Positions 1 through 64,000 of a stretch of 64,000 bases of DNA are shown here, in pieces (position 1 is the stretch's first letter; the number at the start of each line of letters is the position of its first letter). The position numbers and the translations under genes were made by a program. The notes under the pieces are model-generated. The model was not told the DNA's origin, ran no database searches, and saw nothing but the letters and a program-made list of their open reading frames with translations. Source of the stretch: Candidatus Thiodubiliella endoseptemdiera (lineage in GTDB: Bacteria > Pseudomonadota > Gammaproteobacteria > PS1 > Pseudothioglobaceae); assembly GCA_013416635.1 (NCBI GenBank), contig JACCHT010000001.1, forward strand, positions 434,001 through 498,000. Direction: 5' to 3'.

Positions 1-127
1 TTTTTGCGTCTAAGTTTATCAGCTCACCACAACACTAAATTGGGTTTTCTATCCAAAAATTTATTTTCAAACTAATAAGTGAATAGACTTTTAAGTTGGA
101 AATTTTTCTAAAAAAAATATGCTAATA

Positions 128-288
128 GAGACCTTTGCATAAATAGGGATGATTAGCAAAATGACAGATTTTATTAAATTGGAAATTTTTTAAATCCACT
201 CCTAGCAGGGCTAAGGGTGTTTTTAAAAAGTTTGTAATTTGATGAAAGATGGCGTTTTGATGATTATTCATATTTATGTAAAGGTCTC
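128..288 (+). mobile_element. MITE copy 1 (161 bp, orientation A)
   Basis: Non-coding 161-bp element. It starts GAGACCTTTGCATAAATA and ends with the inverted complement; the ends continue as an imperfect inverted repeat of about 37 bp. This copy carries a C-to-T change in its right terminal repeat (TATGTAAAGG). TAATA flanks it on both sides (123-127 and 289-293). No transposase gene is inside, so mobility would depend on an enzyme encoded elsewhere. It forms a tandem pair with copy 2. Orientation A means the strand reading GGGATGATTAGC after the left repeat. Confidence 0.9.
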
Positions 289-293
289 TAATA

Positions 294-454
294 GAGACCT
301 TTGCATAAATAGGGATGATTAGCAAAATGACAGATTTTATTAAATTGGAAATTTTTTAAATCCACTCCTAGCAGGGCTAAGGGTGTTTTTAAAAAGTTTG
401 TAATTTGATGAAAGATGGCGTTTTGATGATTATTCATATTTATGTAAAGGTCTC
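294..454 (+). mobile_element. MITE copy 2 (161 bp, orientation A), tandem with copy 1
   Basis: Second member of a head-to-tail pair. It shares the middle TAATA with copy 1 and has a third TAATA at 455-459. It carries the same right-end C-to-T variant as copy 1, which no other copy in the window has. A 166-bp tandem duplication of one inserted element therefore explains the pair better than two independent insertions. It lies downstream of recJ. Confidence 0.9.
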
Positions 455-562
455 TAATAGTGTTTGTGTATTCTGTTTGGGTTTTTGCATTTGAATGTAA
501 GTCAGCCCTTAAAATATTGTGCAGGGTCTCCTTTTATCTTTTACTACATATTGATTATACTG

Positions 563-2257
563 CTAAATAGGACTAACCTGCTCAACCATCAATTGCAAAG
601 AAACACTGCCACGCCATTCATTGATAGAAAGTTTGTAGGCGATTGTTACTTGTTTAGTGCTGATGGGGGCTTGAAAAAAAGCGATGGCATCATAAAGCGT
701 GCTGGTATTTGTGAGTTTTAGGCGACATTTTAGGTGTTTTTCGCCGACTACTCTTTGCTCAACGATGTCAAAATCGCCGTGGAAAATGGGTTCTTCGAAA
801 CCTTGACCCCAGGGACCAGAGTGGGCAATTAGTTGAGCATTGTTGAGGGAGATGTCGGCGGATTCAAGAATGCCATCGGTGGATAATTCCATTTTAGGGA
901 TTTGATTATTAAGATGTGCTTGGATGGCGTTTGCAAATTCTTGTTGGAATTGGGCGAAATTTTCTGGTTTGATGCTGAGTCCTGCCGCCATGGCGTGGCC
1001 GCCGAATTTCAGGATTAAATCGGGGTATTTTCTATCGACTAAGTCTAATAAATCTTTAATGTGGACGCTGGGAATGGAGCGAATGGAGCCTTTTAAGTTG
1101 TCGCCTGATTGTGCAAATACGACGACTGGGCAGTGATAATCTTCTTTGAGTTTGCCTGCGACGATTCCGACAATGCCTTCGTGCCAAGATTTATCGAATA
1201 GGCAAATGGCAAATTTTCCTGCTTGATTGTCTTGTGCATCAATCACCGCTTGTGCTTCTTCTTGCATTTGTTCTTGCGTTGCCCTGCGTTTTTGGTTGAA
1301 GGCTTCTAATTCATTGGCATAGCGTCTGGCATCGTTCATATCGTCTGTTAATAGGCATTTGATGCCACGGGAAATGTCGCTTAAACGCCCTGCTGCATTT
1401 AAACGCGGGCCGACGGCAAAGCCGAGATCTGATGCTTGCAGGGTTTCTGCTTTACGATTAGCAACTTCTAGTAGTGCTAGGATACCTGGGGCACATTGTT
1501 TGTTGCGAATGCGTTTGATGCCTTCGGCGATGAGGATGCGATTATTTTGGTCAAGTTTTACCACATCGGCTACTGTGCCGAGTGCGACCAAGTCTAGCAC
1601 GGTGCGTAAATCGGGGATGGGGATGTGGTGGTTGGCAAAATAACCATTGGTTTGTAAGTGTGTTTTTAACGCAGAACAGAGGTAAAAAATCACGCCTACA
1701 CCGGCAAGATTTTTACTTAAAAATTCACAGTTTTTAAGATTGGGATTGATAATGGCATTTGCCTCAGGCAGTGAATCGCTGGGTAGATGATGATCGGTAA
1801 TAATGACTTCGATGCCTGATTGTTGTGCCAATTTCGCGCCGTCAAAACTTGAAATGCCGTTATCGACTGTGATAATTAAGTCGGGTTGTTTTGCTTGAAT
1901 GGATAATTTAACGATTTCAGGGCTTAATCCATAGCCGTGTTCAAAGCGATTTGGCACTAAGAAATCCACATATTTAGCTCCCATTAATCGCAGTGATTTA
2001 ACTGCAACAACTGATGCTGTCGCTCCATCGCAGTCAAAATCGCCAACGACTAAAATGCGTTTTTGTTCAAGCAATGCTTGTTCAAGCAGCTTGATAGCAG
2101 CATCTAGTTGTGCAAATTTAGGTTTTAAAAGCTCAGTCAACCCCAGCGATAGTTGGGTTTCTGTTACGCCACGCGCAGCATAAATTTTCTTTAAAAACAG
2201 AGGGATGTCATCTGAATAAGATGCCAATAATGTTGTGTCTATCGCTCTAGTTAGCAT
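563..2257 (-). CDS. recJ: Single-stranded-DNA-specific exonuclease RecJ
   Basis: Protein of 564 residues, close to the usual RecJ length of about 570-580. It is a 5'-3' single-strand exonuclease of the DHH phosphoesterase superfamily, used in recombination and mismatch repair. Motif I DFDCDG lies at about residues 73-78 and the DHH motif III at about 155-157, followed by the DHHA1 region with GGHAMAAGL near residue 410. The reading frame is intact. It is the last gene of a minus-strand run MFS-lspA-thiO-recJ, and its start overlaps the thiO remnant by about 10 bases. Family assignment is firm. Confidence 0.95.
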   Translation of the reverse strand: MLTRAIDTTLLASYSDDIPLFLKKIYAARGVTETQLSLGLTELLKPKFAQLDAAIKLLEQALLEQKRILVVGDFDCDGATASVVAVKSLRLMGAKYVDFLVPNRFEHGYGLSPEIVKLSIQAKQPDLIITVDNGISSFDGAKLAQQSGIEVIITDHHLPSDSLPEANAIINPNLKNCEFLSKNLAGVGVIFYLCSALKTHLQTNGYFANHHIPIPDLRTVLDLVALGTVADVVKLDQNNRILIAEGIKRIRNKQCAPGILALLEVANRKAETLQASDLGFAVGPRLNAAGRLSDISRGIKCLLTDDMNDARRYANELEAFNQKRRATQEQMQEEAQAVIDAQDNQAGKFAICLFDKSWHEGIVGIVAGKLKEDYHCPVVVFAQSGDNLKGSIRSIPSVHIKDLLDLVDRKYPDLILKFGGHAMAAGLSIKPENFAQFQQEFANAIQAHLNNQIPKMELSTDGILESADISLNNAQLIAHSGPWGQGFEEPIFHGDFDIVEQRVVGEKHLKCRLKLTNTSTLYDAIAFFQAPISTKQVTIAYKLSINEWRGSVSLQLMVEQVSPI

Positions 2258-3233
2258 GGTTAATTAACGCCAATAATCTTTCAGCACTCTCAGGTGCCAT
2301 ATTTAATCCATTGCGAAGATGCCCAGTATTAAGATATAAACCTTCTAGTTTCTCATATTTTTTAATCATCACCCCCGATTTGCTCGCTGGTCTAAAACCT
2401 GACCAGTGATGTTCAATACTTGCACCTCGTAATGCTGTAAATCGACTACTGGCAAATTCGAGCAATTCAACGCCTACTTGCTTATTTAGACTTCTATCAA
2501 AGCCCACATTTTCTGTAGTAGAGCCAATCAAAATACGCCCATCTTTCCTAGGAATAAGGTATCTGCCCTTATCCAAAACAATATGCTCAAGTACCCCAGG
2601 CTTGGATTTAATCACAATCATCTGCCCCTTGACTGGATACACTTCATTTTAATATCCAGCAAAGCAGAACTCCAAGCACCGCCGCAAATAATGCTATTGT
2701 CGCCATAATAATTTTTATGCTCAGTTTTAACCCCAAGCACCTTGTCCTTTTCGACAATTAATTCCTCAACTTTGCTAAATTCAACGATTTCAACCCCGCG
2801 TTTTAAAATATCGCTTTTAAGTGCTTTCAATAATCTCGGATTCCGCACTTGTGCCACCGCTGTAAACAATGCCCCTTGCGGATGTTTCTCAGCATTGACT
2901 TTATGTACTGCCATCCAATCAATGGCTTCATACCTGTCATATTCGTCCATCATCAATAACCCCGAACGGATATATTCAGTATCAATCCCCGTATCTGCAA
3001 ATAAAGTAGCACATAATTCTTCATAGACCGCCTGAGATGCCATACTCAACTCATTCACCACATCGCTATACATCCACGGATACAATGGGCTGATAATACC
3101 GCCCCCTGCCCATGATGATTCTTTGCCACAAAGGCGCGTTGCTCAATCAAAGTTACGTTGCACCTGATATTGCCAATGCACGGGCACTCATCATGCCGAT
3201 AACGCCACCACCAATGATTAAACAATCACTCAC
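2247..3233 (-). pseudogene. thiO: Glycine oxidase ThiO-like FAD oxidoreductase, frameshifted
   Basis: Three frames together rebuild a ThiO/DAO-family flavoenzyme, which oxidises glycine to the imine used for the thiamin thiazole ring. The N-terminal dinucleotide fold (LIIGGGVIGMMSARALA) starts at a GTG at 3233 that overlaps the lspA stop as GTGA. The chain then needs frame changes near 3160, near 3130 and near 2640. The C-terminal part has the typical PVKGQM, GRYLIPRKDGRILIGST and GHLRNGLNMAPESA segments. Three lesions in 1 kb suggest real loss, although indel errors are common in this window. Whether thiamin synthesis is affected cannot be judged here. Confidence 0.75.
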
Positions 3234-3690
3234 GATTTTTTAAACTCTGAGAACAATAGCACTGCCACACCGAGACTAATCGCAATATCTGCTACATTAA
3301 ACACCGGCCAATAAAAATCTTGGTAATGTAAATCAATAAAATCAATGACGAAACCATAAGCCGTTCTGTCAATCAAATTACCTACAGCCCCTGACAAAAC
3401 AAAACTTAATCCAAGCAGTTCAAATTTTTGAGTCAATGCCGTTTTTTCATCCAAATAATCAGGGCAATACTCGCCACAAAAGACAGGGAAATAAAGAAAT
3501 ACTTCTGCCAACCACCTTGGTCTGCTAAAAAACTGAAAGCAGCACCGTAGTTTCGCACATAGTGCCAACTAAAATACTCAGTAACCACAATAGTGCTTTG
3601 AAATTCCATTGTGTTTACAACCAAAATTTTGCTCAATTGATCAAGAAAAATCAAAGCAATTGTAAGGCTATAATATTTATTCAAAGTCAT
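3230..3690 (-). CDS. lspA: Lipoprotein signal peptidase LspA, single frameshift
   Basis: Signal peptidase II is an inner-membrane aspartyl protease that removes signal peptides from lipidated prolipoproteins. The first frame (from 3690) carries the N-terminal half with DQLSK and the VRNYGAAFSFL segment. The second frame carries GNLIDR and NVADIAI, which hold both catalytic aspartates. The frames join at about 3440-3450, where an A6 run would have to be A7 to keep frame (ATG AAA AAA ACG GCA). The gene is normally essential, so a sequencing indel or slippage-rescued frameshift is likelier than loss. Its ATG overlaps the upstream MFS stop as ATGA, which implies translational coupling. Confidence 0.85.
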
Positions 3691-5147
3691 ACTTTATTTG
3701 GATTGTATTTAACAATAACAATAATTGGAATGACAAAACTTGAAACCACTACCACCCACAACAAATCACCCAACTGTGAGTAATCTTGTGTAACAGTAAC
3801 CACGCCATCAGTAACAACCTCACGACTAACAACAAAGATTTTGTTCAAATATTTGGTCAATAAACCGCCTGCTGATAAGGCAATATTCATCAAACTTGCC
3901 ATTAACGCAAACCAAGTGCCTTTTTTGCCTTCAGGCGCATAAATTGCCACCAAAGTTAGCATTAACACTTGGGCAATATAATCAAACGGCGAAGCCAGTG
4001 CTGTATCTACCAATGCCACTGTTCTGGCTTCAACGCCAAGCAGCGTATGCACATCATAATACATCGCTACAATCGGCAAAGACAATAAAGTGCCAATAAT
4101 AGTTAAGAATATCAATACCTCTCCAATATTGCGTTTGACAATAAATTTAGTACTCAACCACATTCCTGCCAAGGCAATACCGCCACCAATCGCTGACAAT
4201 TTGGCAAAAAATGACTCATCAAAGCCCAGCACATCAATCTGCCACCATTGTAAACCTGCGCCAACTGAAGGCATTGCCCGATAAATAAAAATAACAATCA
4301 TTGCCATTTTAATATGACGAATGACATCCTCATTCAAATCACTAATCAAATCATTGAGTAAATACAACACAATACCGAGCGAAACCACAAACACAATTTC
4401 TTGTGAATAAGGCACTTGCGCATACCCCATAATCACCACAAATACCGCAAAAATTAAACCACCGAATAAAACTTGTTTATTAATTTCAGACACTGGCACA
4501 GGGTTAAGACGCACCAAACCGACCCCAAGAATTGACAATAACGGTATAAATAAGGCAATAATAAATACCGTTTCTCGTTCATCTTTAAAAACATCCGCCA
4601 ACTCGCCGCCAATCCAACCCGTAACAAAAATCGCCAACCCTAATGATAAACGAGCCAATACTTGAATACTGGCTAATTCTTGATGAATTTCCTCTTTAGA
4701 TTGACTCTTATCCACCACCTCAGTGCTCATCGTATCGGCTACCACATCTTGCATAACAAAACCAACCACGGCAATCACACTGGCAAAAATATACACACTT
4801 TTTTTAGAAAATTCTGCCACAATTGGATAATCCCCCACCACGGCAATCATCATTAGCGAACTGATGGTAATCAGCAACGCACCAATATAAACATAAGATT
4901 TTCGATTAGAGCCAAAAATCAGCACACTGTCAACCAGTGAACCAAAAATCATTTTCACCGTCCACGGCACCATCAGCCATATTCCCAACTCCGCCAAATC
5001 CGCCGCACTCATATCCAGCGAATCTTTCACCCAAAAGTTTGCAGCAATAGCAGTAAAAACACTACTTCCGTAAGCAAAATATACCAATAACAATGGCACA
5101 TAGCGTAAACGCATGGCTTTAATCGGTGTGAGTAAAATATCCAACAT
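3687..5147 (-). CDS. MFS membrane transporter, BT1/folate-biopterin-transporter-like
   Basis: Protein of 486 residues with about 12 hydrophobic segments and no frame break. The N-terminal region (MVPWTVKMIFGSLVDSVLIFG, then NRKSY) resembles the motif of the BT1/FBT branch of the major facilitator superfamily (PWxxKxxxGxxxDsxxixGxrRksY). The substrate is unknown; folate or pteridine transport is only a family-based guess. It is the first gene of a minus-strand operon leading into lspA, and is divergent from fabI with about 60 bp between the start codons, so the two promoters must lie close together. Confidence 0.65.
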   Translation of the reverse strand: MLDILLTPIKAMRLRYVPLLLVYFAYGSSVFTAIAANFWVKDSLDMSAADLAELGIWLMVPWTVKMIFGSLVDSVLIFGSNRKSYVYIGALLITISSLMMIAVVGDYPIVAEFSKKSVYIFASVIAVVGFVMQDVVADTMSTEVVDKSQSKEEIHQELASIQVLARLSLGLAIFVTGWIGGELADVFKDERETVFIIALFIPLLSILGVGLVRLNPVPVSEINKQVLFGGLIFAVFVVIMGYAQVPYSQEIVFVVSLGIVLYLLNDLISDLNEDVIRHIKMAMIVIFIYRAMPSVGAGLQWWQIDVLGFDESFFAKLSAIGGGIALAGMWLSTKFIVKRNIGEVLIFLTIIGTLLSLPIVAMYYDVHTLLGVEARTVALVDTALASPFDYIAQVLMLTLVAIYAPEGKKGTWFALMASLMNIALSAGGLLTKYLNKIFVVSREVVTDGVVTVTQDYSQLGDLLWVVVVSSFVIPIIVIVKYNPNKV

Positions 5148-5208
5148 AAGGTATTTGTTGATAAAATTCTCTATTATAATTTGTTTATTTTACTAAGGTA
5201 ATAATATT

Positions 5209-5990
5209 ATGGGATTTTTAACAGGAAAAAAGGCATTAATCGTAGGCGTTGCCTCTAACCGCTCAATTGCGTGGGGAATTGCCGAGGCAATGGCAAAACA
5301 AGGGTGTGAAATTGCACTCACTTATCAAAATGAAAAACTCAAAAAACGCGTGGACAAGTGTGCCGTAGTTTGTAATTCTGATATTGTTATTCCTTGTGAT
5401 GTAGGCACTGACGCTGGCATTGAAGAATCGTTCAGAGAACTTAAAAAACACTGGGATAATTTTGATATTGTTGTTCATTCTGTTGCCTTTGCCCCACGAG
5501 AAGCGTTAGACGGAATTATATTGAAGCCACTACGCGTGAAAACTTTGCCACTGCTCACGATATTAGCTCTTACAGTTTCACTGCATTAGCCAAGGCTGCA
5601 AGTCCTATGTTAAATGAAAATAGTGCATTATTAACCGTTAGTTATTTAGGGGCAATTCGTGCTATTCCTAACTACAATGTGATGGGTGTCGCAAAAGCGT
5701 CACTTGAAGCTAATGTGCGTTATATGGCAGCAGCAATGGGACCTTTAAAGGGCATTCGTGTTAATGCCGTATCCGCAGGGCCAATCAAGACATTGGCAGC
5801 ATCAGGCATTAAAGACTTCGGCAAGTTATTGGACTATGCAGCAGATTCATCCGCCCTTAAACGCAATGTTACCACCGAAGAAGTGGGTAACGCTGCTGCA
5901 TTCTTATGCTCTGATTTAGCCTCTGGTATTACAGGGGAAATTACTTACATTGACTCAGGCTACAATTTTTATGACAAAGGTCCTGAGTAA
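5209..5990 (+). CDS. fabI: Enoyl-[acyl-carrier-protein] reductase FabI, single frameshift
   Basis: NADH-dependent enoyl-ACP reductase of the short-chain dehydrogenase family, performing the last reduction of each fatty-acid elongation cycle. The start [23 protein letters not shown] is typical, and the catalytic YxxxMGxAK (YNVMGVAKA) is present in the second half. Frames change near 5513: adding one A in GACGGAATTATATT restores [13 protein letters not shown] and the rest of the chain (about 260 residues). Because FabI is normally essential, the lesion is probably a sequence error. A bidirectional terminator follows. Confidence 0.88.
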
Positions 5991-6011
5991 TAAACACAGA
6001 ATGCCAAAACT

Positions 6012-6040
6012 AAAAAACCCTGCATTTGCAGGGTTTTTTA
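6012..6040. terminator. Bidirectional rho-independent terminator between fabI and ppiD
   Basis: AAAAAACCCTGCA-TTT-TGCAGGGTTTTTT is a near-perfect stem with A and T tracts on either side. It lies in the short gap between the convergent genes fabI and ppiD and can act for both. Confidence 0.9.
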
Positions 6041-6044
6041 TTGC

Positions 6045-7898
6045 CTATAAATTATTTGCAAAGATTTCTATATCTGTGCCTTTACGCAATGTAGCCAAAA
6101 TACTTCTGAATACTTCATCAACTTCAAAACTGAGTAACACATTCATCAAGGTAGCATTAGGGGGGTTATCAGGTGCTTTGACTGCTGATAACTTCAATAC
6201 AACAACTTCTTGCGGGGCTATGCTTCTTGCAGCGTAGGTTACACTTTTGCTCGCACTTGGCTTTGGCAAAGTAAACACGCTGTTGACAATATTGATATTG
6301 ACTTTGACTTTCTTAACATCTCTACCAACCCAACCCATTTTTTTCCATTTAAGATTGTATTTTTCAATTAACTTTTCTGCCGCTTTGGTATCACCTTCAT
6401 CTAATGCAATTGCAATTTTATTGGCAATATCATTAATAAATTTTTTCGCCAATAAACCTGTTAAATGTTGAGTAATTTCAGCTTTTACCTCCTTAAAGTC
6501 TTTTTGTCTTTGGGCAATTTTGTTGTTAATTCTCAATACCACTAACTTGTCTTTACCTAATTCAATTGGCTCAGAATTTTCACCTTTATTTAGCACAGCA
6601 TCGCTATAAGCTGCTGCTATAAACTTGGCATCATAATTTTTGCTGTTTTGTGGGAAAAATACAGAAGTTTTAAGTTTTAAATCCATTTGTGCTGCCACTT
6701 CTTCTAAACTCGCTTCATAAGCCAAATTGCTAAAATTGTCGGTTAATTTATATACCAATTTTTGTGCAGCACGCTCCGTATAAAGCTTGGTTAATTCATC
6801 ACGCACTTCCTCAAATGGCTTAACTGCACTTGCTTTAATCTCGGTCAATTTAATAATATGATAACCAAAATCTGTCTTCACTGGCACACTCACTTCACCT
6901 ACTTTCATACTGAACACCTTGCTCTCAAATTCAGGCACCATCACACCCAGACCAAAGAAACCCAAATCACCTCCATTGTCTTTTGAACCTGTATCTATTG
7001 AATGCTTTATTGCTAATTCAGTAAAATCACCTCCTGCTTTAATTTCTGCAACAATGCTATCTGCTAATATTTTGCTCTCAACCAAAATATGCTGTGCTTT
7101 GCGTTCTTCCTCCGTGGTAAAACGCACAGATTCGTCTTCATAAAAATTAAACAATTCGTCTTCACTTACTTCAATATTTTTAGCCACTTGCTTAAATGAC
7201 AATTCCACGAAATCTACTTTTACTTTTTGCGGCTCAAAAAATGCTTTTTTTTGTGATTCATAAAATTCTTTAACACTTTTAGAATTTACCTTGACATTCT
7301 TAGAATGCTCTTTAACACTCAACAAAATATAGCTAAACTGACGCTTTTGGTCGTTCAACAATTGCACACGCTTCAAAGCTGATGGAGTAATAAATGCAGA
7401 ATCCAAAAAGTTATATTTAATTTGATTTTGCGTCAATTCATTAGTTTGCAACGCTTCATACTCCACATCGGAAAAACCACTCAACCTCAGCAATTGCCTA
7501 TATCTATCAACAGAAAATTTACCATCAACTTTAAACACATCGTTGCTTTGAATGAACACCTGCAACTCGTGTTGTGTCGTTGCATAACCTAATTGCTCTG
7601 CCAATTGCTCTAACAAATGCCTATTAATCATCGAATTGATGGTTTGCATTTTTACTGCTTGATTAACTTCGGCAGTATAACTCTTTCCTAATTCCTGTTG
7701 TAAGCGTCTTTTTTGCAGTTCAAATTCTGACAAAAAGGTTTCTTTGGAAATATCATCACTGCCAATTGTAGCAACCACAACATTTGATGTGCCTGTAAAG
7801 TATTCACTAACACCAAACAAAGCGAACGGAACAACAATAAGTGCAATGATGACATAAGCAACCCAACCTTTGATTTTTTCTTTGATAGAACTTAGCAT
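6045..7898 (-). CDS. ppiD: Periplasmic peptidyl-prolyl isomerase PpiD (SurA-like foldase)
   Basis: Protein of 617 residues. One N-terminal transmembrane helix (about residues 12-34) anchors it to the inner membrane facing the periplasm. It is followed by a SurA-N-like chaperone region and a parvulin (rotamase) domain at about 265-365, recognisable by AQHILVES, GGDLGFFG and KTDFGYHIIKL. The architecture and length match PpiD, which helps fold proteins leaving the Sec channel. The C-terminal domain is poorly conserved, as usual. The frame is intact. Confidence 0.9.
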   Translation of the reverse strand: MLSSIKEKIKGWVAYVIIALIVVPFALFGVSEYFTGTSNVVVATIGSDDISKETFLSEFELQKRRLQQELGKSYTAEVNQAVKMQTINSMINRHLLEQLAEQLGYATTQHELQVFIQSNDVFKVDGKFSVDRYRQLLRLSGFSDVEYEALQTNELTQNQIKYNFLDSAFITPSALKRVQLLNDQKRQFSYILLSVKEHSKNVKVNSKSVKEFYESQKKAFFEPQKVKVDFVELSFKQVAKNIEVSEDELFNFYEDESVRFTTEEERKAQHILVESKILADSIVAEIKAGGDFTELAIKHSIDTGSKDNGGDLGFFGLGVMVPEFESKVFSMKVGEVSVPVKTDFGYHIIKLTEIKASAVKPFEEVRDELTKLYTERAAQKLVYKLTDNFSNLAYEASLEEVAAQMDLKLKTSVFFPQNSKNYDAKFIAAAYSDAVLNKGENSEPIELGKDKLVVLRINNKIAQRQKDFKEVKAEITQHLTGLLAKKFINDIANKIAIALDEGDTKAAEKLIEKYNLKWKKMGWVGRDVKKVKVNINIVNSVFTLPKPSASKSVTYAARSIAPQEVVVLKLSAVKAPDNPPNATLMNVLLSFEVDEVFRSILATLRKGTDIEIFANNL

Positions 7899-7979
7899 AG
7901 TTTACATTTCATGAAATTTTAAAGTGCTAAATTATAAACGAAAACCTTACCTGCATTATAGTCAGATTTTTTATTAGGC

Positions 7980-8006
7980 AAAAAAAAACCCACCGTGAGG
8001 TGGGTT
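7980..8006 (-). terminator. Terminator of the tRNA-Val/tRNA-Asp transcript
   Basis: On the minus strand AACCCACC-TCAC-GGTGGGTT is followed by a T tract of about nine bases. It lies directly after the tRNA-Asp gene and upstream of ppiD. Confidence 0.85.
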
Positions 8007-8012
8007 CAAAAA

Positions 8013-8089
<77 letters not shown>

Positions 8090-8095
8090 ATTTTT

Positions 8096-8171
8096 TGGTG
8101 GGCGCTACAAGACTTGAACTTGTGACCCTCGCCTTGTAAGGGCGATGCTCTACCAACTGAGCTAAGCGCCC
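8096..8171 (-). tRNA. tRNA-Val (TAC)
   Basis: This 76-nt minus-strand cloverleaf begins GGGCGCTTAGCTCAGTT. It has anticodon TAC within CCCTTACAAGG, T-loop AGTTCAAGTCT and an encoded CCA. It is the first gene of the two-tRNA transcript. Confidence 0.97.
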
Positions 8172-8255
8172 AAAAAATGTACATCAGTGCTTAATCAAGC
8201 ACCGGCATATTATACTTAATAAAAAAATAAACTATCAACCAATTTTAGAAAGAAA

Positions 8256-8777
8256 TTATTTTTGTAGTTTATCAATCAATGGCAACATTTGCTTTTGCCA
8301 AATCTGTGGAGTAATCTCACCAATACGCTTGAATTGAATTACCCCATCTTTGTCAACAATAAAAGTCTCAGGCGTAGCATACACACCAAGCTCTAAACCA
8401 AGTTTTCCCTTGTCATCAAAGACAATAAAATCAAATGGATTGCCTAATATTTTTAAAAAACGCTTACCTTCTTTTTTGGTGTCTTTATAGTTAACACCTA
8501 CCATTTGCACACTACTGACTTTGGCGATTTTTTTCAACATTTGGTGCTCTGCTCTGCAAGTCACACACCAAGACGCCCACACATTAACTAATGAAACCTT
8601 ATTTTTTAATCGACTTTGTAGTTGATATTTTTCCCTTGTTTGAAAATCTTCTACTTCAAGATTTGGGAAAGCTTTGCCGATTAAAGGTGAGGGTAATTTT
8701 TTAGTATCACGCCCCAAACCATTATACAAAAACCACGCCAAAACCACAAAAATAACCAAAGGTAAAAACTTACCCAT
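8256..8777 (-). CDS. ccmG: Thiol:disulfide oxidoreductase CcmG/DsbE
   Basis: Membrane-anchored periplasmic thioredoxin-fold protein of 173 residues. It keeps the apocytochrome c CXXCH cysteines reduced for heme attachment. An N-terminal hydrophobic anchor (residues 3-20) is followed by the active site WCVTC at about 70-74 and the cis-Pro region (YATPETFIVD). Its start overlaps the end of ccmE by 8 bases, so the genes are co-translated. In many gammaproteobacteria ccmF lies between ccmE and ccmG; here it does not. Confidence 0.93.
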   Translation of the reverse strand: MGKFLPLVIFVVLAWFLYNGLGRDTKKLPSPLIGKAFPNLEVEDFQTREKYQLQSRLKNKVSLVNVWASWCVTCRAEHQMLKKIAKVSSVQMVGVNYKDTKKEGKRFLKILGNPFDFIVFDDKGKLGLELGVYATPETFIVDKDGVIQFKRIGEITPQIWQKQMLPLIDKLQK

Positions 8778-9192
8778 TATTTTTTGCCTTTTTTAACGCG
8801 TCAGCCACTTCGGGTGGCATATAGTTTTCATCGTGTTTTGCTAGAACTTCCGTTGCTACAAAAATATCCCCTTTTAAAGAGCCTGTAGTAATAATACCTT
8901 GCCCCTCTCTGAATAAGTCAGGCAAGATACCTGTATATTGAATGGTGAAAGATTTTTTGTTGTCCGTTACTTTGAAAGTAGATTTTAAATCTTCTCGTTT
9001 GAAACTGCCCACAGCCACCAAACCACCCAAACGGAAACTTTTGCCAACTGGTGCTTTACCTTCTGCCACTTCTGTTGGTGAATAAAAATAATTGGTATTG
9101 CTGCCCAAGGCTTGTAATAAAAGCGTTACTGCCAATATTGCACCGGCAACCAACACTGCTACTAACACCATTCTATTTTGTCTTTTTGTCAT
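8770..9192 (-). CDS. ccmE: Cytochrome c maturation heme chaperone CcmE
   Basis: Protein of 140 residues with one N-terminal transmembrane helix (about 8-28) and a periplasmic OB-fold domain. The heme-binding motif HDENY is at about residues 120-124, where His120 would form the covalent bond to heme before transfer to apocytochrome. The start codon overlaps the ccmD stop as ATGA. The reading frame is intact and the length is typical. Confidence 0.95.
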   Translation of the reverse strand: MTKRQNRMVLVAVLVAGAILAVTLLLQALGSNTNYFYSPTEVAEGKAPVGKSFRLGGLVAVGSFKREDLKSTFKVTDNKKSFTIQYTGILPDLFREGQGIITTGSLKGDIFVATEVLAKHDENYMPPEVADALKKAKNNG

Positions 9193-9347
9193 TTTTTTTC
9201 ACCTCTTGCGTATTTAATGCGTAATTGCGTAACCACCCGTTTGTGATTTACCTTAGTGCTGATAAATAAAAACCCCACTATGGCAAAAGTGAGCAAATAA
9301 GATACCCATATATATATCATGTACTTATCAAATAATAAAAATCCCAT
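9189..9347 (-). CDS. ccmD: Heme exporter subunit CcmD
   Basis: Small 52-residue protein beginning MGFLLFDKYMIYIWVSYLL, with one transmembrane helix and a basic tail (VNHKRVVTQLRIKYARGEKK). This is the usual CcmD layout. CcmD helps release holo-CcmE from the CcmABC complex. The position is diagnostic: its ATG overlaps the ccmC stop (TAATG) and its TGA overlaps the ccmE start (ATGA). Identification rests on position and architecture more than on conserved residues. Confidence 0.85.
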   Translation of the reverse strand: MGFLLFDKYMIYIWVSYLLTFAIVGFLFISTKVNHKRVVTQLRIKYARGEKK

Positions 9348-10083
9348 TATAATTTATCCTTAATAAGGGTTTTTACCCAGCCAGAATTTTGCTCTCTCAC
9401 TAACACCTCATTACGGGCACGCATTAGCACCAATGCACCGTATAAAAACTTAAAAGCAAAACTAATCAACATTAATGCAATAAACATATCAATTTGCATA
9501 GACACCTTGGTCACGCTCACTGATGAGCCCTGATGCAGACTGTTCCACCATTCAACTGAATAATAAATAATGGGAATATTCACCAATCCACAATCGCCAA
9601 AATGGCAGAGGCTTTATTGGCAGTTTTAGGATTGTCAAAGGCATTATTCAGCGACATATAGGCCAAATATAAAAACAACAAGATAAGTTCCGAAGTGAGT
9701 CGTGCATCCCAGACCCACCAAGTGCCCCACATCGGTTTCCCCCAAATACTGCCTGTGATTAACGCCAACAGCGTAAAAGCCGCGCCAATCGGTGCAGATA
9801 CTTTTGCCACCACAAAGGCGAGTTTTATTTGCCAAATTAAACCAATTGCTCCTGCCGTTGCCATTACTACATAAATAAATAAACTCATCCAGGCAGCAGG
9901 CACATGCACATACATAATACGCACACTCTCGCCTTGCTGATAATCGGCTGGGGAAACCACCAAAGCCCAATATAACCCTGCCAATGACAAAGTAACAAAT
10001 GGAATCATCATCCAAGGAATGATTTTCGCACTACTTTGATAAAAATTTTGCGGTGAGGCAAATGCTTGTATCCATTTCCACAT
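9347..10083 (-). CDS. ccmC: Heme transporter CcmC, single frameshift
   Basis: Six-helix membrane protein that presents heme to CcmE. The tryptophan-rich WGTWWVWDARLTSE motif, VHVPAAW upstream of it and the later SVEWWNSLHQGSS are hallmarks of the family. Frames change near 9585: one extra G in GTGGATTGGTG restores IVGLVNIPIIYYS. Together the frames give about 245 residues, the usual length. It heads a ccmC-D-E-G run; ccmA, ccmB, ccmF and ccmH are absent from the window. Confidence 0.88.
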
Positions 10084-10115
10084 AATTATTCATTAATTTA
10101 TTGATTAAATCTAGA

Positions 10116-10765
10116 TTATTTTAACGACTTTTTTGCCACATTGTTGCGTAAATAAGTCGGCAATGGCAATTCATCACTTTCTTTTGACTCCTTACCAATA
10201 TATAGGGCAATCAAATTCTCAGATTTGGGATAAAAATCGCTTACAAAGTTATCTACTCCCGACTGTCGAGAAAGTGCCTCCCCATACGCACCCCAGCCAG
10301 TGCCAACGCCAATAAAATCACTACTCAAAATATCTATTTCGTCAGGTTTTGCAATGCGTTCAGCACTCAAAATACCTTCTCATATACCCCCCAATATACC
10401 TCTCTCATCCGTGCATCAAGTGCTACAGCTACCTTATCGGTTTTATACTTTTGTGCTGCACCAAAACCCATCACTTCAAGTGTTGAGAACCCTAGCGTTG
10501 GAATATCATACGCCAACGACATCCCCTGCACCACACTGACGCACATCCGCACCCCCGTAAATGCACCTGGGCCTTGGGTATAAACAATCACATCCAAATC
10601 TGCCACTGACAAACCTGCTTGTGCAAAGACCTCATCACATAATGGCAATACCAAACTGGAACTTTTTGCCACATCTTGGACAAAACGCGAGATGATTTCA
10701 CCTCGCGAATAAAGACTAACAGAACACACTTCAGTACAGGTATCAATGGCGAGAATAGTTTGCAT
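10116..10765 (-). CDS. tsaB: tRNA t6A modification protein TsaB, single frameshift
   Basis: TsaB (YeaZ) partners TsaD in making N6-threonylcarbamoyladenosine at position 37 of ANN-decoding tRNAs. It is an ASKHA-fold protein. The first frame has ILAIDTCTEVCSVSLY, QGPGAFTGVR and ALDARMREVYWGVYE; the second has SAERIAKP and the C-terminal LRNNVAKK. The frames meet near 10375, where one added G in GAGAAGGTATTTTGAG gives EKGILSAERIA. The gene is essential in many bacteria, so a sequence error is the likely cause. It lies 5 bases after mtgA. Confidence 0.87.
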
Positions 10766-10769
10766 TCGA

Positions 10770-11414
10770 CTATTTTACAATCTTTTGATTCGTATGATAC
10801 AAGTGTAACACCAACTTTTGCCGTTGCAATAACCGTTGTGGTCGTTTAATCGGATTGTAATAACTCGGTCCTTTAAGCAATGCCACCAAGGCTGACAACC
10901 TTTCTAAAGGCAACGCCCTAACATCTTGATTAAAATAAAATTGTGCCGCGCGTTCAAATCCGCGTATTTCATAATTGCCTTTTTGCCCCAAATACACGCT
11001 GTTCATATAACGCGCCAAAATCGTCTGCTTATCAAACGAAACTTCCAACAAAAATGCCATCAAACCTTCCTTAAACTTACGCTTAAAAGTTTTCTCACGC
11101 GTCAGTAACGAACTTTTAATCAACTGCTGTGTAATAGTACTCGCACCGCGTATCGGCTTATCATAAAGCCAATAATCACGCGCTACCCTGCCAATTTCCA
11201 CAAAGTCTACGCCCGAATGTTTAAAAAATGATTGATCTTCCACAATTAATAACATGTTAATTAACTCAACAGGATACTCCTTTAAATCCAAATGAGAATC
11301 AATAGAAGCCAAAGGCTTTGAAAATTCTTCTTTCACCACCGTATGCAACTGATTTAAATACACGGCAAAAACCACAGCCCCAAGCAAAATCACCCATTTA
11401 AACCACTTCATCAT
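10770..11414 (-). CDS. mtgA: Monofunctional peptidoglycan glycosyltransferase (GT51)
   Basis: Protein of 214 residues with an N-terminal membrane anchor (about residues 5-22) and one GT51 transglycosylase domain, but no transpeptidase domain. The catalytic region [10 protein letters not shown] is at about 59-68 and [10 protein letters not shown] at about 89-98. It polymerises lipid II into glycan strands. It is somewhat shorter than E. coli MtgA. Its start overlaps the radC stop by 4 bases. Confidence 0.88.
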
Positions 11415-12088
11415 ATGTCCCCTCGTTGTGCTAAACTCTCAAATCGCCCCTTATCGCCAATCACAATATGATCCAATACCCGCACATCAATCAACGCCAA
11501 CGCACCCTTAATTTTGTGCGTAATATTAATATCTGCCTGTGATGGTGTCGGGTCGCCAGATGGATGATTGTGTGCCAAAATTACAGCAGCCGCATCCTTA
11601 TTCAACACAACTTTCACCACCTCTCGTGAATGTACACTGGCTTGATTTAGCGTGCCAGTAAATAAATTTACCAACTCAATTAACTGATGTTTTTGATTTA
11701 ACAGTAACACAGCAAAAATCTCTCGGCTGGTGTTGCCAATATGTAAATGTAAATAATTCGCACAAGCTTTAGGGCTAGTAAATACATCGACTTTGCTCAA
11801 ACCTGATTCAAAATGTCGCTTTGCCATCTCCAGCACAGCCTTAAGATTGGTATATTTTGCTTGACCTAGCCCCTTACCTTGGCAAAACTCATCTTCACTT
11901 GCATTTAACAAATTATAAAGAGAGCCAAATTGATCAAGTAAATCTTGTGCCAACGCCACTGCACTCTTACCCTTTATACCCGTGCGTAAGAATATCGCCA
12001 ACAACTCGGCATCAGTTAAACTTTCCTCACCAAATTTAAGTAGTTTTTCTCTGGGTCTATCGTTTTCGTGCCAGTCAGTTATTGCCAT
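11411..12088 (-). CDS. radC: RadC/YeeS-family JAB1/MPN protein
   Basis: Protein of 225 residues. It has an N-terminal helix-hairpin-helix-like region and a C-terminal JAMM metalloprotease-fold domain with [14 protein letters not shown] at about 173-186. The cellular role of the family is not settled; the classical link to DNA repair is doubtful. It is the first gene of radC-mtgA-tsaB. A MITE (copy 3) sits about 30 bp upstream of its start codon and may have displaced or altered its promoter. Confidence 0.92.
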
Positions 12089-12116
12089 AATTTATTCGCC
12101 ATTATTGTATTTTGGA

Positions 12117-12277
12117 GAGACCTTTGCATAAATAGGGATGATTAGCAAAATGACAGATTTTATTAAATTGGAAATTTTTTAAATCCACTCCTAGCAGGGC
12201 TAAGGGTGTTTTTAAAAAGTTTGTAATTTGATGAAAGATGGCGTTTTGATGATTATTCATATTTATGCAAAGGTCTC
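12117..12277 (+). mobile_element. MITE copy 3 (161 bp, orientation A)
   Basis: Full-length copy with intact terminal repeats and a perfect 5-bp target duplication TTGGA (12112-12116 and 12278-12282). It lies between the radC start and the 3' end of hsdR, so it marks one edge of the restriction island. Confidence 0.95.
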
Positions 12278-12306
12278 TTGGAGTTATTGGAAATAGAAAG
12301 CACGAT

Positions 12307-14691
12307 TTATGCAACTTTTGATCGGTATAAGTATTTTTGAAAATCAACAAACAAAGGAATGATATTTTCCACATCACCTAATATCGTTTTAGCATCTTCC
12401 AATGACTGGTACTTGTTTATTAGTAAAAGAGGTAACTTTTCTTGACCAAGTTCCCCAACGCCTATTTCAATGTATTTATTCAACACAAACTCTATAAAAT
12501 CTTGTTGCTTTTATCCAAAGGTGTCAATATGTCATCCCTTGCTCGTAGCACCCTTTCCTTTCTGCTAATGGGTTTAATGTTACTATTGAAAACATAATTT
12601 AAAACATCAAATAAATCACTTTTTTCAGCATTTATTATTTTTTTCAAGGTGTTTAATTCATTGCCACCAAACCCTACCTCGCTTAATTTTTCTAGTAGCA
12701 CTTTTCTAGTTTGAGGCTTGCTCCATAAACTCCTCAATTCCTCTTCATCTTTAAAAAAATTAGGCAATTCTTCAAACAAGTTATTTAAAAATTCTGCTGC
12801 TGAAATTGGCTTACCACTAACATCCCAAAAAGAAGTGGCAACCATATGTTGTATTTCCCTCTCTTTGCCGTCACTCAATTTAATTTTAATTTTTTGGGGT
12901 CTTTGGTCTTTTGGCTCTTTAGTGCAAACACAAGGATTACCCCCACATTTACGGCAATTTTCTATGTCTCTTGGGTTTTGTGGTTCAAATTCTATAGACT
13001 CTATGGGTTCTCCGTCCCACTCTAGGTCAAAAAACTGTTGATAAGCATCAACAAAATCATAAATAGTAAAAAATTCTTTACCTTCAAAAAGTCGGGTACC
13101 GCGTCCAATAATTTGTTTAAATTCAATCATTTGATTAACGGGTCGCATTAACACAATATTGCGAATATTTCTGGCATCAACCCCCGTTGAGAGTTTTTGC
13201 GAAGTGGTGAGAACGCTCGGAATGGTTTTTTCATTGTCTTGAAATTGGCTTAAAAAATTATCGCCAATTGCCCCATCATCTGCTGTTACTCGCACACAGT
13301 AATCAACATTTTTAGAGTCGCTCACTTGGCTAATTAAATCTCTTACCAACCCCGCATGATTTTGTGTGGCACAAAAAATAATGGTTTTTTCATTTTGATT
13401 GATTTCCCCATCAAAACCTAACCCGTTTCAACTCTCGCGCTTCAATTTCAATAGTTCTATTAAATTCTGACTCCCCATACAGCCTCCCAGCCTCAGCAAC
13501 CCCCTCAATGACTTCATCGTCAGCCGTATAAGTATAATCGTCCATCGTTGTATTAATGCGTTTGACTTTAAAAGGTGTTAAAAAACCATCGTTAATGCCT
13601 TCTTTTAGAGAATAAACATAAACAGGTTCGCCAAAATATTGATAAGTATCAATATTCTTATTCCGCTTTGGGGTTGCGGTTAACCCCAATTGTACCGCAG
13701 GAGAAAAATATGCCAAAATACCTCGCCAACTGCTTTCATCATTTGCCCCGCCTCTATGACACTCATCAATAATAATTAAATCAAAAAAATCTTTTGGGTA
13801 TTTATTATAATAAGCGGTTGTTTTATCATGGTCATTATTATCATTTTTTTCAATTTCCGCTTCTTCTGCCGTGTTGTTATTGGCAGTTAGGGATTGAAAA
13901 ATGGTAAAAAACAAACTGCCATTAGTCGGCACCTTGCCTGTTTTTTTAATTTCTTTTGGCGTAATTCGCACCATCGCATCTTCAGCAAAAGCAGAAAAAT
14001 TGTTAAATGCCTGATTAGCCAGTATATTTCTATCTGCCAAAAATAAAATGCGAGGTCGCCTCACCCCATCACGGCTTAGCGTCCAACGACTGTAAAACAA
14101 TTTCCAAGCAATTTGAAAAGCAATTGCCGTTTTTCCTGTGCCTGTGGCAAGGGTTAGCAAGATACGCTGTTTGTTTTTTGCAATCGCCTCTAGCGTGTTT
14201 TTTATGGCAATTTCTTGATAATATCTTAATTGCCAAGTGCCTGATTTGTCCTCAAACGGTATCGATGCGAACTTCTCACGCCACTGATTTTGGTCGCTAT
14301 AAACCGCATCCCAAAGCTGATTTGGCGTTAAAAAATCAACAACTGTTTCCTCTTCCCCAGTTTTCAAACAAATCTGATAAATGGTTTTACCATTAGTAGA
14401 ATAAGTGTAATCCAGCCCCAATTTTTGCGCATAAAGTTTGGCTTGTGCCACGCCCTCCCCAACCTCTAATTCCTCACTCTTTGCCTCAACAACCGCTAAT
14501 TTAACCCCCTTATAAACCAAAATATAATCCGCAATCAACGGCTTTGCCCTGCCACCGCCCACCTGTATTCTGCCATCGGTAATTTTACAAACATCTCGCT
14601 CACGCAAAATTTTAGACCCCTCAATCACACCCCAGCCATTGGCTGTGAGTTTCGGGTCAATTAATTCGGCTCTGGTTTCGGCTTCGTTCAT
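12307..14691 (-). pseudogene. hsdR: Type I restriction enzyme R subunit HsdR, two frameshifts
   Basis: ATP-dependent translocase/endonuclease subunit. Order along the chain: an N-terminal nuclease domain with ADYILVYKGVKLAVVEAK (PD-(D/E)xK type, about residues 50-70), helicase motif I ATGTGKT, motif II DECH, motif III TATP, and motif VI QIIGRGTR. Frames change between about 13350 and 13425, and again near 12515, where LDKKQQDFIEFVL is restored. The rebuilt C-terminus ends at 12307. About 795 residues in total match EcoEI/EcoR124-like HsdR. It may be decayed or may only contain indel errors. Confidence 0.8.
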
Positions 14692-14784
14692 GGGCTATAC
14701 TTCAAAACTTTTAATCTTACAATAAATTATCAATATTTAGCAATTTAATAAATTTATTTCTCTGATTAACGCCCTCACTTTAGA

Positions 14785-15240
14785 TTCCAAACTGAGGTGG
14801 ATTTTAAATTTTGCTTAAATAAATCTTCTGTTTGATTTCCTCTTTTTCAATGACTTCATTAGTTGTAAAATCATATCATTGTTTTTAGCACTAGCAACAA
14901 TAAACAAATCATTTTCACCAACACCTTTTGCATGGTAATTATCTTCTGTTATACCCAAAAAAGTTTTAAATTTTTGAACACTTCTTACATCGCTTATGGT
15001 TTTCTTATGAATGATAATATTTTCCAATACCTAGCTTTAAAAATAATTTGCTTTCCGGAATATCTCAATAAGTCTATGTCTAAAAAATATGTTGCTAATT
15101 CATCATATTTCTTCATCTGATATAACAAATATTTCTGCATTAACTTTTTCATAAAACCACTCCCAAAGAGGAGTAAAGTGTTTGTTTTTATAGGTAGTTA
15201 TCCATAAACTCATCGCCGAACTCAAACTATCAATTTACTC
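14785..15240 (-). pseudogene. Decayed PIN-like (DUF4411-type) toxin
   Basis: Several frames hold pieces that resemble the PIN-like DUF4411 family: TPLWEWFYEKVNAEIFV near the start, then KTFLGI and KGVGENDLFIVASAKNNDMI, then TTNEVIEKEEIKQKIYLSK. The order and spacing fit an approximately 150-residue protein broken by stops and frame changes. Such proteins usually pair with an HTH-ImmA/IrrE antitoxin, and a remnant of one lies just upstream. The assignment is by eye and tentative, and the ends are approximate. Confidence 0.4.
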
Positions 15241-15828
15241 TTCAATTTTATGTAGTGTTGAATTTTTATTTATGCTAATTAAGATCTGCTTTTGTATTAA
15301 TAATCCACTTATTTTCTATATAGATATCAAACTGTGCAATTCAATTTTTTACCTACATTTAATAGGCTTTATGTCGATAAACTCTTTATGCAATCCTAAT
15401 GTTTTTTTTTTCTTCATTTTGCTTTGTTTCTAATTTCTGTATTTTGATTTCTTTTCGTTACAAATTTTAATAGATTATTTTCTTCCACTTACAAAAAGCA
15501 AACACATTTCGTTAAACCATTCTTTTTTAAATTTATTTACTAATTGCTCACTATTCTATTGTATTATTTCCTATAAAAGAATCCTTACACTTTTGGTCAG
15601 TTTAATTGTTGCAATAACTTCTATTCGTGGCAGTCAACCAATCAAACTTATTTGAAGGCTTTAAGTTTGTTTTTCTTTGCTTGAGTCAAGAATAAATAAC
15701 TTTCTTCATATCAATACAATATCTTTTCTTGTCAAGTAGGTATATCGTCAAATTATATTCTAATTTTGAGCACTTACATTTGTTTTTATAGCGAATGATT
15801 GGTAAATTTCTGTTTTCACAAAATGACG
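15241..15828. other. AT-rich gap with no recognisable gene
   Basis: This stretch of about 590 bp is AT-rich and full of stops in all frames. By position it should hold the missing metallopeptidase half of the ImmA/IrrE gene, but no HExxH-like segment is seen. It is probably degraded accessory DNA. Confidence 0.5.
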
Positions 15829-16389
15829 TCAAATCGTCAATAATTTTCTTTTACAATTTGCTGACCCGTTGTAGCCATTAGAGACAATTACCATAACCCC
15901 TTTGTCTTCAACCGCATTGCGCAAATCATCAAACTTATAATTTTCTTTCAAGCCCAGCCATTCTCTAGTTTCACTACAAGAACGCTTAATGTTGTTAACA
16001 TCTAATTCTAATTCTTGCCACTGCTGAGAGGCAGGCGTTGTTAAATCATTCAATAAATTTAAATAAACTTTTCGTTGATTTTCAACATTTTTGATAAATT
16101 TTCTTAATTTTTTAGAGTGTATGGGGTATTGGTTGCTTATTGTGCGAAATTGTAGAGAGTGTATTTTTTCTTCAACAACATCGTTGTGTTCAATAAAAAA
16201 TAACAAGCTTTTATCAAAATACTTAGCGATTTTTTCTAATTGTCCAATGGTTAAGACTGCTTGTTTTTGCATTGCTTTTTCAATCGTGCTTTTTGCAAAA
16301 TTAATCTCACTTAAAAAACTATCCATAGAAGTGTTAGCCTCTTCAAGACACCAATTTAAACGGTTAGGATTAATGCTTATTTTTTCCAT
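15829..16389 (-). pseudogene. HTH / ImmA-IrrE-family regulator, truncated
   Basis: The open part is 186 residues. It begins with an HTH-like region (residues 1-60, including QLEKIAKYFDKSLLFFI) and continues with QFRTISNQYP and REWLGLKENYKFDDLRNAVEDKGVMVIVSNGYNG. That order is typical of COG2856 proteins just before the zinc-peptidase domain. The expected HExxH metallopeptidase part is missing: the frame runs into unrelated sequence and stops. It probably once served as the antitoxin to the PIN-like remnant downstream. Confidence 0.6.
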
Positions 16390-16522
16390 AAATTTATTTC
16401 CTATTAAAGACCTTTGCAGAGTATAAGCCTATATAAGTATATTTTTGCAAGATTGACTTTTTAATTCAACTAAATTATCATAAATTTTAAACTCATTCAT
16501 CATTTTTGTTCTAGTATTTTAT

Positions 16523-17347
16523 CTAAACCCAAAAAATATCCTCACTCACAACACTTCTACCCAGTTCTTTTTCGGTTTCTTTTCTAGCATTGCCTGCCAC
16601 TTTGTCACCTCGGTTGGCGACTTTTTTGTTTTCGTTAAAGGTTTCGGGTTTTTCTTCTTTGGAAATTTCAGTGGTTACTCGCTCACCCAACATCGTGAAA
16701 ATCAATTCTAAATCGTCCATATTATCACGAAGATTGGCTTTTGATTTTGCAGGTAAATTCTTAAAATCTTTGTATTCAGTAGGTGTCATTCCAAAAGTGG
16801 CTTTGGAAATTTCAGCGGTTAAAATCGCATAATCGCTATGTTTTTTGATGCCCCTTTCTTGCCATTCGTCCGTTAGATTTTGACGAATAGCAATACCTCG
16901 TAATCGTTTATCAATCCAGTCTTTAGGATAGCCTTTTTGTTCATAAATGGCTTTCATTCGCTCTTGTGCTAATTCAGGATTTTCTATCTCATCCAATCGT
17001 TCTTTGCCGACTTGAGCTAACCATTGTTTAAAGGGTTCTGCTTTTTTAGAGGGGATAGACTGAATTAAACGAAAAATATCTTTGGTATTAGCGACATCTG
17101 TTAACCTCATTTTCCCATCGGCAGAAAGCATTTTCAAACGGTTACAATTTGTAACCGTTTCATTGCCCTCTTTTAAAAGCCGATGTTTTAATACTTTCCA
17201 ATAATTCCTCGCCCCTTGATAATCTTTTTGTTCGGTTAATATTTCTACAATATCAACAATAGAAAAAAACCATATTTCTAATTTTTCATCCCAATGACTT
17301 CTTATTTTTTGGTTTTGAAATAGTTGTAATTTATTTTCATTTTTCAT
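16523..17347 (-). CDS. Bro-N/antirepressor-like protein of type I RM loci
   Basis: Intact protein of 274 residues. The N-terminal Bro-N-like domain (IRSHWDEKLEIWFFSIVDIV, then LTEQKDYQGARNYWKVLK) is followed by a long conserved region (IPSKKAEPFKQWLAQVG, KGYPKDWIDKRLRGI, DYAILTAEISKATFGMTP) and a basic C-terminus (KVANRGDKVAGNARKE). Proteins of this form are often encoded beside hsd genes; their role is unknown. The start overlaps the hsdS stop as ATGA, so it was translated with the specificity subunit. It is one of only two open frames left in the island. Confidence 0.75.
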   Translation of the reverse strand: MKNENKLQLFQNQKIRSHWDEKLEIWFFSIVDIVEILTEQKDYQGARNYWKVLKHRLLKEGNETVTNCNRLKMLSADGKMRLTDVANTKDIFRLIQSIPSKKAEPFKQWLAQVGKERLDEIENPELAQERMKAIYEQKGYPKDWIDKRLRGIAIRQNLTDEWQERGIKKHSDYAILTAEISKATFGMTPTEYKDFKNLPAKSKANLRDNMDDLELIFTMLGERVTTEISKEEKPETFNENKKVANRGDKVAGNARKETEKELGRSVVSEDIFWV

Positions 17348-18503
17348 TTTGATAATTCCCCATTAAAGGCTTTTTGTAGAATGGATTTTTTTAATTCCTC
17401 CAAGTCCGCTATTTTCTGCTGATAAAGGCTTTCTAGTTTTTTGGTTTGGGTTTGTAATGAGTCTAGTTTTTTGACGATTTTTTTTGTTCTTTAATTACTG
17501 GAAAGGGAAATAATTTACCTTTGAAAGTTCCTATATTAATATTATCTTGCGCACTGCCTTTTCCTAGTGCCTGTAAGTTTACTTTAAAAGACTGCAATAG
17601 ATATTCTACAAAATCTAAATCTGCGATTTTTTTATTTACTACAACCCCTATTACACTGTCAGGAAAACAAGCATCAAACGAAAGAATTCCTGTTTCCGCA
17701 ATATTAGCAGCAATTGTTATACAAATAGTTCCTTTTTGCCATAATTTACTTTGAGCCAATCCAACATCATTATATGTTTGTGAATATTCGGTTATATAAT
17801 GTTCACAATTTCTAATATTGCCAGTTTGAATAAACGGATAATCACCTCCATATAATTTTTGTCATTCCTTGGTCTATGTTTTGACTTTCCTCTCCCAAAA
17901 ACTTCTGAGACTTCTTCCAATGTTTTCTCCTCCCAGTCATTACCTTTATTTTCAAAGATATTTTGCAGATAACTTTCAAAAAGTTCTTTGGCATTTATAA
18001 GGTTTTGTTCGGCGTTGGTTTTTGCTTGGTCAATGACTTTAAAAGCACGGTCAAGTATGGAAACTATGCGTTTTTGCTCTTTTAAAGATTTTGGATAATG
18101 GATTTCAAGTTTTCTAAAAATAGGTACATTTAAATTCTTTTGTGCCGTACCTCTTGCTAACGAGTATATATAATCATTTAAACAAAGGAATTGTAAATTT
18201 AAAAAATCTTGGGATATTTCTTTAATGTTTTTAGGCTTGACACTTAATCCGCTATCATTTAAAAGAACTTTCCTTTTACAAATCTTGTGCACTTTTCTGA
18301 CATTGCGAATCGAGCAACGATTAAACAATCCTCTCTATTAAAGACATCTATATTAAAAGTAGCACCTCCGCCACCATAAACTGGATAAATTGTTCCTCCG
18401 TCCTTTTTCTTACAACCCTTGTTCCGTATTCAACCTCACAAACCTCCCCCAATTTCTTAACACTCCACCCTTCCAGCAAACTCAGAACATCAGTTTCATG
18501 CAA
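17344..18503 (-). pseudogene. hsdS: Type I restriction specificity subunit HsdS, about four frameshifts
   Basis: Pieces in alternating frames rebuild a two-TRD HsdS. TRD1 begins EGWSVKKLGEVCEVEYGTR and includes YPVYGGGGATFN. A central helix follows (KEQKRIVSILDRAF, NLINAKELFESYLQNIF). TRD2 has WEEKTLEEVSEVFGRGKSKHRPRN, PFIQTGNIRN and ITIAANIAETGIL. The final helix (LYQQKIADLEELKKSIL) ends at 17344. Frame changes fall near 18410, 18265, 17840 and 17475, several in A or T runs. The true start is unclear because the frame continues upstream into the MNT gene. Confidence 0.75.
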
Positions 18504-18814
18504 TTTTTTATCAACCCCCTTTATGTAAAAATCTTTACCAACATTCAAAATATGCTCTATTAAATCATCGTTGTCAATTTGTGTAAATATGGAAATATCA
18601 AACGAATAAGGTAAATAAAGTGCCTCTAAAAATTCTTCAAGTGCATAGACTGTTTTTAGGTTTAAGTTTTTTCCAATCAGTGTTACATCAATATCAGAGC
18701 CATCTTTATAATTACCTTTCGCACGAGAGCCGTATAATATTACTTTTTCAATTTGTGGGAATTTAGAAAATTCCTTTTTATATTTCTAATAACATCGGGA
18801 GACAGTCCAAACAT
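18504..18814 (-). pseudogene. MNT nucleotidyltransferase (HI0073-like), frameshifted and fused to hsdS frame
   Basis: Minimal nucleotidyltransferase of the pol-beta superfamily. The diagnostic GSRAKGNYKDGSDIDV is present, followed by FDISIFTQIDNDDLIEHIL. It starts with ATG at 18814, 3 bases after the HEPN gene stop. A frame change in an A run near 18785 separates MFGLSPDVIRNI from KEFSKFPQIEKVILYGSR. No stop separates it from hsdS: the frame passes through DFYIKGVDKKLHETD into EGWSVKKLGE. In the next frame TGATAA occurs at exactly this point, so one indel probably removed the stop. The boundary with hsdS is arbitrary. Confidence 0.65.
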
Positions 18815-18817
18815 AAT

Positions 18818-19249
18818 TTATAACTTTCTTTGTTTTTGTTCGTTTTCAAGTGCTGCTTTCAAGCTATTAAATGCTTGATAATATGAATCAATAATATCGT
18901 GAAATATCTCTTCTGCCGTTTCTTCGTTGTAAGTATAGGCTGTTTGGTTTCTGCTTTTTATACTTTCTGTGAGCATTGCTCCACAATCTGAACTCACCAA
19001 TCCTCGCCTTACAGCCAACTGAAAAGCGTCTCGACTGCCTTGAATGTCAGTGTTACCAAGGTATTCATAAAAATCTTTAATAACCTGCCAAGAAAGTTCT
19101 TGATTGTATTCAAAGCGTTGAATTAATCCCTCTTTTTCTAAATTTGATAACGCCCTGTCTGTTGCTTGCTCTACACCCAATTCCAATTGTTTAAATGCTT
19201 TTTTGAAGTTGCTTAAACGCTGTATCCAGCGGATATTATTATTTTCCAT
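18818..19249 (-). CDS. HEPN-type nucleotidyltransferase substrate-binding protein (HI0074-like)
   Basis: Intact all-helical protein of 143 residues. NLEKEGLIQRFEYNQELSW, GSRDAFQLAVRRGLV and NQTAYTYNEETAEEIF match the HI0074 family, the partner of MNT proteins in HEPN/MNT toxin-antitoxin modules. It overlaps the end of hsdM and is followed at once by the MNT gene, so the pair is embedded inside the hsd operon between hsdM and hsdS. With the MNT partner frameshifted, module balance is uncertain. The frame-intact state could mean recent decay or sequence error in the partner. Confidence 0.8.
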   Translation of the reverse strand: MENNNIRWIQRLSNFKKAFKQLELGVEQATDRALSNLEKEGLIQRFEYNQELSWQVIKDFYEYLGNTDIQGSRDAFQLAVRRGLVSSDCGAMLTESIKSRNQTAYTYNEETAEEIFHDIIDSYYQAFNSLKAALENEQKQRKL

Positions 19250-20717
19250 TTTTTAATTCTCCACTATCCTCTATAATCCATTGTAAATTTTCCATTAGTT
19301 TACTACTTTGTTTGTCCAAAATCTTCATCTCGGATAGAATTTCTTGAGAATGCCTTAATGTCGGTGCTGCTGGCGTATTTGGATTTTTGGCGGATAAATC
19401 AAATGTATTTTGCTCAAGCTTGGTAATATCTACCGTCCAAGCGTTTTCGCTGGATTTTTGGGTTTTTTGAAATTCAATAAATTCTGCCAAATCTTGCTCA
19501 TTGAGTGGGTTGGTTTTGCCGAGGTTTCTGTCTAAATTAAGTTGATAGAACCAAGTTTTTTGCGTGGATTCGCCTTTGCTAAAAAACAAAACCACGGTTT
19601 TTACCCCTGCCCCTGTGAAGGTTCCGCCCGGTAAATCTAGCACGGTGTGTAAATTGCAACTGCTTAACAATTCTTTGCGTAAGGCGATTGAGGCGTTGTC
19701 GGTGTTGCTTAAAAAAGTATTTTTAATCACCACACCTGCCTTGCCACCTGCTTTTAAGATTTTGATAAAGTGTTGTAAAAATAAACTGGCAGTCTCACCG
19801 GTTTTAATCGGGAAATTTTGTTGCACTTCGGCTCGCTCTTTACCGCCAAAAGGTGGGTTAGCTAAAATGACATCAAAACGGTCTTTTTCTTGAATATCGC
19901 TTAAATTTTCAGCCAGCGTATTGGCGTGAATAATGTTTGGGGCTTCTATCCCGTGCAAAACCATATTCATAATGCCAATAATATAAGCGAGAGATTTTTT
20001 CTCCTTGCCATAAAAAGTATTTTTTTGCAAAGTTTCTGTGTCGCTAGTAGATAAGTCTTTTTTATTCAAATATTCAAAAGCTTCGACCAAAAATCCTGCA
20101 CTGCCCACCGCACCGTCATAAATAGTATCGCCTATTTTTGGCGAAACCACTTTAACAATGGTTTTAATAAGCGGACGAGGGGTGTAATATTCGCCACCAT
20201 TTCGTCCTGCGTTACCCATGTTTTTAATTTTGCTTTCATACAGGTGGCTCATTTCATGCTTTTCTTGGTGCGTTCTAAAATGCAACTCGTCAACAAGGGT
20301 TATCACTTCTCGCAAGTTATAGCCGCTTTGAATGCGATTTTTTAGTTCGCTGAAAATTTCACCGATTTTGTATTCAATGGTATCGACACTTGCGGCTTTG
20401 GTTTTGAATTCTTTTAGATAAGGAAATAGTTGATTATTGACAAAATCCAGCAGGTCGTCACCTGTTAAAGCATGATGGTCAATATTGCCGTTATCAAGTT
20501 TTGGCACTGCCCAAGTTGCCCATCAAAATGGTGCAGAAATAATGGCTTGATAAACCTCCCCAGTGAGTTCGGCGGCGGTTTGTTTGTCTTGCTCTAAATC
20601 GTCTAAATATTTTAAAAACAACACCCATGAAGTTTGTTCTACATAGTCTAGTTCACTGCCGCAACCTGCGTCTTTGTGTAGTATATCGTCTATGTTTTTA
20701 AAGGTCTGTTCAAACAT
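19239..20717 (-). pseudogene. hsdM: Type I DNA methyltransferase HsdM with in-frame TGA
   Basis: N6-adenine methyltransferase subunit of about 490 residues. The N-terminal four-helix domain (WVLFLKYLDDLE), the YYTPRPLIKTIV and GAVGSAGFLVEAFEY region for SAM binding, and the catalytic NPPFGG are all present. The frame is the same on both sides of a premature TGA at 20523-20525 (APF-stop-WATWAVPKL). Relatives usually have an arginine or similar before W, so CGA/AGA to TGA is likely. A restart at 20507 would lack the N-terminal helices. Unlike other lesions here, this is a substitution and not an indel. Confidence 0.8.
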
Positions 20718-20809
20718 AATATTGCTGTGGTAGTGTTGAAAAATAAATATGCATTATATCAATAAACATAAAAACAGAACACTCTAATCTAAAAATGATA
20801 ATACAGTGT

Positions 20810-20970
20810 GAGACCTTTGCATAAATAGGGATGATTAGCAAAATGACAGATTTTATTAAATTGGAAATTTTTTAAATCCACTCCTAGCAGGGCTAAGGGT
20901 GTTTTTAAAAAGTTTGTAATTTGATGAAAGATGGCGTTTTGATGATTATTCATATTTATGCAAAGGTCTC
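20810..20970 (+). mobile_element. MITE copy 4 (161 bp, orientation A), upstream of rpsF
   Basis: Full-length copy with perfect target duplication AGTGT (20805-20809 and 20971-20975). It separates the hsdM start from rpsF and ends within 5 bases of a TATAAT hexamer, so it replaced whatever lay 5' of that hexamer. Confidence 0.95.
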
Positions 20971-20974
20971 AGTG

Positions 20975-20980
20975 TATAAT
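20975..20980 (+). promoter_or_regulatory. Possible -10 hexamer for rpsF operon
   Basis: TATAAT lies 84 bp before the rpsF start and directly after the MITE. No good -35 hexamer is seen 16-18 bases upstream, where the MITE now lies. It is offered only as the best candidate. Confidence 0.3.
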
Positions 20981-20989
20981 ATGCATTCC

Positions 20990-21039
20990 CTTGCTTGACT
21001 GGGTGCTACTTAAATACTACTCGGCAAGCTATTTTTTTT
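20990..21039 (+). promoter_or_regulatory. rpsF leader hairpin followed by T8 tract
   Basis: GCTTG (20993-20997) can pair with CAAGC (21025-21029), or CTTGC with GCAAG, enclosing TACTACTCGG. It is followed by eight T residues, ahead of the rpsF ribosome site. Position fits an autogenous S6:S18-type leader or an attenuator, but I could not confirm the consensus. Confidence 0.35.
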
Positions 21040-21063
21040 AATAACCATAAGGAGAAAACACTC

Positions 21064-21414
21064 ATGAGACACTATGAGATTACACTAATTGTGCATCCTG
21101 ACCAATCTGCACAGGTTGGAACAATGATGGACAAATACAAAGAAATGATTACTGCTGATGGCGGTAATATTCATCGCGAAGAAGACTGGGGTCGTAAACA
21201 CCTCGCTTATCCAATCAACAAAATCTATAAAGCACATTACTTGATGTTAAATATCGAATGTAATCAAGATACACTTGACAAGTTGAATTATAATTTCCGT
21301 TTCAATGACGCTATTCTTAGAAATTTAATCATTTCTAAAAAGATTGCCATCACTGAACCTTCAATTATGATGACGGCTAAAGACGCTGATAAAGAAAGAA
21401 AAGAGAGAAAATAG
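21064..21414 (+). CDS. rpsF: 30S ribosomal protein bS6
   Basis: Protein of 116 residues starting [15 protein letters not shown] at an ATG preceded by AAGGAG; a longer upstream frame is not used. The ferredoxin-like S6 core is clear ([20 protein letters not shown]), with a charged C-terminal tail. It binds 16S rRNA together with bS18. It heads rpsF-rpsR-rplI, the standard order. The frame is intact. Confidence 0.97.
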
Positions 21415-21423
21415 GAGATTATT

Positions 21424-21678
21424 ATGGCTAAGCAACAAAAAAGAAAACGCAGACCTCAGATTAAAATCAACACTTTTTGCCGTTTTACAGCAGCAGGTGT
21501 TAAAGAGATTGACTATAAAGAAGTAGATGTCTTGTTAAAGAATATTGACGAAGGTGGCAAAATTACCCCGTCAAGAATGACAGGAACAAGCGCTAAATTT
21601 CAGCGTCAATTAACCACTGCAATCAAACGCGCTAGATTTTTAGCATTGATTCCTTACACTGACAAACACAAAAAATAG
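21424..21678 (+). CDS. rpsR: 30S ribosomal protein bS18
   Basis: Protein of 84 residues with a strongly basic N-terminus ([10 protein letters not shown]) and the family core [30 protein letters not shown] and the C-terminal [12 protein letters not shown]. It is the partner of bS6 on the platform of the small subunit. It starts 9 bases after rpsF with a GGAG-type ribosome site. Confidence 0.97.
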
Positions 21679-21687
21679 GAGTTGATT

Positions 21688-22143
21688 ATGCAAGTAATTT
21701 TATTAGAAACAATTGGTAAATTAGGTGGCTTAGGCGACACAGCAAATGTTAAATCTGGCTATGCGCGTAACTTTCTAATTCCACAAGGTAAAGCCAAGCC
21801 GGCAACTGCGGCTAATATGGCTGAATTTGAAGCAATCAAAGCTGACTTACAAGCGAAAGAAGCAGAAACTATTAAAGTAGCAGAAACGCAAGCAGCGGCA
21901 ATGAATGGCGTGGTTTGCACACTGAAAGTAAATGCAAGTGAAGAAGGTAAATTGTTCGGCTCTGTTAGTACAGCAGACATTGTTATAAGTTTAGCAGCAG
22001 CAGGTCACGAAGTTGAAAAACGCAATATCAATATGTCTGAAGCAATTCATCATATTGGTGAATATACTGTTAGCGTTGTGCTGCACACCAACATTAGCGT
22101 TGATGTGAAAGTCATCGTTGAAGCTTCGGAAGAAGAGCAGTAA
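21688..22143 (+). CDS. rplI: 50S ribosomal protein bL9
   Basis: Protein of 151 residues. The N-terminal rRNA-binding domain (MQVILLETIGKLGGLGD, VKSGYARNFLIPQGKA) is joined by a long helix rich in A, E and K to the C-terminal domain (GKLFGSVSTADI, EYTVSVVLHTNISVDVKVIV). The start at MQV is chosen for the AGGAG at proper spacing. A terminator follows it. Confidence 0.97.
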   Translation: MQVILLETIGKLGGLGDTANVKSGYARNFLIPQGKAKPATAANMAEFEAIKADLQAKEAETIKVAETQAAAMNGVVCTLKVNASEEGKLFGSVSTADIVISLAAAGHEVEKRNINMSEAIHHIGEYTVSVVLHTNISVDVKVIVEASEEEQ

Positions 22144-22171
22144 AACTGATAACAAATTCAGTTAAAATAAA

Positions 22172-22195
22172 AACCCTCTAAACGAGGGTTTTTTT
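22172..22195 (+). terminator. Terminator of rpsF-rpsR-rplI
   Basis: AACCCTC-TAAAC-GAGGGTT is followed by seven or more T residues, 30 bp after the rplI stop and just before MITE copy 5. dnaB therefore needs its own promoter. Confidence 0.9.
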
Positions 22196-22204
22196 ATTTC
22201 AAAC

Positions 22205-22365
22205 GAGACCTTTGCATAAATAGGGATGATTAGCAAAATGACAGATTTTATTAAATTGGAAATTTTTTAAATCCACTCCTAGCAGGGCTAAGGGTGTTTT
22301 TAAAAAGTTTGTAATTTGATGAAAGATGGCGTTTTGATGATTATTCATATTTATGCAAAGGTCTC
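22205..22365 (+). mobile_element. MITE copy 5 (161 bp, orientation A), upstream of dnaB
   Basis: Full-length copy with perfect target duplication CAAAC (22200-22204 and 22366-22370). It lies between the rplI terminator and the dnaB start. Only 25 bp separate its right end from the dnaB ATG, so the dnaB promoter must lie inside or upstream of the element. Confidence 0.95.
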
Positions 22366-22390
22366 CAAACATATTATTTATTAAGGCATT

Positions 22391-23862
22391 ATGAATATCG
22401 ATAACATTAAAGTACCACCAAATTCTATAGAGTCAGAGCAATCTGTACTTGGTGGTTTGCTGATGCATAATGAAGCATGGGATGATGTGGCTGATGTATT
22501 GACGGCAGAAGATTTTTATATGCCTGCACATCGTATTATTTTTGATGCAATACACATACTTTTAGAGCATGGCGATCCGGCGGATATTTTAACAGTTAAA
22601 GAACGACTAAAAAAAACAGGCGATGAAGAAACAGTGGGTGGCTTTGAATATTTGGCACAAATCGCTGAAAGTACACCGAGTATTAGTAATGTAAAAACCT
22701 ATGCTCAATATGTGCGTGAGTTGTCTGTCTATCGTCAGTTAATTATGGTCAGTCAAGAAATTGCAGATGCCGCTTATCGTCCGAAAGACATTGAAATGCA
22801 AGAATTGATTGATTTGTCTGAACGAAAAATATTTGAAATTGCAGAGCAAATTACCCGTGGCAAACAAGATGTGGTTAACCTTAAAACTATTACCAAAGAT
22901 GTTGCTAATCGGGTGCAAGAATGGGCAGAGACCAAAGGTTCGGTAACTGGTTTAGAAACTGGGTTTGTTGATTTGGATGAAAAAACTTCGGGCTTGCAAA
23001 ATGGGGATTTAATCATTGTTGCAGGTCGACCTTCAATGGGAAAAACAGCGTTTGCGATGAATATTGTGGGCAATGTGGCAATTGAACAAGGTAAGCCAGT
23101 ATTGGTATTTTCGCTAGAAATGCCGACTGAGGCATTGACATTAAGAATGATTTCTTCCTTTGGACACATTGACAGCAAAAAAATTCGCAAAGGTGAGATG
23201 ACGGAAACTGATTGGAATAGTTTTAGTCATGCAATTACTGCCATTGATAAAAACAATATTTTGATTGATGAAACCCCTTCCATTACCCCGACAGAAATTC
23301 GTGCAAAGGCGCGTCGTATTAAACGGCAATATCCTGATTTGTCACTGATTATGGTGGATTATCTGCAGCTGATGACAGTGCATGGAAAAAGTGAAAACCG
23401 TGTGCAAGAAATTTCGGAAATCTCTCGCTCACTCAAAGCGCTTGCCAAAGAAATTAATGTGCCAGTGATTGCCCTATCGCAATTAAATCGTGGTGTTGAA
23501 TCTCGCCCTAAGGCGGGCAAAGGGCGTATGCCCCAAATGTCTGATTTGCGTGAATCGGGTTCAATTGAGCAGGATGCGGACATCATTGCATTCGTCTATC
23601 GTGATGAGCAATATCATGATGAAAGTTATTCTAATCCAGAGGAAGTGGGCAAGGCAGATTTGATGATTTCCAAGCATCGTAACGGGAAACAGGGAATATT
23701 AAATTGGCGTGGATTGGGCAATATACCCGCTTTGAAAATTTGGCAAATGATTCTCAGGCGGCATACGCACCTGAAGATTGGCAGGTAGAAGCCACTGATA
23801 TGCACAATGCCCCCAGTTTTGAGGACGATGGTGCGCCACATTTTGAAACAGAAGCGTTTTAA
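22391..23862 (+). CDS. dnaB: Replicative DNA helicase DnaB, frameshift near the C-terminus
   Basis: Hexameric 5'-3' helicase of the replication fork. The N-terminal DnaG-binding domain starts PNSIESEQSVLGGLL. The RecA-like core has GRPSMGKTAFA (Walker A), IMVDYLQLM (Walker B) and SDLRESGSIEQDAD. Near 23705 the frame breaks after KQGILNW. One restored base gives KLAWIGQYTRFENLAND and a C-terminus ending ETEAF at 23862, immediately before the alr start. DnaB is essential, so the indel is probably a sequence error; otherwise the last 50-60 residues are altered. Confidence 0.92.
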
Positions 23863-24921
23863 ATGATGAATGCAGTTGCAGTTATTTCTCAATCTGCATT
23901 GGCACATAATCTACTGATTGTTAAAAATCAATCGTTAGCAAAAATCGTGGCAATGGTGAAAGCAAATGGCTATGGGCATCATCTGGATTTGCTGATGCCG
24001 TTGATTGACAATGCCGATATTTTGGCAGTCAGTGAATTGTCGGAAGCACAAAAATTGCGACAATTGACCAAACGCCCTATTCTTTTACTCTCAGGCGTTT
24101 ATTCTAAGGAAACCTTGCAACAGGCGATTGCGTTAGAGTGTCAAATTGTCGTGCATCACCCATCACAAATCTCCATTATCAATCATAGCAGCAAGGCACT
24201 GAGTGTCTGGCTAAAAGTGGATACAGGTATGCACCGATTGGGTTTGTCTGCCGATGAATATCAGCACTGTTTGACTGATTTTACAGCCAATTCATTGATT
24301 GGCATTGAATGCGTAATGAGCCATTTTGCTTGTGCCGATGAACTTGAAAACCCGATAAATCAAATGCAACTTAACGCATTTGAGCAACTAACTGACAAGC
24401 AAAATAACCGCTCTATGGCTAATTCTGCGGGCATTTTATCCAATCCACAATCGCATTTTGACTTTGTGCGTCCGGGTATTATGCTCTATGGTGCGTCGCC
24501 TATCGCCAACAATGATTTTGGCTTGCAACCAGTGATGCAACTCCGTGCACCCATAATGTCGATAAAAACCATTCAAGCAGGTGAATCAGTCGGCTACGGC
24601 TCAACTTGGACTGCCGATAAAACCAGTCTCATTGCCATCATTGGCATTGGCTATGGCGATGGTTACCCCCGTCATGCAAAAAATGGCACGCCTGTTTTGA
24701 TTAATGGCACACTGTATCCACTGGCGGGTCGTGTTTCTATGGATATGATTGTTGTGAATATCACGGATTCTGACACTACCAAAGTGGCAGTTGGTGATAC
24801 TGCAATTTTATGGGGTGATGACAAATTGCGAGTAGAAACCGTGGCAGAATATAGCGATACCCTCAGTTATGAATTATTAACCAATGTCAGTCATCGGGTT
24901 AAATTTATTCGTGGTGCATAA
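23863..24921 (+). CDS. alr: Alanine racemase
   Basis: PLP-dependent fold-III enzyme making D-alanine for peptidoglycan, 352 residues. The PLP lysine lies in MVKANGYGHH (Lys at about residue 33), with LKVDTGMHRLGL, SVGYGSTW and DGYPR further on. The frame is intact. The start follows the restored dnaB stop directly (TTTTAAATGATG), with ATG at 23863 or 23866, and dnaB-alr is a familiar gammaproteobacterial order. Confidence 0.94.
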   Translation: MMNAVAVISQSALAHNLLIVKNQSLAKIVAMVKANGYGHHLDLLMPLIDNADILAVSELSEAQKLRQLTKRPILLLSGVYSKETLQQAIALECQIVVHHPSQISIINHSSKALSVWLKVDTGMHRLGLSADEYQHCLTDFTANSLIGIECVMSHFACADELENPINQMQLNAFEQLTDKQNNRSMANSAGILSNPQSHFDFVRPGIMLYGASPIANNDFGLQPVMQLRAPIMSIKTIQAGESVGYGSTWTADKTSLIAIIGIGYGDGYPRHAKNGTPVLINGTLYPLAGRVSMDMIVVNITDSDTTKVAVGDTAILWGDDKLRVETVAEYSDTLSYELLTNVSHRVKFIRGA

Positions 24922-25613
24922 TTTTATCCAAATCAGCGATTGTCATATTGATGATAATCCACAATCAATGGGGGTTGATACTCACCAAAACCTAGCATGC
25001 ATTATCAATGAAATTACCACTGTAAAAAGCGATGCTTTATTGATTAGTGGCGACTTGACGCATAATGGCACACTAACTCTTATACAAAATTAAAAGAACT
25101 TTTGATTCCTGTGCAAAGTGATGTTTTGTCATTGAAGGTAATCATGATTCAGATAATCTTACAACTATATTTGCAAAATGTTTGTTTAAAAAAATATCGC
25201 TTGGGGTGTGGGATATTGTTAGCATAAATTCTGTACAGGCTAACAAAACTAGTGGTTATCTCAGTAAAAATGCACTATCTGAATTAAATACCCAACTAAA
25301 CCAATCAACTGCCAACTTTATTATCGTGATATTACACCACCCTATTGTGCCAATGAATAGCACTTGGGACGATTCACTGTCGTTAGAAAATCCGCAAGAT
25401 TTATTTGCAGTATTAGACAAATACACTAAAATACGGGCTGTATTATTTGGTCATGCACACGAATCTGCGGAATTTAACAAGCGGGGTTTAAAAATTATTG
25501 CCTGTCCATCAACGGCGGTGCAATTTACCGATGAAAAACGCATTGGCTTTAATTATTACACTCTAAATGACAATGGTCGTTTGGAATATGAAACGCGATG
25601 GGTGGCACAATGA
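24911..25613 (+). CDS. cpdA: 3',5'-cyclic-AMP phosphodiesterase CpdA-like metallophosphoesterase, two frameshifts
   Basis: Calcineurin-fold phosphodiesterase. Metal-binding motifs appear in order across three frames: ISDCHID, SGDLTHNG, EGNHDSD, ILHHP and FGHAH. Frame changes lie near 25075 and 25118, where restored bases give SYTKLKELLIPVQSDVFVIEGNHD. A GTG start at 24911 or 24914 overlaps the alr end. The order cpdA then yqiB matches that of E. coli in reverse, which supports the CpdA label. Two single-base lesions may be errors or decay. Confidence 0.78.
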
Positions 25614-26065
25614 TAGAGGATGAATTTTTAAAATCACTATACACACAACGCGATACTAAAACTTACTCAGAAGTATCGGCGTTGTTTGAATTGAATTATC
25701 AGACGATTTTAAAATTAATTCCTGCACTCAAAGAAACCATACATAATAGTGTGATTCGCCATAAAAATGAGCAGGATTTGTATCTAATAATTGAAGAAAG
25801 AACGCCATACACAGGTACTTTCACGCTGACACATATTTTGGGCACAGTGAATCGTCCTAACATTAAATTTAAGGTATTTTTTGATGCAAAGTTGTTGGAA
25901 GTTTTATCAGTATGTAACGAAACTACGCTGAATAATTCGCACCCATATCTTGCACAATGCGACGATATGAATATACAATGGGAGTTGAATACTTTTATTG
26001 AAAAGTGGTTAAATTATTGTTTGGGAAAATATAAGGGAATGCTATGGCAGACAGTGAAGATGTGA
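25610..26065 (+). CDS. yqiB: DUF1249 protein (YqiB-like)
   Basis: Protein of 151 residues starting MIEDEFLKSLY, at an ATG that overlaps the cpdA stop as ATGA. LFELNYQTILKLIPAL and the C-terminal FIEKWLNYCLGK resemble DUF1249/YqiB, whose function is unknown. The neighbouring cpdA gene is the main support. Its last 22 bases overlap the next gene. Confidence 0.7.
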   Translation: MIEDEFLKSLYTQRDTKTYSEVSALFELNYQTILKLIPALKETIHNSVIRHKNEQDLYLIIEERTPYTGTFTLTHILGTVNRPNIKFKVFFDAKLLEVLSVCNETTLNNSHPYLAQCDDMNIQWELNTFIEKWLNYCLGKYKGMLWQTVKM

Positions 26066-26961
26066 ATGCGAAGAAAAAATTAGTTGTTGCTATTTCATCA
26101 AGAGCATTGTTTGATTTGGATAAATCGCATAAAATATTTAAAGAAAAAGGCGTTCAAGCATATGCCAAACACCAGCAAGAAAATGAGTCAGTAATATTAA
26201 ACCCTGGTGTTGGATTTACTTTGGTAAAAAAACTACTTGCACTCAATAGTTCAAAAACACCGATTGATGTGATTTTACTTTCTCGTAATAGTGCGGATAC
26301 GGGCTTGCGTATTTTTAATTCCATTGAACATTACGGCTTAACTATCGAGCGTGCCGCTTTTACTCGTGGCGAACCAACACATTCTTTGCTAGATGCTTTT
26401 GAGGCAGATTTATTTTTGTCCAGCCATTATGAAGATGTGCAAAAAGCCATAAAATCTGGCTTTGCTGCTGCTTCTATTATTGGTACTAGTTCTAAAAATG
26501 CACACAAAACTCAATTAAGAATTGCCTTTGATGGCGATGCAGTTTTATTTTCTGATGAAGCTGAAAAAGTTTATCAAGAAAGTGGCATTGAAGCTTTCTC
26601 AGAAAATGAAGAAAAATTTGCCAATATTGAACTCAAATCAGGTCCATTCAAACCTTTCTTAAAATCATTACACGATATTCAATCTTCTTTTCCCGAAAAA
26701 AACAATCCAATCAGAACCGCTCTCGTTACCGCTAGAGGTGCTCCATCACACAAACGCGTCATTCACACCATGCGTGCCTGGGATATTCGTATTGACGAGT
26801 CTTTCTTTTTAGGTGGGCTTGATAAAGGAAAATTTCTTAAAGAATTTGGTGCTGATATTTTCTTTGACGACCAACACAAACATTGCGAATCTGCCGCCCA
26901 ATATGTATCAACGGGCATGTGCCGAATGGCATTACTAACGAATAAACTCACATCTTTTTAA
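26044..26961 (+). CDS. Cytosolic 5'-nucleotidase (NT5C1-like family)
   Basis: Protein of 305 residues of the PF06189-type 5'-nucleotidase family, which dephosphorylates nucleoside monophosphates. VVAISSRALFDLD at residues 14-26 corresponds to the HAD-like nucleophile region, and GDAVLFSDE near 170 and FFDDQHKHCESA near 280 are family landmarks. The frame is intact. It starts inside the end of yqiB, suggesting co-translation. Its 3' end overlaps a truncated LytTR gene on the opposite strand. Confidence 0.82.
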   Translation: MADSEDVNAKKKLVVAISSRALFDLDKSHKIFKEKGVQAYAKHQQENESVILNPGVGFTLVKKLLALNSSKTPIDVILLSRNSADTGLRIFNSIEHYGLTIERAAFTRGEPTHSLLDAFEADLFLSSHYEDVQKAIKSGFAAASIIGTSSKNAHKTQLRIAFDGDAVLFSDEAEKVYQESGIEAFSENEEKFANIELKSGPFKPFLKSLHDIQSSFPEKNNPIRTALVTARGAPSHKRVIHTMRAWDIRIDESFFLGGLDKGKFLKEFGADIFFDDQHKHCESAAQYVSTGMCRMALLTNKLTSF

Positions 26962-27114
26962 ATAAACTAGCGTGATTACGACTCACCGATAAAGCGGTGT
27001 CGTCATCCAAATACACCATCAGTTTATCTTCTTCATTTTTAGATACCTTACTGATAAATTGCAGATTAACAATCGTGCTGCGGTGAATTGTCCAAAAATA
27101 ATCTGCATCTAATT
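26948..27114 (-). pseudogene. C-terminal remnant of a LytTR response regulator, cut by a MITE
   Basis: On the minus strand the region translates to LDADYFWTIHRSTIVNLQF, then ISKVSKNEEDKLMVYLDDD, then TALSVSRNHASLFKKM and a stop. That is the end of a LytTR DNA-binding domain (HRSxxVN and LxVSRxxxxLFK are typical). Everything upstream, including the receiver domain, is gone: the sequence meets the left end of MITE copy 6 at 27115. It is too short to be functional. Confidence 0.8.
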
Positions 27115-27275
27115 GAGACCTTTGCATAAATAGGGATGATTAGCAAAATGACAGATTTTATTAAATTGGAAATTTTTTAAATCCACTCCTAGCAGGGCTA
27201 AGGGTGTTTTTAAAAAGTTTGTAATTTGATGAAAGATGGCGTTTTGATGATTATTCATATTTATGCAAAGGTCTC
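27115..27275 (+). mobile_element. MITE copy 6 (161 bp, orientation A), no target duplication
   Basis: Both ends are intact but the flanks differ (TAATT on the left, GAATA on the right). Together with the truncated LytTR gene at its left edge, this points to a deletion or rearrangement using the element and not a simple insertion. The hisS start codon lies 70 bp to the right. Confidence 0.93.
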
Positions 27276-27344
27276 GAATAGATAGAAAGGTTATTTTTAA
27301 CGATGAGTGGTAAAATAAACACAATTTTATATTAGCCTGTTCCA

Positions 27345-28608
27345 ATGATTAACAAAATCAACGCCATTCGCGGAATGAATGACCTGCTTCCTAACGATTC
27401 TGCTGTATGGCTATCGTTGGAAAGAACAATCTTTGATTTGTTTACTTCTTATGGTTTTAAAAATATCCGCACCCCTGTGGTGGAAAAAACTGATACTTTT
27501 CATCGTGCGATTGGCAAGGCAACAGATATTGTTGAAAAGGAAATGTACACTTGGGCAGACTCAAATGGCGATTTATTAAGTCTTCGTCCTGAGAATACAG
27601 CAGGTGTGGTGCGTTGTATGATTGAACACAATTTGCCTAGAGAAGGAATTCAAAAAGTCTTTTATCAAGGGGCAATGTTTCGCCACGAACGACCGCAAAA
27701 AGGTCGTTATCGTCAATTTCATCAAATTGGTGCAGAAGTTTTTGGTGCAGATAATGCCAAAATAGACGCAGAATTAATTGCTATTACACATTCGCTTTGG
27801 CAAAAAATTGGGCTGAAAAATGTGCAGTTAGAAATCAATACGCTTGGCTCTGCCGAGGCACGAGCTAATTATCGTAAGGTGCTGGTAAAATATTTCACTG
27901 AGCATAAAAATCAATTAGATGGGGATTCTATTCGTCGTTTGAGCACCAACCCCTTAAGGATTTTGGATTCTAAAAATGAAGATTTACAGGCATTAATTGA
28001 ATCCGCACCTAAATTAATGAGTCATCTTGATGCAGAATCTGCACAGCATTTTGACGAATTTAAAGCCTATTTAGACTGCCTTGATATTCCATATATCATC
28101 AATACCCGTTTAGTGCGTGGCTTAGATTATTACAACCGCACTGTTTTTGAATGGACGACAACAGGATTTAGGTTCGCAAGGCACAATTTGTGCAGGTGGT
28201 CGATATGATGGATTGGTAGAGCAAATGGGAGGTAAGAATTGCCCTGCAGTTGGTTTTGCTTTGGGTTTGGAAAGATTGATTTTGCTGATACAAGCGCAAG
28301 GCTTGTCTATTGGTGAAAGGAAAAAATCTATATATATGGTTGCACTAGGTGACGAGGCACAGCGTAAATCGATGCAGATTGCCAAGCAACTGCATCAAGC
28401 ATTGCCGCAGGTAATCCTTTATAATGACATCGGCATGGGCAGTTTTAAATCGCAGTTTAAAAAAGCCAATAAAGTCGATGCGGATTTTGCAATTATTTTA
28501 GGCGAGGAAGAAATTAACAACAATCAGGTGGCAATTAAGCCACTCAAAGGTCAGGGTGAACAGAAAAATATGAACCTTGAAGAAGCAATACATTATTTTA
28601 AAGGATGA
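27345..28608 (+). CDS. hisS: Histidyl-tRNA synthetase, single frameshift
   Basis: Class II aminoacyl-tRNA synthetase. It begins [12 protein letters not shown]. Motif 2 is seen in [20 protein letters not shown] and the histidine-specific [13 protein letters not shown] near residue 260. Near 28160 one extra A (ACGACAACAGG) shifts the frame; removing it gives [23 protein letters not shown] and motif 3 GFALGLERL. Total length is about 420 residues, as expected. The gene is essential, so an error is probable. It is followed by yfgM and der. Confidence 0.92.
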
Positions 28609-28612
28609 AAAA

Positions 28613-29224
28613 ATGAAAAATTTTATTGAAGTAGGTAAAACCGAGGAAGAGCAAGCAGAGCAAATCAAAAAGTGGCTAAAAGAAAATTTACCCCATATTA
28701 TTATTGGCATCACCTTAGGTTTGGGTGGTATTTGGGGGTTTGATTATTATCAAGTAGCACAGAATGAAAAAGCAATTCAAGCTCGTATCAATTATCTATC
28801 AGTAGTTGCCAACCCAAATAATGCCAAAGTATTAACTACACTAAAGCAAGATGGTGGTGCTTACGCACAACAAGCCGAGTTGGTATTAGCACAACAAGCT
28901 GTGATAAAAGGTGATTATCAGAAGGCATTAGCCCTTTTATTGCCACTCACTAAAAGTGAAAATGAATTCCTAATGCACAACGCAAAACTCAGAATGGCTG
29001 CCGTCTATTTAGAGATAAAAAAACCCGATGAAGCACTTGCCATATTAGACGATAACAACAATACAGCCTTTGGTGCTTTGTATGACAATGCCAAAGGTGA
29101 TGCCTACTTTGTTAAAGGCGATTTTGACACTGCTAGAAAACACTACCAAACAGTTTTAGCACAATTGCCAAGAGAGTCAAAATTATTTAACTTAATTCAA
29201 ATGAAACTCAACGATTTAAACTAA
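28613..29224 (+). CDS. yfgM: YfgM-like membrane-anchored TPR protein
   Basis: Protein of 203 residues. The N-terminus EVGKTEEEQAEQIKKWLKEN leads into a single transmembrane helix (about residues 25-45, HIIIGITLGLGGIWGF) and then periplasmic TPR-like helices (YQKALALLLPL, PDEALAILDD, GDFDTARKHY). YfgM works with PpiD at the Sec translocon in E. coli, and a PpiD gene is also in this window. It starts 4 bases after hisS with its own AAGGATG-type site. The order hisS-yfgM-der is standard except that bamB is missing. Confidence 0.88.
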   Translation: MKNFIEVGKTEEEQAEQIKKWLKENLPHIIIGITLGLGGIWGFDYYQVAQNEKAIQARINYLSVVANPNNAKVLTTLKQDGGAYAQQAELVLAQQAVIKGDYQKALALLLPLTKSENEFLMHNAKLRMAAVYLEIKKPDEALAILDDNNNTAFGALYDNAKGDAYFVKGDFDTARKHYQTVLAQLPRESKLFNLIQMKLNDLN

Positions 29225-29234
29225 TTACTTTCTG

Positions 29235-30638
29235 ATGCCTGTCATTTCACTCGTTGGACGCCCAAATGTGGGTAAATCTACTATTTTCAATCGCTTAAGT
29301 AGTTCGCGTCAGGCGTTAGTGTCTGATTTTGAGGGGTTGACACGCGACCGTCAATACGCCGAAATAATATTTGACGAAGACACGCAAACACAGGCAACTA
29401 TTATTGATACGGGTGGCTTAACTCAGCAAGATAATGTGATTGATAATGGCATTCAAACACAAGTATTAAATGCCTTAGAAGAATCCGATGTTATCTATTT
29501 TATCGTCAGTGCGCGTGATGGTGTTATTGGTTTAGACAGAGAAATCGCCACTCAACTGCGAAAACTCAAAAAAGAAGTTGTCTTAGTTTGCAATAAAGCC
29601 GAAGGCTTAGACCCTTCTTTGGCAGTAGAATTTTACGAATTAGGTATGGGTGAGCCACAACTCATCTCGGCAGAGCACAGTCAGGGTATCGGTGATTTAA
29701 TTGATTACACCTTGCCGAAATTTCCAAAAGAAATGGAAGTCAAAGAAGAAGACGAAGTTGAAATTGATGGTATTGCCGTGGCAGTTTTAGGCAGACCAAA
29801 TGTAGGTAAATCAACTTTAATTAACCGTATTTTAGGTGAAGAACGCGTCCTTGCAATCGATTTACCCGGCACAACTCGGGACAGTATTTACATCCCTTTT
29901 GAACGCGAAGGGCAAGAATATACCTTGATTGACACTGCTGGTATTCGTCGCAAACGCTCCACTCACGAAAAAATTGAAATCTTCTCAATCATAAAAGCCA
30001 AAGAAGCCTTAGACCGTTCACATGTTGTTGTTTTAGTGCTTGATGCGAGTGAAGGCGTAACTGAGCAAGACGCCACTTTACTCGGTATGATTAGTGAAAA
30101 AGGCAGAGCCTTATTAATTGTGATCAACAAATGGGATGGCTTGGATGAATATCAAAAACAAGAAGTTAAACGCAAATTAGAAGTGAAATTATCGTTTGTG
30201 AATTACGCTTCTGTGCATTACATTTCTGCATTACACGGCTCAGGTGTGGGTAAATTATTCGCACCGATTATCAAAGCATACAATAATGCAGGCATACGAC
30301 TTAGCACGCCAGAATTAAATATTATTTTAGAAAAAGCCAATACTGGACATCAGCCACCGCCTGTTAAAGGCAGACGCTTGAAAATTAAGTATGTCAATCA
30401 AACCGATACTTTTCCACCAACTCTGACTTTCCATGGTAACCACTTACAAAGTGTACCAAATGCTTATGACCGTTATTTGAAAAACTTTTTTATCAATGCG
30501 TTAGGTTTGACCAATACGCCGATGAGAATTGAGTATAAAAGTGGCGACAATCCATTTAAAGGCAAAAAGAATGAGTTGAATGCAAGGCAGATTGCCAAAA
30601 AGCGTCGTTTAATGAAATTTATTAAGAAAAAGAAATGA
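29235..30638 (+). CDS. der: Ribosome-assembly GTPase Der (EngA)
   Basis: Protein of 467 residues with two tandem GTPase domains, each with GRPNVGKST (about residues 7-15 and 185-193), DTGG or DTAG switch II and NKxD (CNKAE in domain 1, NKWDG in domain 2). A KH-like C-terminal domain follows (PPVKGRRLKIKYVNQ, TFHGNHL). It acts in 50S subunit maturation. The basic tail ends RRLMKFIKKKK. The frame is intact. Its 3' end overlaps the convergent downstream gene by 17 bases. Confidence 0.96.
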   Translation: MPVISLVGRPNVGKSTIFNRLSSSRQALVSDFEGLTRDRQYAEIIFDEDTQTQATIIDTGGLTQQDNVIDNGIQTQVLNALEESDVIYFIVSARDGVIGLDREIATQLRKLKKEVVLVCNKAEGLDPSLAVEFYELGMGEPQLISAEHSQGIGDLIDYTLPKFPKEMEVKEEDEVEIDGIAVAVLGRPNVGKSTLINRILGEERVLAIDLPGTTRDSIYIPFEREGQEYTLIDTAGIRRKRSTHEKIEIFSIIKAKEALDRSHVVVLVLDASEGVTEQDATLLGMISEKGRALLIVINKWDGLDEYQKQEVKRKLEVKLSFVNYASVHYISALHGSGVGKLFAPIIKAYNNAGIRLSTPELNIILEKANTGHQPPPVKGRRLKIKYVNQTDTFPPTLTFHGNHLQSVPNAYDRYLKNFFINALGLTNTPMRIEYKSGDNPFKGKKNELNARQIAKKRRLMKFIKKKK

Positions 30639-31002
30639 ACGCTGTAACTTTATCAAACTCAGCTACCAACTCACAATACCCATCTTCATAAATCATTGCT
30701 TGCGACGAATCATCACTACAGGCACATCCCGCCAATACTTCACGAAAAAATACCCCAATTTTGAATTGGATTTTTTGCTCAGTTTCCACATTTGAAAGCA
30801 CCATCATCTCAATAGAATTTTCATCAATATTACCACTATGCTGACAGCAGTCATTTAACGGTAAATCGCTTATCGGTAATAATTTGAACGCCTGTTTAAA
30901 TGACTCAGCACTACTCACTGAGAACGCCGCATTAACCCAGTGCGGCTTATTTGACGAATTTTTGGGTGGGAAATTTTCTGTTTTATGTGTTTCATAAATC
31001 AC
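30622..31002 (-). CDS. Hypothetical cysteine-containing protein
   Basis: Protein of 126 residues, not recognised. It has paired cysteines in CCQHSG (about residues 51-56) and GCACSDD (about 91-97), then GYCELVAEFDKVTAFISF at the end. The CxC and CC pairs could bind a metal, but that is inference. It lacks a signal peptide and membrane segments. It lies downstream of pyrG on the same strand, now separated from it by MITE copy 7, and its 3' end overlaps der. Confidence 0.6.
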   Translation of the reverse strand: MIYETHKTENFPPKNSSNKPHWVNAAFSVSSAESFKQAFKLLPISDLPLNDCCQHSGNIDENSIEMMVLSNVETEQKIQFKIGVFFREVLAGCACSDDSSQAMIYEDGYCELVAEFDKVTAFISFS

Positions 31003-31022
31003 ACTAAGTTATCACTTACGCA

Positions 31023-31181
31023 GAGACCTTTGCATAAATAGGGATGATTAGCAAAATGACAGATTTTATTAAATTGGAAATTTTTTAAATCCACTCCTAG
31101 CAGGGCTAAGGGTGTTTTTAAAAAGTTTGTAATTTGATGAAAGATGGCGTTTTGATGATTATTCATATTTATGCAAAGGTC

Positions 31182-31183
<2 letters not shown>
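31023..31183 (+). mobile_element. MITE copy 7 (161 bp, orientation A), inserted in the pyrG stop codon
   Basis: Full-length copy with perfect target duplication ACGCA (31018-31022 and 31184-31188). Before insertion pyrG would have ended GCG TAA. The element's own terminal bases now turn this into GCG TGA, so the protein is unchanged. Confidence 0.95.
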
Positions 31184-32875
<1,692 letters not shown>

Positions 32876-32925
32876 CTAATTCATCGGTAAAATTGCTACT
32901 ATGGGCTAAAAAACTTTATCACTAA

Positions 32926-33085
32926 GAGACCTTTGCATAAATATGAATAATCATCAAAACGCCATCTTTCATCAAATTACAAACTTTTTAAAAACACCCT
33001 TAGCCTGCTAGGAGTGGATTTAAAAAATTTCCAATTTAATAAAATCTGTCATTTTGCTAATCATCCCTATTTATGCAAAGGTCTC
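32926..33085 (-). mobile_element. MITE copy 8 (160 bp, orientation B), no target duplication
   Basis: Opposite orientation to copies 1-7. It has lost one C in TTAGCCCTGCTAG and its flanks do not match (ACTAA on the left, TATCT on the right). A truncated gene begins exactly at its right edge. As with copy 6, deletion or recombination at the element is likely. Confidence 0.93.
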
Positions 33086-33267
33086 TATCTAAATTATTCG
33101 TCGACTGCCAAATCAATAAAGTGTATGGCGATACACCAAAAAATCATCCGAAAAATTTGCAGTTGCAGGCAATTAGTTTGACTTTTGAGTACCCGCTAAC
33201 GAAAACAAAAGTGGAAATAAATCTGAAAAATACGCTTAAATTAAGCGATAATATGTTACTTTTTTAA
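33086..33267 (+). pseudogene. C-terminal remnant of a probable RluA-type pseudouridine synthase
   Basis: The open frame runs out of the MITE (ATGCAAAGGTCTC) into LSKLFVDCQINKVYGD, then LQLQAISLTFEYPLTKTKVEINL and a stop. The pattern (V/F)YGD, then LxLxAxxLxFxHPxTxxxxxxxL, is typical of the last 50 residues of RluA-family synthases. The catalytic HRLD domain is absent. It is a non-functional fragment unless the MITE start codon yields a peptide. Confidence 0.5.
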
Positions 33268-33280
33268 AAAAATATATTAT

Positions 33281-34060
33281 ATGGCAATTGATATTAAATC
33301 CTCCGATGAGATAGAAAAAATGCGTGTTGCAGGGCGTTTGGCAGCCAATGTATTAGATATGATTGCGCCATTGGTTAAATCTGGCGTTAGCACGGAAGAA
33401 TTAAATAAAATTTGCCACGATTTTATTGTTAATGAGCAAGGCGCTGTCCCTGCTCCGCTGAATTATCACGGCTTTCCAAAATCCATTTGCACCAGCATTA
33501 ATAATGTCGTTTGTCACGGTATTCCGAGTGAGAAAAAACTAAAAAAAGGTGATATCGTGAATATTGATATCACCGTCATTAAAGATGGTTATCACGGTGA
33601 TACTTCCAAAATGTTTATCATTGGTAAATCTAGCGTCAAGGCACAACGCATTTGCCGTATTGCCCAAGAATGCTTATACATCGGCATTGAAAAAGTCAAA
33701 CCAGGTATTCATCTTGGTGAGATTGGTAAAGCGATTGGTGCACATGCAATTAAGAACAACTGTTCTATTGTGCGTGATTATTGCGGGCATGGTATTGGGC
33801 GTTTGTTTCACACTGAACCACAGGTGGTGCATTATGATGATGGGAATGTGGATGTCAGCCCTATTTTAGAGGCAGGAATGTCGTTTACAATTGAGCCAAT
33901 GGTGAATTTGGGAAAATGGGAGGTAACAACTTCGCAACTTGATGGCTGGACAGTAACCACTAAAGACCGTTCACTTTCTGCGCAATGGGAGCATACAATT
34001 TTAGTTACGAAAAGTGGTTACGAAATCCTGACAATTCGCAATGAAGAAGAAGTCAAATAA
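33281..34060 (+). CDS. map: Methionine aminopeptidase type I
   Basis: Protein of 259 residues that removes initiator methionine from nascent proteins. Pita-bread fold landmarks: YHGFPKSICTSINNVVCHGIP, IVNIDITVIKDGYHGDTSKMF (two metal-binding Asp), YCGHGIGRLFHTEPQVVHY (metal His), MSFTIEPMV (Glu) and QWEHTILVT (Glu). The frame is intact. It stands alone between a gene remnant and the DUF502 gene. Confidence 0.95.
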   Translation: MAIDIKSSDEIEKMRVAGRLAANVLDMIAPLVKSGVSTEELNKICHDFIVNEQGAVPAPLNYHGFPKSICTSINNVVCHGIPSEKKLKKGDIVNIDITVIKDGYHGDTSKMFIIGKSSVKAQRICRIAQECLYIGIEKVKPGIHLGEIGKAIGAHAIKNNCSIVRDYCGHGIGRLFHTEPQVVHYDDGNVDVSPILEAGMSFTIEPMVNLGKWEVTTSQLDGWTVTTKDRSLSAQWEHTILVTKSGYEILTIRNEEEVK

Positions 34061-34099
34061 GTGCTAAAATAACACCTTTATTATTACCATCTTAACTCC

Positions 34100-34693
34100 A
34101 TGAAACGCTTACGAAATTATTTCATCTCTGGGTTACTATTTTGGATACCTTTAGGTCTAAGCATTGTCGTCATTAAATTCTTTTTAGAATTGGTCAATAA
34201 TCTCATTCCTGAGCAGTATTTACCACAAATTCTACTTGAGTTTAGCCAAAGCATACCAGGCTCTGGCGTAGTTTGGGTGTTGCTGATTATTATGGTGACT
34301 GGCGTATTGGTAAGTAATTTTATTGGGCGTAAGTTATTGGAAGTATGGGATAAATTACTGAACAAAATCCCAGGATTTAGAGGGGTTTATAATGCCTTAA
34401 AGCAACTTTCAGATACGGTATTTAGCCCTTCTGGTAAGAGTTTCAAAAAAGCATTATTGGTTGAATATCCCCGCAAAGATATGTGGACTATCGCTTTTCA
34501 AACAGGTGATTATCATGGTGAAGTTGAAGAGAAAATTGGACAAGAAATTGTTAATATTTATGTACCCACCACGCCTAATCCAACTTCTGGCTTTTTTATT
34601 ATGCTACCAAAAAAAGACACAGTTGAACTAAATATGAGTGTCGATGACGCATTTAAACTAATTATTTCTACTGGCGTAGTAACGCCGAACTAA
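34100..34693 (+). CDS. DUF502 membrane protein
   Basis: Protein of 197 residues with two predicted transmembrane helices (about residues 9-31 and 57-80) followed by a soluble domain with IPGFRGVYNALKQLSDTV, VEYPRKDMWTIAFQTG and VPTTPNPTSGFFIML. These are the hallmarks of DUF502, whose molecular function is not known. It lies directly upstream of aspS with a 22-bp gap, a common neighbourhood in gammaproteobacteria. Confidence 0.9.
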   Translation: MKRLRNYFISGLLFWIPLGLSIVVIKFFLELVNNLIPEQYLPQILLEFSQSIPGSGVVWVLLIIMVTGVLVSNFIGRKLLEVWDKLLNKIPGFRGVYNALKQLSDTVFSPSGKSFKKALLVEYPRKDMWTIAFQTGDYHGEVEEKIGQEIVNIYVPTTPNPTSGFFIMLPKKDTVELNMSVDDAFKLIISTGVVTPN

Positions 34694-34714
34694 ACAAAAA
34701 AAAGGAAAAAGAAA

Positions 34715-36472
34715 ATGATGAGAACGCATTATTGTGGAGAGTTAAACAAAAAAAATATTGGTCAAACCGTTGAAATTTGTGGCTGGACAAATCGTCGCCG
34801 TGACCATGGTGGTGTAATTTTTTTGGATGTACGCGATAAACGAGGCATTGTGCAAGTGGTTATTAATCCAGATAACAAGAGTTTTGCCTTGGCTGAGACT
34901 ATTCGCAATGAGTTTGTTTTAAAAATTACTGGTGAAGTGATTGCCAGAGCCGATGACTTAATCAATTCAAAACTTGCCACTGGTGATATTGAGATTGTTG
35001 CCAAACAAATTGAGGTTCTTAACACCTCCAAGCCAGTGCCCTTTCAAATTGATGCAGTAGATACTTCAGAAGAAGTGCGTCTTAAGTATCGTTTCCTAGA
35101 TTTACGCACTAATGTTATGCAGCAACGGATGCGTTTGCGTTCAAAAGTAACCCATTATATGCGTGAATTTATGGATAGCCATGATTTTTTAGACATTGAA
35201 ACCCCGTTTTTAACCAAAGCCACGCCTGAAGGTGCAAGAGATTATCTCGTGCCGTCACGCACTTATCCAGGTGAGTTTTTTGCCCTGCCACAATCCCCAC
35301 AATTATTCAAACAATTGTTAATGATGTCTGGTTTTGAGCGCTATTACCAAATTGTTCGGTGTTTTAGAGATGAAGATTTGCGTGCCGACCGTCAACCAGA
35401 ATTCACTCAATTGGATGTTGAAACTTCATTTATGAATGAAGACGAAATTATGGCAATGATGGAAGAAATGACCCGTGGATTATTCAAATCAGTAATTGAT
35501 GTAGATTTGGGGGGTAAATTTCCAAGTATCACTTACGCCGATGCGATGGATAAATATGGCGTTGACCGCCCTGATATGCGTATTCCACTTGAGATTATCG
35601 GCATTGATGAATTGCTTGAAAACATTGAATTTAAAGTTTTTGCTGAACCCGCCAAAAACCCAAACTCGCGTGTTGCAGCAATGAAAATTACTGGCGGCAG
35701 CAATATCTCACGCAAACAAATCGACAACTACACCAAATTCGTAAGCATTTATGGTGCTAAAGGCTTGGCATATATTAAGATGAATGAAGAAGGTCCTACC
35801 TCACCTATCCTAAAATTTCTTGGTGAAGAAGTTACGCAAAACATCATTAATAAAGTCGATGCAAAAACAGGTGATATCATTTTCTTTGGTGCCGATAAAA
35901 TCAAAATCGTTAACGAGGCATTAGGTAACTTGCGTGAGAAAATCGCTAAAGATTTAGATTTATATACCTGCAAATGGGCACCAATTTGGGTGGTTGATTT
36001 TCCAATGTTTGACGAAAACGATGATGGTTCCTTAAGCGCCATCCACCACCCTTTCACCGCACCAAGCGTTGATGCAGAAACCTTAGAAAACACCGCAGCT
36101 ACTGCCCTATCTCGTGCTTACGATTTGGTCATTAATGGCAGTGAAGTTGGTGGTGGCTCCATCCGTATCCATCAAGTAAAAATGCAGCAAACCGTGTTAA
36201 AACTCTTAGGAATTTCTGACGAAGAAGCCCAAGATAAATTTGGCTTCCTGCTCGATGCCTTAGAATACGGCTGTCCACCCCACGGTGGCATGGCATTCGG
36301 CTTAGACCGCTTAGTCATGATTATGACAGGCAGCGATTCCATCCGTGATGTCATCGCCTTCCCCAAAACCCAAACTGCTGCGTGTTTATTAACCGGCGCC
36401 CCTGCCAGCGTGCCGAATAAAGTATTAAGAGAGTTGAGTGTCAAGGTCAGTTTGCCTGAAAAAGAAGGGTAA
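34715..36472 (+). CDS. aspS: Aspartyl-tRNA synthetase (bacterial type)
   Basis: Protein of 585 residues. An OB-fold anticodon-binding domain ([23 protein letters not shown]) is followed by the class II catalytic core with [48 protein letters not shown] (motif 2) and [13 protein letters not shown] (motif 3). The bacterial GAD insertion domain lies between ([12 protein letters not shown]). The start is ATGATG at 34715 or 34718 after AAAGGAAAAAG. The frame is intact. Confidence 0.96.
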
Positions 36473-36513
36473 ATAATTTTCAATATAAGAGTGAAACGCT
36501 TAAAATAGAAAAA

Positions 36514-37794
36514 ATGGAATTAACAATAAAAAACATCGGCACTATTAAAGAAGCGGATATTAAGTTATCGGGTTTAACAGTAATCGCAGGTGAAAATGAC
36601 AGTGGGAAAAGCACTGTTGGTAAATTGATGTTTTCTATTATTAAGGCAATTAGCAAATACAAAGACGAGCTAGAAGAAGGCAAAGAATATAAAATTTTAA
36701 AAACTGTTGAGCGTATCTATTTTTACAATAGACAACATTTTTTTGATGTATCAGAATTTAAAGAACTTTTTCACCCTAGGCATTTTGCAAATGAAATTAA
36801 TCAACATGGTGCTAAGGCAATTACTAGTAGAGTAGAGTTTTTGGAGGAACACAAAATATCTAACGATAGAACTCATTCTCTTTTTCAAATTCTAGAAAAA
36901 ACAATCACAGAAAATGAAAATGAAAATATAGCCAAAATGAAGGCGTTTACCAAAGTAATCAATTCTGAATTTTCAGGAGTAATTACCAACCAAAATATAA
37001 AAAAAGATGCTTATGTAAATATTGCAGAATCCGAAGAAACCATATTGGCTATCAAAGTTAAATACGAAGAATCTGAGGAAGATGCGCTGTATCATTTTGA
37101 TCAACAAGATGAATTATATTTTAACGACAGCACCCTCATTGAAACGCCGATGCTTTTAAATTTTCATGAGTCAATTAGAGAATCTAAAACCGCCTTTGAG
37201 CCAAGAACTACACACAATCGACGCCTTGGTAGAGCGAAAATCGCCTTTCATATAAAAGATTTAGAGATGAAACTCAGAGATTCGGCTAATAATGATTATT
37301 TTTACAAGCCAAACGATGTATATCAAAAAGCCAAAAATACCATTAAAGGAACAATTAAATACAGACCTCAAAGCAACGACTTTTTTTACTTTAAGGACAA
37401 TGGACAAGAGCACAGAATGATAAATGTGGCGAGCGGTATCAAAACATTTGGTATGTTACAAATGTTGTTAGTAGGAGAGTTTATCAATGAAAGGTCGTTA
37501 ATTATCCTAGACGAACCTGAAGTGCATTTACATCCAAACTGGCAATTAAAATTCTCAGAACTGGTTACCTTACTGGTTAAAAATGGTGCTAATATTCTCG
37601 TTACAACACATAGCCCGTATATGGTGGAAGCATTAGAAAGATATAGCGAAAAATATAAAACAGAAGCAAACTTTTATTTAGCCAAGGAGGGGGTTATTAA
37701 ATCAGAAAATAACAACAAAACCTTGTCAGAAATTTTTACAAAACTCTCGCAACCTTTTGATGTTTTTCGTGAAATGGATGCCGATAAGTTGTGA
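36514..37794 (+). CDS. SMC/OLD-like AAA ATPase of a putative two-gene system
   Basis: Protein of 426 residues. Walker A GENDSGKST is at 26-34 in a typical RecF/OLD-type N-terminus (MELTIKNIGTIKEADIKLSG). A variable middle part (about 40-270) is followed by a signature-like VASGIKTFGMLQMLL, Walker B LIILDEPEVHLHP at about 329 and the H-loop TTHSPYMVEAL. There is no TOPRIM domain as in full OLD nucleases. The last codons overlap the next gene (GTGA), which encodes a nuclease-like protein. The gene is AT-rich and sits between aspS and nadA, so horizontal gain is likely. Anti-phage defence is an inference. Confidence 0.8.
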   Translation: MELTIKNIGTIKEADIKLSGLTVIAGENDSGKSTVGKLMFSIIKAISKYKDELEEGKEYKILKTVERIYFYNRQHFFDVSEFKELFHPRHFANEINQHGAKAITSRVEFLEEHKISNDRTHSLFQILEKTITENENENIAKMKAFTKVINSEFSGVITNQNIKKDAYVNIAESEETILAIKVKYEESEEDALYHFDQQDELYFNDSTLIETPMLLNFHESIRESKTAFEPRTTHNRRLGRAKIAFHIKDLEMKLRDSANNDYFYKPNDVYQKAKNTIKGTIKYRPQSNDFFYFKDNGQEHRMINVASGIKTFGMLQMLLVGEFINERSLIILDEPEVHLHPNWQLKFSELVTLLVKNGANILVTTHSPYMVEALERYSEKYKTEANFYLAKEGVIKSENNNKTLSEIFTKLSQPFDVFREMDADKL

Positions 37795-38333
37795 ACGAAT
37801 TAGAATCCAAATTCAATGCAAAATATTCACGCTGTTTATCAAATTTTAAAACCATGAGTATTGACACAAGCCAACCAAACAAACCTCCTTTATGTTCTGA
37901 TACTCACTATAAATCTTATAACTTTGATAAGATTGTTAAAGAAGAATACCCTGACAAGCATCCGGCATCGCCTGATACGCTGATTATAAAAAACAACAAA
38001 GTGTATTGCGTTGAATTCAAAAATTTAACCAAGATAAAAGTCAACAAATATAAAAAAAACCTTCAAGAAAAACTTCAGCAAGGCACGGAAGTCTTGTTAA
38101 AAATTTTAGATGATTTGTCAATAAAACCTAAAAATCTTAAATTTATATTTTGCGTCGTTTACAAAGAAAATAAAAATAAATATACTTACGCAAGCAATAT
38201 AGAAAACAAAGTTTCTCATTTTGGTTTAAAAGATGCCGATAAATATGATTTTTATCAGCATATTTACACTCAACCTGTTACTTTTTTCAGACAACAATTT
38301 ATAGACAAAATAGATAAAAATCTACCTTGTTAA
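37791..38333 (+). CDS. Small PD-(D/E)xK-like protein, partner of AAA ATPase
   Basis: Protein of 180 residues, not assigned to a family. The stretch [19 protein letters not shown] (about residues 61-79) has Asp62, then Glu75-x-Lys77 on a predicted beta hairpin, which is the layout of PD-(D/E)xK nucleases; a preceding helix carries further acidic residues. The rest is lysine-rich and helical. It starts at a GTG overlapping the ATPase stop, so the two are translationally coupled. No signal peptide or membrane segment is present. Nuclease activity is inferred from the motif only. Confidence 0.6.
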
Positions 38334-38338
38334 CCAAA

Positions 38339-39283
38339 ATGATTAAACAAATCAAACAACTCTTAAAACAAAAAAATGCTGTTCTAGTAGCACACTACTA
38401 TGTGAGTGGTGAGTTGCAAACCTTAGCAGAAGAAACGGGTGGATTGGTTTCTGACAGTTTAGAGATGGCACGATTTGGGCAAAACTGCGATGCGGATACA
38501 ATTATCGTTGCAGGGGTTAAATTTATGGGCGAAACTGCTAAAATCCTCTCCCCTGAAAAAACTGTTTTAGTGCTTGATAATAATGCTACTTGCTCACTCG
38601 ATGAAGAGTGTCCCATTGAGGAATTTTCCAAATTTTGCGACCAGCATCCTGATAGAAAAATCGTGGTTTACGCCAATACTTCGGCTGCTGTCAAAGCGCG
38701 TGCTGATTGGGTAGTTACTTCGGGCAGTGCACTCAAAGTCGTCAAACACTTACACGAACAAGGTGAAAAAATCCTTTGGGCACCTGATAAACACTTGGGG
38801 CATTATGTACAAAATGAAACCGATGCGGATATGCTACTTTGGCAAGGTGCTTGCGTAGTGCATGAAGCATTTAAGGCGGACGGCTTGGCGGCACTTAAAG
38901 TCAAACACCCTGAGGCTTGCGTCTTAGTGCATCCAGAATCCCCGCAAGCGGTGGTGGATTTGGCTGATGTAGTTGGCTCAACCACTGCGTTAATTAATGC
39001 CGTTAAAAACAGAGACGAACAAACTTTTATTGTGGCAACGGACAATGGTATTTTTCATAAAATGCACGAAGTAGCACCAAATAAAACACTGATTGAAGCA
39101 CCTACCATGGGGGAAGGAGCAGACTGTGAATCTTGTGCGCATTGCGAGTGGATGGCAATGAACAGTTTAGAAAAATTGTTAAGTGTTTTGCAAACAGGTG
39201 AAAACGAGATTAAAATTGACGAAAATATCACCCAACAAGCGCAATATTCAATACAAAAATTACTAGATTTCACGGAGAAATAA
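38339..39283 (+). CDS. nadA: Quinolinate synthase NadA
   Basis: Iron-sulfur enzyme condensing iminoaspartate with dihydroxyacetone phosphate in NAD biosynthesis, about 314 residues. [44 protein letters not shown] and HPESPQAVV are family motifs. Cysteines in [18 protein letters not shown] and CESCAHCEW supply the 4Fe-4S ligands. The ATG at 38339 is chosen because the longer frame would overlap the previous gene. The frame is intact. Confidence 0.94.
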
Positions 39284-39284
39284 A

Positions 39285-40025
39285 ATGGCAGGACATAGCA
39301 AATGGCACAATATTCAACATCGCAAAGGTGCACAAGACGCAAAACGGGGAAAAATTTTCACCAAATTGATTAAAGAAATCGTAATTGCCGCCAAACATGG
39401 TGGTGGTGTGATTGAAAATAATCCATCACTTAGAATGGTTATTGACAAGGCTTTGGCAGCGAATATGAAACGCGATACCATTGAAAATGCGGTCAAACGA
39501 GGCTCTGGAGACCTTGATGGCGAAAATTATGATGAAGTGCGTTATGAAGGTTATGGCTTGGGTGGCACTGCGGTGATGGTGGATACCCTAACCGACAATC
39601 GCAATCGCACCGTTGCTGATGTGCGACACGCCTTTACCAAGCACGGGGGCAATCTCGGTACAGATGGCTCAGTCTCTTACCTATTTACTAAACAAGGTTT
39701 TATCAGTTTTGAATCTGGCGACGAAGACACTATTATGGAAGCCGCACTGGATGCTGGTGCTGAAGATGTGGTTAGCAATGATGACGGCTCAATTGATGTC
39801 ATTACCACGCCCGAAAATTTCTTCACCGTCAAAGATGCACTCAGTGCTGCAGGACTCGAAGCAACACATTCTGAAGTAACGATGGAACCTGCCAACCGCA
39901 TTGAACTCAATCTCGGTGATGCCGAAAAGTTTATGCGACTCATTGACCGTTTAGAGGATTTGGACGATACGCAAGAAGTCTATCATAATGCTGATATTTC
40001 TGACGAGGTAATGGCACAACTCTAA
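39285..40025 (+). CDS. yebC: YebC/PmpR-family protein
   Basis: Protein of 246 residues starting [20 protein letters not shown], the signature start of the family, with [23 protein letters not shown] and GSVSYLF further on. Members act as transcription regulators or, as recently proposed for some, translation factors for proline-rich stalls. It starts one base after the nadA stop. It is followed by a solo MITE end and MITE copy 9. Confidence 0.94.
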
Positions 40026-40042
40026 AGCAGTTTGTGTAATAT

Positions 40043-40061
40043 GAGACCTTTGCATAAATAT
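40043..40061. repeat. Solo terminal inverted repeat of the MITE family
   Basis: GAGACCTTTGCATAAATAT matches the first 19 bases of the element in orientation B, then diverges (AAAG instead of GAAT). No matching right end is found, so it is a remnant of an older copy or of the parent insertion sequence. It lies 5 bp from MITE copy 9. Confidence 0.85.
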
Positions 40062-40066
40062 AAAGT

Positions 40067-40227
40067 GAGACCTTTGCATAAATATGAATAATCATCAAAA
40101 CGCCATCTTTCATCAAATTACAAACTTTTTAAAAACACCCTTAGCCCTGCTAGGAGTGGATTTAAAAAATTTCCAATTTAATAAAATCTGTCATTTTGCT
40201 AATCATCCCTATTTATGCAAAGGTCTC
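40067..40227 (-). mobile_element. MITE copy 9 (161 bp, orientation B), next to a solo end
   Basis: Full-length copy with perfect target duplication AAAGT (40062-40066 and 40228-40232). It inserted just beside the solo terminal repeat. Its internal 48-codon open frame exits in phase with the pentapeptide gene downstream. Confidence 0.95.
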
Positions 40228-40242
40228 AAAGTTAATGTTCAA

Positions 40243-41564
40243 ATGAAAAAATTATTTTCTAAACTTGAAAGTTGGCTACAAGATATTGCCCTAGAAATCA
40301 AACTAAAAAACCTTAAACAGGCAATCAAAAATCACATCAAGCGCTACTATCGTAGTTACCACATTCCTTTTTATATAATTGCGCTGTTACTTGTCTATAG
40401 TATTTATCTTTTCATTCCTGATTTCTACTGTTGGATGCTTAAGATACTTGATTTAGACAAAAAAATAAAACCAAGTGATATTGGTGCAGGCTTCATTGCA
40501 ATTATTGGTTTGATTTTATTTTTTCGAAGACTAAGAGAACAAGCAAAACAAACTGAAAATCAAAAACAACAAATCAAACTACAAATTGACCAGCGAATAG
40601 ATGAACGCTTTAATTCAGGCGTGAGTTTACTCGGTTCAAGCGAAACCTCAGCACGCACAGGGGCGATCTATGCCCTGTATGAATTGGCAAAAGAGGAGGG
40701 AAAATACTGCAAACAAATTGCACAAATTCTATGCTCACACATTCGCTCGAAAACCAATGAAGATAAATATCAAAACGAACATAAGAAACGCCCATCAAAT
40801 GAAATACAAACCACTATCGATCTTTTGTTTAGAGAAGATGGCTTGTATGCACAAGATTTTGCAAAGGAAGAAGGTTTTCCTAAGGTTAATTTATCTTTTG
40901 CTTATTTGGTTGGGGCAAATTTCACAGAAGCACAATGCCAAGGGGCAATTTTGGCAAGCACAATGCCAAGGGGCAAATTTTTAAGCACAATGCCAAGGGG
41001 CAAATTTCACAGAAGCACAATGCCAAGGGGCAATTTTGGCAAGCACAATGCCAAGGGGCAAATTTCACAGAAGCACAATGCCAAGGGCAAATTTTCGGGA
41101 GCACAATGCCAAAAGGCATTTTTGGAAAGCACAATGCCAAGGGGCAGATTTTTGGTAGCACAATGTCAAGGGCAGATTTTTTGGAAACACAATGCCAAGG
41201 GGCAAATTTTAGAAGCACAATGCCAAGGGGCAGATTTTTCGGATGCAGCTTTTCAAGGCGCCCATACTGATGTAAACATAAAGTATCCCATTCGAGCAGA
41301 GAGTTGGTAAACAAACAGAGTTAAAAACTATGTTGTTAGAAGGTGAGATAGCCCAAAATACAATCAAAACAATTGAAGATAATAAGCCTTATATGGATGA
41401 CGATTGGTATGAAAAATATGCAAGCAATTATTGACGAAAACAAAGGGAAAGACATCAAGTATGGTGTGCCAGAAGGTTGCATAACTGGTGTATTAGAAGA
41501 CAATGAAGAAACTCAAGCAATTATTGCCGAGATTAAAAAATTTAGCAGAATTGCAAACAACTAA
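40243..41564 (+). pseudogene. Membrane pentapeptide-repeat protein, frame-disrupted
   Basis: From an ATG at 40243 (MKKLFSKLESWLQD). Two transmembrane helices (about residues 35-58 and 80-98) are followed by a coiled-coil stretch (REQAKQTENQKQQIKLQIDQ), a helical domain (SGVSLLGSSETSARTGAIYALYELAKE, IAQILCSHIR) and a pentapeptide-repeat tract (GANFTEAQCQGA). The frame stops at 41310. The natural C-terminus continues in a second frame (FEQRVGKQTELKTMLLEGEI) and a third (IDENKGKDIKYGVPEGCITG) to 41564. Within the tract the repeats themselves rotate frame. The real start may be affected by MITE fusion upstream. Confidence 0.75.
40931..41243 (+). repeat. Tandem 27-30 bp repeats encoding pentapeptide units
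   Basis: Eleven units begin CACAATGCCAAGGGGCA. Starts are at 40931, 40959, 40986, 41016, 41044, 41074, 41102, 41130, 41159, 41188 and 41216, so spacings are 28, 27, 30, 28, 30, 28, 28, 29, 29 and 28. Only a 30-bp unit encodes two whole pentapeptides (AQCQGANFTE). Other spacings shift the frame, giving STMPRGKF-type and KHNAKGQI-type peptides, yet the main frame stays open throughout. Confidence 0.9.
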
Positions 41565-41593
41565 AAAAATAACAGAATTACTATTAACTCATT

Positions 41594-44500
41594 ATGATAA
41601 CACTATTTAAAAATATCCAAGCATTAAGCGCCTTTAAACAAGATGCACTTAATAAAAAATTATCGCACCTAGGCGTGCAAATTACAGGCACAGAATTTAT
41701 CCATTTTTCAGATTGTGAAAGTGAATTAAAAGAGGATGAAACAACAACGCTAAAAAATCTTTTGAGTTATGAGGCGTCGGTTGAATTAAGTGGTGAGCAG
41801 ATTGTTATCATTCCACGCCTTGGCACAATTTCACCGTGGTCATCAAAAGCCAGTGATATTTTGCATCTTTGTGGTTTGAAAAAAGTGAAGCGTATTGAGC
41901 GAGGTGTGATTTATCATTTTGATCAAAAATCACGGATAAAAAAGCAGTTCTGTCGGTGATTATGGATAAGATGACGGAATCTGAGTTGTTGTCTATTGAC
42001 GAAGCGCATAGTATGTTTGACGATTTTGAGCCGCAGCCTTTTGAGTGTGTTGATATTTTAGCCAATGGCAAGTCTGCATTAGAGGGTGCTAATACTGCCT
42101 TGGGCTTGGCACTTTCTAGTGGGGAGATGGATTACTTGGTTGATAACTTTACAAAATTACAGCGCAATCCAACCGATGTGGAACTGATGATGTTTGCACA
42201 GGCAAATTCTGAGCATTGCCGGCATAAGATTTTTAATGCTGATTGGACGATTGATGGCGAAGCACAAGCGAAAAGTTTGTTTGCGATGATTCGTAATACT
42301 TACCACCAGCATCCTGAGGGTTTATTGAGTGTTTATTCGGATAATTCTGCGGTAATGGCGGGTTATAAAGGTGGTCGTTTTTATGCAGATGAAAATGGCA
42401 AATATGTGAATTCAATCGAACATCGGGCAATTTTGATGAAAGTTGAAACCCATAATCACCCGACTGCAATTGCCCCACATCCTGGAGCGGCGACGGGTTC
42501 TGGTGGTGAAATTCGTGATGAAGGGGCAACGGGCAAAGGCTCTAAACCTAAAGTGGGCTTGTGTGGGTTTAGTGTTTCTAATTTGAAAATTAATGATGCA
42601 ACACAGCCTTGGGAAATTGACAATGGCAAACCGAGTCAAATTCAATCAGCTTTGGATATTATGATTGAAGGTCCGATTGGTGCGGCAAGTTTTAATAACG
42701 AATTTGGTCGTCCGAATATCTTGGGTTATTTCCGAACTTACGAACAAGCAATGCCTGATGGCGATGTGCGTGGCTATCATAAGCCAATTATGTTGGCAGG
42801 TGGCTTGGGGCATATTCAAGAGCAGCATATTGAAAAGGGCATCATTCCAGTCGGTAGCAAAATCATCGTGCTTGGTGGCCCTGCGATGCTTATTGGCTTG
42901 GGTGGTGGCGCGGCATCTAGCATTAAAAGTGGCGAGCAGAGTGAGGATTTGGATTTTGCCTCAGTGCAACGAGCTAATCCAGAAATGGAACGCCGTGCAC
43001 AAGAAGTCATCGACCGTTGTGCCAATATGGGAAAGGATAATCCGATTATTTCTATTCATGATATTGGTGCGGGTGGTTTGTCAAATGGCTTACCTGAATT
43101 GGTCAATGATTCGGGTAAGGGAGGTAAATTTAAACTGCGAAATATCCCAAATGATGACAAAAAAATGTCGCCATTAGAAGTATGGTGCAACGAATCACAA
43201 GAGCGTTATGTTTTGGCAATTGCCGATGAAAGCCTTAAATTATTTAGTGATATTTGTCAGCGAGAACGCACACCATTTGCCGTGTTAGGTGAATCTACCA
43301 AAGAACAGGAGCTCATTCTTAGCGATTCATTATTTGAAAATAACCCAATTGAAATGCCAATGGCTGTGCTACTTGGCAACCCACCAAAAACATCAATTAA
43401 TGCCATCACCCAACCTGTCAAACTCAACCCCCTGGACACAAAGTCGATTAAACTTAACGATGCGATTGCAAGGATTTTGCAGCTGCCAAGCGTTGCTAGC
43501 AAAAACTTTTTAATCACCATCGGTGATAGAAGTGTGACGGGTATGGTCGCCCGTGATCAATTCGTAGGCCCATGGCAAGTGCCAGTGGCAGATTGTGCGA
43601 TTTCTATTTCAGATTACACAGGTTATAAGGGCGAAATTATGTCATTGGGTGAACGGGCACCATTGGCGTTATGTGATGCAAATGCCGCAGCAAGAATGAC
43701 GATTGGTGAGGCTTTGACGAATATGTTGGGCGGTTATGTGGAAGATATTCACCACATCAGTTTGAGTGCAAATTGGATGAGTGCTAGTGGGCACAAAGGT
43801 GAAGATAGCAAATTATTTGCAGCAGTCCGAGCAGTTGGAATGGATTTGTGTCCAGAACTCGGTTTAACCGTGCCAGTCGGCAAAGATTCGATGAGTATGA
43901 AGAGTACTTGGGTGGAAAATGGTAAAGATAAATCTGTTACCTCACCTCTCTCTCTCATTATTACCGCATTTTCTAAAACTCCCGATGTCAGGGCACAAAT
44001 CACTCCATTATTAGACACCTCTTTTGAGAGTGAATTGCTGTTAATTGACTTAGGAAAAAATCAAAATCGCATGGGTGGATCGTGCTTGGCACAAGTTTAT
44101 AACCAAATTGGTGCTATCACACCCAATATGGATGACTCAGCCATATTTAAAGCCTTTTTTACTGTCATAAATCAACTCAATAAAGATGGTTTAATCGCCG
44201 CCTATCACGATCGCAGTGATGGCGGTGCAATCACCAGTTTATTAGAAATGGCATTTACTTCTCATTGTGGTTTAGACATTATTGAAGAGGATATCGACAC
44301 ACTCTTTAACGAAGAATTAGGTTGCATTATTCAAGTAAGCAACACCAACAAAGACGCAGTAACAAACGCCTTATCTAAAGCGGGTTTGTCAGACTACACA
44401 CGCACGATTGCCACACTGAATACCGCAGATACTATCAACATTGGTGATTACAGCGAAAAACGCACAACTTTACAACAACTATGGAGTAAAACTTCCTACG

Positions 44501-45381
44501 AAATTGCCAAACTCAGAGATAACCCTGAATGTGCTAAGCAAGAATTTGATTTAGTTTCCGAAGATACAGCAGGCCTACAAACCAAACTCACTTTTGATAT
44601 TAACCAAGCACCAAATATTCTCACCCATCGCCCTAAAGTAGCTATTTTGCGAGAGCAAGGCGTCAACGGGCAAATTGAAATGGCAGTGGCATTTGATAAA
44701 GCGGGTTTTGAAGCGGTTGATGTTCATATGAGTGATATTCTATCGGGTCGCTTATCATTGAACGAATTTAAAGGCTTAGTCGCTTGTGGCGGCTTTTCCT
44801 ATGGCGATGTTCTCGGCGCAGGTCGTGGCTGGGCAAGTTCCATTCTTCACAATCCTCGTGCCAAAAACGAATTTGAAACCTTTTTTAATCGCAATGACAG
44901 TTTTTCTTTGGGCGTTTGCAACGGCTGCCAAATGATGTCAAATCTAACCGACATTATCCCAGGTTCACAAAATTGGCCAAGTTTCAATCGCAATATTTCC
45001 GAACAATTTGAAGCGCGTTTTTCTTCAGTTAAAATCGGAAAATCTAACTCCCTATTCCTACAAGATATGGCAGGCTCGGTAATGCCGATTGCCATTGCTC
45101 ATGGTGAAGGTCGCGCCCTTTTTACAAACAATCAAACCAATAATATCGCCTTACAGTATGTCGATCACAATGCCTACCCAACCCAAACCTACCCCCACAA
45201 CCCAAACGGTTCTGATAACGCAGTAGCAGGCATAACTAACGACTCTGGCAGAATAACCATAATGATGCCTCACCCAGAACGCGTCATTCGAACCGTACAA
45301 AACTCCCACCACCCAAGAGATTGGAATGAACGCAGTCCGTGGATGAAAATGTTTGAAAATGCTAGGGGTTGGGTTGGTTAA
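41594..45381 (+). CDS. purL: Phosphoribosylformylglycinamidine synthase PurL, single frameshift
   Basis: Large single-chain PurL (about 1260 residues) of purine synthesis. An N-terminal PurS-like domain (41594 to about 41930) is followed by the linker, two AIRS-like synthetase halves ([48 protein letters not shown]) and a C-terminal glutamine amidotransferase ([26 protein letters not shown]). Frames change near 41930 around CAAAAATCACGGATAAAAAAGC; joining gives [17 protein letters not shown]. The remaining 1141 residues are intact. An error is likelier than loss. Confidence 0.93.
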
Positions 45382-45486
45382 ATACTAACATTTGAATCAA
45401 TAATGGGTAACTGAAATAATTAGCCAGGTGTTTTATAACTAAAAATTATTGTCTTTAAGGAGAATGATAGCATTCCTATTCTATTA

Positions 45487-45647
45487 GAGACCTTTGCATA
45501 AATATGAATAATCATCAAAACGCCATCTTTCATCAAATTACAAACTTTTTAAAAACACCCTTAGCCCTGCTAGGAGTGGATTTAAAAAATTTCCAATTTA
45601 ATAAAATCTGTCATTTTGCTAATCATCCCTATTTATGCAAAGGTCTC
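45487..45647 (-). mobile_element. MITE copy 10 (161 bp, orientation B)
   Basis: Full-length copy between purL and the YgjP-like gene. The flanks are TATTA (45482-45486) and TATTT (45648-45652), a target duplication with one mismatch, so probably an older insertion than the perfect ones. No gene lies between 45382 and 45713. Confidence 0.93.
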
Positions 45648-45713
45648 TATTTATTAAAAAGTGCCTATAATATCATGCGAAAATATACGAAATAGCAAAA
45701 AACCAAGGTCTAA

Positions 45714-46368
45714 ATGATAAATTATCAACTAATTCGCTCTAAACGCAAGACGCTTTCTACAAATTGATAAACAGGCATGTTTGCTCGTTCGTGCTCCGAT
45801 GCGTTTGAGTGTGAGGAGAATTGAGCATTTTATCAACGAGAAACAGAACTGGATTCAGAAGAAACAGGCGGAGATAAAAAGTAAAATTCCGCCCAAACAG
45901 GATTATGCAAGTGGTAATCAATATTTGTTTTTGGGTGAGCGGTATCCTTTGTTGCACATTGAATCAGGTAATCCTCTTAATTTTGATGGGCAATCTTTTC
46001 AACTCAACATTCAACATAAAGGCAATAAAGCTTTTCATTGGTTTTACAAGAAAGAATTTATCAAGACTGCTATACCCTTACTTGAGCAATTTGCCGAAAA
46101 ACACGGTTTGAACTATAAAGAAGTGCGTTTTAAAGCGCAAAAAAGTCGTTGGGGCTCTTGTAGTGCCAGCAATAATATTAACCTTAATTACCTTTTAATA
46201 ATGGCACCGATATCGGTGATTGAGATGGTAATTGCCCATGAATTGGCACATACAGTGCATAAAAATCACTCCAAGGTTTTTTATGAATTACTAACAACAA
46301 TGATGCCTGAACATAAACAAGCGGATGTTTGGCTTAAACAGCACAGTCGACTGCTGCACAATTTGTAG
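45714..46368 (+). CDS. YgjP-like M48-type metal-dependent hydrolase (DUF45), frameshift near the start
   Basis: Zincin-like protein with the active-site HELAHTVHKNHS near the C-terminus, after WGSCSASNNINLNY, both typical of DUF45/YgjP. The best start is the ATG at 45714 (MINYQLIRSKRKTLS). One restored base near 45757 gives LQIDKQACLLVRAPMRLS and joins the long frame. Without it translation would have to begin inside the conserved N-terminus. Total length would be about 218 residues. A substrate is not known. Confidence 0.8.
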
Positions 46369-46445
46369 TAGTTTCAAAAAAAAATAACACTAAAAAGTGC
46401 TGGTAATTGTTTGTTTTAGCCTGCTTAAAAAATCAAGGGTGTTTA

Positions 46446-46775
46446 TTATTTGTTGTTAAATTTCTCGGTTGCATTTTCCATTTCGCCTTTAAGTGTACCC
46501 ATTTCAGCCATTTCAACGATAATATCACCACCACCAACAAGTTCGCTGTTCATATAAATTTGTGGGAAAGTTGGCCAGTCGGCAAAAGCAGGTAGGTTTT
46601 GCATAACTTCTTGGTCGTCAAAAATATTAACATATGAAAACTCAATGCCGGTTGAGGCGAGTGTTTGTGAAGCGGTGGAGGAAAAGCCACATTGTGGGAA
46701 CTGTGGCGTGCCTTTCATGTATAAAACGATTGGTGCGCTATCAACTTGTTTTTGAATTTTTTGCATTATGTCCAT
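46446..46775 (-). CDS. grxD: Monothiol glutaredoxin (Grx4/GrxD type)
   Basis: Protein of 109 residues with the CGFS active site (GTPQFPQCGFSSTASQ, about residues 22-37), followed by WPTFPQIYMNSELVGGGDI for glutathione binding. Such proteins carry or insert 2Fe-2S clusters. Ordinarily the motif reads PxxPxCGFS, as here. The frame is intact; it is preceded by AAGGAATAATACC on the minus strand. Confidence 0.95.
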   Translation of the reverse strand: MDIMQKIQKQVDSAPIVLYMKGTPQFPQCGFSSTASQTLASTGIEFSYVNIFDDQEVMQNLPAFADWPTFPQIYMNSELVGGGDIIVEMAEMGTLKGEMENATEKFNNK

Positions 46776-46817
46776 GGTATTATTCCTTTAAGTATGTAAT
46801 TATAATAACCGAGTATT

Positions 46818-47405
46818 TTACTTGGTTGCTTGGGAAATTGTATACTTTTGTCCTTGCTTTATTTTTTTGTAGTTGCCGAAAACAGAATTAAAGTTGTCTT
46901 TAACAAAATGTCGCAAGCCATTGATAGTAACAAAGGTAATCTTGCCGCCTGGTTTGAGTGCATCGTAGGCATCATAAAGAATAATACTGAGCTGTTCTCT
47001 ACCGACTTTGGCAGGGACATTGGAAATGACTTGGTCGAAATAATTATCTTTATTGACACTTGAAAATGCGTCCGATAAATAAGCTTCGGCATTACTAAGA
47101 TGATTGCGTTTGGCGTTGATATTTGACAGTTCAACGGCAACAAAATCTTTATCTACCATCTGCACCTCCCCTTTTGGACAGGATTTGGCAACAGCTAAGC
47201 CGATTGGACCATAACCACAGCCTAAATCTAAACATTTGTCTGTTTCGTTGATTTTGAGATATTTCATTAACAATGCCGTACCGTCATCAATCGCACGAGG
47301 GGAGAATACACCCCAGCGGGTTTTGAGTGTTAAATCATGCCCTAATAAGTTGGCTTGAATGGTTAAATCTTGTTTGAGTTTGGGAATGTCATTTCTAAAA
47401 AACAT
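46818..47405 (-). CDS. Class I SAM-dependent methyltransferase (MTS/RsmC-like small domain)
   Basis: Protein of 195 residues. TRWGVFSPRAIDDGTALLM, motif I CLDLGCGYGPIGLAVAK and SNVPAKVG in place of the N-P-P-(F/Y) motif IV mark it as a methyltransferase small-domain protein related to RsmC/RlmG. The substrate is unknown; nucleic acid is likely for the family, but the NPP motif is altered. Its start overlaps the trhO stop by one base on the same strand. Confidence 0.8.
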   Translation of the reverse strand: MFFRNDIPKLKQDLTIQANLLGHDLTLKTRWGVFSPRAIDDGTALLMKYLKINETDKCLDLGCGYGPIGLAVAKSCPKGEVQMVDKDFVAVELSNINAKRNHLSNAEAYLSDAFSSVNKDNYFDQVISNVPAKVGREQLSIILYDAYDALKPGGKITFVTINGLRHFVKDNFNSVFGNYKKIKQGQKYTISQATK

Positions 47406-48367
47406 TATTTTTGCTCTGCTTTTTTGGCTTTTTTCTTAACTTTGGCGTTAATAACTTGTGCAGCATTGTCGCCGATATGTTCTTCGCCACGGATTTTTGC
47501 CAGTTCAATTTGGTGTTGCCTTTCTTTATAACGGTTGATTTGCGACTCAGAACGAGTGCCGTGACAACGAGGACAAGAAACTCCTTTTTCATAATGTAGA
47601 TGCTGTTTGTCGACATCGGTAATCGGATAACGGCAAGCGTGGCATTGGTCGTATTGCCCTTGTGCCAAATTGTGCTTAACGGCAACGCGTTCGTCGAACA
47701 CAAAGCACTCGCCATCCCAAAGACTGTCTGCTTCATCGACTGTTTCTAAATATTTTAAAATACCGCCTTGTAAGTGATAGACAGATTTAAAACCCTGTAA
47801 TTTCAAATAAGCAGTAGATTTTTCACAACGAATACCGCCTGTACAAAACATCGCTACTTTTTTGTCACGATATTGTTCAAGATTTTTTTTGGTGTAGGTC
47901 GGAAATTCTCTAAAAGTTTCCGTATTAGGATTGATTGCCCCTTGAAAACTGCCAATACCATATTCGTAATCATTGCGGGTATCAATCAGAACAACATCTG
48001 GGTCACTAATCAGTGCATTCCAATCTTGTGGTTTAACATAAGTACCTACCGAGGACAGTGGGTCAATGTTTGCCACGCCTAGAGTGACAATCTCCTTTTT
48101 GAGTTTAACTTTTAGGCGTTTAAATGGTAGTTTTTCACTTTGAGAAAACTTGATTTCTAGGTGATTAAAACGCCCATCATCTGCTAAAAATTGCACCAAT
48201 TTATCAATCGATTGTTGTGTACCTGCCACCGTACCATTCAGCCCTTCTAATGCCAAAAGAATGGTGCCTTTAATGTCTAAATTCAGCAATAACGCACGCA
48301 AAAGAGGTTGAAACTCTTCAAAATCATCAAGACGAACAAATTGATATAAAGCACAGACGGTGAACAT
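47405..48367 (-). CDS. trhO: tRNA uridine(34) hydroxylase TrhO (YceA-like rhodanese)
   Basis: Protein of 320 residues. An N-terminal acylphosphatase-like region ([13 protein letters not shown]) is followed by a rhodanese domain with [19 protein letters not shown] and the active-site loop [15 protein letters not shown]. The C-terminal cysteine-rich part ([14 protein letters not shown]) could bind zinc. The family performs oxygen-dependent hydroxylation of U34 in tRNA. Its C-terminus is lysine-rich. It is divergent from dxs across 82 bp. Confidence 0.93.
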
Positions 48368-48449
48368 AAAGATTATTTACAATAAAAGCGTTTATTTTAC
48401 AATAAGGTGTCAGCGTATAATACATACCTTTAAAACACTTTATTAATGC

Positions 48450-50258
48450 GTGCTTGATTCAGTTAATTATCCAAAAGATATTAAACAACTTGATTTAACT
48501 CAGTTGCAATCTTTGGCGGATGAAATTCGTGCATTTTTAATTAATACGGTGCAAAAAACAGGTGGGCATCTTGCGCCTAATCTTGGTACGGTTGAAATGT
48601 CAATTGCTCTTCATTATGTATTTGATACACCAAAAGACAGCTTTGTATTTGATGTAGGGCATCAGGCTTATACCCATAAAATACTCACTGGGCGTAAAGA
48701 TAAAATGGATACACTGCGTCAAAAAGAGGGTATCTCTGGCTTTACTAAACGCTCAGAAAGTGTACATGACAGTTTTGGTGCTGGGCATTCTTCTACTTCT
48801 ATCAGTGCGGCACTCGGCATTGCGATTGGCAATGGTATTAATAATAATGGACACAAATCCATTGCTATAATTGGCGATGGCGCACTAACGGGTGGGATGT
48901 CGTTTGAAGCGTTGAATCACGCAGGGGATAGTGATGCAGATTTGTTGATTATTTTGAATGACAACGATATGAGTATCTCTAAAAATGTCGGTGCAATGAG
49001 TAAATATCTCACCAAACTCATCTCTGGCAAGGTGTATTCAACGATGCGCAATAAATCGCTGAATATTTTAGACAAAATGCCGAGAATGCGTGAATTTGCC
49101 AAACGCTCAGAAGAACATTTAAAAGGCATGGTATTACCGAGTACTTTATTTGAAGAATTGGGATTGGATTATTATGGTCCGATTGATGGGCACGATTTAC
49201 CCACACTAATTAAGACGCTACAAAATTTAAAGGCTCAAAATAAGCCAAGATTATTACACATCATTACTAAAAAAGGCTACGGTTTAAATAGTGCAGAAAA
49301 TGACCCGTGTAAATTCCACGGCATTGCCCCTGCTACTGATGGTGTTAATAATACTGTTACATTGGACAGTTATAGTGCTGTGTTTGGTCGTTGGTTGGTT
49401 AATGTGGCGGCTGAAAATAAGAAATTGATCGCCATTACGCCAGCGATGTGTACTGGCTCTGGAATGAGTGAGTTCGAGCAAAAATTTCCCAAGCAATATT
49501 TTGATGTGGGCATTGCCGAGCAACACGCTATTACTTTTGCAGGGGGGTTGGCAACGCAAGGACTAAAACCTGTGGTGGCCATTTATTCCACTTTTTTACA
49601 ACGAGGTTACGACCAACTTATTCATGACATTGCTTTGCAAAATTTGAATGTTATTTTTGCCATTGACCGTGCAGGTTTGGTAGGTGCTGATGGGGCTACT
49701 CATGCAGGGTGTTTTGATTTGAGTTTTTTACGCTGCATTCCTAATCTTACCGTTATGATACCTAGCAATGGTTTTGAGATGTTCCGAATGTTCAATACTG
49801 CTCTAAAAATGGATTCACCTGTGTGTATTCGCTATCCACGAGGCTCGGCAAATATTGAACATTATGAAACACAAGATACCGTTGAGGTTGGCAAGGCAAA
49901 TATTTTATTAGAAGGCAGTAAAACTGCTATTTTTGCGTATGGTAATTTTGTTAAAATTGCCTTAGAAGCAGGTAAAGAACTTGGTGCAACTGTGATTGAT
50001 ATGCGTTTTATTAAACCTTTAGATGAAGCACTGATTAGCAAAATAGCACACACACATCAACAATTGATTTCTATTGAAGACAATGCCATCTCGGGTGGAG
50101 GAGGTAGTGCAATTAGTGAATATTTACACCAACAAAAAATCAACACCCCGTTACAAATTTTAGGCTTGACAGATGATTTCACTGAACAAGGCTCACAAGA
50201 AGAACTTTATCAACAATATGGGTTAACCGCTAAAAACATCATTAATGTTGCGTTATGA
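48450..50258 (+). CDS. dxs: 1-deoxy-D-xylulose-5-phosphate synthase
   Basis: First enzyme of the MEP isoprenoid pathway, thiamin-diphosphate dependent, 602 residues. GGHLAPNLGTVEMSIALHYVF, FDVGHQAYTHKILTGR, GDGALTGGMSFEALNHAG, FDVGIAEQHAITFAGG and DRAGLVGADGATHAG are family motifs. The start is a GTG at 48450 since the nearby ATG is out of frame. Its end overlaps the DUF2062 gene by 4 bases. ispG, a late enzyme of the same pathway, lies just beyond on the other strand. Confidence 0.95.
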   Translation: MLDSVNYPKDIKQLDLTQLQSLADEIRAFLINTVQKTGGHLAPNLGTVEMSIALHYVFDTPKDSFVFDVGHQAYTHKILTGRKDKMDTLRQKEGISGFTKRSESVHDSFGAGHSSTSISAALGIAIGNGINNNGHKSIAIIGDGALTGGMSFEALNHAGDSDADLLIILNDNDMSISKNVGAMSKYLTKLISGKVYSTMRNKSLNILDKMPRMREFAKRSEEHLKGMVLPSTLFEELGLDYYGPIDGHDLPTLIKTLQNLKAQNKPRLLHIITKKGYGLNSAENDPCKFHGIAPATDGVNNTVTLDSYSAVFGRWLVNVAAENKKLIAITPAMCTGSGMSEFEQKFPKQYFDVGIAEQHAITFAGGLATQGLKPVVAIYSTFLQRGYDQLIHDIALQNLNVIFAIDRAGLVGADGATHAGCFDLSFLRCIPNLTVMIPSNGFEMFRMFNTALKMDSPVCIRYPRGSANIEHYETQDTVEVGKANILLEGSKTAIFAYGNFVKIALEAGKELGATVIDMRFIKPLDEALISKIAHTHQQLISIEDNAISGGGGSAISEYLHQQKINTPLQILGLTDDFTEQGSQEELYQQYGLTAKNIINVAL

Positions 50259-50746
50259 AAAAACTATTCAAACACTACACTCCCAGCCCTAACGAACTCA
50301 AAAACCACAAATATCTTGGCTGGTTAGGCAAACATCTACACGCTTCAAGCCTGTGGAATTTCAATAGAAAATCCGCTGCCAAAGCCTTTGCTGTTGGCTT
50401 ATTTTGTGCCTTTGTGCCCGTGCCCTTCCAAATGCTATTAGCCGCACCTGCTGCTGTCATATTCAATGCTAATTTACCATTATCTATTGCCCTAGTTTGG
50501 ATTACCAACCCACTCACCATGCCACCGATTTTTTATGCCTGTTATAAACTCGGTGCGTGGGTTTTAGGCGTTGGCATTGAGCAAGATTTTGTAATGTCGC
50601 TTGAGTATGCATGGCAGGTATTTGACACAATTTGGCAACCATTTTTATTGGGCTGCTTGATTGTTTCCGTTACTAGTTCGGTGTCAGGTTATTTTGTTAT
50701 TCAATTTATTTATCGTTACAAAGCCTACAAAAGAGCAAATAGATAA
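50255..50746 (+). CDS. DUF2062 membrane protein
   Basis: Protein of 163 residues with about three hydrophobic segments. WNFNRKSAAKAFAVGLFCAFVPVPFQM and ALVWITNPLTMPPIFYACYKLG are typical of DUF2062. Function is unknown. The ATG overlaps the dxs stop (ATGA). It is exactly adjacent, without a spacer, to the convergent ispG gene. Confidence 0.9.
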   Translation: MKKLFKHYTPSPNELKNHKYLGWLGKHLHASSLWNFNRKSAAKAFAVGLFCAFVPVPFQMLLAAPAAVIFNANLPLSIALVWITNPLTMPPIFYACYKLGAWVLGVGIEQDFVMSLEYAWQVFDTIWQPFLLGCLIVSVTSSVSGYFVIQFIYRYKAYKRANR

Positions 50747-51820
50747 TCAGCCTTTTAATTGACTGCGGATTTGTGCTTCAAGCGTATCTACTAAACTTTC
50801 ATTGCTTACTTTGGAATGCGTGAGTCCGTTGATATACATCAGATTAGGCTCGCCACCTGTGAGTCCAACCGATACCGCTTTCGCTTCTCCTGGTCCGTTT
50901 ACCACGCAACCGATGACGGCTGCGTCGATTGGTTCGTTGATGTCTTCTAAACGGGCTTCTAATTCATTAACGACTTTAATCACGTCAAATTTTTGACGAG
51001 AACACGATGGGCAGGCGATTAAATTAACACCTTTTTGTCGCAATCCCAATGATTTTAGAATGTCAAAGCCAACTTTGATTTCATCCACAGGGTCGGAGGC
51101 CAAGGAAACGCGAATGGTATCGCCAATGCCTTCTGCAAGTAACAAGCCCAAGCCCACCGACGACTTCACCGAGCCTGATCGGAATGAACCTGCTTCGGTA
51201 ATACCAAGGTGTAAAGGATTGTCAATTTGTGTTGCCAGTTGTTTGTAGGCAAATACTGTCATAAACACTTCAGAGGCTTTGAGTGAAATTTTATAATTAT
51301 CAAAACTCAATCTATCCAAAATATCAATATGTCTGAACGCAGATTCCACCATAGCTTCGGGCGTGGGTTCAGTGTATTTCTTTTGCAGGTCTTTTTCTAA
51401 TGAGCCTGCATTGACACCGATACGAATGGGAATGTTATGATCCAGAGCGGATGCCACTACTTCTCGAACTCTGTCTTCGCGTCCGATATTGCCTGGATTA
51501 ATACGCAGACAATCTGCTCCATATTCTGCCACTTTAAGAGCAATTTTATAATCAAAATGAATGTCGGCAATCAAAGGGACGCTGGTTTTTTGCTTGATGA
51601 TTTTAAAAGCTTCTGCCGCTGCCATCGTCGGTACAGAAACACGCACTAAATCTGCACCTGAATTTTGCAGTTCTTTGATTTGTGCAACTGTTGCTGAAAT
51701 ATCATTGGTATTGGTGTTTGTCATGCTTTGCACGGCAATCGGTGCATCGCCACCAATAGCCACATCACCAACAAAAATTTTCTTGGATTTTCTTCTGGTG
51801 ATTGTATGTACTGGCTTCAT
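50747..51820 (-). CDS. ispG: 4-hydroxy-3-methylbut-2-en-1-yl diphosphate synthase IspG (GcpE)
   Basis: Protein of 357 residues of the MEP pathway, an iron-sulfur enzyme converting MEcPP to [37 protein letters not shown] and LRINPGNIG form the TIM-barrel part. The cluster cysteines are in [10 protein letters not shown] and GCVVNGPGE. The frame is intact. It follows a small RodZ-position gene and rlmN on the same strand, matching the common rlmN-rodZ-ispG order. Confidence 0.96.
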
Positions 51821-51822
51821 TA

Positions 51823-52110
51823 TTAAATTACTTCATCTAAATTTTCTAAAATATCAGATTTTTTAGGCTGAATCTGAGTGTCGTTAGTTTTAACTTTAAC
51901 GGGGGTAATAACCACTTTAGTCTTTTTGTTTTCCGCTTCTTTAATCACAATCAGATTGGGCTGTGACCTTTCTGGCGTTTGACTATTACTAGAAAAAAAA
52001 TAAAAAATAATGATAATAAGTATTAATATTGTAATTCCCAACTTAATTTTACTTTTATTGTTTTTTGTTCTTTGTTTAGAATGGTGTTCAATCCCTTCCA
52101 TATTTATCAT
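51823..52110 (-). CDS. Small single-pass membrane protein in the RodZ position
   Basis: Protein of 95 residues. A basic N-terminus ([13 protein letters not shown]) leads into one transmembrane helix (about residues 24-43, rich in Ile) and a lysine-rich outer tail. It lies between rlmN and ispG, where many gammaproteobacteria encode the cytoskeletal adaptor RodZ, but there is no N-terminal HTH domain. It may be a reduced RodZ or an unrelated protein. The start overlaps rlmN by 4 bases. Confidence 0.6.
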
Positions 52111-53180
52111 ATTGTTACCTTTATGCGTTTAGTTTTATCAATAATTTTTCCTGCCAATTGCCCACAAGCTGCATCCACCTCTTCGCCACGCGTTCTTCGT
52201 GTAGTGGTACGAATACCATTATCAAATAAAACATCTTGAAATGAGGCAATTGTAACCTTTTTTGAGGTGATATATTGAGTTTTTGGGAAGGGGTTAAAAG
52301 GGATTAAATTCACTTTTGCTGACATCCCTTTAAGTAGAGTCACTAATTTTTTGGCCTGTGCAACGCTATCATTCACCCCATTCAACATCACATATTCAAA
52401 TAAAATATGGCGTTCTTGCGTGCCTGCGTTTAGATATACTTTACAGGCTGATAGTAATTCTTGAATTGGGTATTTTTGATTAATCGGCACCAATTCATTA
52501 CGCAAAGTATCATCTGGTGCATGCAAAGATACTGCCAAACTTACAGGTACTCGCTCTGCCATTCGCAACAATGCAGGAACTACGCCCGAAGTTGATATCG
52601 TCACTTTGCGTCTAGACAAACCAAATGCTAAATCATCCAACAACAAATCACAGGCAGGATAAACCGCTTTTTCATTCAACAACGGCTCACCCATTCCCAT
52701 AAATACCACATTGGAAATACGCTTGTCTTTGTCTTTCAAATAATGATTGGCCAACATCACTTGTCCGATAATTTCTGCAGTGCTGAGATTGCGATTAAAA
52801 CCCTGCATTCCTGTTGAGCAAAAAGTACATGCCAAAGAACAACCCACTTGTGAAGAAATACACAGTGTACCTCTGTCATCAGAAGGAATATACACAGTTT
52901 CAATAAAATTATCTGCACCCGTATCAATTACCCACTTAATCACACCATCGAGGGCGTGGTCTTGCTTTGCCACTTTGGGCAATTCAACGCAAGTGGTATC
53001 TTTCAGCTGTTGTCTGAGCTTTTTACTAAGGTTGAGCATCTTATCAAAATCAAACTCATGATATTTATAAATCCACTGCATCAATTGTTTGACACGATAG
53101 GGTTTTTCGCCTAATGTTGCAAACAACTCGGTGAGTGCTTGTTGATTTAACCCGAATAGGTTTTGCTTGTCTTTTGTCAT
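52107..53180 (-). CDS. rlmN: 23S rRNA/tRNA adenine-C2 methyltransferase RlmN
   Basis: Radical SAM enzyme of 357 residues that methylates A2503 of 23S rRNA and A37 of some tRNAs. The cluster motif CSLACTFCSTG lies at about 114-124, the GMGEPLLN motif follows, and the C-terminal cysteine loop EEVDAACGQLAGK holds the methylated Cys. The frame is intact. It is the first gene of rlmN-(small protein)-ispG. Confidence 0.96.
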   Translation of the reverse strand: MTKDKQNLFGLNQQALTELFATLGEKPYRVKQLMQWIYKYHEFDFDKMLNLSKKLRQQLKDTTCVELPKVAKQDHALDGVIKWVIDTGADNFIETVYIPSDDRGTLCISSQVGCSLACTFCSTGMQGFNRNLSTAEIIGQVMLANHYLKDKDKRISNVVFMGMGEPLLNEKAVYPACDLLLDDLAFGLSRRKVTISTSGVVPALLRMAERVPVSLAVSLHAPDDTLRNELVPINQKYPIQELLSACKVYLNAGTQERHILFEYVMLNGVNDSVAQAKKLVTLLKGMSAKVNLIPFNPFPKTQYITSKKVTIASFQDVLFDNGIRTTTRRTRGEEVDAACGQLAGKIIDKTKRIKVTI

Positions 53181-53182
53181 AA

Positions 53183-53214
53183 CGAAAAAAAAGCACTCTA
53201 GAGAGTGCTTTTCT
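53183..53214 (-). terminator. Terminator downstream of the HU gene
   Basis: AAGCACTCT-AG-AGAGTGCTT is a perfect 9-bp stem followed on the minus strand by eight T residues. It separates the HU gene from the rlmN start. Confidence 0.9.
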
Positions 53215-53231
53215 TCACAAAACAGTTAAGA

Positions 53232-53507
53232 TTAACCGTTTACAGATTCTTTAAGTGCCTTACCAGCCTTAAATGCAGCAACTTTAGATGCCTTGATTTG
53301 AATCGTAGCACCTGTTTGTGGGTTGCGACCAGTGCGCGCAGCGCGGTCTCTAACAACAAAAGAACCAAAGCCAGTTAGTTGAACGCCGTCGCCTTTAGAC
53401 ATTGCACTAGTGATAGCGTCAGTTGTAGCATTCAATGCACGGCCTGCATCTGCTTTAGAAAGATTTGCTGCTGATGCAATTGCATCAATTAATTCTGATT
53501 TATTCAT
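53232..53507 (-). CDS. DNA-binding protein HU
   Basis: Histone-like protein of 91 residues. [27 protein letters not shown] is the helical dimer part; [20 protein letters not shown] is the beta-arm with the DNA-kinking RNPx[17 protein letters not shown] closes the body. The start at 53507 is chosen for its AAGGAG ribosome site 11 bases upstream; the frame extends further but without similarity. Whether it is HU-alpha or HU-beta cannot be told. Confidence 0.95.
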
Positions 53508-53675
53508 TTTTTCATTCTCCTTGAAAGTTTTAATTTTATTTAAAAGTACTAAAAGTTTTACTTGTTTGGAGATGAAAACACTATATTGTCGTTCAGCATC
53601 TCTGCATTTAGTGGGGTCAATTATAAACAGAAATACACCTGTGTCAACGCTTTTTTTTAATAAAAAATGCAATCA

Positions 53676-54155
53676 TCACTTCAAACTCTCTTTTAAAGTC
53701 CTTTGCTTGTCTCTTTTCCAGTCTTTTTCTTTGATGTCTTGGCGCTTATCATGCTCTTTTTTTCCCTTAGCAACACCGATTTCAAGCTTTACCTTGCCTC
53801 GCACCCAATAAAGTTTGAGTGGCACGACAGTTGCACCTTTCTGATTTATTTTTTCCTTAATCCTGTTGATTTCTAAACGATTTAACAGCAACTTACGCGT
53901 CCTAATCGGGTCTGCATTGACATGAGTGGAGGCTGTATTGAGTGGTGAAATATGACTACCGAATAAGAACATTTCGTTATTTTTTAAAATAACATAACTT
54001 TCTTTGATTTGTACTTTGTTATCACGCAGGCTTTTTACCTCCCAACCTTCCAAAGAAAGTCCGGCTTCAAGGCTTTGTTCTATAAAATAGTCGTGTCGTG
54101 CTTTTTTATTCACGGCAATTGTATTTGAGTTTGTTTTTTTGTTTTTCTTAGCCAT
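53676..54155 (-). CDS. smpB: SsrA-binding protein SmpB
   Basis: Protein of 159 residues that delivers tmRNA to stalled ribosomes. [52 protein letters not shown] and RTRKLLLNR are the conserved OB-fold segments, followed by a long basic tail ([21 protein letters not shown]). No tmRNA gene is seen nearby. It is divergent from ratA with a 14-bp gap. Confidence 0.95.
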
Positions 54156-54169
54156 TTTTCTTAATCGTT

Positions 54170-54601
54170 ATGCATCAAATCTATAAAAGTGCCATTGTCC
54201 CCTATTCGTGCAATCAAATGTATCAACTGGTGAATCAAATCAATGACTATCCCGAATTCCTTAATTGGTGTTCGTCTGCGAGTATTTTAAATCAAACTGA
54301 GCGTGAAATTACCGCTTCGGTAAGCATTAATAAAAGTGCTTTTAATCAAACTTTTACCACTATAAATACTTTAACCTCTGACGCACGCATTGATATGCAA
54401 CTCAAAGATGGACCTTTTAAGCAATTACAAGGGGCTTGGATTTTTACTGCGTTGAGTGATAGCGCTTGTAAAATTAGTCTTGAATTAGAATTTAGTTTCG
54501 CTTCTCGGTTGGTGGATATTGCTATTGCCCCGATTTTCACTGCCATTTCCAATGCACAACTTGATGCTTTTGTTGAAAGAGCAAAAAATATTTATGGGTA
54601 G
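54170..54601 (+). CDS. ratA: RatA/YfjG-family START-domain protein
   Basis: Protein of 143 residues beginning MHQIYKSAIVPYSCNQMYQLVNQINDYPEFLNWC, with DGPFKQLQGAWIFTAL and LELEFSFASRL. This is the polyketide-cyclase/START-like family of RatA (ribosome association, 50S binding) and mitochondrial COQ10. The smpB-ratA divergent arrangement is typical. The frame is intact. Confidence 0.92.
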   Translation: MHQIYKSAIVPYSCNQMYQLVNQINDYPEFLNWCSSASILNQTEREITASVSINKSAFNQTFTTINTLTSDARIDMQLKDGPFKQLQGAWIFTALSDSACKISLELEFSFASRLVDIAIAPIFTAISNAQLDAFVERAKNIYG

Positions 54602-55124
54602 TATCGTCCTTTTTAATAAGCCATTTGGGGTTTTGTGTCAATTCAGTGGTGATTCTAAAAATCTATCTACCTACATCAATGAAAAAGGATTTTACCCGGC
54701 AGGCCGCTTAGACAAAGATTCAGAAGGTCTGTTACTACTTACAGATGATGGAAAATTACAGCACCAAATCTCACACCCGAAATTTGACAAAGAAAAAACC
54801 TACCTTGTACAGGTTGATGGCAAAGTCACCGATGATGCTATTGAGCAATTATGCCAAGGAATAATACTCAAGGATGGACTCACCAAACCTGCCAAGGCAA
54901 AAATCGTTAAACAGCCTGATTGGCTATGGAATAGAGTACCACCAATTCGTATGCGGAAAAATATCCCCACTGCATGGATTGAGCTTAAAATTACTGAAGG
55001 AAAAAATCGTCAAGTGCGTCGTATGACTGCTGCTGTCGGTTTTCCAACACTGAGGCTGATTCGCACACAAATCGGTGATTGGCAATTGGGTAATATTCAA
55101 TTGGGCAAATATGAACGCCTTTGA
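54594..55124 (+). CDS. rluE: rRNA large-subunit pseudouridine synthase, RsuA/RluE type
   Basis: Protein of 176 residues starting MGSIVLFNKPFGVLCQF at an ATG overlapping the ratA stop by 8 bases. The catalytic Asp lies in AGRLDKDSEGLLLLTDDG. KTYLVQVDG, ITEGKNRQVRRM and LRLIRTQIGDWQL follow. There is no S4 domain, matching RluE (target U2457 of 23S rRNA). RluB/RluF are larger. Confidence 0.88.
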   Translation: MGSIVLFNKPFGVLCQFSGDSKNLSTYINEKGFYPAGRLDKDSEGLLLLTDDGKLQHQISHPKFDKEKTYLVQVDGKVTDDAIEQLCQGIILKDGLTKPAKAKIVKQPDWLWNRVPPIRMRKNIPTAWIELKITEGKNRQVRRMTAAVGFPTLRLIRTQIGDWQLGNIQLGKYERL

Positions 55125-55896
55125 ATTAGCGCATTGTGCTTTGATGAGTGAGCGTATTGATGAAAAAATCAAACTCACACAGCAACTACAAACACTTTGC
55201 AATAATCATCAATTAGATTATGCGGCTACTCCAATTCAAAAAACTGAAAATCCAGGTAGGCCTGACAAACCTAAATTAGTCAGATTTGGTGCTGTGCCGC
55301 AACGCAATAAATCAGATTTAGGCTTTATCAATACCATTCACGCAATTTGCCATATAGAATTTAATGCGATTAATTTGGCTTTGGATGCTGTTTATCGCTT
55401 TCAGATGATGCCTGAACAATTTTACCAAGATTGGATTCAGGTGGCCTTTGAAGAGTCTCAACACTTCACTTTGCTGAATAATTACCTAATTGAGTTGGGC
55501 TATCAATACGGTGATTTTGACGGACATAATGGCTTATGGAAAATGACGGCGGATACCGATTATGATGTATTGGCACGAATGGCGTTAGTGCCGAGAGTGC
55601 TAGAAGCCCGAGGCTTGGATGCAACGCCAAAAATTCAAGCGCGCTTTAAACAATCAAACTTCGCCCACATGGTTAACATCTTAGATATTATTTTTAAAGA
55701 TGAAATCGGTCATGTCAAAATCGGCAACAAATGGTTTCATTACCTATGCCAACAAAGAAAAATTGAGCCATTGCGAACTTTCGATAAATTAGTAAAAAAA
55801 CACATCGGTTCTGAACTGCGTGGTCCATTCAATATTGAAGCCAGAAAACTTGCTGATTTTTCCCAACAAGAGCTTGACTATTTACAACGCATTTAA
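55111..55896 (+). CDS. DUF455 ferritin-like protein
   Basis: Protein of 261 residues starting MNAFELAHCALMSERIDEKI. Diiron-type residues occur in ICHIEFNAINLALDAVY, AFEESQHFTLL and DEIGHVKIGNKWF, spaced as in ferritin-like four-helix bundles. The DUF455 family has no settled biochemical role, although some members are linked to tRNA hydroxylation-like chemistry. It overlaps rluE by 14 bases and ends inside the convergent hydrolase gene. Confidence 0.85.
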   Translation: MNAFELAHCALMSERIDEKIKLTQQLQTLCNNHQLDYAATPIQKTENPGRPDKPKLVRFGAVPQRNKSDLGFINTIHAICHIEFNAINLALDAVYRFQMMPEQFYQDWIQVAFEESQHFTLLNNYLIELGYQYGDFDGHNGLWKMTADTDYDVLARMALVPRVLEARGLDATPKIQARFKQSNFAHMVNILDIIFKDEIGHVKIGNKWFHYLCQQRKIEPLRTFDKLVKKHIGSELRGPFNIEARKLADFSQQELDYLQRI

Positions 55897-56759
55897 CCAA
55901 ATTGCCACTTTATCCGTTAGGCGTTTAACAGCTCCTTCGCTCTTGTAATAATGATCTGCGTTTTCAATAATAACTTGTGCTGATTTTTTATTACCTGCTT
56001 GCTTGATTAGCCCATCTCTATACTTAGCCATTTTTCTCACTCCTGCAAAATCTTGCTCGGCAAAAATATCTAAAATCGGTACTGTCATTTTATACAATGG
56101 AAAACCATTCACCAATTTTTGCTTATAATCTGTTGCACCCATACCAATGCCAACAAAGCCTTTAAATTTATTATCACTATATTTTTCAATATAACCCATT
56201 GCCATATGTGCACCACAACCATGAGCAATCAGCACGATATTGGTAATGCCTTTTTCCTTGTAAAAGTCCAATGCTGCATCAATGCGTTCATACGAGTAAG
56301 GAAAAATAGGTACATAATCATAGTATTTGGCTTCTTTACCTAACACAGGCATTTGCACTGACAGTGTGTGCCAGCCTTTTTCCGTTAACCCTGTGCGTAA
56401 TGGTTTGATGGTATCGTCCCAATTTGCATGTTGTCCGCGATTGTGCAAAATAATAACACCGCCTTTTGGCTTGTCTGTTTCACTTTCCATATAAATTGTA
56501 AAAACTTTTCTACCTCTTTTAACGGTAAATATTCCACATCGCCATCCATTACCGCTTCTTCTATCTGACTAATTACGCGTCTTTCTCTGGCAAAATCAGG
56601 CTCACTATTACTAAATTTGTTGAAGTTAGTGCGTAATTGGTTTGGATTAAAATCGCCAAACATTGGTAGTTCTGGTAATTTTGGCATATTTGGCATTGGA
56701 AAAAATGCGATAGTATTTTGTGCCAATAGAAAACCCAATATTATTGTTATTTTTTTCAT
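55882..56759 (-). CDS. DUF3530-like alpha/beta hydrolase, exported, single frameshift
   Basis: An N-terminal signal peptide (MKKITIILGFLLAQNTIAFF) is followed by a proline-rich stretch and then, in a second frame, an alpha/beta-hydrolase core (GGVIILHNRGQHANWDD, HTLSVQMPVLG, IVLIAHGCGAHMA, DADHYY-like ENADHYY). The frames meet near 56490, where one T in a run restores FTIYMESETDKP. The nucleophile elbow reads GCG, without the usual Ser, as in many DUF3530 members. Activity is unknown. It is followed upstream by a Sel1-repeat gene. Confidence 0.72.
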
Positions 56760-56760
56760 T

Positions 56761-57267
56761 TTATTTCTCCTTTAATTCATCCAACGCGGTTTGCGCTTGA
56801 GGATGATTATTTTGACTCGCTTGTTGAAACCAATAATGCGCTTGTTTGCGTTTATTTTGTTCTAAAAATAACGAGGCTAAATTAAACTGTGCATATTCAT
56901 CATTCTGTTTTGCTGCTGTTAACCACCATTGCTCTGCTTGTTTTACTTTGCCTTGTCGATAATACAACATTGCCAATTCACTTTGAGCATACGACAACCC
57001 TTGTTTAGCGGCTTTCTCAAACCACACAAATGCTTTTTTTTCATTTTTCTCTGCACCCAGTCCATGTAAATAACTCAATCCAATGTTATTTTGAGCGGCA
57101 ATATGCCCTGCCTCAGCAGCACGCATCATCCATCTAAACGCCTCGTCATTGCGTTTTCTTTGAGAATAATCATAGCCAATTCGATACCACGAATCTGCAC
57201 GCGCACCAGCAACCACTGGTACTGTATGCAGAAATAACAAAATGAAAAAAAAGGGTGCCAACAGCAC
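56761..57267 (-). CDS. Exported Sel1/TPR-repeat protein
   Basis: Protein of about 168 residues with a signal peptide (LLAPFFFILLFLHTVPVVAGARA) and four to five Sel1-type repeats (DEAFRWMMRAAEAGHIAAQNN, KKAFVWFEKAAKQGLSYAQSE, KQAEQWWLTAAKQNDEYAQFN). A GTG start at 57267 with AAGGAG upstream is preferred; the ATG at 57294 gives a longer, less signal-like N-terminus. Sel1 proteins mediate protein-protein contacts. A strong hairpin overlaps the start region. Confidence 0.78.
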   Translation of the reverse strand: MLLAPFFFILLFLHTVPVVAGARADSWYRIGYDYSQRKRNDEAFRWMMRAAEAGHIAAQNNIGLSYLHGLGAEKNEKKAFVWFEKAAKQGLSYAQSELAMLYYRQGKVKQAEQWWLTAAKQNDEYAQFNLASLFLEQNKRKQAHYWFQQASQNNHPQAQTALDELKEK

Positions 57268-57271
57268 CCTT
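57251..57271 (-). terminator. Hairpin over the Sel1 gene start (terminator-like)
   Basis: AAGGGTGC-CAACA-GCACCCTT forms an 8-bp stem with a T8 tract on the minus strand, 27 bp after the rhodanese stop. It is a good terminator for that gene, but it covers the likely GTG start of the Sel1 gene. Confidence 0.75.
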
Positions 57272-57297
57272 TTCTCCTTAAATAAGACAATCAAAAG

Positions 57298-57948
57298 TTA
57301 CTTCCCAACAGTGCTAAGACCTAATGAGTGCCATGCATTCATACCTCCACGGTAGTACTTAAGCTTGCTATCAGGATAACCTAAAGAAAGCAACGCTCTG
57401 ATTGCTGCAGGTGATTGACCACACCACAAACCATTACAGAACAAATACAAAGTCTTAGCTTTAGTAAAGTTAAAGACACCATCTTGCTCAGTAACACCAA
57501 ACTTGCTAGTTAAGATTTCAATAACTGCATCTGGGTCTTTAGCAACAGCTTTAGAATTTAACTTTTTGAAAGAAATATTCACCGAACCTTTAATTGTTCC
57601 ACCTTTCTTAGCTGTGGTCCAAATAGGAGTTCTAGCATCAATAACCATCGCATTAGCGCCATTCGCAATATCGCGAAGTGCGTGAATAATATCCAATTCA
57701 GTTACAGTATCAACAGCTGCAGGGGCAAACGGATGCTGCGGCTGAATACAGAATGGTGGACAAGGACGCGAAGTCTTTGCAAACGCTGGGTGAATAGTAT
57801 TCTTGCCATCTTGATTACGAGTAATACCCGCAACTTCCATAACACCTTTAACGATACCAACTGGCTTGCCACCTTTGGCGTTGCCTGTGGTATTACAAGC
57901 AGTTAAAAATAAAGCAGTCAGTGCAATAAATAATAATTTAATTTTCAT
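57298..57948 (-). CDS. Rhodanese-domain lipoprotein
   Basis: Protein of 216 residues with a lipoprotein signal (LFIALTALFLTAC, lipobox LTAC) and a C-terminal rhodanese domain (MVIDARTPIWTTAKKGGTIKGS, FCNGLWCGQSPAAIRALLSLGYP, KYYRGGMNAWHSLGL). The catalytic Cys is in LFCNGLWCGQ, a longer loop than in classic rhodaneses. In a sulfur oxidiser it may handle sulfane sulfur outside the cytoplasm (inference). The conserved PCPPFCIQP segment may form a disulfide. It is a near copy of the gene at 58144-58787. Confidence 0.85.
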   Translation of the reverse strand: MKIKLLFIALTALFLTACNTTGNAKGGKPVGIVKGVMEVAGITRNQDGKNTIHPAFAKTSRPCPPFCIQPQHPFAPAAVDTVTELDIIHALRDIANGANAMVIDARTPIWTTAKKGGTIKGSVNISFKKLNSKAVAKDPDAVIEILTSKFGVTEQDGVFNFTKAKTLYLFCNGLWCGQSPAAIRALLSLGYPDSKLKYYRGGMNAWHSLGLSTVGK

Positions 57949-57960
57949 AATAATCTCCTA

Positions 57961-58121
57961 GAGACCTTTGCATAAATATGAATAATCATCAAAACGCCAT
58001 CTTTCATCAAATTACAAACTTTTTAAAAACACCCTTAGCCCTGCTAGGAGTGGATTTAAAAAATTTCCAATTTAATAAAATCTGTCATTTTGCTAATCAT
58101 CCCTATTTATGCAAAGGTCTC
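57961..58121 (-). mobile_element. MITE copy 11 (161 bp, orientation B), between the rhodanese paralogs
   Basis: Full-length copy with perfect target duplication TCCTA (57956-57960 and 58122-58126). The duplicated bases are part of the Shine-Dalgarno sequence (TAGGAG on the minus strand) of the downstream lipoprotein gene, which is therefore preserved. Confidence 0.95.
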
Positions 58122-58143
58122 TCCTAATTTAATAATTGTGGGG

Positions 58144-58787
58144 TTATTTGCCAACAGTACTAAGACCAAGTGAATGCCATGCATTCATACCTGAACGGTA
58201 GTACTTAAGTTTATTTTCTGGATAACCTAAAGAAAGTAATGCTCTAATCGCTGCAGGTGATTGACCACACCACAAACCATTACAGAACAAATACAAAGTC
58301 TTAGCTTTAGTAAAGTTAAAGATGCCATCTTGCTCAGTAACACCAAACTTGCTAGTTAAGATTTCAATAACTGCATCTGGATCTTTAGCAATAGCTTTAG
58401 AGTTTAACTTTTTGAAAGAAATATTCACCGAACCTTTAATTGTTCCACCTTTCTTAGCTGTGGTCCAAACTGGTGTGCGTGCATCAATCACCATTTTAGA
58501 GTTATCGCCATTCGCAATATCGCGAAGTGCGTGAATAATATCTAACTCAGATACTGTCTCAACTGCTGCAGGTGCAAACGGATTGTTGGTTGAATACAGA
58601 ATGGCGGACAAGGACGCGAAGTCTTTGCAAACGCTGGGTGAATAGTGGCTTTGTTATCTTGATTACGAGAAATACCCGCCACCTCCATAACACCTTTAAC
58701 AATACCTACTGGCTTAGCGGTTACCGCCATTGATGCTAACAATGCTACTGATGCAGCACTTACTACTAATACTTTAAGTTTTTTCAT
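58144..58787 (-). CDS. Secreted rhodanese-domain protein, single frameshift
   Basis: Paralog of the lipoprotein gene, with a cleavable Sec signal (VLVVSAASVALLASMAVTA, then KPVGIVKG) and no lipobox Cys. The mature part is almost identical (TIHPAFAKTSRPCPPFCIQP, FCNGLWCGQSPAAIRALL). A frame change near 58590 separates CIQP from NNPFAPAAVETVSELD. It lies upstream of its paralog on the same strand, with MITE copy 11 between them. A recent tandem duplication, probably with gene conversion in the middle, is likely. Confidence 0.82.
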
Positions 58788-58810
58788 TTTATTTTTCCTT
58801 TTATTTTATA

Positions 58811-58832
58811 AAAAATGACTCTTTTTGAGTCT
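58811..58832 (-). terminator. Terminator downstream of the small acidic exported protein gene
   Basis: GACTC-AAAAA-GAGTC followed by ATTTTTT on the minus strand, between the small gene ending at 58879 and the rhodanese paralog. Confidence 0.65.
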
Positions 58833-58878
58833 TTATTTAATAACTCCCCCATAATGCAGAGTTACAAATTCTTTGTTG

Positions 58879-59115
58879 TTAATCGCAACTAGGCTCTTCT
58901 TCTAAATTATGCTGTGCAAAATAATCAACCACACAAACCTCGCGCTGGTCTTCATCATCAATATCTTCACAACGCGACTTGCCCCCATCTCTCACTGCTT
59001 GCATTTGTTCTTCAGTTGCATCATCGCCCAATACAGCAACACCATCCTGTTCATCAGCCAATACATTAAAATTTAATGCAGCTACCAATCCAAATAATAA
59101 TACCAATTTTTTCAT
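58879..59115 (-). CDS. Small acidic exported protein with four cysteines
   Basis: Protein of 78 residues, not recognised. A signal peptide (MKKLVLLFGLVAALNFNVLA) is followed by a very acidic mature part (DEQDGVAVLGDDATEEQ) with cysteines in RCEDIDDEDQREVCVVDYF and at the C-terminus (PSCD). The even cysteine count suggests disulfide bonds in the periplasm. It has a GGAGCAAT-type ribosome site and lies upstream of the rhodanese pair on the same strand. Confidence 0.65.
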   Translation of the reverse strand: MKKLVLLFGLVAALNFNVLADEQDGVAVLGDDATEEQMQAVRDGGKSRCEDIDDEDQREVCVVDYFAQHNLEEEPSCD

Positions 59116-59171
59116 TTATTGCTCCTAGGGCTTTTGTTGAATTAAAGATGTCTATTTATTCACAAAAAGAA

Positions 59172-59222
59172 AGACTTTGCAAGTCTATTTATATTTGGTA
59201 ATATTACAATAAAGTAATATTA
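59172..59222 (-). terminator. Two hairpins after rnhA
   Basis: A perfect 9-bp AT-rich inverted repeat (TAATATTAC / GTAATATTA, 59199-59222) starts 4 bases after the rnhA stop. It is followed on the minus strand by AGACT-TGCAA-AGTCT and a TTCTTTTT tail (59172-59186). Together they probably end the asnB-like/rnhA transcript. Confidence 0.55.
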
Positions 59223-59225
59223 TAA

Positions 59226-59663
59226 TTAACCTATACTATCCATAGCTTGATTCGCCAATAAGTCCGCCATATCATTACCTTCGTCGCCACTATGGCCTTT
59301 TACCCAATGCCAATTTACGGGATACTTTTGATTAAGTCTGTCTAATTTTTGCCATAAATCCACATTTTTTACAGGTCTTTTAGCACTGGTTTTCCAATTC
59401 TTTTTCTTCCAATTAATAATCCACTCGTTAATTCCATTCATTACATACTTAGAATCGGTATATAAATCCACCTTAATTTCGTCGGATTTTAAAGCTTCTA
59501 ATGCCTTAATTGCAGCAGTGAGTTCCATGCGATTGTTGGTGGTGTCTTTTTCAGCACCTTTCAATTTTTTTTCTGTGCCTTTATATCGTAACCACACACC
59601 CCAACCACCAACACCAGGGTTGCCTCGACAGCCACCGTCTGTATAAATGATAATATTATCCAT
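59226..59663 (-). CDS. rnhA: Ribonuclease HI
   Basis: Protein of 145 residues that degrades RNA in RNA-DNA hybrids. [52 protein letters not shown] and [20 protein letters not shown] include the D-E-D-D active site and the handle region. The start at 59663 is preferred over the ATG six bases upstream. It overlaps the end of the upstream amidotransferase gene. The frame is intact. Confidence 0.96.
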
Positions 59664-61416
59664 CAACATTCTCCTGCAACCAATATTCTAGCAACGCCAA
59701 ATGCCACAGGCGTGAACCATTGAGTGCAGTCATATATTGCTCGGGTTGATTAATCACTTTTTGCACAAAATTCTGATTGTAAACCCCTCGATTAATACAG
59801 CGACTGGAATTTAAAATATCAGACATAAATTCTAAAAATTCACCCCGCACATATTTAAGTGCTGGCATTGGAAAATAACCTTTTTTCCTATCAATCACGC
59901 TGTCGGGCAACAATCCACGAGAGATTTGTTTCAATGGATATTTACCCTCTTCGCTCATTTTTAGACTCGGTGGTATGCACAATGCATGCTCAACTAACGC
60001 CGTGTCCATAAATGGTACTCGCGCTTCCAACCCCCACGCCATGGTCATATTATCCACCCGCTTAACAGGGTCATCTACCACCAAACGAGTAATGTCCGTG
60101 CGAAATACTTTATCCATAAATTCATCAGCATTAGCTTTATCAAACTCTTTATTGAGCCATTCTTGGGTATGGTTGCCCGTGTGATATTGTGCATTGACAG
60201 TTTGCAAATATTCTTCATAAGACCTGTCAATATAATGTTTAGCAAAGCGTTCAAACTCGCTACCCGACTCTTTTTGCATGCGTGCATACCAAAAATACCC
60301 TGCAAATGCCTCATCAGCACCCTGCCCTGATAAAACCACCTTAATGTGTTTAGAAACTTGTTCAGAAAGCAAATAAAACGCCACAGCATCCTGCCCCACC
60401 ATCGGTTCTGCCATATTCGACACTGCCTCACCCAGTCGTGGCAAAACTTGACGATTGCTCACCACATATTTTTCGTGTTTAGTATTAAAACGCCTGACAA
60501 TTTGGTCAGAATATTCAAATTCTGACCCTGCTTCGCCCCCTATATCCTCAAAACCAATAGAAAATGTGCGAATATCTTGATGCCCCGCCTCACTCAAAAG
60601 CCCTACTAACAAAGAAGAATCCAACCCACCCGAAAGTAACACCCCAATTGGTACATCAGCTGCTAACATTCTTTTATCTACCGCCTTAATCAACAGATCA
60701 TGGGTTTTTTCCAAATATTCTTCATTGTTCAATCCCGTTCTTTGTGCCTTCGGTTGCCAATATATTTTCTCAGTAATCTTGCCTTGTGCATCAATCATCA
60801 GCGTCGTCGCAGGTTTAATTTTATGCACTCCGTTAAGAATGGTATTTGGTGCTGGCACCACGCCATGCAAGGATAATTGCTGTTGCAACGCCACTGAATT
60901 GATACCACTATCCACCCCAATCGCTATCAGTGCTTGCGTATTAGAAGCAAAACTAAACGCTCCATCAGTCAAATTAAAATACAACGGCTTAATCCCCATT
61001 CTGTCGCGTGCCACAAATAAATGTGTACCGTTCCAAATACAAAACGCAAACATACCATCCAAATGTTTAACACAGTCTTCACCCCAATGATGATAAGCTT
61101 TGAGTATAACTTCGGTATCTGAGGTAGAAAAAAAACGATAACCACGCTGAATTAAATCCGCACGCAAGGATTGATAATTATAAATCGTGCCATTAAACAC
61201 TAAAGTCAAATTAAGCGTTTCATCCACCATCGGCTGATGGGCGTGATTAGACAAATCAATAATACTCAAACGCCGATGCCCAAAACCAACCATCCTATCC
61301 GACCAAATCCCCTCGTTGTCAGGGCCTCGTCGTGCAATTTTTTGCATCATTACTTCTAAATTCTTTGACTCAACCGCCTGATTGTCAAATCTTAATTGCC
61401 CACAAATTCCGCACAT
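59656..61416 (-). CDS. Asparagine synthase-like amidotransferase, probable NAGGN (N-acetylglutaminylglutamine amide) type
   Basis: Protein of 586 residues. The class II glutaminase domain starts at the processed Cys ([10 protein letters not shown]) with [20 protein letters not shown] and [10 protein letters not shown]. The synthetase domain has [17 protein letters not shown] (PP-loop) and [15 protein letters not shown]. Segments such as [20 protein letters not shown] and [15 protein letters not shown] look closest to the NAGGN osmolyte amidotransferases and less to AsnB, but this is by eye. Its usual acetyltransferase partner is not in the window. It is translationally coupled to rnhA. Confidence 0.75.
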
Positions 61417-61464
61417 AGGTTTAATGAAAATGTAAAATGAGTTATTTTATCGTTAATTACAACA

Positions 61465-62856
61465 ATGGCTCAAACACTTTACGACAAATTAATAAGTGCA
61501 CACATCGTGCGTGAAGAAGAAACCACTTCGCTCATCTATATTGACCGCCAACTTATCCACGAAGTAACTTCGCCCCAAGCCTTTGAGGGCTTGCAATTGG
61601 CTGGTAGAAAGCCGTGGCGTATTGAAGCAAGTTTTGCCGTCCCCGACCACAATGTTCCAACCACAGAACGCTCATCAGGGGTGAGTGGTATTGAAGACCC
61701 GATTTCTAAATTGCAAATTGAAACGCTGGATAAAAACTGTGCTGATTTTGGCATTACCGAAATTGAAATGAACGATATTCGTCAAGGCATTGTCCATGTG
61801 GTTGGCCCTGAACAAGGGGCAACTTTGCCAGGGATGAGCATCGTTTGTGGCGACTCGCATACTTCCACGCATGGTGCGTTGGGTGCGTTAGCATTTGGTA
61901 TCGGCACTTCTGAAGTTGAGCATGTTTTAGCTACGGGCTGTCTATGGCAATCTAAATCAAAAAATCTCAATATTGAAGTAACAGGTATTCTCAATGAAAA
62001 TGTCAGTGCTAAAGACATTGCCTTATATATCATCGGTCAAATCGGCACCGCAGGTGGCACAGGTTTTGCCATTGAATTTACAGGCGACACCATTCAAAAT
62101 TTATCCATCGAAGGCAGAATGACGCTGTGCAATATGGCAATTGAAGCTGGTGCACGCGTAGGCATAGTGGCTGTGGATGCCAAAACCATTGACTATGTCC
62201 AAGGTCGTCCACTGGCACCAACAGGCACTGAATGGGACAAGGCAGTTAACTATTGGCAGACACTGCACTCAGATGAGGGGGCATTTTTTGACAAAACCCT
62301 CTGTTTTAACGCCGAAGACATTAAACCACAAGTTACCTGGGGCACTTCACCAGAAATGGTAGTTGCCATTGATGAATACATACCCAATCCAAACAATGCA
62401 AAAAATGCAGTTGAAAAAACCAGCTGGGAAAACGCTTTAAATTACACCCAACTCACAGCAGACACCAAAATCAGCGACATCCAAATCGACAAAGTCTTTA
62501 TCGGCTCCTGCACCAACGCTCGCATCGAAGATTTACGCATTGCTGCCACTGTTTTAAAAGACCAACACATCGCCGACAACATCAAACTCGCCTTAATCGT
62601 CCCCGGCTCAGGATTGATTAAAAAACAAGCCGAAGTCGAAGGTTTAGACAAAATATTTACCCAAGCAGGTTTTGAATGGCGTGAAGCAGGCTGCTCAATG
62701 TGCCTAGCCATGAACGCCGACAAATTAGAAGTCGGTGAACGCTGTGCCAGCACCTCAAACCGTAACTTTGAAGGTCGCCAAGGACAAGGCTCATTTACCC
62801 ATTTAGTCAGCCCTTATACTGCGGCTAAAAGTGCGATTGCTGGGAGGTTTTGCTAA
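61465..62856 (+). CDS. leuC: 3-isopropylmalate dehydratase large subunit LeuC
   Basis: Aconitase-family 4Fe-4S enzyme of leucine biosynthesis, 463 residues. [52 protein letters not shown] and GCSMCLAMN include the three cluster cysteines. The frame is intact. leuD normally follows directly; here an unrelated gene intervenes, overlapping the stop as TAATG. Confidence 0.96.
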
Positions 62857-63518
62857 TGAATAACTTATTTAATGATGATTTTGTATTAGATGTAAAAAGC
62901 AATCTTGAAAATAAATCTTATGCTTGCCTCATAGATATACTTGACATGGCTATTGAAAGCAATCAAAAAGGGCATTATATAGAGGCAATTAATTTTCTTA
63001 CATATGTAAGAGAAAATTTCAAACTTGGTGTTCTATTAGATTTTGATTTTGATCATTATTATAATAATCCTGATAATCTTATCAATTTACTTCAAAATAT
63101 AAAAGACCAGATACAACCTCAAATTTTAAAAGATTCTCACTTAGAAAGATTTGATTCGCTATTTTCAAATGATTTTTTATATGAATTTTCAGAAGAAAGT
63201 ATCTCTAAAATACAAACTTTAATTAATGAATTAAGGGAACTAGTTAACTCGTCAGATTTATTTGAAGCCGAACACAAGCAAAGATTATTAAAAAGACTAG
63301 AAAAATTACAATCCGAAATACATAAAAAGATGTCTGATGTTGATAGATTTTGGGGGTTAATTGGCGATGCAGGTGTTGTAATTGGAAAATTTGGAAAGGA
63401 CGCCGAACCATTTGTAAATATAATTAAAAAAATATCGGGACTAGTTTGGAAAACTCAATCACAATCTGAAGAATTACCTGAAAATAACAAACATCCATTG
63501 TTAGAAAATACTGAATAA
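62856..63518 (+). CDS. Unrecognised gene inserted between leuC and leuD
   Basis: Protein of 220 residues, not assigned to a named family. The N-terminal half is acidic and helical ([24 protein letters not shown]). The C-terminal half has a likely coiled coil ([39 protein letters not shown]) and a small conserved-looking block [21 protein letters not shown]. It is clearly more AT-rich than leuC and leuD. Its ATG overlaps the leuC stop, and it ends one base before the leuD start. ATGAATAA occurs at both its own start and the leuD start. It is probably a horizontally gained cassette; the role is unknown. Confidence 0.75.
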
Positions 63519-63519
63519 T

Positions 63520-64000
63520 ATGAATAAATTTACTACACTAACTTCCATTGCCACGCCACTTGACCGTGCCAATGTAGATACCGATGCAATTATCCCCAAG
63601 CAATTCTTAAAATCAATTAAACGCTCGGGTTTTGGCGTCAATCTTTTCGATGAATGGCGCTATTTAGACCATGGGGAAGTGGGAATGGACAATTCAAAAC
63701 GCCCACTGAATAAGGAATTTATCCTCAATAACCCAAAATATAAAGGGGCAAAAATCTTGTTGGCTCGTGAGAATTTTGGCTGTGGCTCATCACGGGAGCA
63801 TGCACCTTGGGCGTTAGAAGATTATGGTTTTCGTGCGATTATTGCACCGAGTTTTGCAGATATTTTTTATAATAATTGTTTTAAAAACGGCATTTTACCC
63901 ATCGTGCAAGACAATAGCATAATGGACGCATTATTTGCCTTTAATGGAGAAATTGGCATTGATTTAGACGCACAAACTGTAACAGCGAATAATGAGACTT
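63520..64000 (+). CDS. leuD: 3-isopropylmalate dehydratase small subunit LeuD (partial, runs off the window)
   Basis: The first 160 residues of the swivelling small subunit. [61 protein letters not shown] and [17 protein letters not shown] are typical and in one frame. The window ends about 50 residues before the expected stop. It remains in the leu operon despite the inserted gene upstream. Confidence 0.95.

What the first reader, a model, noticed from the sequence alone, without database searches (positions are those of the whole stretch)
36514..38333. Candidate undescribed defence module: SMC/OLD-like ATPase plus small PD-(D/E)xK-like protein
Two coupled genes (GTGA overlap) sit as a compact island between aspS and nadA. 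The ATPase has Walker A GENDSGKST, a VASGIKTF signature-like motif, LIILDEPEVHLHP and TTHSPY. Its partner has D62...E75-x-K77 in a nuclease-like arrangement. Known two-gene ATPase/nuclease systems (Gabija, Septu, PARIS) have different partners (UvrD-like, HNH, TOPRIM), so a PD-(D/E)xK partner of 180 residues may be a distinct type.
Basis: partly seen in the sequence, partly recalled or inferred. Interest (0 to 1): 0.75.

Follow-up and report, generated by a model that had tools for sequence, protein, structure and literature searches.

The report
WonAB-like ATPase plus nuclease defence pair
Two adjacent bacterial genes encode a DNA-repair-style ATPase and a small nuclease that very probably work together as an anti-virus alarm-and-kill switch of a kind first characterised in 2025 in cholera bacteria; this copy is a diverged, unlisted member, not a new type.

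Summary
ORF A (36514-37794) is an intact OLD/SMC-type ABC ATPase, and ORF B (37791-38333, GTGA overlap) carries an invariant D62...E75-F-K77. The pair is an island between aspS and nadA: of 76 related genomes with both flanking genes on one contig, 69 have 18-50 bp there, 5 have exactly this pair, and 2 have other cargo. The pair is AT-rich and evolves much faster than its neighbours.

Homologous pairs with the same B family (invariant D46, D62, E75, K77 and K94 in 21 of 21 proteins) occur on two plasmids, a faecal phage contig and 25 viral contigs. In 14 of those contigs the pair sits between gpA and gpQ of P2-like prophages, the known old/tin anti-phage hotspot. This strongly supports defence.

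[quoted passage not shown] B matches no PADLOC model (including PD-T4-4_B and HEC-02B), so it is an unlisted family of that kind. Most likely mechanism: the ATPase senses infection and releases or activates the nuclease, aborting infection, perhaps by cutting RNA.

The parts
36514..37794 (+). Gene A: OLD/SMC-type ABC ATPase, 426 aa, probable sensor/regulator subunit
   Evidence: Pfam AAA_15 59.7 bits; AF2 pLDDT 82.3; SMC/Rad50/PtuA heads Z 15-18.5; orthologues in 4 other genomes
36589..36615 (+). Walker A GENDSGKST (A residues 26-34)
   Evidence: sequence; invariant G26, N28, G31, K32
37426..37449 (+). ABC signature-like VASGIKTF (A residues 305-312)
   Evidence: sequence; N304, G308, K310 invariant
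37498..37536 (+). Walker B and D-loop LIILDEPEVHLHP (A residues 329-341)
   Evidence: sequence; DEPE and LHP-x-WQ invariant
37603..37620 (+). H-loop TTHSPY (A residues 364-369)
   Evidence: sequence; THSPY invariant
37791..38333 (+). Gene B: PD-(D/E)xK-type nuclease, 180 aa, probable effector; GTG start overlaps A stop (GTGA)
   Evidence: AF2 pLDDT 74.8, pTM 0.75
37926..37928 (+). B Asp46, invariant (possible second metal ligand)
   Evidence: 21 of 21 homologues; role inferred
37974..37976 (+). B Asp62, the D of PD-(D/E)xK
   Evidence: 21 of 21
38013..38021 (+). B Glu75-Phe76-Lys77, the ExK of PD-(D/E)xK
   Evidence: 21 of 21
38070..38072 (+). B Lys94, invariant, on the helix after the ExK strand
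   Evidence: 21 of 21; helix 81-108 in model

Best explanation
The pair is a two-gene anti-phage defence module of the known 'OLD-ABC ATPase + PD-(D/E)xK nuclease' kind (WonAB-like), inserted between aspS and nadA. Shown here: an intact pair with overlapping genes; the A and B families travel together on plasmids and prophages, including the P2 defence hotspot; the catalytic residues of both proteins are invariant; the aspS-nadA site is empty in most relatives. Inferred from WonAB and from OLD-family systems: A dimerises with ATP, holds B in a complex and keeps it harmless; a phage-derived trigger sensed by A releases or activates B; B's metal-dependent nuclease then shuts the cell down (abortive infection) before virions are made. 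More speculative: B cuts RNA (tRNA or rRNA) rather than chromosomal DNA. In WonAB the nuclease stops translation without degrading DNA, and the closest curated profile to two B orthologues is the RNA-cutting bunyavirus cap-snatching endonuclease.
For: A+B always together: 5 of 5 genomes of the order with B also have full-length A, and all 5 full-length A matches have B next door. The same B family lies directly downstream of A homologues on Acinetobacter and Klebsiella plasmids and on phage contig MT835532, in 25 viral contigs, and between hflC and hisZ in another gammaproteobacterium. 14 of the 25 viral contigs have it between gpA and gpQ of P2-like prophages, the site of old/tin and a tested defence hotspot (PMC9122126). 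Sporadic insertion at a conserved site, 5 of 76. Low GC, 0.28-0.33 against 0.41-0.47 in the flanks; A 58-60% and B 46-53% identical to the other copies in its genus where aspS is 92-93%. Invariant D46/D62/E75/K77/K94. B's fold search is topped by PD-(D/E)xK enzymes; Pfam L_protein_N 26.8 bits against cut-off 27, NERD and HSDR_N weaker. The WonAB mechanism is from PMC12137116.
Against: No phage-resistance data for any member of this exact family. WonA/WonB sequences could not be compared. The B fold matches are individually weak (Foldseek E 0.016 at best; Z 7.0 is within the range of non-relatives, and small GTPases also appear at Z 5-6). The window copy has no integrase or other defence gene adjacent. 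RNA as target rests on analogy only.
Confidence: 0.78

Rival explanations
1. Toxin-antitoxin or addiction-like maintenance pair: B is a nuclease toxin and A merely its neutraliser, keeping the island in the genome without phage sensing.
For: In WonAB, WonB alone is toxic and WonA protects (PMC12137116); the pair is compact and sporadic.
Against: The site is empty in 69 of 76 relatives and a broken B exists next to an apparently intact A (L067), so loss is tolerated; the WonAB authors argue against TA behaviour; homologues occupy the P2 hotspot, which is enriched in defence.
Confidence: 0.1
2. DNA-restriction or anti-plasmid system: the A dimer clamps foreign DNA like Rad50/SMC and B cuts it directly (Mre11-Rad50- or Wadjet-like).
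For: A's best structural matches include SMC heads and Rad50; PD-(D/E)xK enzymes are mostly DNases.
Against: A shows no long coiled-coil arms; between Walker A and the signature it has short helices and strands. The characterised WonAB does not degrade genomic DNA.
Confidence: 0.09
3. Housekeeping DNA-repair ATPase with a nuclease partner (RecF/Rad50-like), not defence.
For: SMC/RecF family resemblance.
Against: Absent from the great majority of relatives, fast evolving, AT-rich, carried by prophages and plasmids.
Confidence: 0.03

Closest known systems
WonAB (Vibrio cholerae WASA-1 prophage; PMC12137116)
   Same: Two-gene operon: OLD-ABC ATPase followed by a small PD-(D/E)xK nuclease; Walker A, Walker B, H-loop and nuclease Lys at comparable positions (WonA K34/E300/H333, WonB K71; here K32/E334/H366, K77); homologues in prophages.
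   Different: Direct sequence relation not testable here. The Walker B Glu to H-loop His spacing is 32 here and 33 in WonA by the published residue numbers, and A is longer between Walker A and Walker B. This copy is chromosomal, between housekeeping genes.
'OLD-ABC ATPase + novel REase' class (Krishnan et al. 2020, NAR 48:10045, as cited in PMC12137116)
   Same: Same domain pairing and gene order; in about 0.96% of bacterial genomes according to PMC12137116.
   Different: The paper was not held, so its defining alignment could not be compared.
PD-T4-4 (Vassallo 2022, PMC9519451)
   Same: A hits PD-T4-4_A models at 87.6 and 76.3 bits; nuclease partner of similar size.
   Different: B does not match the PD-T4-4_B model (PDLC04034, 190 positions): no hit at E<=10, none in the genome.
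HEC-02 (PADLOC candidate)
   Same: A's best PADLOC hit is HEC-02A, 98 bits; HEC-02B proteins also carry a D...ExK motif after an ATPase.
   Different: B shares only about 30 columns around the motif with HEC-02B (hhalign E 0.05); HEC-02A proteins have a different Walker B context (WDEPEANLNP).
Septu / retron PtuAB, PARIS, Gabija
   Same: Same ATPase superfamily and fold.
   Different: Partners are HNH, TOPRIM (DUF4435) and UvrD-like proteins, not a PD-(D/E)xK protein.

Membership tests
[quoted passage not shown]
   Pfam AAA_15 above cut-off; invariant motifs in 14 homologues; SMC/Rad50/PtuA head fold Z 15-18.5
OLD-ABC ATPase + PD-(D/E)xK nuclease modules (WonAB kind) | Adjacent small partner with PD-(D/E)xK catalytic residues | tested here: met
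   D62, E75, K77 invariant in 21 of 21
PD-(D/E)xK superfamily | Predicted structure significantly similar to solved PD-(D/E)xK enzymes | tested here: inconclusive
   Top rows are PD-(D/E)xK enzymes (Can2 Z 7.0, rmsd 4.2, 141 aligned; EcoO109I, BspD6I, cap-snatching endonucleases), but no E below 0.001 and no Z of 8 or more
OLD-ABC ATPase + PD-(D/E)xK nuclease modules (WonAB kind) | Co-occurrence and operon structure | tested here: met
   5 of 5 genomes, overlapping or abutting genes; same in plasmid and viral homologues
WonAB proper | Sequence homology to WonA (AWB73975.1) and WonB (AWB73976.1) | not testable with these tools
   Sequences not held in any collection that could be queried by accession
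WonAB proper | Both subunits needed for phage protection; nuclease stops translation; complex formation | not testable with these tools
   Needs experiment or complex prediction
PD-T4-4 | PD-T4-4_B nuclease component | tested here: not met
   No hit of B to any PADLOC model at E<=10; PDLC04034 = PD-T4-4_B, no match in the genome (the control genomes did not ring either)
HEC-02 | HEC-02B component | tested here: not met
   No hit of B; profile comparison limited to about 30 motif columns, E 0.05; one viral B of the family hits PDLC04217 weakly, E 0.0014
Septu (PtuAB) | HNH nuclease partner | tested here: not met
   Partner is B with D...ExK; NCBIfam PtuA 32.8 bits against cut-off 500
PARIS | DUF4435/TOPRIM partner | tested here: not met
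   No such hit for B in Pfam or PADLOC
Gabija | TOPRIM fused to ATPase, UvrD-like partner | tested here: not met
   A is 426 aa without a TOPRIM hit; no helicase gene beside it

The most novel reading that the evidence does not exclude
B founds its own PD-(D/E)xK family, separate from WonB and PD-T4-4_B: an RNA endonuclease built like viral cap-snatching endonucleases (D46, D62, E75, K77, K94 matching La Crosse/Ebinur Lake virus D52, D79, D92, K94, K108 by order and partly by spacing, 13 residues between the two acids in both). It would be controlled by an OLD-ABC ATPase and would abort infection by cutting tRNA or rRNA.
Probability: 0.2. Interest if true: 0.55.

Novelty: new member of a known kind. 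Interest (0 to 1): 0.36.

Why it matters
The pair extends a barely characterised class of defence systems (one experimentally dissected member, 2025) to a chromosomal site in small gammaproteobacterial genomes. It also supplies a B family that the annotation libraries searched here (PADLOC-DB 2.0.0, NCBIfam, Pfam, PHROGs) do not recognise, although it is found in many P2-like prophages at the old/tin hotspot. The seven invariant B positions and the near-threshold cap-snatching profile hit make the open question of what WonB-type nucleases cut directly testable.

Tried and rejected
Direct scans of genome contigs and viral contigs with A or B alone, and with the narrow alignments, found nothing; broader alignments did. 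Phmmer and profile searches of B against PDB sequences found nothing meaningful. Membership in PD-T4-4, HEC-02, Septu, PARIS and Gabija was rejected on the partner. The second fold look listed small GTPases among the Z 5-6 rows, so the fold search alone was not taken as proof of a nuclease. No full-length A without B and no B without A was seen in the order. Promoter and terminator scan not above chance, so separate transcription was not claimed. A clean proof that nadA travels with the pair was tried: nadA and yebC of G066 look more like the pair-bearing genus than its own, but G052 does not fit, so it stays a suggestion. WonAB sequences could not be obtained; the Krishnan paper is not held.

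Full report
Check of the observation. The flanks are aspS (ends 36472) and nadA; nadA most likely begins at ATG 38339, 5 bp after B's stop.

Gene A. Pfam gives AAA_15 59.7 bits (cut-off 32.1) and AAA_21 57.9 (cut-off 27). PADLOC's best are HEC-02A 98 bits, PD-T4-4_A 87.6, NsnB 80.7 and AriA 64.1. PHROG 14430, a phage family of unknown function, matches nearly full length at 230 bits. An AlphaFold2 model with 14 sequences has pLDDT 82.3 and pTM 0.78; VIA-align gives SMC heads, Rad50, retron and Septu PtuA, AriA and GajA at Z 15.2-18.5. So it is an OLD/SMC-type ABC ATPase without long coiled-coil arms and without a fused TOPRIM domain.

Gene B. No curated family reaches its cut-off, but sub-threshold hits converge on nucleases around the motif: L_protein_N (the bunyavirus cap-snatching endonuclease; up to 26.8 bits, E 6e-6, cut-off 27), NERD and HSDR_N. 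In 21 homologues, most of them 17-53% identical to the window B, the residues conserved in all 21 are S23, D46, D62, E75, F76, K77 and K94, which is the PD-(D/E)xK constellation. A profile from 16 viral and plasmid B proteins finds the window B at E 3.5e-13 and nothing else significant among 598 window ORFs; profile-profile comparison gives 98.8% probability, E 1.4e-16 over 162 columns. The AlphaFold2 model (17 sequences, pLDDT 74.8, pTM 0.75) places D62 just before one strand (63-67) and E75-x-K77 just after the next (70-74), followed by a long helix (81-108) that contains K94. Foldseek's first rows are PD-(D/E)xK enzymes (EcoO109I, Nt.BspD6I, La Crosse, Ebinur Lake and LCMV cap-snatching endonucleases), but none is below E 0.001. 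VIA-align is led by the CRISPR ancillary nuclease Can2 (Z 7.0, 141 residues, rmsd 4.2), with PspGI, Mus81, XPF, FokI and McrBC lower and unrelated GTPases mixed in at Z 5-6. I take motif, conservation and topology together as good evidence for a PD-(D/E)xK nuclease; the fold search alone would not prove it.

Occurrence. In the order (83 genomes) B is found in 5 genomes of 2 genera, each time with full-length A directly upstream and in the same place, aspS-A-B-nadA-yebC. In 76 genomes aspS and nadA could be measured on one contig: the gap is 18-50 bp in 69, 1869-1906 bp (the pair) in 5, and 539 and 595 bp (other short cargo) in 2. The pair is AT-rich (GC 0.28-0.33 against 0.41-0.47 in aspS and nadA) and fast evolving (A 58-60% and B 46-53% identity to the other three copies in its genus, where aspS is 92-93%). 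The A copy from the second genus (G066) is closer to those three copies (68-70%) than the window copy is. This is the pattern of a horizontally exchanged accessory module.

Mobile homologues. A homologues covering 97-100% of the query occur on an Acinetobacter plasmid, a Klebsiella mobilizable plasmid and a faecal phage contig; each is followed by a gene with the S-x-D...EFK motif, although B itself was not detectable on plasmids by direct search. Twenty-five IMG/VR contigs carry the pair. In 14 of them a P2 gpA-type replication protein lies on one side and a gpQ portal gene on the other, identified by PHROGs for three and by tblastn for all; several are near-identical contigs, so the number of independent events is smaller. 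That gpA-gpQ interval is where P2 carries old and tin and is a tested hotspot of anti-phage systems (PMC9122126). In another gammaproteobacterium the pair sits between hflC and hisZ.

How it most likely works. The closest characterised system is WonAB of the V. cholerae WASA-1 prophage (PMC12137116): a two-gene operon of an OLD-ABC ATPase and a PD-(D/E)xK nuclease variant. Both are needed; ATPase-site mutations and nuclease K71A abolish protection; the nuclease alone is toxic, inhibits translation and does not degrade DNA; the outcome is abortive infection. By analogy A senses infection and controls B, and B shuts down the cell. Shown here: architecture, conservation, association and mobility. 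Inferred: sensing, complex, abortive outcome. Speculative: RNA as target. The near-threshold match to RNA-cutting cap-snatching endonucleases is the only independent hint; their catalytic residue numbers are partly from memory, supported by the mutant names in the PDB titles.

Comparison with known families. [quoted passage not shown] Formal membership: B does not match PD-T4-4_B or HEC-02B, so it is not a member of those. I file it as a new member of the known kind, in a B family that PADLOC-DB 2.0.0, Pfam, NCBIfam and PHROGs do not name.

Verdict. A real, well-supported probable defence module, of ordinary kind in 2026, with modest added value: an unlisted nuclease family, its P2-hotspot association, and a clean empty-site series in a chromosomal location. 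Interest 0.36.

Noticed in passing
L016 2511-5991 (G000:C1:1292000-1302000): Same genome, between trpA and hemE: an AbiLi-like ATPase (161.9 bits) with a small TOPRIM-like partner, next to a HEC-02-like pair whose ATPase is in two pieces (apparently interrupted) and whose 172-aa partner hits HEC-02B.
   Followed up: partly
L017 4360-7464 (G000:C9): Three-gene set: DUF262-like protein, OLD/ABC ATPase and a 281-aa protein; layout resembles Menshen.
   Followed up: no
L004 597-2433 (G000:C21): ATPase plus 289-aa TOPRIM-like protein, an OLD/PARIS-like layout.
   Followed up: no
L086 (G041) and L087 (G002), aspS-nadA interval: The same site holds other short cargo of 539 and 595 bp in two genomes; one has a small membrane-protein-like ORF. 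The site may be a recurrent insertion point.
   Followed up: partly
L013 (G066) nadA-yebC compared with aspS: aspS of G066 resembles its own genus, while nadA and yebC are closer to the other pair-bearing genus, as if the pair arrived by recombination together with its downstream flank.
   Followed up: partly
L037 490-2285, L038 3921-5683: Viral contigs with an AriA/OLD-like ATPase followed by a different 164-168 aa family with D...ELKG, possibly another PD-(D/E)xK-type partner without a family name.
   Followed up: no
L067 5001-5615: The B gene of this prophage copy is frameshifted while A is intact, so loss of the nuclease is apparently tolerated.
   Followed up: partly
window 40084-41310: ORF downstream of yebC ends in many repeats of an AQCQGA(N/D)F-type pentapeptide-like unit with frame shifts within the repeat; G058 has a relative with an uninterrupted repeat (L012 12933-13985).
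   Followed up: no
L019 1665-3368: The Acinetobacter plasmid pair lies just downstream of DUF488 and DUF4326 genes and a RelE/ParE pair, possibly a small defence cluster.
   Followed up: no
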